DNA from: Arsukibacterium tuosuense
Lineage (GTDB): Bacteria > Pseudomonadota > Gammaproteobacteria > Steroidobacterales > GCA-2729495
Length of the DNA: 32,075 nucleotides
NCBI GenBank assembly: GCA_945872065.1
Contig: CAMBYH010000024.1
Coordinates: 1-32,075 of the forward strand
Reading direction: 5' to 3'
This document shows positions 1 to 32,075 of this stretch, in pieces (position 1 is the stretch's first letter; each line of letters starts with the position of its first letter). The translations under genes were made by a program, and so were the position numbers. The notes beneath the pieces were generated by a model. That model did no database searches, had not been told where the DNA came from, and saw nothing but the letters and a program-made list of their open reading frames with translations.

Positions 1-6
1 CTCGTC

Positions 7-1011
7 ATGGCGGCCGCCATTCCCCGCATTGCCATCACCCTGGGCGAGCCCGCCGGGATTGGCCCTGAGCTGATCCTGGAGCTGGCGCGCCAGCCCTGGC
101 CTGCGGAACTGGTCATCTTCGGCGACCCCCGACTGCTCGCCAGCCGGGCCCGGGCGCTGGGCCGGCAGGTCGGTATTGCCGAATTCAGCGGCGCTGGCCC
201 GGCCACCGAGGCCCGGGTGGGCCGCCTTCTGGTTGCGGATATGCCGCTACCGGTTCCCGTGGTGCCCGGCCGACTTGATCCCCGCAACGCGCCCTGGGTC
301 ATCGAGCTGTTGCGCCAGGCCTGCAGAGGCTGCCAGCAGGGCTACTTTGATGCCCTGGTAACCGCTCCGGTGCACAAGGGCATCATCAACGACGCCGGCA
401 TGCCGTTCACCGGCCACACCGAGTTCCTCGCTGAGCTCACGGGCAGTCCAACCCCCGTCATGCTGCTGGTGGCAGACCAGCTCCGCGTGGCGCTGGTGAC
501 CACCCACCTGCCCCTCCGCGCGGTGCCTGCCGCCATCACGCGGGAGCGCGTCGAAGCCACCGCCCGGATTCTTTTGGACGGTCTGCAACGACGCTTCGGG
601 ATCCCGGCTCCGCGCATCGTTGTCCTCGGTCTGAATCCCCACGCGGGCGAGTCGGGGCACCTGGGCATGGAAGAGATCCAGGAGATCACTCCGGCGCTCG
701 ACGGGCTCCGGGCAGCAGGCCTTGAGGTAGCGGGCCCGATCCCGGCCGACACCGCGTTCATCGAAGCCAACCTGGAGGGCGTCGATGCCGTGCTGGCGAT
801 GTTTCACGACCAGGGCCTGCCAGTACTGAAGCACCGGGGTTTCGGCAACGCGGTGAACGTCACCCTCGGGCTGCCGGTAATCCGTACCTCGGTGGATCAC
901 GGAACCGCCCTGGATCTGGCCGGGACCGGGCGGGCCGACGCCGGGAGCCTCAAGGCTGCGGTCGGACTGGCGATCAAGATGGCCGTCGCCACGTCGCTGC
1001 GCGGCGCCTGA
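7..1011 (+). CDS. pdxA: 4-hydroxythreonine-4-phosphate dehydrogenase PdxA
   Basis: PdxA oxidises 4-phosphohydroxy-L-threonine in the cytoplasm, and the product is used by PdxJ to make pyridoxine 5'-phosphate (vitamin B6). The 334 residues match the family's usual length of about 330. The N-terminus reads ITLGEPAGIGPE, the family signature. The three expected metal-binding histidines lie in TGHTEF, FHDQGLPVLK and VDHGTALDLAG. The ATG is 6 bases from the window edge, so its ribosome-binding site is not visible. rsmA follows after 8 bp, and then apaG and apaH, which is the classical gammaproteobacterial operon. By that order surA would be expected just upstream, outside the window. No lesion is seen. 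Confidence 0.97.
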   Translation: MAAAIPRIAITLGEPAGIGPELILELARQPWPAELVIFGDPRLLASRARALGRQVGIAEFSGAGPATEARVGRLLVADMPLPVPVVPGRLDPRNAPWVIELLRQACRGCQQGYFDALVTAPVHKGIINDAGMPFTGHTEFLAELTGSPTPVMLLVADQLRVALVTTHLPLRAVPAAITRERVEATARILLDGLQRRFGIPAPRIVVLGLNPHAGESGHLGMEEIQEITPALDGLRAAGLEVAGPIPADTAFIEANLEGVDAVLAMFHDQGLPVLKHRGFGNAVNVTLGLPVIRTSVDHGTALDLAGTGRADAGSLKAAVGLAIKMAVATSLRGA

Positions 1012-1019
1012 GGTCCGGG

Positions 1020-1820
1020 ATGAAGGCGCGGAAGCATCTCGGCCAGCATTTTCTGGCCGACGGTAACGTGATCCGCAAGATCATCGATGCCATCGAACCC
1101 CGGCCGGGGGAGCACTTTGTCGAGATCGGCCCTGGTCGCGGTGCGCTGACGCTGCCGCTACTGGCAGCGGGTGTGCGGCTGGATGTCATCGAGATCGACC
1201 GGGATCTGGCCCGGCGGCTGCCGGACCTTTTGAACTCCGCGCTGTGCACCGTGCACGCTGCCAACGCCCTGCGCTTCGACTTCCGCCAGCTCGCAGCAGC
1301 CGGGGAGCAGCTGCGCCTCGCTGCCAACCTGCCCTACAACATCTCCACGCCGCTGCTCTTCCATCTGCTCAACCAGGGGGCCCTGTTTAGCGACTTCCAC
1401 GTGATGCTGCAGAAGGAAGTGGGCGAGCGGATGCTGGCCGCCCACGGCAGCAAGATCTATGGCCGGCTGACGATTAGCATCGCCCTGCGCTGCCGCGTTA
1501 CGCGCCTGTTCAGCATCCAGCCCGGCAGCTTCCTGCCCCCGCCCCAGGTGGACTCGGTCTTCCTGAGACTCAAGCCCCACGCGACGCCCCTCGCAGATGC
1601 CGGCATTCTGGCCGCTGCTGACCGGCTGGTTGCCCAGGCATTCACCATGCGCCGCAAGCGGCTGAGTAACGGGCTGCGCGGCCTGCTGACGCCGGAGGAG
1701 ATCCGGTCGGCGGGACAGGATGATGGCGCCCGGCCGGAGCAGCTGCCGCCAGAAGCCTGGCTCCGACTCGCGACTGTGAAACCAGCGCTTGCCAAGGGTG
1801 CGATGCCTCTCCCAGAATGA
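1020..1820 (+). CDS. rsmA: 16S rRNA dimethyladenosine transferase RsmA (KsgA)
   Basis: RsmA dimethylates two adjacent adenines in the 3'-terminal helix of 16S rRNA during small-subunit assembly. The 266 residues are normal length. The protein opens with ARKHLGQHFL, the family's usual start. SAM motif I is VEIGPGRGALT (about residues 38-48), and the target-base motif NLPYNIST follows at about residue 103. PGSFLPPPQVDS, also typical, lies near residue 168. The ATG sits 8 bp after the pdxA stop, and apaG follows 9 bp after its own stop, so co-transcription is likely. Nothing unusual is seen. Confidence 0.97.
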   Translation: MKARKHLGQHFLADGNVIRKIIDAIEPRPGEHFVEIGPGRGALTLPLLAAGVRLDVIEIDRDLARRLPDLLNSALCTVHAANALRFDFRQLAAAGEQLRLAANLPYNISTPLLFHLLNQGALFSDFHVMLQKEVGERMLAAHGSKIYGRLTISIALRCRVTRLFSIQPGSFLPPPQVDSVFLRLKPHATPLADAGILAAADRLVAQAFTMRRKRLSNGLRGLLTPEEIRSAGQDDGARPEQLPPEAWLRLATVKPALAKGAMPLPE

Positions 1821-1829
1821 CTCCCCACA

Positions 1830-2216
1830 ATGAACACTCCAGCTCCCGGCTCCAGCATCCAGATCTCGGCTGAAACCCTCTATCTCCCGGATCAGTCCGA
1901 ACCCGCGGGCGAACGCTACGTGTTTGCCTACACAATCACGATTCGCAATACCGGCGCCTTGCCGGCGCGGCTTGTGAATCGTCACTGGCTCATTACGGAC
2001 GCCAATGGCAAGGTCCAGGAAGTCCAGGGAGAAGGTGTCGTTGGCGAGCAGCCGCACATCCTGCCCGGCCAGGAGCATCGGTACTCCAGCGGGGCCGTCA
2101 TCGAGACACCGGTGGGCACGATGGAGGGCAGCTACGGCATGCGCACCGACGACGGTGCGCAGTTCAGGGCGGATATTCCCTGCTTCCGGCTGGCGGTGCC
2201 CGGCGTGCTGCACTGA
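1830..2216 (+). CDS. apaG: ApaG domain protein
   Basis: A 128-residue single-domain ApaG protein, a fibronectin-III-like beta sandwich usually encoded between rsmA and apaH. Its biochemical role is poorly defined in bacteria. Family-typical segments are the FAYTITIRNTG strand (about residues 31-41), RHWLITDANG, GEGVVGEQPHILPG and the glycine-rich segment around GTMEGSYGM. It starts 9 bp after rsmA and ends 23 bp before apaH, inside the same transcription unit. The length is typical (about 125) and the gene is intact. Confidence 0.95.
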   Translation: MNTPAPGSSIQISAETLYLPDQSEPAGERYVFAYTITIRNTGALPARLVNRHWLITDANGKVQEVQGEGVVGEQPHILPGQEHRYSSGAVIETPVGTMEGSYGMRTDDGAQFRADIPCFRLAVPGVLH

Positions 2217-2239
2217 GCCCGGTGAGGTAGGTCCAGGGC

Positions 2240-3058
2240 ATGGCGATCTATGCCATCGGTGATGTCCAGGGCTGCTGCGACGAGCTGGAAAGCCTCCTCG
2301 CCCGCCTGCGGGTTGATCCGGACCGGGACGAACTCTGGTTCGTCGGTGACCTCGTCAATCGCGGCCCGCGCTCACTCGATACCCTGCGGCTCGTCCGGAA
2401 CCTGGGCAAGCTGGCCACCGTGGTTCTCGGGAATCATGACCTCCACCTGATCGCCCTCGCCTTTGGCAATCGCTCCCGGGCGAAGGTCAGGGAACTGAGT
2501 GATGTGCTGGATGCGCCGGATGGACCGCAACTGGTGGACTGGTTGCGGCACCGGCCGCTGGCCTACTACCGCCCGGAACTGAACACGCTGATGGTCCATG
2601 CGGGCGTCCCACCCCAGTGGGACCCTCTGCTCACCATCAAGCTGGCCCGGGAAGTGGAGCAGGCCCTGCGCGGCAAGCATTGTGCCGAGTACCTCAGGGA
2701 TCTCTACGGCGAAAAGCCGGACCGCTGGTCACCAGATCTGGCAGGCCAGGATCGTCTGCGCTGCATTACCAACAGCCTGACCCGCATGCGGTATTGCAGG
2801 GCAGACGGCACTCTCGATTTTTCGGAGAACGGGCCGCCGGGCTCCCAGGCCAAGGGCCTGCTCCCCTGGTTCGAACTACCGGGCCGGCAGAGCGCCACGG
2901 TGCGCGTCGTCTTCGGCCACTGGGCCTCCCTGGGCCTGGTGCAGCGGGATAATCTGCTGGGCATCGACACCGGCTGCGTGTGGGGCAGGAAGCTCACCGC
3001 CGTGCGCCTCGACGGCCCCGCCAAAACCTTCAGCGTGAAAAAAGGTACCGGACCTTAG
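2240..3058 (+). CDS. apaH: Symmetrical bis(5'-nucleosyl)-tetraphosphatase ApaH
   Basis: ApaH hydrolyses Ap4A symmetrically to two ADP, controlling the alarmone-like dinucleotide pool and Np4-capped RNA. The metallophosphoesterase motifs are in order: GDVQGC near the N-terminus, GDLVNRGP, GNHDLHL, and later MVHAGV and FGHWASLG. The length is 272 residues against about 280 in E. coli. The C-terminus is odd: the last residues KKGTGP and the TAG stop are encoded by the left arm of a 64-bp palindrome that also occurs 28 kb away. The native end of the protein has therefore probably been replaced or extended by the repeat. thyA converges on the other side of the palindrome. Confidence 0.97.
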   Translation: MAIYAIGDVQGCCDELESLLARLRVDPDRDELWFVGDLVNRGPRSLDTLRLVRNLGKLATVVLGNHDLHLIALAFGNRSRAKVRELSDVLDAPDGPQLVDWLRHRPLAYYRPELNTLMVHAGVPPQWDPLLTIKLAREVEQALRGKHCAEYLRDLYGEKPDRWSPDLAGQDRLRCITNSLTRMRYCRADGTLDFSENGPPGSQAKGLLPWFELPGRQSATVRVVFGHWASLGLVQRDNLLGIDTGCVWGRKLTAVRLDGPAKTFSVKKGTGP

Positions 3059-3105
3059 TTTTGTTAGTTATTCGAATAACTAACAAAACTAAGGTCCGGT
3101 ACCTT
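3042..3105. repeat. 64-bp perfect palindrome between convergent apaH and thyA
   Basis: All 32 base pairs match, centred on TTCGAA at 3071-3076. The outer tip is AAGGTACCGGACCTTAG, followed by an AT-rich inner arm. The left arm encodes the last residues and the stop of ApaH, and the right arm ends 4 bp before the thyA stop. As RNA it would form a very long hairpin on either strand, so a bidirectional terminator is plausible, although no strong T-run follows. The same arms, with a different tip, recur at 31125-31198, which marks it as a dispersed element and not a private terminator. Confidence 0.9.
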
Positions 3106-3109
3106 CGCG

Positions 3110-3904
3110 TCACACCGCTACAGCAGCGCGGATGGCGGGGTGGGACTGGTAGCCGGCGACTTCGATGTCGGCGTAGGTGTAGTCGAAGAGACTCGGGGGA
3201 CGGCGCTTCAGCTGCAGCGTCGGCAGTGGCAGCGGCTGGCGACTGAGCTGCTCGTCCGCCTGCTCCAGATGATTGAGATACAGGTGGCAATCGCCGCCAG
3301 TCCAGATGAAGTCGCCGGGCTCCAGATCGCTCTGGGCGGCAACCAGATGGGTGAGCAGCGCATAGGACGCGATGTTGAAGGGCACGCCGAGAAAGATGTC
3401 GGCGCTGCGCTGGTACAGCTGGCAGGACAGCCGCCCGTCCGCCACCCAGAACTGGAACAGCGCGTGGCACGGCGCCAGCGCCATCTTCGGCAGCTCCGCC
3501 ACATTCCAGGCGCTGACGATGATGCGGCGGGAATCCGGGTTGCTGCGGATGAGATCGAGCGCCTGGCGCATCTGGTCGATATGCGCACCGTCCGGCGCCG
3601 GCCAGGAACGCCACTGGGCCCCGTAAACCGGCCCCAGATCGCCATTGCCGTCGGCCCACTCGTCCCAGATGGTGACGCCGTTGTCCCTGAGGTACGCCGT
3701 GTTGGTCTCGCCCCGGAGAAACCAGAGCAGCTCGTGAATGATGGACCGCAGGTGCAGCTTCTTGGTGGTCACCAGCGGAAAGCCGTCGGCCAGGTTGAAG
3801 CGCATCTGGTGGCCGAACACCGACAGCGTGCCGGTCCCCGTGCGATCCGCCTTGCGGGTGCCCTGCTCGCGGACGTGGCGCAACAGGTCGAGGTACTGCC
3901 GCAC
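3110..3904 (-). CDS. thyA: Thymidylate synthase ThyA
   Basis: ThyA methylates dUMP to dTMP using methylenetetrahydrofolate. The GTG start at 3904 is chosen because translation from it gives [11 protein letters not shown] and exactly 264 residues, the E. coli ThyA length. A longer frame further upstream lies inside lgt. Visible motifs include [15 protein letters not shown], the catalytic cysteine in [22 protein letters not shown] and the folate-site region [12 protein letters not shown]. The C-terminus RAAVAV corresponds to the family's conserved APVAI-like end. The start lies 8 bp downstream of the lgt stop, so the two are probably co-transcribed. Confidence 0.97.
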
Positions 3905-3912
3905 AGCGCTGC

Positions 3913-4704
3913 TCAGCGGGCCGCGGCTGCCGCAGCAGGTCCGCGGTAAGCGCGCCAGAGGAGGAAACAACCGAAGAGCAGCAGGGGCAGCGTGAGGACC
4001 TGGCCCATGGTGACCCAGCCATAGGCCAGGTAGCCGAGGTGCGCGTCCGGCAGACGGACGAACTCCACCGCCGAGCGGAAGACGCCATAGCCCACCAGAA
4101 ACACCCCGGACACGGCCATGGTGGGCCGGGGCTTCGCGGAGTAGAACCAGAGGATCAGGAACAGGGCGAGGCCCTCCAGGCCGGCCTCGTAGAGCTGGGA
4201 GGGATGCCGCGCCTCGCCGTCCACGATAAAGGCCCAGGGCACCGTCGTCGGCGCGCCCCACAGTTCGCCATTGATGAAGTTACCGATCCGCCCCGCACCG
4301 AGGCCGATCGGCACCAGCGGCGCCACGAAATCCGTGACCTCGAAGAAACCCTTGCCGAGCTTGCGGGCATATAGAGCCATGGCGACGAGCACGCCCAGCA
4401 ACCCGCCATGAAAAGACATGCCGCCTTCCCAGATGCGGAAGAGGTTCAGTGGATTCGCCACGATCTGGTCGAAACCGTAGAACAGCATGTAGCCGATGCG
4501 CCCACCGAGAATGATGCCAAGAGCGGCGTAGAAGATGAGGTCATCCACCTGCAGTGGCGCCACCGGCGCGCCCGGGCGCGCCGCGCGCCGCTTGCCCAGG
4601 TACCAGGCCGCCGCAAAACCCACCAGGTAGGTGATGCCGTACCAGCGCACGGCCAGCGGCCCGATATGCACCGCCACGGGATCGAATTCGGGATACAGAA
4701 ACAT
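3913..4704 (-). CDS. lgt: Prolipoprotein diacylglyceryl transferase Lgt
   Basis: Lgt is an inner-membrane enzyme that moves diacylglycerol from phosphatidylglycerol to the lipobox cysteine of prolipoproteins. The 263-residue protein has several membrane helices. Family motifs include [17 protein letters not shown] at the start, [12 protein letters not shown], the Lgt signature [13 protein letters not shown], and [12 protein letters not shown]. It lies directly upstream of thyA, a common arrangement. The 30 bp between its start and the divergent hrpB start are too few for two separate promoters, so promoter elements must overlap coding sequence. At least five lipoproteins or lipoprotein-like precursors in this window are potential substrates. 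Confidence 0.97.
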
Positions 4705-4734
4705 TGGCCGCTTATGGTACTAGACTGCGCCCCG

Positions 4735-7269
4735 ATGAACGGACCGGGACAGCCCCTGCCCATTGCGTCGGCGCTGCCGGAACTTGGGGCGGCACTGGCC
4801 GCTGGCCGGCGCGCCCTGCTCCAGGCGCCACCGGGCGCCGGGAAAAGCACGGGCGTGCCCCTCGCACTGCTGGACGCACCCTGGCTCGCGGGCCGCCGCA
4901 TCCTGCTGCTCGAGCCGCGCCGGCTGGCCGCCCGGGCGGTGGCGGCGCGCATGGCCAGCACCCTCGGGGAAGCGGTGGGCGAGACGGTCGGTTACCGGAT
5001 GCGGCTGGAAACCCGGGTGGGCCCCCGCACGCGTATCGAGGTGGTCACCGAGGGCATCCTCACCCGCCAGCTGCAGCGGGACCCGGCACTGGAGGGCGTC
5101 GGGCTGGTCATCTTCGACGAGTTCCACGAGCGCAGCCTGCAGGCCGACACGGGCCTTGCCTTCGTGCTCGATGCGCAGCGCCACCTGACCCCGGACCTGC
5201 GCATTCTGGTGATGTCCGCCACCCTGGAGGTGGCGGCCCTCGCCCAGCTGCTGGAGGACGCACCGGTCATCTCGGCACCAGGCCTGAGCTATCCCGTCGA
5301 AACCCGTTATGCGCAACGGCCCACGACGGACTACCTGGACCGGCAGGCGACAGCCGCGATCCGCCAGGCACTGCGGGACGACGACGGTGACCTGCTGGTT
5401 TTTCTCCCGGGCGCTGGCGAGATCCGGCGGGTCGAGCGCGCGCTCACTGACCTGGGCGACAATGCTGGCGGGACCATCCACGTCCGGCCCCTCTACGGCG
5501 ATCTCGACCGGGAAGCCCAGGACCTCGCCATCCGTCCGGCACCTGCCGGCCAGCGCAAGGTGGTGCTCGCCACGAACATCGCCGAGACCAGCCTCACCAT
5601 CGAGGGCATCCGGGTGGTGATCGATGGAGGACTCGAACGCCGCAATCGCTTCGATCCCCGCAGTGGCATGAGCCGGCTGGAGACGGGGCGCATCTCCCAG
5701 GCCTCCGCAGACCAGCGTCGGGGCCGTGCCGGCCGCCTGGCGCCGGGGATCTGCTACCGGCTGTGGACGGCCGCGGAACAGCGGGCCCTCCTCCCCTACA
5801 CCCCACCGGAGATGAGCACCGCAGACCTGGCCCCCCTCGCACTGGAGCTGGCGGGCTGGGGTGCCCGGGACCCGGGTGCGCTGACCTGGCTGACGCCGCC
5901 GCCCGCTGGCGCACTCGCCCAGTCCCGGGAGCTGCTGCACTCTCTCGGCGCCCTGGACGGGGAAGGGACCATCACGCCCCACGGGCGCAACATGCTGGGA
6001 CTCGCAGCCCACCCGCGTCTGGCCCATCTCCTGCTGGGGGCGAAGGCTGCCGGGGTCGGCGCCACCGCCTGCGCGCTCGCGGCCACGCTGGGGGAGCGGG
6101 ACCTGTTGCGGGGAGGACCCGGGGTCAGACCCGGTGAGCGGGACGCGGATCTCCGCACCCGGCTCGAAGTGCTGGCCCGGGAGCCCGCCGCGGCCAGTCG
6201 CGACGATGTGGACCGGGCCACCCTGCGCCAGATCCACCGGTCGGCAGACGCCTTTGCGCGGCAGCTGGGGCTCAAGGCTGGCACGGAGCGCATCGAGCCC
6301 GAAGAAGTGGGCTGGCTGCTCGCCCTCGCCTGGCCGGATCGCATCGCCCGGGCCCGGGAACCCGGCTCGGGCCGGTACCTGCTCAGCAACGGGCGAGGCG
6401 CGTTCTTCGCCGGGCCCCAGTCGCTGGCCAAAGCGGAGTTTCTGGTCATTCCGGAACTGGAGGGCGGGGAGAAGGAGGCGCGCATCTGGCTGGCGGCGCC
6501 GGTGTCGATGGCGGATCTCGAGGAGCACCTCGCCAGCACGATTATCAACAGCGAGGAAATCCGGTGGGACAGCCGGGAGCAGTGTGTCGCGGCCCGCCGG
6601 CAGCGGCGACTCGGCGCCCTCCTGCTGGCGGATGAGGCGCTCCGGAAGCCCGATGCAGGCGCAGTGCTCATGGCGATGATCACTGGTATCCGGGAGCTGG
6701 GCCTGAACGCGCTGCCCTGGAGCCCGGAGCTGCGGCAGTGGCAGGCCCGTGTGGTGCTGGCGCGGGATACCGACAGCGCCACGCTCTGGCCCGACGTCAG
6801 TGACCCTGCACTGCTGGCAACCCTGGAGACCTGGCTCAGTCCCTTTCTGGATGGCGTGGTGCGGACTGCGCATCTCACCCGCGTCGACCTGGCCAGTGCG
6901 CTCCATGCGCTGCTCACCTGGTCCCAGCAGCATCGTCTGGACGAGCTGGCACCAACGCATCTCACCGTGCCTAGTGGCTCACGCATTCCCATCGACTACC
7001 TGGACGGCGGGGTCCCGAGCCTGTCCGTCCGGTTGCAGGAAGTGTTCGGCCTCACCGCCACACCGCGGGTCGGTGGCGGTCGCGTGCCCCTGCTGCTGAA
7101 GCTGCTGTCCCCGGCCCGGCGGCCGGTGCAGGTCACCCAGGACCTGGCGAGCTTCTGGGACAGCGCCTATCACGAGGTCCGGAAAGAGCTGAAAGGCCGC
7201 TACCCCCGGCACTACTGGCCGGAGGACCCGCATCAGGCGGAACCCACGAAGCGCGTCAAGCCGCGCTAA
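4735..7269 (+). CDS. hrpB: ATP-dependent RNA helicase HrpB (DEAH/DExH family)
   Basis: A large superfamily 2 RNA helicase of 844 residues, close to the usual HrpB length (about 810-850). The ATG at 4735 gives MNGPGQPLP followed by the family's short N-terminus. An open frame reaching further upstream overlaps divergent lgt and is not credible. Motifs in order: Walker A PPGAGKST (about residues 33-40), the DEFH box in IFDEFHER, SATLE, ATNIAETSLTIEG, and QRRGRAGR (motif VI). The HrpB-specific C-terminal end includes RYPRHYWPEDP. The cellular role of HrpB is poorly defined. The gene is intact. Confidence 0.95.
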   Translation: MNGPGQPLPIASALPELGAALAAGRRALLQAPPGAGKSTGVPLALLDAPWLAGRRILLLEPRRLAARAVAARMASTLGEAVGETVGYRMRLETRVGPRTRIEVVTEGILTRQLQRDPALEGVGLVIFDEFHERSLQADTGLAFVLDAQRHLTPDLRILVMSATLEVAALAQLLEDAPVISAPGLSYPVETRYAQRPTTDYLDRQATAAIRQALRDDDGDLLVFLPGAGEIRRVERALTDLGDNAGGTIHVRPLYGDLDREAQDLAIRPAPAGQRKVVLATNIAETSLTIEGIRVVIDGGLERRNRFDPRSGMSRLETGRISQASADQRRGRAGRLAPGICYRLWTAAEQRALLPYTPPEMSTADLAPLALELAGWGARDPGALTWLTPPPAGALAQSRELLHSLGALDGEGTITPHGRNMLGLAAHPRLAHLLLGAKAAGVGATACALAATLGERDLLRGGPGVRPGERDADLRTRLEVLAREPAAASRDDVDRATLRQIHRSADAFARQLGLKAGTERIEPEEVGWLLALAWPDRIARAREPGSGRYLLSNGRGAFFAGPQSLAKAEFLVIPELEGGEKEARIWLAAPVSMADLEEHLASTIINSEEIRWDSREQCVAARRQRRLGALLLADEALRKPDAGAVLMAMITGIRELGLNALPWSPELRQWQARVVLARDTDSATLWPDVSDPALLATLETWLSPFLDGVVRTAHLTRVDLASALHALLTWSQQHRLDELAPTHLTVPSGSRIPIDYLDGGVPSLSVRLQEVFGLTATPRVGGGRVPLLLKLLSPARRPVQVTQDLASFWDSAYHEVRKELKGRYPRHYWPEDPHQAEPTKRVKPR

Positions 7270-7318
7270 CTTAAGAGGTGCCTCCCGGTGGTCCCTCTCG
7301 GTGTAGAGTCGGAAGGCC

Positions 7319-7531
7319 ATGAACCTTCGCGAACAGGTAGAAGAACTGCTGCCCAACTGGCGTACCTGGTACCCGAACCTGTTCGAGGCGGCCGTGGACC
7401 TGGGCATTCTCCGGGCCCGGGTCTGCGATCCTTCGGAACTCCTGCTGCATCGCCGCCACGAGGGCGTGCGCCAGGCGGCCGCCCAGGCGCACCGGGAAAA
7501 GTGGAACGCAGAAGGCGAACCGGAAGATTAA
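7319..7531 (+). CDS. Small hypothetical protein (70 aa)
   Basis: I do not recognise this protein. It starts 49 bp after hrpB with GGAAGG just before the ATG. It encodes 70 charged residues with no signal peptide or membrane segment. The predicted helical stretch NLFEAAVDLGILRARV is followed by an Arg/His/Glu-rich tail. Its TAA stop overlaps the first base of the 67-bp palindrome and the stop of the convergent GNAT gene. It could be a real orphan gene or an eroded remnant. The clear start and ribosome-binding site favour a gene, but comparison with relatives is needed. Confidence 0.5.
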   Translation: MNLREQVEELLPNWRTWYPNLFEAAVDLGILRARVCDPSELLLHRRHEGVRQAAAQAHREKWNAEGEPED

Positions 7532-8094
7532 GAGGCACCGGGTTTGCAATCTGGCAACTTGGCGGCCAAGTTGCCAGATTGCAAACCCGGTGCCTCTGCC
7601 ATGTAAATCAGCATCCGGATGCCCTCCGCGGCCAGCTCTTCACCGGCACAGTGCATGCCCGCCCTTTCCACGACACGGAGCGAGGCGTGATTCTCCGGCC
7701 GGATCGTCGCGATGAGTCGCGGGAGCCCACAGGTCTCGAAGCCAAAACGCAGCAGGGCCGGCACGAGCTCGGTAGCCAGTCCGTGGCGCCACCACCGGGG
7801 CCGCAGGGCGTAAATGATTTCCGGGTCGGCGCGGCGGCGGGCGGTGACGATGCCGCAGTAACCCGCCATGACCGGATCCCCCTCCACGTACAGCGCTGAC
7901 GCTCCGTAGCCCCGGGTGGCGTAGTCCACCAGCGATTCGGCGATCCACTCGGCGCAGCGCGCCTGGGTGAGCACCATCCCGTCGCCCACGTAACGCATGG
8001 TGCGCCGGTCAACGCAAATAACCTGCAGCGCGGCGGCATCACCTGCGGTGAAGTGCCGCACCTGGAGACGGGGAGTAGTCAGGACGACAGTCAT
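7528..8094 (-). CDS. GNAT family N-acetyltransferase (RimJ/RimL-like)
   Basis: A 188-residue GNAT-fold acetyltransferase that would transfer acetyl from acetyl-CoA to an amine; the substrate is unknown. The ATG at 8094 gives MTVVLTTPRLQVRHF, the typical RimJ/RimL-type opening (LxTxRLxLR). The acetyl-CoA site is RPRWWRHGLATE, and the C-terminal part has NHASLRVVERAGM, the conserved N-x-x-S-x-x-V-x-x-x-x-G pattern. The last 22 residues (EAPGLQSGN...CKPGAS) are encoded entirely by the 67-bp palindrome, so the natural C-terminus is probably near IYMA. It ends by overlapping the stop of the convergent 70-aa gene. Confidence 0.88.
   Translation of the reverse strand: MTVVLTTPRLQVRHFTAGDAAALQVICVDRRTMRYVGDGMVLTQARCAEWIAESLVDYATRGYGASALYVEGDPVMAGYCGIVTARRRADPEIIYALRPRWWRHGLATELVPALLRFGFETCGLPRLIATIRPENHASLRVVERAGMHCAGEELAAEGIRMLIYMAEAPGLQSGNLAAKLPDCKPGAS
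7531..7597. repeat. 67-bp near-perfect palindrome inside the 3' end of the GNAT gene
   Basis: Two 33-base arms pair perfectly around a single unpaired G at 7564. The tip reads AGAGGCACCGGGTTTGC. This matches the tip of the 3042 and 31125 palindromes only in the pattern RAGGYACCGG, while the size, position at a convergent junction and translated state are the same. The whole element is read as the C-terminal tail of the acetyltransferase on minus, and its first base is the last base of the plus-strand stop codon. It could act as a bidirectional terminator. Confidence 0.88.
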
Positions 8095-8097
8095 GGA

Positions 8098-8127
8098 TTG
8101 AGAACGGCCCGGGAAATTTGCTAGATT
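8098..8127 (+). promoter_or_regulatory. Candidate sigma-70 promoter for the OprB-like porin
   Basis: TTGAGA (8098-8103) and TAGATT (8122-8127) are separated by 18 bases in the short gap between the divergent GNAT start and the porin. The predicted transcript would start near 8134, about 20 bases before the TTG start codon. No operator-like repeat is seen. Confidence 0.45.
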
Positions 8128-8154
8128 GCGCGGAGTCTGGTCAGGGTCTGCGGA

Positions 8155-9381
8155 TTGAAACACCAAATTTCGTTCCGCGCTGCACTGCTGCAGGTTGTGG
8201 CCCTGCCGGTGGCCCTGGTCACGGGAACTGGCGCGGTCAGGGCCGCAGACCCAGCCAGCGGCATCACCTTCGACGCGGCCTACATCGCCGAGCCTGCGCG
8301 CAATATGTCCGGAGGCCTCCAGACCGGCGGCACCTATCTCGACAATCTGGATCTTTCGCTCTCGGCCGACCGGGGCAGCATCTTCGGCATCCCCGGCCTC
8401 TCGGGGCTGCTCTACGTGCTCTACAACAGCGACAACGACTTCAACGAGAAATACGTGGGCGATGCGCAGCTCGCCAGCAACATCGATGGCGCCAGCGGCT
8501 TTCGCCTCTATGAAGCCTGGCTGGACTGGGCCCCCGGGGAAGCGGAGGCGTTCTCTGCGCGCTTCGGCCTCTACGACGTGAACACCGAATTCGACGTGAC
8601 CGAGACCGCGGGCCTGTTTCTGAACGGGGCCCATGGCATGGGTACCGACTTTGGCCAGACCGGCGAGAACGGGCCTTCCATTTATCCCGTCACCTCCCTG
8701 GGCCTCCGGCTGAAAGTCACGGGAGCCAGCGGCACCTACGGGCAGCTGGCGGTACTCGACGGGGTCGCGGGCGATCCGGACGACCCGGAAAGCAACCGGA
8801 TCGATCTCTCCAGTGACGACGGCGCACTGCTGGTCGCGGAAGGCGGCTACAGCGGCGGGGCCTGGCGCAAGCTGGCCATCGGCCTCTGGCGGTACACCGC
8901 CAACTTCGACGAGCTGAACGGGACCGAGCCCTCCGGTGCTCCGGCAACCAGCAACGGCAACCAGGGCTGGTACGCCATCGCCGACCGGACCCTGTGGACG
9001 GGCGACGGCCCCACGCTCGCCGGCTTCCTGCGCATCGGCCAGGCGGAGGACACCTTCAACACCTTCGATGGCTACCTGGGCGCGGGGGCCGTCCTCACGG
9101 GCTTCTGGTCGGCCCGGCCCGATGACACCCTGGGCCTCGGCGTGGCCAACGCCTTCACCGGTGACGACTACCAGGACGCGCAGAAGCTCGCCGGTGCGAG
9201 TACCGACAGCGAGGAAACCGCCATCGAGCTGACCTACCTCGCACCAGTCACGGACTGGCTGACCATCCAGCCAGACATCCAGTACGCCATCAACCCGGGC
9301 GTCAACCCGGAACTCGACAACGCACTGGTAATCCTGCTGCGCTTTGAATTGAGCTTCTCGAAACGGCTGACCGGCGGCTGA
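8155..9381 (+). CDS. OprB-like carbohydrate-selective porin
   Basis: A 408-residue outer-membrane beta-barrel protein. It starts with TTG at 8155, chosen because it immediately precedes a clean signal peptide: MKHQISFRAALLQ, a hydrophobic core, then VRA before ADPASG. The mature chain has alternating aromatic and glycine-rich strands typical of OprB-type porins, with segments such as FGIPGLSGLLYVLY, EAWLDWAPG and YDVNTEFDVTETAGLFLN. It ends in LLRFELSFSKRLTGG, so the terminal aromatic residue usual for barrel assembly is not exactly at the end. Such porins take up sugars across the outer membrane; the substrate here is unknown. The gene has its own candidate promoter and a downstream start-site signal for the next, broken gene. 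Confidence 0.82.
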   Translation: MKHQISFRAALLQVVALPVALVTGTGAVRAADPASGITFDAAYIAEPARNMSGGLQTGGTYLDNLDLSLSADRGSIFGIPGLSGLLYVLYNSDNDFNEKYVGDAQLASNIDGASGFRLYEAWLDWAPGEAEAFSARFGLYDVNTEFDVTETAGLFLNGAHGMGTDFGQTGENGPSIYPVTSLGLRLKVTGASGTYGQLAVLDGVAGDPDDPESNRIDLSSDDGALLVAEGGYSGGAWRKLAIGLWRYTANFDELNGTEPSGAPATSNGNQGWYAIADRTLWTGDGPTLAGFLRIGQAEDTFNTFDGYLGAGAVLTGFWSARPDDTLGLGVANAFTGDDYQDAQKLAGASTDSEETAIELTYLAPVTDWLTIQPDIQYAINPGVNPELDNALVILLRFELSFSKRLTGG

Positions 9382-9395
9382 CCGGCGCCTATAAT
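9367..9395 (+). promoter_or_regulatory. Candidate strong promoter upstream of a broken gene
   Basis: CTGACC (9367-9372) lies 17 bases before a perfect TATAAT (9390-9395). The -35 falls in an 11-bp tandem duplication, CGGCTGACCGG at 9364-9374 and 9375-9385, which also contains the porin stop codon. Transcription would begin near 9402, upstream of the pseudogene at 9439, which also keeps an AAGGA ribosome-binding site. Confidence 0.5.
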
Positions 9396-9438
9396 TCCTC
9401 GGATCGCCCTGGCGGGTAGTTCAACCAAGGATCTCCCC

Positions 9439-10103
9439 GTTAACGCATCCCGGCCACTTGCTCTACTCGTTGCAGTTGCCCTGGCCCTGCCGGCCGTCGC
9501 CCAGCAAAACGAAGAGGCCCTGGCCAACAAGCTGGCCAACCCGATCGCCAACCTCATCAGCGTCCCCCTGCAGTACAACTACGACGCGGATATCGGTCCG
9601 GAAGAAGACGGCACCCGGTCCCAGCTCAAGATCCAGCCCGTCATCCCGATCACGCTCAATGAGGACTGGAACGTCATCTCCCGGACGATCCTGCCCATCA
9701 CCTACCAGGACGACGTGTTCCCCGGCGCCGGCACCAAGTTCGGCCTGGGGGACACCACCCAGAGCTTCTTCTTCTCACCCAAGGCACCCTCGAAGGGCGC
9801 TGGATCTGGGGCGTGGCGGGCAGCGACCGGCTGCCGGACGTGGACCAGGTGTTCATCCAGCCCTTCCTGACCAAGGTCACCAAGACCCTCTGGACCTACG
9901 CTCTGAACACAGAGTCCACCTACAACTGGGAAGCCTCCGAGTGGTCGGTGCCGATCAACCTCACGGCCGCCAAGCTCATCAAGTTCGGGCGACTGCCCGT
10001 CCAGATTGCCGGTGGCGTACGCTACTGGGCCGATGCGCCGGAAGACCAGGGGCCCGAGAACTTCGGCCTCCGGCTGAACGTGACCTTCCTGTTCCCGAAG
10101 TAG
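9439..10103 (+). pseudogene. Broken secreted transporter-like/outer-membrane protein gene
   Basis: Translation from 9439 gives a signal-peptide-like start (NASRPLALLVAVALALPAVAQ) and then family-typical text: NPIANLISVPLQYNYD, IQPVIPI, WNVISRTILPI and GDTTQSFFFSP. This resembles proteins annotated as transporters or outer-membrane beta-barrel proteins of about 280 residues. Three lesions are visible. The codon at the expected start, 7 bases after AAGGA, is GTT. The frame shifts near 9797-9800. The text jumps from KAPSKG-WIWGV directly to the C-terminal AGSDRLPDVDQVFIQPF, missing roughly 50 residues that relatives have there. The C-terminal part (NTESTYNWEASEWSVPIN to FPK) reads on in the next frame to 10103. 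The promoter and ribosome-binding site look intact. Confidence 0.75.
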
Positions 10104-10123
10104 GAGCGCGTTAACGCGCGACT
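10100..10123 (+). repeat. REP-like element
   Basis: GTAG, which includes the TAG stop of the preceding pseudogene, is followed by GAGCGCGTTAACGCGCGACTC. The core GCGCGTTAACGCGC (10106-10119) is a perfect 14-base palindrome. A GTAG or GTGG tetranucleotide next to an imperfect palindrome is the layout of REP sequences in pseudomonads and xanthomonads (GGAGCGxGCTTGCxCGCGA-like). Only one copy is present here, and no REP-associated tyrosine transposase gene is in the window. It may also serve as a weak terminator. Confidence 0.5.
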
Positions 10124-10237
10124 CCCCTGATGCTGGGCTTGCTGCCGGGCTGGCTGCGGGTTCTGGCTGGTCGATGCCCAATGACGTAGGCTAGGCACTG
10201 AAAGCAGCATTTGAAGTTTCCTGGGGGAGCGGATCGC

Positions 10238-11065
10238 TTGCAAGCAGCCAATCAGCTATCGAGTATCGCCGGGCTACTGGCCTGTCCCTGGTGCTCAGGC
10301 GCACTCAGTGTCGGGAGCACCGACGTCACCTGCCAGGTCTGCGCCCGGGTCTATCCCATCCAGCAGGGCATCGCGCTGCTGGCCCGGATCGGCACCCCGG
10401 AAGCCCCCCAGGTTCAAGGCCCGGCACCTACCAGCCTGTCCTACCAGCAGCAGTACCAGGACGTCGCCGAGGCGACCAAGTACAACGAGGGCTACAAGAA
10501 ACTTTCCAAGATCATCAACACGACCCGGGAGCACAGCGTCCTCAACCGGCTGCTCAAGACCCAGCCCCGCTCCGCCACCCTGCTCGACCTCCCCGCTGGT
10601 GGCGGACGCCTGAGCCCGGCGCTGGAACAGCACACTGACCTGCTCATCGAATCCGACGCCGCCCTGGGCCAGCTGCTCTACGGGGCGGCGGATCCTGCGC
10701 TGAAGAAAACCGCCGTGCGCCTGACGGCTTCGGCCTTTCATATCCCGCTGAAGTCTGGCGCGGTGGATGCCACCGTCTGCTGCCGGCTCTCGCACCACCT
10801 GCCAACGACCGCGGAGCGGGAGCGGCTGGTCGCCGAGCTGCTCCGCGTGTCGAAACGCTTTGTGATCATGACCTTCTTCGATCACGACTCCCACAAGAAC
10901 CGCCGGCGACTGGCACTGCGCAAGCCGTCGAAGCTGACCATGACCATCAGCCAGGTGGCCGAGCTGGCCCATCGGGGTGGCGCGGAACTGGTGGCGTACC
11001 CGGCGCTGTTTCCCTTCGTCTCGGGGCACCGGTACGCCGTCATGGTGAAGCGGAAGACCGGTTGA
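10238..11065 (+). CDS. Class I SAM-dependent methyltransferase with N-terminal zinc ribbon
   Basis: A 275-residue protein. The TTG at 10238 is preferred over an in-frame TTG at 10211 because GGGGGAG lies 8 bases before it. Near the N-terminus, CPWCSG and CQVC form a Trm112-like four-cysteine zinc ribbon (about residues 16-40). The SAM fold follows: LLDLPAGGGRLSPAL is motif I, ESDAA lies at the end of strand 2, and DATVCCRLSHHLP is the motif IV region. The substrate is unknown. The gene overlaps the downstream kinase by 4 bases, and a 193-aa membrane protein follows, suggesting a three-gene unit that acts on an envelope molecule. That role is inference from context only. Confidence 0.75.
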   Translation: MQAANQLSSIAGLLACPWCSGALSVGSTDVTCQVCARVYPIQQGIALLARIGTPEAPQVQGPAPTSLSYQQQYQDVAEATKYNEGYKKLSKIINTTREHSVLNRLLKTQPRSATLLDLPAGGGRLSPALEQHTDLLIESDAALGQLLYGAADPALKKTAVRLTASAFHIPLKSGAVDATVCCRLSHHLPTTAERERLVAELLRVSKRFVIMTFFDHDSHKNRRRLALRKPSKLTMTISQVAELAHRGGAELVAYPALFPFVSGHRYAVMVKRKTG

Positions 11066-11898
11066 CCGGAGCGGCGCGGTTGCACGCGTGGGGGCTCGAC
11101 CCGGTGATGTGTGCTCATGCTGCCCCGTTGTTTCGTGCGCCGCCCTCGCCCGCCGCCGGTGCCCTGATCAAGAGCGAGCCCGATACCGTCATCTGGGCGG
11201 AGGACGTGGGCGCGGAACGCCGCGTGATCCTCAAGATGTACCGGCACCGGGGCCCCATCACGACCTGCCGGGAACGCACGTTCCGCTTCCGGGTGCAGCG
11301 GGAGTTTGACGCCCTCACCCATCTGCAGAGCCGGGGAATTCCCTGCAGCGAGCCGCTGGCCTGGGCAGAAGGCCGCTCCGCGGAGCACGGGCGCTTCGAA
11401 ATCCTCGCCACCTGGGAAGTGGCTGAAGCGCAATCCCTGCGCGCACTGGCAGCCGTGACCAAGGCGGAGAACATCCGCTGGGATCTCGGGACGCTGTATC
11501 GGGATCTGCGCCACATGCACGAGAGCGGCCTGTTTCACGGCGTGCTGCACCTGCGCAACGTGCTGGCGGGGCGCGACGCCGCCGGCGAGCGCGCCTTCTA
11601 CATCATCGACACGCCGGGTGCCCTGCTGTACCCGAACAGCATCGTGGGCACGAGCATGGCGCGGTTCGACCTGCTGCTGTTTTCCTCCCAGGCCCTCCGG
11701 CACCTGGAGTTGCCCCCGGCGAACATCCCGCTGGAGGCCTACGGAGCCGATGCACCGGCACTGCGCCCACGTCTCGCCGGTTTTCGGCCCACCCGCTTTG
11801 ATCGCCAGCGCATCAAGGCCGAGGCGGCCCTGCGGCTGGTGGTTGCGCGACGGGGAGCAGAGCGCGTCCGACATTCCTACTTGCGGATCAACCCCTAG
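11062..11898 (+). CDS. WaaP/InaA-like lipopolysaccharide kinase-family protein
   Basis: A 278-residue protein with the layout of the Kdo/WaaP/InaA kinase family, whose members phosphorylate lipopolysaccharide core sugars. The candidate ATP lysine is K58 in VILKMYRHR. The catalytic-loop region reads LFHGVLHLRNVLA (about residues 157-169), and the metal-binding aspartate is D183 in YIIDTPGA. The loop position usually occupied by the catalytic aspartate (H-x-D) is Val161 (GTG at 11542). The asparagine five residues later is kept. The protein may be a pseudokinase or a divergent member. The TTG start at 11062 overlaps the methyltransferase stop and follows GGAAG; a second TTG at 11080, after GGAG, is an alternative. 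Confidence 0.75.
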   Translation: MTGAARLHAWGLDPVMCAHAAPLFRAPPSPAAGALIKSEPDTVIWAEDVGAERRVILKMYRHRGPITTCRERTFRFRVQREFDALTHLQSRGIPCSEPLAWAEGRSAEHGRFEILATWEVAEAQSLRALAAVTKAENIRWDLGTLYRDLRHMHESGLFHGVLHLRNVLAGRDAAGERAFYIIDTPGALLYPNSIVGTSMARFDLLLFSSQALRHLELPPANIPLEAYGADAPALRPRLAGFRPTRFDRQRIKAEAALRLVVARRGAERVRHSYLRINP

Positions 11899-11912
11899 GG
11901 CTTGCCCCGATC

Positions 11913-12494
11913 ATGTCTCACTCACCCACGTATCAATCCCGCTCACGCCTGCTGGTCCTGCGCGTCGCCACGGTCCTGGGAACCATACTTGCCGTCGTCC
12001 TGATGGTGCACTGGGTCGAGCGCGCGGCAGCCTGGTACTTCCTGGGCCTGGCCATCGCGGCAGTCGTCTTTGCCATCAGTTCGCTGACTGAGGTTCCCGC
12101 CCTGCGGTGGCTGGCCCGGCTCGAGCACACCGATCGCCTGGTGATCTGGATCCTCCTGATGGCGCTTGGGGTCATCGGTTATCTGCAGAACCTGATCACC
12201 TGGGTGCCGGACGGGCCATTTTTTCAGCCCTCTGACATCTCGCTCTGGAAAACAGAGGTGGTGCTGGTCCTGGCACTGACTGGCCCCTTCGTGCACTGGT
12301 GCCTCAGCCGGATGCTGCAGGTGTTGCCGCCCGTGACCAGCCGGCGGCTGGCTGAAGAGTTCGCGCTCTACGTGAATTTCTCCGGGATCGCCCTGGTGCT
12401 GTGGACCGGCGACGCCGGCATTTCCCCGGGGGCCCTGGCCGCGGCGGCCGTGCTCATCGTGCTGGCGGAGCTGACCCTCCACGCAACCGAGTGA
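11913..12494 (+). CDS. Multi-pass membrane protein, unknown function
   Basis: I do not recognise this 193-residue protein. It has about five or six hydrophobic helices: roughly residues 14-33 (LVLRVATVLGTILAVVLMV), 40-58, 74-95, 110-130 and 145-190. A short soluble loop with WVPDGPFFQPSDISLWKTE separates the third and fourth. There is no signal peptide cleavage site or lipobox. It starts 15 bp after the kinase gene, so it is probably the last gene of the methyltransferase-kinase unit. It ends 16 bp from the convergent cti gene, with no visible terminator between them. Confidence 0.7.
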   Translation: MSHSPTYQSRSRLLVLRVATVLGTILAVVLMVHWVERAAAWYFLGLAIAAVVFAISSLTEVPALRWLARLEHTDRLVIWILLMALGVIGYLQNLITWVPDGPFFQPSDISLWKTEVVLVLALTGPFVHWCLSRMLQVLPPVTSRRLAEEFALYVNFSGIALVLWTGDAGISPGALAAAAVLIVLAELTLHATE

Positions 12495-12510
12495 GTGCTG
12501 CCGTCAGGCC

Positions 12511-14898
12511 TCAACGATTCTCGAGGCGCCCGTAGTCGAAGATGCCGGCATCGACGGGCTCGAGCTTCGTGTAGGCCCGGGCCAGGGCGTCGCTGTGCGG
12601 CCAGAAGCCGGGACTGGTCCGGTCGATACCGAAGCCCGCCACCAGGGCCCGATAGTCGGCCTCCGACTGCAGGCCGGCGACTGCGGCGCTGAACGCGGGT
12701 AACTCCTGGCGCGTGACCTGGAAGAAGGCATTGGGGTGGGCACCGATGAAGCCGCGAGCCAGGGACAGCTGGTCCTCGGCCGGGATCAGGCGCTTCTCCT
12801 CGCGAAACAGCGAGGCCACGTTGCTGTGGGCCGTGTCCTTCACGAGGGAATAAATCCCGCCCGCCTCTGCCGTCGCGCCGGGACCAGGCACCACCGAGAG
12901 GAACGCCACCTCGGGCAGCAGTGAGACGGCGGTGCCCTGCAGCGCCGCGAGCGGCTCCAGACCGCGACGGACTTCCGCGTCCTTGTCCCCCGCCAGCTCG
13001 TGCCGGACATCCATCACCGGCTTGAGCCGGGTGCGCAGCATCTCCATGAGCTCCACCCGGGGATCATCGGTGACGTAGCGGATGTCGGTATCCCCCTCCA
13101 GGGAAATACGGCTGCCGTAGACGTACTCCCGGACCGAATCGTCCGCATCCCGGTACCAGTAGTCACGCACCTTCTCCCGGCTGCTCTTCGGCAGGAAGGC
13201 GATGAAATTGAACTCGCCCTCCATGCGCATGAAGTCCATGTAGAGCCGCGTGTCCAGCTGCTCGGCCGTAGTGCCGTAGACGTCGAAGCCCGCCACCAGC
13301 AGGTAGTGAATGCGCTCGAACAGCGGGTAGCTGATGACCCAGGCGGTTTTTGGCGGGGGCCCGAACAGGCCGCGGATGACGGAGGCGTTGTCGTTGTGGC
13401 GGAACAGGGTGAGTGCGGCGTTACTGTTCTTCTCGCCGCCCTGGCCATCCCCATCCCAGATCAGGTTCAGGTCGATTTTCGTCGTGGCCATTGCGTCCTG
13501 CAGATACGCCTGCTTGGCCAGCAGATACTTCTTCTGCAGGTCCCGGTACTTGCGCCAGGAAAAGAGCCCCAGGGGGGACGTGGCGCCCTCGTCCGGCAGG
13601 CGGAGGTTGTCGGACTCACGCGCCAGAAAGCTGCCGCTGCCCTCGGTCAGCGGGCTGTCGGGATCGGCGAACACCACCCAGAAACGGTCTTCGATGACGT
13701 TGAGAGCCACCTGCCCGCGGCACACCGGGCCCTGCATGAAACCCCGGATGAAGTATTCCGCGTCGTCGAGCATGAAGCGGTAGCGGGAGTCCACCGGCAG
13801 CGCCTCGAAAGCGATGAAGGGATTACCGGCGACTTTCGGTGCGTAGCCCGGCAGCGCCGCAACCTGGAAGTCCGGCTCCAGGAACAACTGCCGGAAGCGC
13901 TGCATTTTCGCGGCATTCAGCGCGTAGGGCATGTGGGTCTTGGCAACGATCGTGGCGTGGATCGGTTCCAGGCGATACCAGAAAGCCGCCGGGCCCGGGT
14001 CATCGAAAGACCGCCGGGTGGCGATCACGTCGATGGGCTGGCCGGGCGCGGTGCGGGACCGGACGAAGCGGAAGAACTGGCGGGAGTCGCCGTCGGTGAA
14101 ATAGAAATGGGCGAGAAAGAGGTGCTCGTAAAGGTAGCGGCTCATCAGCCGCTGCTTGGCTGTGGGGCCGTTGAGGAAATCTTCCCAGTCAGCAACCCGC
14201 CGGAGCGCCGCACCCGCGAGGGGCGCAGGCTCCCGGTAAGGTGCGCCCCGCAACAGCCAGCCGGTCAGGGTGGCGTACTCGTGGTCCGTCAGGCCCGGCA
14301 GGGCATAGGGCATGCCCCAGCGGGCAAAGCTCTTGTCGAACTTGCCGTACTCCTCCGGCGCCGGGCATTGCTGCTTGCGGTCGGTGCCCAGGGTAAAGTC
14401 CTTGCCCAGGGGCATGACGTCCGGCTGGGGGTGCTGGCGCTTCTGGGCGAGCAGTCTAAGCATGAGCCCGGCCCGGGCCGCCTCCGGCGAAACCGGCGCC
14501 GAGTTATCCAGCACGCTGTAGAAGCCCTTCGTCCGCCAGCCTGCTGTGTTGGCCGCATCGATGAAGAGCCGGGTGGGGTTGGCAGGCTTGAGTCGCACAG
14601 CGGCGTAGACGATCTCGTCGTGATTGGCGCCCCGCTCCACGCCCTCGAAGGCGGTGAGGTTGAGCTGGCAGGGGGCGTCGTAGCAGGCGTGGCAAACCAC
14701 GCAACGCTGGTCGAGCACCGGCTTGACGTCCCGCCAATAGTCCGCGACTGGCGTGCCGGGAGTCAGCGTCGGCAGACCTGCGTCGGCCTCCGCCGCAACC
14801 CCAGCGGGTGGTTGCCCGGAATCCGGCAAGCGGCTGCACTGGGTGAGGAACCCGCAGCACGCCAGCGTGAACAGCAGAAGGGCGCTACGGCTGCGCAT
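12511..14898 (-). CDS. cti: Fatty acid cis/trans isomerase Cti
   Basis: Cti is a periplasmic haem protein that converts cis-unsaturated phospholipid acyl chains to trans, stiffening the membrane under solvent or heat stress. The 795 residues match the family length (about 760-800). The N-terminus is a hydrophobic secretion signal; Cys21 resembles a lipobox but has Gln before it. The c-type haem motif CVVCH is at residues 66-70. Further family text includes AAVRLKPANPTRLFIDA, RYLYEHLFLAHFYF, PIHATIVAKTHMPY and LTLFRHNDNASVIRG. A small lipoprotein gene lies 18 bp upstream and is probably co-transcribed. The gene is intact. Confidence 0.93.
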   Translation of the reverse strand: MRSRSALLLFTLACCGFLTQCSRLPDSGQPPAGVAAEADAGLPTLTPGTPVADYWRDVKPVLDQRCVVCHACYDAPCQLNLTAFEGVERGANHDEIVYAAVRLKPANPTRLFIDAANTAGWRTKGFYSVLDNSAPVSPEAARAGLMLRLLAQKRQHPQPDVMPLGKDFTLGTDRKQQCPAPEEYGKFDKSFARWGMPYALPGLTDHEYATLTGWLLRGAPYREPAPLAGAALRRVADWEDFLNGPTAKQRLMSRYLYEHLFLAHFYFTDGDSRQFFRFVRSRTAPGQPIDVIATRRSFDDPGPAAFWYRLEPIHATIVAKTHMPYALNAAKMQRFRQLFLEPDFQVAALPGYAPKVAGNPFIAFEALPVDSRYRFMLDDAEYFIRGFMQGPVCRGQVALNVIEDRFWVVFADPDSPLTEGSGSFLARESDNLRLPDEGATSPLGLFSWRKYRDLQKKYLLAKQAYLQDAMATTKIDLNLIWDGDGQGGEKNSNAALTLFRHNDNASVIRGLFGPPPKTAWVISYPLFERIHYLLVAGFDVYGTTAEQLDTRLYMDFMRMEGEFNFIAFLPKSSREKVRDYWYRDADDSVREYVYGSRISLEGDTDIRYVTDDPRVELMEMLRTRLKPVMDVRHELAGDKDAEVRRGLEPLAALQGTAVSLLPEVAFLSVVPGPGATAEAGGIYSLVKDTAHSNVASLFREEKRLIPAEDQLSLARGFIGAHPNAFFQVTRQELPAFSAAVAGLQSEADYRALVAGFGIDRTSPGFWPHSDALARAYTKLEPVDAGIFDYGRLENR

Positions 14899-14916
14899 GC
14901 CGGATTCCGGGGCGCG

Positions 14917-15240
14917 CTACTGCCCGTCGGCGGCAAAGCAGCCGCTGCCACCGACTTCGCAGAGGACCACGTAGGTCTTGCGCTGGTCGCAGCCCGAGAC
15001 CCCAACGGTGTACTGCACCCGCTCCATGCCGCCCATCAGGGGACCCCGGACCACCGGCTGGACCGTCTCCTGGGACAGGACCGACCCCGTGGCGGCGGGG
15101 CAGTTCAGCTCGAATTTGCCCCGGGTGAGTGCGGTCTGGATAGCCATGCCCTGCTGATTGGCCAGCAGTTCCTGGTCGCTGGCGCAGCCGGTGACCGTCA
15201 AGGCGACCAGGCACCCGGCAATGATCTTGAACGCGGACAT
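14917..15240 (-). CDS. Small lipoprotein, unknown function (107 aa)
   Basis: The ATG at 15240 is preceded by GGAGC with good spacing. A lipoprotein signal follows: MSAFKIIAGCLVALTVTGC, with the lipobox cysteine at residue 19. The mature part has five cysteines after the lipid-bearing one, including a C-terminal pattern VLCEVGGSGCF, so disulfides are likely. It has no recognised domain. It is the first gene of a likely two-gene unit with cti, an arrangement I cannot interpret. A TATACT -10 element lies 46 bases upstream. Confidence 0.78.
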   Translation of the reverse strand: MSAFKIIAGCLVALTVTGCASDQELLANQQGMAIQTALTRGKFELNCPAATGSVLSQETVQPVVRGPLMGGMERVQYTVGVSGCDQRKTYVVLCEVGGSGCFAADGQ

Positions 15241-15285
15241 TTTGATGCTCCTTACGTTGCAGTTAAAGGTAGACACGACGGTGGC

Positions 15286-15291
15286 AGTATA
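15286..15291 (-). promoter_or_regulatory. Candidate -10 element for the lipoprotein-cti unit
   Basis: On the minus strand TATACT lies about 46 bases before the lipoprotein ATG. I see no convincing -35 box at 16-18 bases, so an activator-dependent or alternative promoter is possible. Only the -10 is marked. Confidence 0.3.
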
Positions 15292-15321
15292 GCTTCTAGT
15301 CTTTAGCGCCGCGAGCCAGGT

Positions 15322-15842
15322 CTGACCATCCTTGGCCCAACCAACGAGGCTACCTACGTCACCTCTTTCGAGGAGGTCGTCTGGGGCATTGTCCTGGTAG
15401 CCATCACTCTGATCATCCACGCCTTCGGCATGACCTCACCCAGCACTCCAGCAACGGCATCAAGCACCGGCTCGGCGAGCAGCTTGCCGCGCGACGTCCT
15501 TTCGTGGCGGGGATCCTGCCCCTCATCCTGGCCAGCTGGATGATCGTGATCGTGCACTGTCTTGAGGTGATTACCTGGGCAAGTTTTTTTCAGTGGAAGT
15601 CGTGCTTCCCGAACATGAGTACTGCCATCTACTTCTCCTTCACTGAGTACACCACGCTCGGAAGCTCCTTCAACCTGCCCCAGAAGTGGCGCCTGCTGGA
15701 AGGCATGATCGCCACGGCGGGCCTGCTCTCTTGCGCCTGGTCCACCGGGGTATTGATGACGCTCGCCACTACCTTCCAGGACCAGCAACTCGCCCGGCTG
15801 CGTGAACGTGGTGGGTTGCGCCCCCGGAAGGGCGACGGTTAG
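15322..15842 (+). pseudogene. Frameshifted two-TM ion channel-like gene
   Basis: The second part (from a GTG at 15504) encodes a helix LPLILASWMIVIVHCLEVITWASFF, then AIYFSFTEYTTLGSSFNLP, a pore-loop-like segment of Ion_trans_2/potassium-channel-type proteins, then a second helix. The expected N-terminal helix (FEEVVWGIVLVAITLIIHAFGM) is present upstream but in another frame. One base is missing between ATG (15430) and CTC (15435), after which LTQHSSNGIKHRLGEQL continues into the second part. No ATG, GTG or TTG opens the N-terminal part; CTG at 15322 is the closest candidate. The selectivity-filter region reads TTLGSS, not TxGYG. Loss of function is likely. Confidence 0.65.
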
Positions 15843-15884
15843 GTACCGAAGGACGCCTGGCGGGAGCGCCGGGCACGGCGGTTG

Positions 15885-15903
15885 ACGCCCCTTCCGGGGG
15901 CGT
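15885..15903 (+). terminator. Short GC hairpin after the channel pseudogene
   Basis: ACGCCCC and GGGGCGT pair around a 5-base loop. No T-run follows immediately, so termination activity is doubtful. The surrounding 15843-15951 stretch holds nothing else I can name. Confidence 0.3.
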
Positions 15904-15951
15904 GGAATGCTGGGAATTGCTACTTTTCCATATCACGCAGAGGCCCCGCAG

Positions 15952-16116
15952 ATGCGCCAAAACTCACCTCCACGTCTGGCCCTGCTCATCGCCCTGGGCT
16001 TATGCCTGACGGCGGTCAGCACCGACGAGAGCCCGACTCATCTCGGCCCGCCCCTCACCTACACCAGATCGTTCGAAGTCACCCTGCAACGGCCGGACAA
16101 GCTGCGAATCATCAGC
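15952..16116 (+). pseudogene. 5' stub of a secreted protein gene (DUF2092-like), joined to an IS3 remnant
   Basis: An ATG at 15952 opens a signal-peptide-like stretch (SPPRLALLIALGLCLTAV) followed by a short mature part with SFEVTLQRPDKLRI. This resembles fragments of DUF2092-type periplasmic proteins with the intervening part missing. Near 16117 the text turns into IS3-family transposase sequence in a different frame, and the stub's own frame runs on without meaning to a stop at 16182. The gene was therefore cut by an insertion sequence and then reduced further by deletion. The family assignment is tentative. Confidence 0.5.
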
Positions 16117-16260
16117 CCAGGCGGACGTCTTCGACTACATCGAGCGGTTCTACAATCGGCAGCGCAGTCACTCCTACGCTGACGGACTATCGCCGGCCAC
16201 TTATGCCGAAAGCCTATCCAAAAGCCTTAACTGAACCGTCCGTGGAAACGGGGGTGAACC
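16117..16260 (+). mobile_element. IS3-family insertion sequence remnant (3' end)
   Basis: From 16118 the frame encodes ADVFDYIERFYNRQRSHSY then GLSPATYAESL and a stop at 16234. This is the C-terminal end of an IS3-family OrfB transposase, after the catalytic core. The following TGAACCGTCCGTGGAAACGG and GTGAACC resemble the outer terminal repeat of such elements. The rest of the element, including the DDE active site and the left end, is gone, so it cannot move by itself. Confidence 0.8.
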
Positions 16261-16285
16261 ATGCCGGCGCCCTGATTATTCGCCG

Positions 16286-17587
16286 TCAGAAGTTCCAGCC
16301 AAAGTTCGCCGAGACGAACAGCGTCTGCACGTCCCGGAACTTGCCCACGAGGTTGCCCCGGCCACCGTTCGCCACGGGCACCGAGCTTTCGTTGTTTACG
16401 TCCAGGGTGCCGCCCCACTGGTACTCGGCCCCCGCGCCCCAGTGAAATGACTTGGTAACCAGCTGCTGGGCGCCGACGCCGAAACGCCAGCCGGCGGGGG
16501 GCGGTGCGGGAGAAACCGTGCTGCCTTCCTGGAACGCCGAGTCGTAGGCCACACCAAAGTTCATCAGCCAGGCGTCGCTGAGCCGGTACTGGCCACCGAG
16601 CGCACCGTGCCAGGTGTCCTGGTAGGGGGCGTCGGTGGTCAGGCTGACGGGGTTGTTGGACTCGATGCTGACGTCGACCCGGCCAAACTCAGACCAGTCC
16701 TGCCAGCCCACGCTGGCCAGCAGGGCCCAGGTCGGGTCGATCTGGCTGAACACGCTTGCCATGACGGTCTGGGGCACCTTGATGCCCAGATCGATCTCTG
16801 CATTCAGCAGGCCCCGGGAATCCAGCACCGCCTCGAGGCCCGGCGCCAGGCCCGAAAACTCCGCGTTGGAAGAGAAGTCCAGGTCCACCTGGGAGGTGTA
16901 GGTCAGGCCAAGGCGGGTGGCCGGACTGATCTGGTACAGCACGCCCACATTGCCACCAAAGCCCCACTCTTCGTCTTTCAGCTTGAGGCCGCCATCGGGG
17001 CCAGCAACAATATTGTTCACCGCCACCTTGGTCTCAGTCATGCCATACATGGCATTGAGGCTGACGCCCAGGGACAGCTTGTCCGTAACCTGGTAGGCAA
17101 TGGAGGGCAGCAGGGAGACGCCGAGCAGCGCGGCCTTTTTGACGTAGTAGCGGCCGACCCAGTCGTCGTTGTATTCCAGCCCCACTCCGAAGTTGCCCGC
17201 CAGGCCGAAACCGACGGTGAGCTTGGGCGAGATCTCCTGGGTATAAAAGCCGGAGCCCCCGGGGAAGAAGCCGATGGGGTTGCCGCCGCTCGTGCTGCCG
17301 AGTTCCGGTGACGTGCCGCTGTCGACGGAGAAGCTCGGATCCGTGTACAGCATCTGGGTGCCGAGCAGCACCTGCTTGCCGTCCAGCAGGGTCATGCCCG
17401 CCGGGTTGGACAGCACCGTGGAGGCATCCTGGGCGCGGGCGCTGTAGCCGGCCGAGGCGAGGGCCACATCAGCGGTGCCCACCTCATAGAGGATCAGGCC
17501 GCCGGCCCGGGCGGGACCCGCCACTGTCAAAGCCAGGGCTCCAATGGAGACGGCGATAACGGACGACCCGAACTTTGCGATGCTCAT
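16286..17587 (-). CDS. OmpP1/FadL-family outer-membrane transport protein
   Basis: A 433-residue outer-membrane barrel protein that imports long-chain fatty acids or other hydrophobic molecules. The ATG at 17587 has GGAG 8 bases upstream. A signal peptide ends in AGPARA before GGLILYEVGTADVALASAG, the family's typical mature start. SARAQDASTVLSNPAGMTLL is the hallmark NPAG segment of the hatch domain. The chain ends in phenylalanine (VSANFGWNF), as expected for barrel assembly. It is intact although surrounded by remnants. The Fic-like chimera lies 52 bp upstream on the same strand. Cti elsewhere in the window also acts on fatty acids. Confidence 0.88.
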   Translation of the reverse strand: MSIAKFGSSVIAVSIGALALTVAGPARAGGLILYEVGTADVALASAGYSARAQDASTVLSNPAGMTLLDGKQVLLGTQMLYTDPSFSVDSGTSPELGSTSGGNPIGFFPGGSGFYTQEISPKLTVGFGLAGNFGVGLEYNDDWVGRYYVKKAALLGVSLLPSIAYQVTDKLSLGVSLNAMYGMTETKVAVNNIVAGPDGGLKLKDEEWGFGGNVGVLYQISPATRLGLTYTSQVDLDFSSNAEFSGLAPGLEAVLDSRGLLNAEIDLGIKVPQTVMASVFSQIDPTWALLASVGWQDWSEFGRVDVSIESNNPVSLTTDAPYQDTWHGALGGQYRLSDAWLMNFGVAYDSAFQEGSTVSPAPPPAGWRFGVGAQQLVTKSFHWGAGAEYQWGGTLDVNNESSVPVANGGRGNLVGKFRDVQTLFVSANFGWNF

Positions 17588-17639
17588 CAAACGTACTCCG
17601 GCTGGGATTGATGAATGATGGCCGATCAGATGATGCGCA

Positions 17640-18422
17640 TCAACACTTTGGCTCCCGCCGCCGGCGTGAAGCTGGCTGCTGCGCCAGCCCCTGCGGAGCA
17701 ATCGACAGCCAGTAACGCGTGCTCTTGAGCTGGCCTGTGCGGCGCAACGCACCCAGTTCCACGAGCTGACCGAGGTCACGCCGGGCCGTCGCGGCGGGCG
17801 CACCGGTGATTGCCATGTACTTGCCGGCCGAGAGGCCGCCAGTGAACCCATCTGGTCCTTCCCGGAATAGTCGCAGGAGTGCCCTTTCCTGGCGTGCGTT
17901 GATCTGCCCCCGCAGCCGGTCGAGCAGCCGGGTCTTCTGGATGAGGAATTCCAGCCAGCCAAGGGTGTGGGCCTGGGCGGCCAGGACAACATCGGCAAAC
18001 CAGTCGAGCCAGGCGTCCACTTCAAGGCCCTTGTTGGCGGCCTCGAGCTGCGCGTAGTACTCCTTGCGACGGAGCTGGATGACCAGCGACAGCGCCGTGA
18101 GGCTCGGTTGCCCGGCGCCATTAGCCAGCGCCTTCTCGGCAATCCCGCGCCCGAGACGTCCGTTGCCATCCTCGAACGGGTGAATGGATTCGAAATACAG
18201 ATGCGCGAGGCCGGCGCGGGCAAGCGCGGGCAGCGGCTGGTCACCCGCCGGCCCCGTCGCGTTGAACCAGGCGATGAACGCGGCCATCTCGACCGCCACC
18301 GTCTTGACCAGCATCCAGGGCGAACTGACGAGCAGCAGCAGGCCGAACACGCACAGCAGGTGATCCGGTCCCGTCAGGATGTGCTCAATGCCCTGCTTCA
18401 CGAAGTCCGTGACCGTCTGCAA
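17640..18422 (-). CDS. HupE/UreJ-like N-terminus fused to truncated Fic-domain protein
   Basis: A single open frame of 260 residues made of two unrelated parts. Residues 1-41 (DFVKQGIEHILTGPDHLL, then LLLLV) match the first membrane segment of HupE/UreJ_2-family proteins. From about residue 44 (EMAAFIAWFNA) it is a Fic protein. The Fic motif HPFEDGNGR is complete at residues 81-89, and a C-terminal winged-helix-like region follows (GKYMAITGAPAATARRDLGQLVELGAL). The first half of a normal Fic protein, with the flap and the inhibitory helix, is missing. The only start is a weak TTG, and HupE-like text continues upstream of it without a start (WTTIAAAPGK). It is probably a deletion fusion of two neighbouring genes; expression and activity are doubtful. 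Confidence 0.65.
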   Translation of the reverse strand: MQTVTDFVKQGIEHILTGPDHLLCVFGLLLLVSSPWMLVKTVAVEMAAFIAWFNATGPAGDQPLPALARAGLAHLYFESIHPFEDGNGRLGRGIAEKALANGAGQPSLTALSLVIQLRRKEYYAQLEAANKGLEVDAWLDWFADVVLAAQAHTLGWLEFLIQKTRLLDRLRGQINARQERALLRLFREGPDGFTGGLSAGKYMAITGAPAATARRDLGQLVELGALRRTGQLKSTRYWLSIAPQGLAQQPASRRRREPKC

Positions 18423-18521
18423 TTTCCCTGGCGCCGCGGCGATGGTGGTCCAGGGCTGGGAGGGCCGGACCAGGCCGGCCCTGGTTCTGAACCATTGCCT
18501 TAACCTGCAGGAGTTCTGAAC

Positions 18522-18842
18522 GTGATGAAGACGAAACTGTTACTGGCCTGTCTCGTTACCCTGGCCGCTGGCTGCGCCTCGCCCATCACCAAGCAGGATC
18601 AGGCCAGCATGTCTCAGCCGATCAACTGCTCCACCGCGGTCGGCGACGTGCGGGTGCTGGAGTCCGAGAAGGCCCACGTGACCAAGGAAATCGCGAATGG
18701 CGTCTCGTCCATCGTCCCCATCGGCCTGCTGGTCAATGTGGCTGACAAGCAGGAAAAGGCCCGCTTCGAAGTGGGCACCGGCGAGTACAACCGGATGATC
18801 GACAAGAAGATCGCCGAAATCCGCGCCCAGTGCCTTAACTAG
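18522..18842 (+). CDS. Small lipoprotein, unknown function (106 aa)
   Basis: GTG at 18522 follows AGGAG by 8 bases, and the next codon is ATG (18525), which may be the true start. A lipoprotein signal leads to the lipobox LAAGC. The mature part has two further cysteines (NCSTAV and AQCLN) and a central glycine- and valine-rich segment, GVSSIVPIGLLVNV, which may be a membrane-associated or glycine-zipper-like hairpin. I cannot assign a function. It converges on the 681-aa membrane protein gene, with a GC-rich hairpin between them. Confidence 0.75.
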   Translation: MMKTKLLLACLVTLAAGCASPITKQDQASMSQPINCSTAVGDVRVLESEKAHVTKEIANGVSSIVPIGLLVNVADKQEKARFEVGTGEYNRMIDKKIAEIRAQCLN

Positions 18843-18853
18843 ACGACGTGCTC

Positions 18854-18882
18854 CCCGCGGGTCCGGGTCCCGGGCCCGCGGG
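18854..18882. terminator. Bidirectional GC-rich hairpin
   Basis: Fourteen-base arms beginning CCCGCGGG pair around a single T, with one G-T mismatch on plus. It lies 12 bp after the lipoprotein stop and 8 bp before the stop of the convergent membrane protein gene. No T-run follows on either side, so the hairpin may mainly protect transcript ends. Confidence 0.6.
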
Positions 18883-18889
18883 CCTCACT

Positions 18890-20935
18890 CTACCGCGTGC
18901 CGGTAGTGCTGTGGTTGAGCGGCTTGCCAGCCAGATCAATGATCACTATTCCATGCCGGTCGTAGACCAGCGGGCGCGTCACCCGTAGCGCCTCCAGGGC
19001 GGTCTGAAAGTCGAAGCTTTGCTGTGCTTCGCTGCGTTCCACGCGGAAGGCGCCGGGCTCCAGCCGCTTCCCGTACTTCTCCCGGCTAAAGCCGGCCTCG
19101 GTGGCGTAGTCCCACGCGACGTAACGCACGCCCTCCCCCAGCAGATAGCGCCGCAGTTCGGCGGGATCAGTCCCCACGGGCATTCCCGGCGGCGGACTCG
19201 CCCCACCCGGCACGTCGGCGATATAGACGTCGGGCCGGAAGCGCAAGAGAAAGGGGAACTGCAGTCGGGTCAGCACTGCGCCGTCCACTGGCAGGTGCGC
19301 GGACAGGTCCGCGTAGGCTTCCCGGCGCTCCGCCGTGACGAGTTCCTGACCCTGGACACTCCGGCTCACGGCAGCCGCTGCCTTGCCGGCCTCCCCCAGG
19401 AGGGATACCAGGCCAAAGACCGCGAGCAGGGCGGCACTGACCAGCGGAGCCACCGGCCACTGCCCCGCGGTTGGTCGGCGCGCCAGAATAATCAGGCCTG
19501 CGAGCAGTGACCCGAAGACAAAGGGCACGGTATAGCGATAGACGTTATAGGCCCCGGTCGCGAAACCCATGATGAGCAGGCTGATGAGGGCCGTCATGAA
19601 CATGCTCGCGGGCAGGAGCGTTGCCGGGTCCCGCAGTTTGTGCCGCCAGAGCGTGTGTACCAGCAGGACCAGAGTGATCAGCATCGGCAGCCGCAGGAAG
19701 GGATCGACCAGCCAGTTGCCCAGGTCAGCACCCAGCGTTTCAGCCTGCAGAAACCCGGCATTGAGTGGCGGAGAGGTGCCATACACGGACCCCTCATAGC
19801 CCTTCCCGAATAATGGATACAGGGCTGTCCCGGACGAGCGCTGCAAGTCGGCCATCCAGGGGCCCAGCGTGGCGGCCGCCACGCCGATGGCGGGCACGGC
19901 CCAACCGAGCAGGCGCTTCCAGAGCGCCGGTGTGTTCACCAGCAGACTGCACCCGCCCGCGAAAACTGCGAGTGCCACGTAGGGAATGAACGAATTCTTC
20001 AGCGTGCAGGCGGACGCCCCGCAGAGCCCTATGAGGATTGCCCGGGACAGCAACGACGCCGAGGGGTCAGCCTCCAGGACTCTCTGGCAGTCGGCAAGGA
20101 GCAGCCACATTGCCAGCAGCAACGGGATGACGATGACTACCGTGGACACGTTGACAATGGGAAAGGGAAACATCGCGACCGCTGCCGCCAGACCGAGCAG
20201 CGTGAGCTTCACCCGCACGTCTGCCGCCGGGATCGCGGCGGTGACCATGCCGGCGAGCATAAGCACCGCAACGCCCGGATCCAGAATGTGCAGGAAGCGA
20301 AGCGGGAACTCGGCAGCCACCAGGCTCAACAGGAAGTACTGACCACCAAGTCCGCTGATCAGCCGGCGTCGGGAAAAGGGGTCCTCCCCCAGGGAGCCCA
20401 GCTGCACCAGCTTTTCTGTAAAGGCCAGGTAGGCGTGATAGTCGTCGTGGGGGTTGAACTTGGGCCAGCCTGCCGCCGTGATATAGCTCCAGACCAGAGC
20501 AACGACCAGGAATCCAGTCAGCAGGACCACGCGGCGGGATAGACCGGGGGTCGGGCCGGGATCGCGCACCGGGGTGCGAGAGGCGAACAGCACTCCGCCC
20601 GCGTAGGAAATGGCCCCGGTCCAGACAAATAGTCCGAGGCTCCAGGCATTTACCCAGCCATAGAGGTTCAGCCAGCCACCCAGGGCAATCGCCAGGGCCA
20701 GGCCCGCGGCCGCGTGCAGATACTCACTGGCCCGGAGCCGGAGCAGCCCCCGCGTCACGATCCAGCCCCACCCGGTGAAACTCTGGAGCAGCAAGAGGCC
20801 CCAGGCGGCAGCGGCGAGGAACATCACCCAGGGCGCCGGTGCCGCTCCCAACAGATGAAATTTCCAGGCGAGGAAAAAACTGGCAGGCGCTGCTGCGGAG
20901 GCAGCGTACAGGGCCGAGCGGCGGCTCGCCGACAT
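18890..20935 (-). CDS. Large multi-pass membrane protein, possibly GT-C glycosyltransferase-like
   Basis: A 681-residue protein with about 12 or more hydrophobic helices over residues 10-510 and a soluble C-terminal domain (from about ERREAYADLSAHLP). The ATG at 20935 is preferred to a TTG two codons upstream. After the third or fourth helix lies a loop with WPKFNPHDDYHAYLAF. An Asp-Asp pair in an early extracytoplasmic loop, many helices and a soluble tail recall GT-C glycosyltransferases that use polyprenyl-linked sugars, but I see no decisive signature. The C-terminal part has FLLRFRPDVYIADVPGG and ends GIVIIDLAGK. The secreted methyltransferase gene ends just downstream of its start region in the same direction. 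Confidence 0.6.
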   Translation of the reverse strand: MSASRRSALYAASAAAPASFFLAWKFHLLGAAPAPWVMFLAAAAWGLLLLQSFTGWGWIVTRGLLRLRASEYLHAAAGLALAIALGGWLNLYGWVNAWSLGLFVWTGAISYAGGVLFASRTPVRDPGPTPGLSRRVVLLTGFLVVALVWSYITAAGWPKFNPHDDYHAYLAFTEKLVQLGSLGEDPFSRRRLISGLGGQYFLLSLVAAEFPLRFLHILDPGVAVLMLAGMVTAAIPAADVRVKLTLLGLAAAVAMFPFPIVNVSTVVIVIPLLLAMWLLLADCQRVLEADPSASLLSRAILIGLCGASACTLKNSFIPYVALAVFAGGCSLLVNTPALWKRLLGWAVPAIGVAAATLGPWMADLQRSSGTALYPLFGKGYEGSVYGTSPPLNAGFLQAETLGADLGNWLVDPFLRLPMLITLVLLVHTLWRHKLRDPATLLPASMFMTALISLLIMGFATGAYNVYRYTVPFVFGSLLAGLIILARRPTAGQWPVAPLVSAALLAVFGLVSLLGEAGKAAAAVSRSVQGQELVTAERREAYADLSAHLPVDGAVLTRLQFPFLLRFRPDVYIADVPGGASPPPGMPVGTDPAELRRYLLGEGVRYVAWDYATEAGFSREKYGKRLEPGAFRVERSEAQQSFDFQTALEALRVTRPLVYDRHGIVIIDLAGKPLNHSTTGTR

Positions 20936-20976
20936 TGGCAAGGAGCCTCTCGGTTCCCTGGTCTGACTACGTGGTC

Positions 20977-21744
20977 TCAGGGCTTGCGAAAGCGCAGCGC
21001 GAACCGGTCCGAGTTGCCGCTGACAGTCTTGCGGGCCACTTCGTAGCGCAGTTCGTCATCCGGGATGTAGTGAATGGCGGAGTAGTCTTCGAGAATAAAA
21101 CCTGCCGCCTGGACTTCCCGGATCACCAGCACGGGATCCACCCGCCGCCAGTTCTCCGTGTTGTCGGGCTCGTTGTGCCGGCGGGTGTGATCGAGGATGC
21201 CGTAGTGCCCACCGGACTTCAGCGCCGCGAAAACCGCCTTGTTCAGGCTGGCGCGGGCTCCGGCCGACAGGTTGTGATAGTTGCGGAAGGTGAGGATCAG
21301 ATCCAGATCCTTCACGCCCAGGGAGAAGTCGCCGAGATCGAACTGGCCCATCTTGCCGGGCGCCGGCGACATTTTGGCGTCCACCGGGGCAACCTTCACC
21401 CTGGCGAGGGACGGCGTAGCCTTGAGCACGGGCGCGAGTCGGTCGGTACCAATGGCGACGTAGAGCTCGCCCTTCTCCGCCAGCACCGGGCCGAGGATCT
21501 TCGTGTACCAGCCCACGGAGGGCACCAGCTCCAGCACCCGCATGTTGTCCTGCAGCCCGAAGAACTCCAGCGTCTGCCGGGGCTTGCGCTCGGCGTCACG
21601 CTCTTTCTCCTCCGGCGTGCGGATGTCGCTGTTCATCGCCGCCACGATCTTCTCACCCATGGGCGTGAGCTTCTCGGGCATGAACTGGGCCTGGGCGACG
21701 CCAGCAAAGGCCAGCAGGGCGATGGGAAGCAGCAGATTACGCAT
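20977..21744 (-). CDS. Predicted methyltransferase with a signal peptide (COG4798-like)
   Basis: A 255-residue protein. The ATG at 21744 has GGAG upstream. It opens with a classic secretion signal, RNLLLPIALLAFAGVAQAQ, cleaved after AQA. A SAM-methyltransferase-like fold follows: MRVLELVPSVGWYTKILGPVL corresponds to motif I, FDLGDFSLGVKDLDLILTFRNYHNL to the motif IV region, and GGHYGILDHTRR to a later strand. The secreted predicted methyltransferase family (COG4798) has this layout. Whether it is an active methyltransferase outside the cytoplasm, where SAM is not expected, is unresolved. The membrane protein gene starts about 40 bp downstream in the same direction. Confidence 0.8.
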   Translation of the reverse strand: MRNLLLPIALLAFAGVAQAQFMPEKLTPMGEKIVAAMNSDIRTPEEKERDAERKPRQTLEFFGLQDNMRVLELVPSVGWYTKILGPVLAEKGELYVAIGTDRLAPVLKATPSLARVKVAPVDAKMSPAPGKMGQFDLGDFSLGVKDLDLILTFRNYHNLSAGARASLNKAVFAALKSGGHYGILDHTRRHNEPDNTENWRRVDPVLVIREVQAAGFILEDYSAIHYIPDDELRYEVARKTVSGNSDRFALRFRKP

Positions 21745-21799
21745 GGGGGTCTCCTGAAGGTCTGCGGCGAGCGCCGGAGGATTGACCTAGTATAGAACG

Positions 21800-21833
21800 A
21801 ACAAGGGCCGCGCCGGATGGCGCGGCCCTTGTT
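21800..21833 (-). terminator. Intrinsic terminator after the sulfatase pseudogene
   Basis: AACAAGGGCCGCGCC (21800-21814) pairs perfectly with GGCGCGGCCCTTGTT (21819-21833) around a 4-base loop. Read on minus it follows the sulfatase stop by about 11 bases and is trailed by TTGTTCGTTCT, a moderate U-rich tail. It separates the pseudogene from the secreted methyltransferase gene. Confidence 0.75.
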
Positions 21834-21844
21834 TCCAGACTTGC

Positions 21845-23356
21845 TTACTCGCTGGTCTTGTTGTTCCGCTGGGCGGCTTCCAGCGTCGCGATGTCGGCCG
21901 GCGTCAGCTGGGGCCGGTCGATGGCCAGCGTGATCTTGTTGATCTTGCCGTCGAAGGCAAAAGGCACCTGATAGTCCTGGTCATCCGCCGTCGAGCCGGT
22001 GTCGGAACCCACATCCAGGTTCTCGTCCCACTGCAGGGTGAGGGGAAGGGACTTCGGCATCTGCTGGGTGGCCACCACCTTGCCGTCCACCGTCAGCACG
22101 CCCGTGCCGCCCCGGCCAATGCCGCTGGGACTGCCGTAGGCGAGGGTCGCCATGCCGAGACCGTCGTACTTGAAGTCGAATTCCAGGGTCTGCTTGCCGG
22201 GAGACAGCACGTCCGCGCCAGTCCACTTGATGCGCTCCAGGTCCACCAGATTCCAGGTGAACACGGGCTTGCCCTTGAGCAGGTAGAAGCCGTAGCCCGC
22301 GAAACGTCCACCCTGGGTGATCAGCATGCCGTTGCCGCCCCCGCCGGAATCTCCACCTCGGCCTTGAAGTTGTAGGACGAGTTGAGAATCGAGGGCGCGT
22401 CCCCGTTGGGCGTGCCCGTGAGGGGCGTCGTCCAGGTGAACACATTCCGGCCAGCCGTAATGCTGGGCCGGGGTGTCAGCAGGCGTGCGACCACTGAAGA
22501 GTCGAGAGGCAGAACCTGGTACTTCTTCGCCTCCTCCATGAAGATGTCCTGCAGCTCCTTGGGCGTGGCCGGGTTCTTCGCCGCGACGTCATCGGCCTGG
22601 GTCCAGTCCTTGCTCAGGTCGTAGAGCTCCCAGGGGAAGGTGGTGGGGCGCGTGGGTGCCACCCGGCACGTAGTAGACAAAGAAAGGCTGGTCCGGGGTC
22701 AGAGTGTTGACCTGGTTCATGTAGCCGATGGCCTCGTCCGCCATGGCCGTGATCAGGTTGAAGTTCGGGTTGCCGATGAAGGGATAGATGTAGGTGGTGT
22801 TGCGGGCCAGGTTGGCCGGCTGCCACTGGCTCGTGTCACCACCCATGAAGCCGTAGAAGTACTCGAAGCCCATGCCCGTCGGCCACTGGTCGAAGGGGCC
22901 GATGGAACTCGACGTAAAGGACGGCGTGTTGTGGTTCTTGCCGAACCAGGACGTGCGGTAACCGTTGTCCTTGAGGATCCGGCCGATGGTGGCCTTGTCT
23001 TCCGTGATGATGCTGTTGTAGCCCGGGTAGCCGGTCGCCTGCTCGGAAATCACTCCGAAGCCTACCGAGTGGTGATTGCGCCCGGTGATCAGGGCGGCCC
23101 GGGTGGGCGAGCACAGCGCCGTGGAGTTGAAGTTGGTGTAGCGCAGGCCGTTCTTCGCGATGCGGTCCAGTGCGGGCGTGGGGATCACACCACCGAAGGT
23201 GCTGGGCACGCCGTAGCCCGAGTCGTCCGTCATGATCAGCAGCACGTTGGGCGCGCCCTTGCGAGGTACGAGGCGGGGCGGCCAGTAGGGGGTGGACTGC
23301 TGGGCGGTCGTGCCGATCTTGCCGCCAAAGACCGGGGATGGAGCCGGGAGCTGCAA
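21845..23356 (-). pseudogene. Arylsulfatase pseudogene with large internal deletion
   Basis: Three pieces of a type I sulfatase lie in order in different frames. The N-terminal piece (23356 to about 22645) has APNVLLIMTDDSGYG and the catalytic CSPTRAALITGR with the formylglycine cysteine, and ends at FFVYYVPGGTHAPHH. The text then jumps to FPWELYDLSKDWTQADD in another frame, so roughly 230-270 residues of the middle are missing. A second frameshift in a G/C run near 22340 separates EVEIPAG from NGMLITQGGRFAGYG, the C-terminal beta-sandwich, which reads to 21845. No signal peptide is present: a stop precedes the TTG at 23356. The gene is dead; its ancestral product would have hydrolysed sulfate esters in the periplasm. 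Confidence 0.85.
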
Positions 23357-23439
23357 GCCCGCCCGGAGCTGAAGCGAGAGGTCAGAACTAAAATTCTACC
23401 GTGACACTTATTTCTTGCCTAGGTGTATGGGAAGGACGG

Positions 23440-24075
23440 ATGATCGTGGGGATGGCTCCTCGCGCGCTCCTTGCCTGCCCCGACTGCGACCTGCTGCAGC
23501 GGGAGCCGGAACCGGCTGACCGGACCGTCGTCACCTGCGCCCGCTGCGGGTCGGTTCTGTATCGCGATACGCCCGACACCGTCGACCGGACCCTCGCTTT
23601 TGCGCTGGGGGCCAGCGTGCTCTTCATTGTTGCCAACGCGTTTCCCATCGTCGGCATGACGATCGAGGGCCGGTCGAATACGGTCAGCCTGCCCGGAGCC
23701 CTGGTCGCGCTGTGGCATCAGGACATGCAGCTGGTCGCCGGACTCGTGGGCCTGACCACCCTGCTGGCCCCCGGCCTGGTTCTGGCAGCGCTCCTGTACC
23801 TGGTCCTGCCCCTGCATTTCGGCCGCCAGCCGCCCGGCGTGCCGCTGATCCTGCGTACGCTGGACAGTATCCAGCCCTGGGGACTCGTGGAAGTTTTCAT
23901 GCTGGGCCTGCTGGTGTCCCTCGTGAAACTGGAGATGTACGCGAAGGTGGTGCCCGGTGTGGCGCTCTGGGCCTTTGGGGCCCTGCTCCTGGTGTTTACC
24001 GCCATGGCTGCCGCCTTTGACCCGCGCAGCCTCTGGGCCCGCATCGGTACTGCCCGCAGCGGTGCTGGCCGGTGA
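23440..24075 (+). CDS. pqiA: PqiA-type membrane protein, first half (split PqiA/LetA)
   Basis: A 211-residue inner-membrane protein with a cytoplasmic zinc ribbon (CPDCDLLQREP and CARCG, about residues 12-36) and four predicted helices. In E. coli, PqiA and LetA are single chains of about 420 residues made of two such halves and support the MCE protein encoded next to them. Here each half is a separate gene. The ATG at 23440 is chosen because GGAAGGA precedes it; a GTG at 23401 and an ATG at 23452 are in frame. A TAAAAT at 23389-23394 is a weak -10 candidate. The next gene overlaps by 4 bases, so translation is probably coupled. Confidence 0.88.
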   Translation: MIVGMAPRALLACPDCDLLQREPEPADRTVVTCARCGSVLYRDTPDTVDRTLAFALGASVLFIVANAFPIVGMTIEGRSNTVSLPGALVALWHQDMQLVAGLVGLTTLLAPGLVLAALLYLVLPLHFGRQPPGVPLILRTLDSIQPWGLVEVFMLGLLVSLVKLEMYAKVVPGVALWAFGALLLVFTAMAAAFDPRSLWARIGTARSGAGR

Positions 24076-24704
24076 GCGCGCCGGCCCTTACCGCCGCCCG
24101 GGCTGGCCTGATCCGCTGCGGTGACTGCGAACTCCTGAGCCGCGCGCCCCAGAGCGGCGGCAACCTTTCCTGCCCCCGCTGCGGCGCGACACTGCACCAG
24201 CGCAAACCCAACAGCATCCAGCGCACCTGGGCCCTGCTGATTGCGGCCTACATTCTTTATATTCCCGCCAACCTGCTGCCCATGATGGTTACCACCTCAC
24301 CCCAGGGCACGGCGAACGACACCATCATGAGCGGCGTGGTCTACCTGTTGAGTTCCGGTTCCTGGCCCCTGGCACTGCTGGTCTTCCTGGCCAGCATCAC
24401 CATTCCCCTGGCGAAACTGGTTTCCCTGACGTTTCTGGCCTGGTCCGTACAACGGCGCTCCACCTGGCAGCCGGAACATCGGGCCCGGATATACAGGATG
24501 GTGGAAATCGTCGGACGCTGGTCCATGCTGGATGTTTACATAGTGACGATCATGGCGGGGCTGGTGCAGATGCAGCCCCTCGCCGCCATTGATGCCGGGC
24601 CGGCCGCGATCGCCTTTGGCGCGGTCGTCGTGCTCAGCCTGCTGGCCGCCAACTCTTTCGATCCCCGCCTGATCTGGGATCCCCTTGGAGATCACGATGA
24701 CTGA
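24072..24704 (+). CDS. pqiA: PqiA-type membrane protein, second half
   Basis: A 210-residue protein with its own zinc ribbon (CGDCELLSRAP and CPRCG, about residues 16-39) and four helices, corresponding to the second half of PqiA/LetA. YILYIPANLLPMMV is the characteristic segment after the ribbon. SITIPLAKLVSLTFLAWS and GRWSMLDVYIVTIMAGLVQ are also family-typical. The GTG start overlaps the previous stop (GTGA). The 3' end overlaps the pqiB start by 8 bases. The two halves most likely assemble as the inner-membrane partner of PqiB. Confidence 0.88.
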   Translation: MSAPALTAARAGLIRCGDCELLSRAPQSGGNLSCPRCGATLHQRKPNSIQRTWALLIAAYILYIPANLLPMMVTTSPQGTANDTIMSGVVYLLSSGSWPLALLVFLASITIPLAKLVSLTFLAWSVQRRSTWQPEHRARIYRMVEIVGRWSMLDVYIVTIMAGLVQMQPLAAIDAGPAAIAFGAVVVLSLLAANSFDPRLIWDPLGDHDD

Positions 24705-26316
24705 CGAGCAGCAACAGCGAGCGACCCCGGAAGTGGCAGAGGCCGTCACCCGACCGGCCAGTCGCCGGGGACCGCAACTCATCTGGCTCATTCCGCTGGT
24801 GGCGGCGCTCATCGGCGGCGGACTCGCGGTCAACGCGCTGCTCCAGCGGGGGCCGACGATCACGATCAGCTTCAAGACCGCTGACGGACTCCAGGCTGGC
24901 AAGACGATGATCCGGTTCAAGGACGTGGAGATCGGCACGGTCACGGCCATCGACCTGGCCCCGGATCGCTCGTCCGTCGTCGCGACCGCCCAGCTGTCCA
25001 AGACGGCGCAGGACCTGCTCCTGGAGGACACCCGGTTCTGGGTAGTCCGGCCCCAGATCACGGGGAGCAGCGTCACGGGCCTGAGCACGCTCCTGTCCGG
25101 CGCCTATATCGGCGTGGACGTGGGCGCGTCCAAAAAGTCGGGCCGGGCGTTTGTCGGCCTCGAGACGCCCCCCATTGTTACCAGCGGCCTCCCGGGCCGG
25201 GAATTCGTGCTCCACACCGGGCAACTGGGTTCCCTCAGCATCGGGGCGCCAGTCTACTTTCGCCGCATCCAGGTGGGTGAGGTTGTCGCCTATGCCCTCG
25301 ACCCGGGCGGCAGCAAGGTCACGCTCAAGGCCTTCATCAATGCGCCCTATGATCAGTACGTAACCGCCAGCACCCGCTTCTGGCACGCCAGCGGCATCGA
25401 CGTGACCCTGGATTCGTCCGGCATCAAGGTGGACACCCAGTCCATTGCCACGATCATCGCCGGCGGCATCGCCTTCCAGGCCCCGCCCAGTCTCCCGGTC
25501 ACGGAGCCCGCTGCCGCCGACACCGCGTTCACGCTGTCCGCGAACTACGCCGAGGCCATGAAGCCCCCCGTGACCGAAGTGGAGCGCTTCCTGCTGTACT
25601 TCGACCAGTCTGTGCGGGGACTGACCCCTGGCGCCACCGTGGAATTCCGTGGCATTCCCCTCGGGGAGGTGACCGCCGTGGGGCTCAGCTTCGATCCGGA
25701 CAGCATTACGTTCCGGATCCCGGTGGAAATTGCCTTTTACCCCGAGCGCATCCAGGCCGAGCTCCGCAAAGGCTCGGCGCCGGCGAACGCCGCCGGCTTC
25801 AGCCGCACCGTGCTGGACACCCTGGTCAAGCGGGGACTCCGGGCCCAGCTCAAGACCGGCAATCTGCTCACGGGCCAGCTTTATGTGTCGCTCGATGTGT
25901 TCCCGACAGCGCCAAAGGCTGCGGTCGACTGGAAGCAGAACCCGGTGGTGCTGCCCACGACGCCCGGAGGCCTGGTGGCTATCGAGGACAAACTCGGTGC
26001 CGTGGCTGCGAAGCTGGAGCAGATTCCCCTGGACAAGATCGGCAAGGACCTGCAGGCGACCATCGAGAACGCGGACAAGCTCCTGGCCGGGATCAACTCC
26101 GAGCTGATCCCGGCGGCCCGGACCACCCTGCAGGATGCCAGCCAGGTGCTGAGTACGGCCAACGGGGCCCTCGCCCCGGACGCGCAGCTCCAGCAGAATC
26201 TGCGCGGGGCCCTGTCGGAAGTCAGCGAGGCAGCCGCGGCCCTGCGCAACCTGGCCAATTACCTGGAGCAGCATCCAGAGTCGCTCATTCGTGGCAAGCC
26301 GGAGGATGAACAGTGA
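24697..26316 (+). CDS. pqiB: MCE-domain protein PqiB
   Basis: A 539-residue protein anchored by one N-terminal helix (about residues 28-47) with three MCE domains in the periplasm. They begin near TITISFKTADGLQAGKT (about residue 53), EFVLHTGQLGSLSIG (about 169) and RFLLYFDQSVRGLTPG (about 296). Three domains distinguish PqiB from LetB (seven) and MlaD (one). MCE proteins form hexameric rings that stack into a tube for lipid passage between the membranes. A C-terminal helical region (KLEQIPLDKIGKDLQATI onward) would form the PqiB needle. The ATG at 24697 follows GGAG by 7 bases. The stop overlaps the pqiC start. Confidence 0.93.
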   Translation: MTDEQQQRATPEVAEAVTRPASRRGPQLIWLIPLVAALIGGGLAVNALLQRGPTITISFKTADGLQAGKTMIRFKDVEIGTVTAIDLAPDRSSVVATAQLSKTAQDLLLEDTRFWVVRPQITGSSVTGLSTLLSGAYIGVDVGASKKSGRAFVGLETPPIVTSGLPGREFVLHTGQLGSLSIGAPVYFRRIQVGEVVAYALDPGGSKVTLKAFINAPYDQYVTASTRFWHASGIDVTLDSSGIKVDTQSIATIIAGGIAFQAPPSLPVTEPAAADTAFTLSANYAEAMKPPVTEVERFLLYFDQSVRGLTPGATVEFRGIPLGEVTAVGLSFDPDSITFRIPVEIAFYPERIQAELRKGSAPANAAGFSRTVLDTLVKRGLRAQLKTGNLLTGQLYVSLDVFPTAPKAAVDWKQNPVVLPTTPGGLVAIEDKLGAVAAKLEQIPLDKIGKDLQATIENADKLLAGINSELIPAARTTLQDASQVLSTANGALAPDAQLQQNLRGALSEVSEAAAALRNLANYLEQHPESLIRGKPEDEQ

Positions 26317-26966
26317 TGGAACAACAGCGCCGTCTTTGCCTGCCGTGGCGCCTCCCCGCAGCCCTGGTTGCCGCCACCCTCCTGGTCACGACGATGACCG
26401 GCTGTTCCCGTTCCCCCCCGGTCGTGTTTTATACGCTGACGGAAATCCCGTCGACGATGGGAAGCAGCAAGGTCCCGACCTTCGAAATTCTCGTCGGCCC
26501 GGTAATCCTGCCGGAGATCCTCGACCGGCCGCAGCTGGTGACCCGCGCGGGCGACAACCGGGTCACCGTCCTGCAACAGCAGGTCTGGGCAGCGCCGCTG
26601 AAGAGCGAGGTGCCCCGGGTGCTGGCGGCCAACCTGAACCAGCTGCTCCCGGATGCGGCCGTCACCGTCGAGCCCCAGCCGGCGACGGGCCGGCCGCTGT
26701 GGCGGGTGGCGGTCGAGATCCAGCGCTTCGATGCCACACCGGGCAGCGCAGTCAGCCTGGAAGCAGTGTGGAGCGTCCAGGGTGCGCCGGGCACGGAAGC
26801 GAAAATCGGCTACTCCGTCCTGCAGGAGCCTGTCAGTGTTCCCGGCTACGACGCACTGGTAACCGCCCACACCGCTGCGATTGCGGCCCTCAGTCGGGAA
26901 ATCGCGGCGGCCACCCGGGTGCTGCGGAGCACGCCTGCTGTGCCAGCGCCTAAGGCGGCGAAGTAG
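26313..26966 (+). CDS. pqiC: PqiC-type outer-membrane lipoprotein
   Basis: A 217-residue lipoprotein of the PqiC/YmbA (ABC-type transport auxiliary) family, the outer-membrane partner of PqiB. A hydrophobic signal leads to TTMTGC, with the lipobox cysteine at about residue 31. VVFYTLTEIP right after it is the family's conserved FYTL segment. VGPVILPEILDRPQLVTR and WAAPLKSEVPRVLAANL are also typical. The start is GTG at 26313 or the adjacent ATG at 26316, both overlapping the pqiB stop. Its 3' end overlaps the convergent AsmA-family gene by 17 bases. Confidence 0.9.
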   Translation: MMEQQRRLCLPWRLPAALVAATLLVTTMTGCSRSPPVVFYTLTEIPSTMGSSKVPTFEILVGPVILPEILDRPQLVTRAGDNRVTVLQQQVWAAPLKSEVPRVLAANLNQLLPDAAVTVEPQPATGRPLWRVAVEIQRFDATPGSAVSLEAVWSVQGAPGTEAKIGYSVLQEPVSVPGYDALVTAHTAAIAALSREIAAATRVLRSTPAVPAPKAAK

Positions 26967-29900
26967 CGGCGCGCCTGTCGTTCTCGGCAATGGCCGTCGC
27001 GCAGGGATCGTTCTGGCGGAAGAGCTGGTCCCACAGGGTAGTCGCCACCACCGAGAGGCCCGCCGTGGCCACCGCTGCGCCCGCATTGACGAGAGTGCCC
27101 TTCGGATCCAGGGTCAGCCGGGGTCTGGCCAGCGTGCCGCTGATCTTGATGTAGGGATTCAGCAGCTGACCGACGCTGATGCCCAGGCCCGAGCGGGCCA
27201 CGGTCTTGAAGTTGAAATCGACGGCCTCGGTGCGGAGATTGATGGCCCCCTGGCTGATGATATCGATCCCCTTGACCCGCAGGACCAGCGCCGGGTCGGT
27301 GCGGAGCACGCCGTCCTCCGCCCTGAACAGATACGCGGCACAGATCACTTCCGTGTAGGGCTGGCGTTTGACGAGCGGATTCAGCGACGTCCACAGCTGG
27401 CTGAAGAACGAGGAGTACATGCGGTCCAGATTGGTGTTGGGCAGCCGGCCCGGACCGCTCACCAGGCGCCCCCGGCCCTGCAGTGAGGCCGCCAGCTCCC
27501 GGACGTTACGGCCCCGGCCGGTGAGATCGAACTGGCCGTCGAAGTCGAGCCGATTGGCCCGCTCGGTCGCCACGCTGCCAAACTGCAACACCAGCCCGGT
27601 GCCGCTGCCCTTGACCTGCACCTGGGGCAGTCCGGCGCCCTGCTGGACCTCGAGACGAACTGCCAGGGCGCCATCGGGATTGGCCACCCGGAAGGGATCC
27701 GCCGTCAGCTGCCCGTCCTTCACGGTGGCATCGATCTGGAGGCCTGTGTATTGGGTACCGGCAAACAGCATCTTGCTGGCGCGCACGACGATCCGGCCAT
27801 TGAACTGGTTGAGGAGCGCCAGTGGCAGTGGAGTGTCCGGGATCACCAACCCGGACGCGCTCGTCGGTGCGGCGGCTGGCGTTGGCCCATCCGCGCTGAA
27901 CGCGGCGAGATTCAGCAGAGCCGACTGGAGCTGGATATCCACCGTGGGCTTGCCCGTGAGATCGAGCTGCACGCGGCCCGTAAAATCCGTCTTGCCCACC
28001 GTGCCCGTGACGGCATCCAGCACCAGTGCGTCGGCGTTGCCCGAGACGCGGGCGGCGACTTGCAGCGGTGCGTCGGGCAACCGGACGCCGTCCGGCAGTT
28101 GCAGGCCGAAGAGCTGCCCCACGGCCGCCAGATCCTTTGCGGTGGCGTTGACCTGCAGCGCGGCCGCCCGGGCCACCGGCGCCAGCGCGATGTCGCCCTG
28201 GGCACTGACGGTTTCGGTAGCGGTCTGGAGCTTCAGGGCGGCGATGGACAGGCGGTCCTTCTGCCAGCTGCCCCGGGCGGTGACTGTGCCGGTCAGGCGC
28301 GCGAGCGGCAACCAGTCGAGTTCCGGCACGAGATCGCCAAGCCCGGCACCGGAAGCACTGAAATCGAATGTGGTACGGGACGTCCCGACGGGCAATCCCA
28401 GGGTGACTGCGCCGCTCCCCTTGAGGTCACCCGCAGACACCGTGAGCTGATCGAGCCGGAGCGCCCTGGGCTCGCTGGCAAGGCTGCCTGTCGCCTTGAA
28501 CGGCACCTTCGGCAGTTGGCGCCCGGCCACGCCGCTGAAGGGGGCGAGGTTCGGCCCCTCGACGGAGAAGCTCATTTTCGTGCCGTGCAGGGCCGGCAGG
28601 TTGCCGAGCACACCGTTGATGCGCAACCGGGCACCGGCCAGCGCGGCGCTGCCGTCGTCGATACGCCAGGCGTTCCGGTCGTGGCGCAGCCGCCCGGCCA
28701 GGGTGTAGGGCCCCGCGGGCAACGCCGGCTGGTTCAGGAAACGGGCGAGGAGACGGGGATCCTTGCCCTGCATGGCGATGCGCAGGTCCACCGCCCCGAA
28801 AGGCGGCTGGGTCCCCAGCAACCCGTTCAGCGTCAGCTGATCGCTGGCAATCTTCAGGGTGCTGTTGCTGAACCTGACGCCCGGTTTCGTCCACTCGAGC
28901 TGACCCCGGGCGTCGAAGGGTCCGGCCGGGAAGCCGGCAATTTTCAGTGCGGTGCCGATGCGGGTGAAGTCTGTGCCGGCGGCCGTGAACTGCAGCTGGC
29001 TGCCGTAGAAGCCCGGGTAATCGCCCAGTGGGCCGCTGGCAGTGAGCTTGCCGAGCCGGGTGGTCGCGGTGAACTCCAGCAGCTCCCGGCCCTGGGCTGA
29101 CTGCTGCAGGCGCCCGGCCAGCTCGAAGGGGCCGGTGGCGAGACCGGGGATGCGCAGCAGCTGGCGAAACCGCGCCAGGTCGGAGCCCTTGACGGTGAAG
29201 CTGACGTCATTGCCGGTCAGCTGCTGCACATCGGTGACCGAGCCCTTTAGTTGCAGCTGCGCATCCTTTAGGTTGACGGCGACGGTGTCGATGGTGAGCA
29301 TGTCGTCGTTCTGCTCAAAGCGGGCCTCCAGAGTGAAGGCTTCCGCCGGCAACTGATTGATGTCGAGCAGACCACCCAGCAGGCTGAGGTCCGGCCCGGC
29401 CAGCTTGATCTGCAAGCCGAGCTTCTTCAGGTCAGCGGGATCGACGAGCTCGCCACTGCCGTCCAGGGTGAGGGCGCCGAATACGCCTGCCACCGTGCCA
29501 CTGATGCCGCGCCGGTCGGCGGCCGGGGCGATGTTCACGTCGAGACTGACTGGTCCGGTGCCCAGATTGCGCACCCCGAGGGTGCGCGTCACGTAGTCCG
29601 CATCCGGGCCGCTCACCTTGAAGTTCAGCCGGGTGTCAGCGGGCGTTCCCAGGTCGTCGATCTCGGCACGGCCATCCAGCGTGAGCTCGCCGAGCTTGCC
29701 CTCCACCGCGGCGCTGATGTTCTCGCCCTTCAGGAAATTCGGCAGAGGCCCGATGCTCGCGCCGAGGCGCAGGGCCACATCGTTGGCCTGGCCGCCGGCG
29801 CTGAGCACCAGCATGCCGTCGGGGGCCTGGGTCTGCTCCAGCGTCTCGAACTGCACTTCAAGTGGGCGGGTCAGCCGCGGGGTGACGTAGCGCAGGCGGG

Positions 29901-30363
29901 CGCCGGGCAGGCTGACCAGCTCCACCACCAGAGAGGGGGTCTCGGGCCAGACACTCTCCTCGTCCTGCTTGAGTTCCAGGTCCCAGTTGTCGAGGCCTTC
30001 CGCACTGGTCTCCAGGAGCACATCGAGGCCCTCCACCTCGATCCGGGGGATGAGCGTAGTGGCCTGGATGAGCGACCAGAGGTTTAGCTCCAGGAGGACG
30101 CGGTCCGCAACCAGCATCTCCGGCTGGCTGCCCCAGTCGGCGTTGGCCAGGCGCACGCCACTGGCGGAGACCTGCGTCACCGGACCGAGTCTGAGCTGGA
30201 AATCCCCGTCGACGGCGAGCTGGCGGCCCAGTTGGTCGCTGGCCCAGGTCTCGAACTGGCCCTTGAGCGCCGCCGGATTCAGGTTGAGCAGGCCCGCCAG
30301 CAGGGTGATGACCAGCAGGAACAGCGCAGACAGGACGGCCGCCAGGGAGCGCAGGGTAATCAT
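26950..30363 (-). CDS. AsmA-family protein with regular 70-residue repeats
   Basis: A 1137-residue envelope protein anchored by an N-terminal helix (about residues 5-27), followed by the AsmA N-terminal region and a long periplasmic beta-rich body. The C-terminal AsmA domain includes LTGRGRNVRELAASLQGRGRLVSG. AsmA-like proteins (AsmA, YhdP, TamB) are thought to carry phospholipid to the outer membrane along a repeating beta-groove. A motif of the type G-x-D/N-L-x-x-(8-10)-L-P-x-G-P-F-x-L-x-G recurs at residues 252, 323, 393, 463, 533 and 603, that is, every 70 or 71 residues. It converges on the pqi operon and overlaps pqiC by 17 bases. It is intact. Its start has only a weak ribosome-binding site. 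Confidence 0.9.
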   Translation of the reverse strand: MITLRSLAAVLSALFLLVITLLAGLLNLNPAALKGQFETWASDQLGRQLAVDGDFQLRLGPVTQVSASGVRLANADWGSQPEMLVADRVLLELNLWSLIQATTLIPRIEVEGLDVLLETSAEGLDNWDLELKQDEESVWPETPSLVVELVSLPGARLRYVTPRLTRPLEVQFETLEQTQAPDGMLVLSAGGQANDVALRLGASIGPLPNFLKGENISAAVEGKLGELTLDGRAEIDDLGTPADTRLNFKVSGPDADYVTRTLGVRNLGTGPVSLDVNIAPAADRRGISGTVAGVFGALTLDGSGELVDPADLKKLGLQIKLAGPDLSLLGGLLDINQLPAEAFTLEARFEQNDDMLTIDTVAVNLKDAQLQLKGSVTDVQQLTGNDVSFTVKGSDLARFRQLLRIPGLATGPFELAGRLQQSAQGRELLEFTATTRLGKLTASGPLGDYPGFYGSQLQFTAAGTDFTRIGTALKIAGFPAGPFDARGQLEWTKPGVRFSNSTLKIASDQLTLNGLLGTQPPFGAVDLRIAMQGKDPRLLARFLNQPALPAGPYTLAGRLRHDRNAWRIDDGSAALAGARLRINGVLGNLPALHGTKMSFSVEGPNLAPFSGVAGRQLPKVPFKATGSLASEPRALRLDQLTVSAGDLKGSGAVTLGLPVGTSRTTFDFSASGAGLGDLVPELDWLPLARLTGTVTARGSWQKDRLSIAALKLQTATETVSAQGDIALAPVARAAALQVNATAKDLAAVGQLFGLQLPDGVRLPDAPLQVAARVSGNADALVLDAVTGTVGKTDFTGRVQLDLTGKPTVDIQLQSALLNLAAFSADGPTPAAAPTSASGLVIPDTPLPLALLNQFNGRIVVRASKMLFAGTQYTGLQIDATVKDGQLTADPFRVANPDGALAVRLEVQQGAGLPQVQVKGSGTGLVLQFGSVATERANRLDFDGQFDLTGRGRNVRELAASLQGRGRLVSGPGRLPNTNLDRMYSSFFSQLWTSLNPLVKRQPYTEVICAAYLFRAEDGVLRTDPALVLRVKGIDIISQGAINLRTEAVDFNFKTVARSGLGISVGQLLNPYIKISGTLARPRLTLDPKGTLVNAGAAVATAGLSVVATTLWDQLFRQNDPCATAIAENDRRAATSPP

Positions 30364-30579
30364 GGGCCGGAGCCTGCGCCTGGTGGGATGCTACTGCGGC
30401 GGCTTCGGCGGACAGTGGCCGTCGTCAGCAGCCTGGCGAACGGCCGGCAGCAACGGCAAGGACAGTCCGTTCGTGCCGATTGCTGGCACTTCTCTCGACA
30501 TCTCAGCGTCCTCGGGGTGCAGAATGGGCAGAATCTAGTCTACCCGACCAGTGCCTGTGTTCCAGCGGAGAAGGCCGTC
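30364..30579. other. Divergent intergenic region between the AsmA-family gene and the DUF4136 lipoprotein
   Basis: This 216-bp stretch must hold the promoters of both divergent genes. I see TAGTCT at 30536-30541 as a weak plus-strand -10 candidate but no matching -35. No hairpin, repeat or small gene with a ribosome-binding site was found. Confidence 0.4.
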
Positions 30580-31143
30580 ATGCGCACCCTCTACCCCATG
30601 CTTGCAGCCGTTGTCCTGTTCGCTAGCCTGGCCGGCTGCGCCAGTCAGAACCCGCCCAGGGCCCAGTCCCAGAGCGACCCGGATATCGACCTGGCGGCCT
30701 ACAGCACCTTCGGGTGGCAGTCCGTCACGGGTATCGACGGGAGCAACGAGCCGCTGCGTCTTCTGGACGTGAACATCCGAAAAGCTATCCACGCGGAGCT
30801 CACCCGGCGCGGGTACACCGAAGTGGCGAGTGATCCCGAGCTGCTGATCGCTTACGACACGGAAGCCAAAGACAAGCTCAAGTCCAGTCCGTTCCGGGTG
30901 GGCATTGGCCTTGGGAGCTTTGGCGGCAACGTGGGCGGCTCCGTCAACGTCGGCAGCCCCAGCGTCCAGAGTTACCAGGAGGGGCAGCTGGTGATCCACG
31001 CTGTGGATGCAGCGGCCAACCGGGAAGTCTGGCTGGGCACTCTCACCGGTCGGGTCGACACCACGACGCTCGATGAGGCGACGGTGGCGCGGGCCGTGGC
31101 CCTGGCAATGCAGGATTTCCCCCGAAAAGGTACCGGACCTTAG
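30580..31143 (+). CDS. DUF4136-type lipoprotein
   Basis: A 187-residue lipoprotein. The ATG at 30580 follows GGAGAAGG with good spacing. The lipobox is SLAGC (cysteine about residue 20). The mature part has DPDIDLAAYSTFGWQ, the family's conserved D-x-x-x-Y-x-T-F-x-W start, then IRKAIHAELTRRGYTEV and DPELLIAYDT, and ends with a WxG segment (VWLGTLTGRV) and MQDFP. The function of DUF4136 proteins is not established. The last residues RKGTGP and the TAG stop are encoded by the arm of the 74-bp palindrome, giving the same Lys-Gly-Thr-Gly-Pro end as ApaH 28 kb away. copB converges from the other side. Confidence 0.85.
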   Translation: MRTLYPMLAAVVLFASLAGCASQNPPRAQSQSDPDIDLAAYSTFGWQSVTGIDGSNEPLRLLDVNIRKAIHAELTRRGYTEVASDPELLIAYDTEAKDKLKSSPFRVGIGLGSFGGNVGGSVNVGSPSVQSYQEGQLVIHAVDAAANREVWLGTLTGRVDTTTLDEATVARAVALAMQDFPRKGTGP

Positions 31144-31198
31144 TTTTGTTAGTTGTTGCATCTGCAACAACTAACAAAACTAAGGTCCGGTACCTTTT
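31125..31198. repeat. 74-bp near-perfect palindrome between the DUF4136 gene and copB
   Basis: Two 36-base arms pair perfectly around a central TC (31161-31162). The outer 28 bases of each arm, beginning AAGGTACCGGACC, are identical to the 64-bp palindrome at 3042-3105. The inner part differs (TTGCA and TGCAA in place of TTCGAA) yet still pairs fully. The left arm encodes the end of the DUF4136 protein. The right arm runs into T-rich sequence, so this copy should terminate transcription strongly on plus. Confidence 0.92.
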
Positions 31199-31222
31199 TC
31201 TTAAGGTCCGGTACCTTTTTCT
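31181..31222 (+). repeat. Tandem duplication of the palindrome's outer tip
   Basis: The 21-base unit TAAGGTCCGGTACC plus TTTTTCT occurs twice without a gap, at 31181-31201 and 31202-31222. The second copy is an extra arm tip with no partner on the left side. This looks like slippage or an abortive extra round of the process that built the palindrome. Confidence 0.85.
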
Positions 31223-31243
31223 TTTTTCTTTTTCCCTTTTTCC
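31195..31243 (+). terminator. Pyrimidine-rich tract after the 74-bp palindrome
   Basis: Apart from the second tip copy, this stretch is almost only T and C in blocks of five or six T followed by C or CCC, ending at the copB stop. With the palindrome before it, it forms a strong intrinsic terminator for the DUF4136 gene. The blocks look like slippage products. Confidence 0.6.
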
Positions 31244-31969
31244 CTAAAACCACACGCGGAGGCCGGCAACGAGGCGCGTGTCCCTCACCGACTCGTTAGC
31301 GTCTTCGGCCAGATCAGCGGTGTCACCAAACTTCCCGCTCCACTCTACGCCCACGTAAGGCGCGAACTCACGACGAATCTCGTAGCGCAGGCGCAGGCCC
31401 ACCTCCAGCTGACTCAGGCCGCTGCCAATGCCGAGGGCCGCCTCGTCCTTGCCAAAGGCCTCGAGCTCGGCCCGGGGCACGAGGATCCACCGGTTGGTGA
31501 GCAGGATCTCGTAGTCGGACTCCAGACGTGTGCCGAATTGCCCCCGCTCGCCACCAAACAGGTCGGCCTCGATGTGTAAGCGGTAGGGCGCGGTCCCCTG
31601 CACGCCGACCAGTCCATAGGTCTGGCCCGGACCCGTGCCGAAGTCCTCCCGCAGACCTGCTACCAGATCCCACCAGGCGGTAACTGGTTTCGACCAGAGC
31701 AACTCGGCGCGGCCGCCCTCCACATCACCCGCGGTCATCTCGCCCTCGGACCGGAACAGCACCCGCCCGGTGTCGTGACCGATCCAGGCAAACACGTTCC
31801 AGGCCAGCGTGTCATCCGATGACGCGTTCTGCCATTCCAGTTCGTCCACCAGCACCATCCACACCAGGGGATCGTCGTTCATATGGGCCTGATGCCCCAT
31901 GTCTTCCGCCCGCACCCCAGGCTGGTACAGGCCCGTCAGCAGCAGCGCCGCTCCCATGAACCTATTCAT
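31244..31969 (-). CDS. copB: Copper resistance protein B (CopB)
   Basis: A 241-residue outer-membrane protein of the CopB/PcoB family, a beta-barrel that binds or exports copper as partner of the multicopper oxidase CopA. A signal peptide ends in GVRA before EDMGHQAHMNDD, a short Met/His-containing segment. Family text includes VDELEWQN, RSEGEMTAGDVEGGRAELLWSKPV, WWDLVAGLREDFG, IEADLFGGERGQFGTRLESDYEILLTNRWIL and APYVGVEW. It ends in phenylalanine (LRVWF), as expected of a barrel. The ATG overlaps the copA stop by 8 bases. It lacks the long Met-rich N-terminal extension of some CopB proteins. Confidence 0.93.
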   Translation of the reverse strand: MNRFMGAALLLTGLYQPGVRAEDMGHQAHMNDDPLVWMVLVDELEWQNASSDDTLAWNVFAWIGHDTGRVLFRSEGEMTAGDVEGGRAELLWSKPVTAWWDLVAGLREDFGTGPGQTYGLVGVQGTAPYRLHIEADLFGGERGQFGTRLESDYEILLTNRWILVPRAELEAFGKDEAALGIGSGLSQLEVGLRLRYEIRREFAPYVGVEWSGKFGDTADLAEDANESVRDTRLVAGLRVWF

Positions 31970-32075
31970 CGACGAGCACCTCCCGGAACATCCCGGTTTC
32001 CATGTGCATCATCAGATGGCAGTGGTAGGCCCAGCGCCCCAGCGCATCCGCACTAACCCGGTAGGTCACGCGCTC
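31962..32075 (-). CDS. copA: Multicopper oxidase CopA, C-terminal end (partial)
   Basis: Only the last 37 codons are in the window. They encode RWAYHCHLMMHMETGMFREV and a TAG stop. H-C-H-x-x-x-H-x-x-x-x-M holds the type 1 and type 3 copper ligands at the C-terminus of CopA/PcoA periplasmic oxidases, which oxidise Cu(I). The stop overlaps the copB start (ATGAATAG), so the two are translationally coupled in the usual copAB order. The rest lies beyond the right edge. Confidence 0.92.
   Translation of the reverse strand, partial: ERVTYRVSADALGRWAYHCHLMMHMETGMFREVLVDE

Follow-up and report, generated by a model that had tools for sequence, protein, structure and literature searches.

Why do ApaH and a DUF4136 lipoprotein, both encoded in the 32,075-nt stretch of DNA analysed here (the window), end in the same five residues, KGTGP? 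The window belongs to the 2.71-Mb genome of a freshwater bacterium, denoted G000; the relatives referred to below are G001, G002, G003, G004, G005, G007 and G055.

The shared tail and its source

The apaH gene closes with ...GTG AAA AAA GGT ACC GGA CCT TAG and the lipoprotein gene with ...CGA AAA GGT ACC GGA CCT TAG, and the final 15 bases of both are the outer end of a palindrome that occurs twice in the window (Table 1). The two proteins share the KGTGP tail because the palindrome arm, AAGGTACCGGACCTTAG, supplies their last codons together with the stop, as the original prediction had stated. The RNA of copy 1 is calculated to fold with -49.1 kcal/mol (z -13.8). No Rfam family reaches its gathering score in the window.

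Table 1. Coordinates of the two palindrome copies, the stops within them and the adjoining genes, in window positions.
Feature	Position	Strand	Remarks
apaH	2240..3058	+	GGT ACC GGA CCT and TAG supplied by the palindrome arm; NCBIfam NF001204, 361.8 bits
Palindromic element, copy 1	3042..3105	.	Two 32-nt arms, exact inverted repeat, without spacer
Copy 1 arms	3042-3073/3074-3105		
apaH TAG stop inside the arm	3056..3058	+	Read from the sequence
Thymidylate synthase gene	3110..3904	-	Convergent; own stop just past the right arm
DUF4136 lipoprotein gene	30580..31143	+	Ends in RKGTGP; stop from the arm; Pfam PF13590, 90 bits
Palindromic element, copy 2	31125..31198	.	Two exact 36-nt arms, 2-nt spacer
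Copy 2 arms	31125-31160/31163-31198		
Lipoprotein gene TAG stop inside the arm	31141..31143	+	Read from the sequence
Extra partial arm	31201..31217	-	Local duplication; missing from the matching site in G007
CopB-like outer membrane protein gene	31244..31969	-	Convergent neighbour of copy 2

The window also holds a second, unrelated palindrome (7531-7597), which is perfect, with 33-nt arms and a 1-nt spacer, and belongs to a separate repeat family, for which G000 has 15 arm matches when up to 3 mismatches are allowed. It is read through by a minus-strand GNAT acetyltransferase gene, whose product owes about 22 C-terminal residues to the palindrome.

Throughout G000, 17 called genes run into an arm of the KGTGP palindrome, the gene calls resting on the author's own codon score and not on a standard annotator, and 15 of them end in (K/E)GTGP-stop. 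According to Pfam and NCBIfam, these encode ApaH, the DUF4136 protein, MutS, RecX, HemL, an aldehyde dehydrogenase, a ThiF protein, MarC, three ATPases (of the histidine-kinase, ABC transporter and CbiA/ParA types), a glucosamine-isomerase/phosphogluconolactonase family protein, DUF934 and DUF2779 proteins and an ion-transport domain protein. RecX ends at TAA, since its arm reads TTAA. A broader tally, which took every scored open frame that enters an arm (63 cases), was replaced by these gene calls, as many of its cases were antisense frames of neighbouring genes.

The search of G000 with RGGNACNGGNCCNTRR, which represents any stretch able to encode GTGP-stop behind a codon with a purine in third position, returned 66 matches, 60 of which are arms. 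Four of the six non-arm matches carry a stop codon and none of these four is the end of a called gene; consequently, all KGTGP ends found coincide with the repeat, which is the outcome of the first check proposed with the original prediction. An ApaH match was obtained in 34 of 36 genomes; the comparison covered 30 loci, including the window's own and one in G007 that is cut by a contig end. None of the other 28 ApaH proteins with a visible end finishes in KGTGP, and the G002 protein among them takes its tail from that genome's own repeat; the same tail on ApaH proteins without the palindrome, which would have contradicted the original prediction, was thus not encountered among them. Element-free ApaH proteins of the genus end in SVPRGKG, SVPRGQA or similar, against SVKKGTGP here, a gain of one residue.

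Native tails were compared by eye, MutS and the genes at C28 and C41 having no element-free tail for comparison. Element-free DUF4136 relatives end in DLPARTAAP or similar, against DFPRKGTGP here, at the same length. Where an element-free relative exists, the length change mostly stays within about 4 residues, although the relatives themselves scatter; the ThiF protein is 6 residues longer than one relative and 7 shorter than another. The largest other shifts are found in RecX, which falls about 10 residues short of its G005 counterpart, and in HemL, which gains about 8. Since protein length, judged by eye, hardly changes in most genes for which such a relative exists, the insertions look close to neutral, in agreement with the earlier suggestion.

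The occurrence of the same four or five residues on 15 called G000 genes is consistent with a tail peptide that is useful to the proteins, for example as a degradation or targeting tag, the repeat thereby spreading a functional C-terminus. The host proteins, however, come from unrelated families, and their element-free relatives carry unrelated tails. More direct evidence on this reading is provided by the reading frame.

Reading frame, frame switch and the stopless family

The original prediction had also held that both window genes entered the repeat in the same frame. They did, and so did 16 of the 17 called run-in genes in G000, 13 of 15 in G007 and 10 of 11 in G002, so that 39 of 43 use the first-stop frame of the arm. 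With orthologues merged and three rows with a gene score below 35 dropped (two in G007 and the HemL row in G002), 24 of 27 unique genes enter exclusively in this frame (binomial p 3e-9 against 1/3), counts that are not fully independent even after merging, because copies shared by G000 and G002 could be old insertions with converted arms. By lineage, the proportions are 19/21 for G000 with G007 and 9/10 for G002. The four called genes entering the arm in another frame (C57 in G000; C62 in G007; C10, a weak 79-aa call, also in G007; C38 in G002, without a Pfam match) indicate that entry in other frames is occasionally tolerated.

The sister arm of G002, GGTACCGGACACTTAG, has one extra base before the TAG and gives 49 matches in G002 and 2 in G000. 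Nine of the ten G002 genes that end at the first stop finish in KVPDT-stop and one, at a type-C arm, in EGAGP-stop (one-mismatch type-C matches at G002 C3, C17 and C33 were left out of the counts). ApaH, MutS, RecX and a redoxin end in KGTGP-stop in G000 or G007 and in KVPDT-stop in G002. HemL, among the (K/E)GTGP-stop genes of G000, shows the switch too, ending in KVPDT-stop in G002, in the row below the score filter; in G007 it ends in KVPDLSY-stop, from a later TAG. The gene that runs into the sole sister-type copy of G000 likewise ends in KVPDT-stop. The feature that persists across the sister families is a stop, not a peptide. This frame switch, by which some of the same genes carry the product of another frame of the sister arm, largely refutes the interpretation of a useful tail, and we consider a functional tag extremely improbable.

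It might also be supposed that the element prefers native stop codons as targets, in which case the target, rather than selection, would determine the frame. Seventeen of the 34 arm-adjacent gene ends in G000 retain a stop ahead of the arm, at a distance of 3 to 28 nt, which is compatible with such a preference. Against it, two families occupy the same genes in different frames, the position of the arm with respect to the native end ranges between about -10 and +8 residues (RecX and HemL, by eye), and the flanks have no common motif beyond the A run (by eye). A target preference is thus quite unlikely.

The role of the stop can be examined in a third family, GTRCCGGGTTTGGCTTA, with 51 matches in G001, G003 and G004, in which TTAT mostly takes the place of TTAG. 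In this stopless family, 21 of 27 arms in G003 have a 3' end as their nearest gene boundary, as do 9/19 and 4/5 arms in the other two genomes. Counting one arm per gene end within 60 nt, the arm is read into at 1 of 26 gene ends for stopless arms versus 43 of 99 for the stop-bearing families (Fisher p 6e-5), and at 0 of 19 in G003 versus 17 of 34 in G000 (p 1e-4); when second arms behind the same gene end are counted, the values are 1/27 and 43/104. Like the frame switch, this result supports the capture of gene ends by the stop of the arm, although it is a natural comparison and not a clean experiment, given the common ancestry of the groups and the other differences between the families. Seven third-family gene ends adjoin a TTAG or TTAA arm: four stop before it, which counts against that reading, and three are read into, the latter being the same histidine-kinase-type gene in G001, G003 and G004, with the tail VPGLA-stop.

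These data do not favour the earlier proposal that placing the stop inside the element is a landing strategy for a repeat living at 3' ends. The stop is not what places the family at gene ends, because the stopless family lives there too and half of the arm-adjacent gene ends in G000 keep a stop before the arm; moreover, 20 of the 62 G000 arms lie nearest to a gene start. From the sequence comparison, the arm stop appears to widen the tolerated zone into the last codons and is not needed for the gene-end habit.

The possibility that the arms act as a three-frame stop cassette, built of 8-nt TAGTTGTT modules, was not borne out against dinucleotide shuffles. All frames are stopped within the element in 22 of 40 cases in G000 (shuffle mean 22.4), 23 of 34 in G007 (20.5) and 28 of 34 in G002 (21.3). 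In the first half alone, such complete stopping is rarer than in shuffles (2, 1 and 0 versus 7.9, 6.5 and 7.1 for G000, G007 and G002, respectively). The arm stops one frame early and the remaining frames mostly later.

Placement of the palindrome and differences between genomes

The core GGTACCGGACCTTAG has 57 exact copies in G000, which group into 35 places, or 36 with one sister-type copy on C41. Head-to-head pairs are common, with A runs before and T runs after. At up to one mismatch, the 17-mer GGTACCGGACCTTAGTT gives 56 matches in G000 versus 0 for the reversed control, and it is present at one mismatch in 4 of the 60 genomes searched, namely G000 (56), G007 (43), G002 (4) and G055 (1). 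In an exact DNA search of genome contigs the named carrier is the MAG Baikal-deep-G145, with 22 stretches. A phage origin was set aside, the 18-mer AGGTACCGGACCTTAGTT having no exact match in IMG/VR.

Contigs of G000 break at palindromes, so that the copy number may be higher than counted and copies at breaks look one-armed. The ends of contigs C8, C57, C65, C89, C102 and C111 fall inside or beside palindromes, and two G007 matches also reach contig ends.

The 62 arms of G000 are dispersed and mostly extragenic, 17 of them overlapping a called gene end. The nearest gene boundary is a 3' end for 41, a gene start for 20 and neither for 1. A called gene 3' end lies at -31 to +40 of the arm for 36 of the 62, compared with 3.8% of random oriented points and 13.8% of intergenic points; the copies are therefore not mostly far from gene ends, a distribution that would have spoken against the original prediction. 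These 36 arms correspond to 34 distinct gene ends at 26 of the 36 places. Two one-armed copies, C21:25013 and C71:2936, end genes on both strands, with (E/K)GTGP-stop on one side and GNN-stop, from the TAA of AACAACTAA, on the other. At C32:18093-18166, a copy lies between divergent genes whose called start codons are both within 8 nt of the arm cores.

In G000, G007 and G002 together there are 54 two-armed elements, inverted units that form hairpins. A very stable hairpin with an A run before and a T run after would suit a two-way intrinsic terminator that selection for termination retains at gene ends, with the stop as a by-product. Of the 20 two-armed G000 copies, 9 lie between convergent genes, 8 between tandem and 3 between divergent genes, while 6 of the 31 neighbouring gene pairs of the window are convergent. 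The convergent excess is in favour of termination, and the copies between divergent genes are not. A consensus scan, which counts at most 20 pairs and is ill-suited to long stems, flags only one window copy on one strand. Termination would also leave the frame bias and the RAYT association described below unexplained, and as the primary role of the element it is regarded as doubtful.

Eleven two-armed sites shared by G000 and G007 were compared over the outer 26 nt. The same change is present in both arms at five (G000 C22:25968, C11:1273, C6:72145, C29:15312 and C6:64786), where the two arms match within each genome although their sequence differs between the genomes; neither arm is changed at four, one arm only is changed at one, and at the last both arms are changed and no longer match in G007. 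Paired changes of this kind suggest hairpin-templated correction or conversion between copies. The loop is largely kept at some of the five same-change sites, and at C6:64786 it is exactly inverted.

Opposite C47:5289 the G007 site is empty, with GCTACC left between the A and T runs; this can be either a loss or a pre-insertion site. For 9 of the 11 G000 sites without a G007 partner, none was found in G007 among the 40 candidates scored per genome, and the C28 site has no match in the 7 relatives among the 40 candidates scored per genome. Short tandem duplications of the arm base, directed outward, occur at window 31201-31217 and at G000 C22:25968, C28:4790, C43:1576 and C67:1172. Those at C6:64786 and C28 seem to lengthen the tail of the host protein (e.g., EGTEGTGP).

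The RAYT gene and related systems

On contig C67 of G000, a 293-aa RAYT-like gene (L038, 7022-7903, minus strand) lies between inverted arms at 7028 (plus) and 7992 (minus), and its own last codons are arm sequence. The protein scores 47.9 bits against Pfam Y1_Tnp (cut-off 23) and 64.4 bits against NCBIfam REP_Tyr_transpos, below the model cut-off of 80, and contains an HxH motif, HLH at 60-62. A PDB sequence search with it gave no match at E 0.01. A homologue 76% identical lies between arms of the sister family in G002, and one 43% identical lies between arms of the third family in G003. The outer 26 nt contain neither GTAG nor CTAC in any of 108 arms, and the GGGGWSAS motif is absent from all 54 two-armed elements. 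On these features, the palindrome would be a RAYT-associated repeat of the TIRtron sort, without the GTAG tag of classical REPs.

Arms also stand at the end of G000 contig C65 and the start of C57. Between the same two genes, G001, G003 and G004 carry a different RAYT-like gene, which has its own repeat family.

Copies of the palindrome are dispersed and often stand at gene 3' ends, where many, though fewer than half, have taken the place of the last codons, so that the gene terminates at the first stop of the arm. In all likelihood, the palindrome is a putative miniature mobile element of the REP/TIR kind, and a copy that intrudes into a gene is retained when the first stop of its arm falls in frame. 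It would belong to the RAYT, a Y1 transposase, encoded elsewhere in the genome between inverted arms. Copies would land, or be copied by RAYT action, near gene ends regardless of frame. Judging from the frequencies, selection would then remove those that make the ribosome read on through the arm, and copies with an in-frame stop would survive, the alteration being confined to a few variable residues. With A and T runs on either side, the hairpin may double as a two-way transcription terminator. A stronger version would have the stop, whose end lies at a constant depth of 15-16 nt within the outer arm core, as an adaptation of the element. It would make insertion into last codons harmless; once the native stop is lost, the gene would depend on the element, which would protect the copy from deletion and keep sites occupied across species while the arms change. 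We regard this version as rather unlikely.

Stop supply has a precedent. In the sections drawn on here of the 2013 paper on GTAG and CGTC repeats (PMC3733652), REPs lie close to 3' ends, their termini often give flanking ORFs their TAG stop, and overlap of a repeat with the 3' end of a RAYT is a category in the figure legends. The same sections describe TIRtrons, or TIRYTs, as RAYT-like genes with long flanking inverted repeats without GTAG, which also form a repeat family of singles and dimers. REPINs were defined, and compensatory changes noted, by Bertels and Rainey in 2011 (PMC3116915). Like REPs and REPINs as presented in these two sources, in the parts consulted, the KGTGP element is an inverted doublet forming a long hairpin, is dispersed between genes, has a matching RAYT flanked by the same sequence and shows compensatory changes in both halves. 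Unlike them, it has no GTAG in the outer 26 nt of its arms, occurs at 36 places in G000 and, its stop ending 15 nt into the arm core, adds coding residues ahead of that stop; the sister-family frame switch and the stopless comparison family also set it apart from the REPs and REPINs of those parts. With TIRtrons, as far as the sections drawn on go, it shares a RAYT-like gene whose long flanking inverted repeats without GTAG are the repeat family, in G002 and G003 as well; it differs in lacking GGGGWSAS and in that the overlapping arm supplies the end of the RAYT gene itself.

Rickettsial palindromic elements are palindromic repeats that lie in frame within host proteins and are translated with them. 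The KGTGP element resembles them in being translated in host proteins, as the palindrome at 7531-7597 is in the GNAT gene, and differs in terminating proteins and not lying inside them. Their presence inside proteins is named in PMC3733652, in the part drawn on. Among the matches listed, no other paper addressed repeat-supplied stops by its title or the start of its abstract, and neither the frame switch nor the stopless comparison was found in print. Taken with the sections of PMC3733652 used here, the supply of stops by repeats of the RAYT class is already known, and the present element is a new, unusually clear case.

The palindrome and its relatives provide a natural test, of unusual clarity, of the way in which a mobile repeat settles against genes: in two species, sister repeats end some of the same genes in different frames, and a related family lacking the stop is almost never read into. 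For annotation, the warning is that a C-terminal peptide can recur without being a functional tag.
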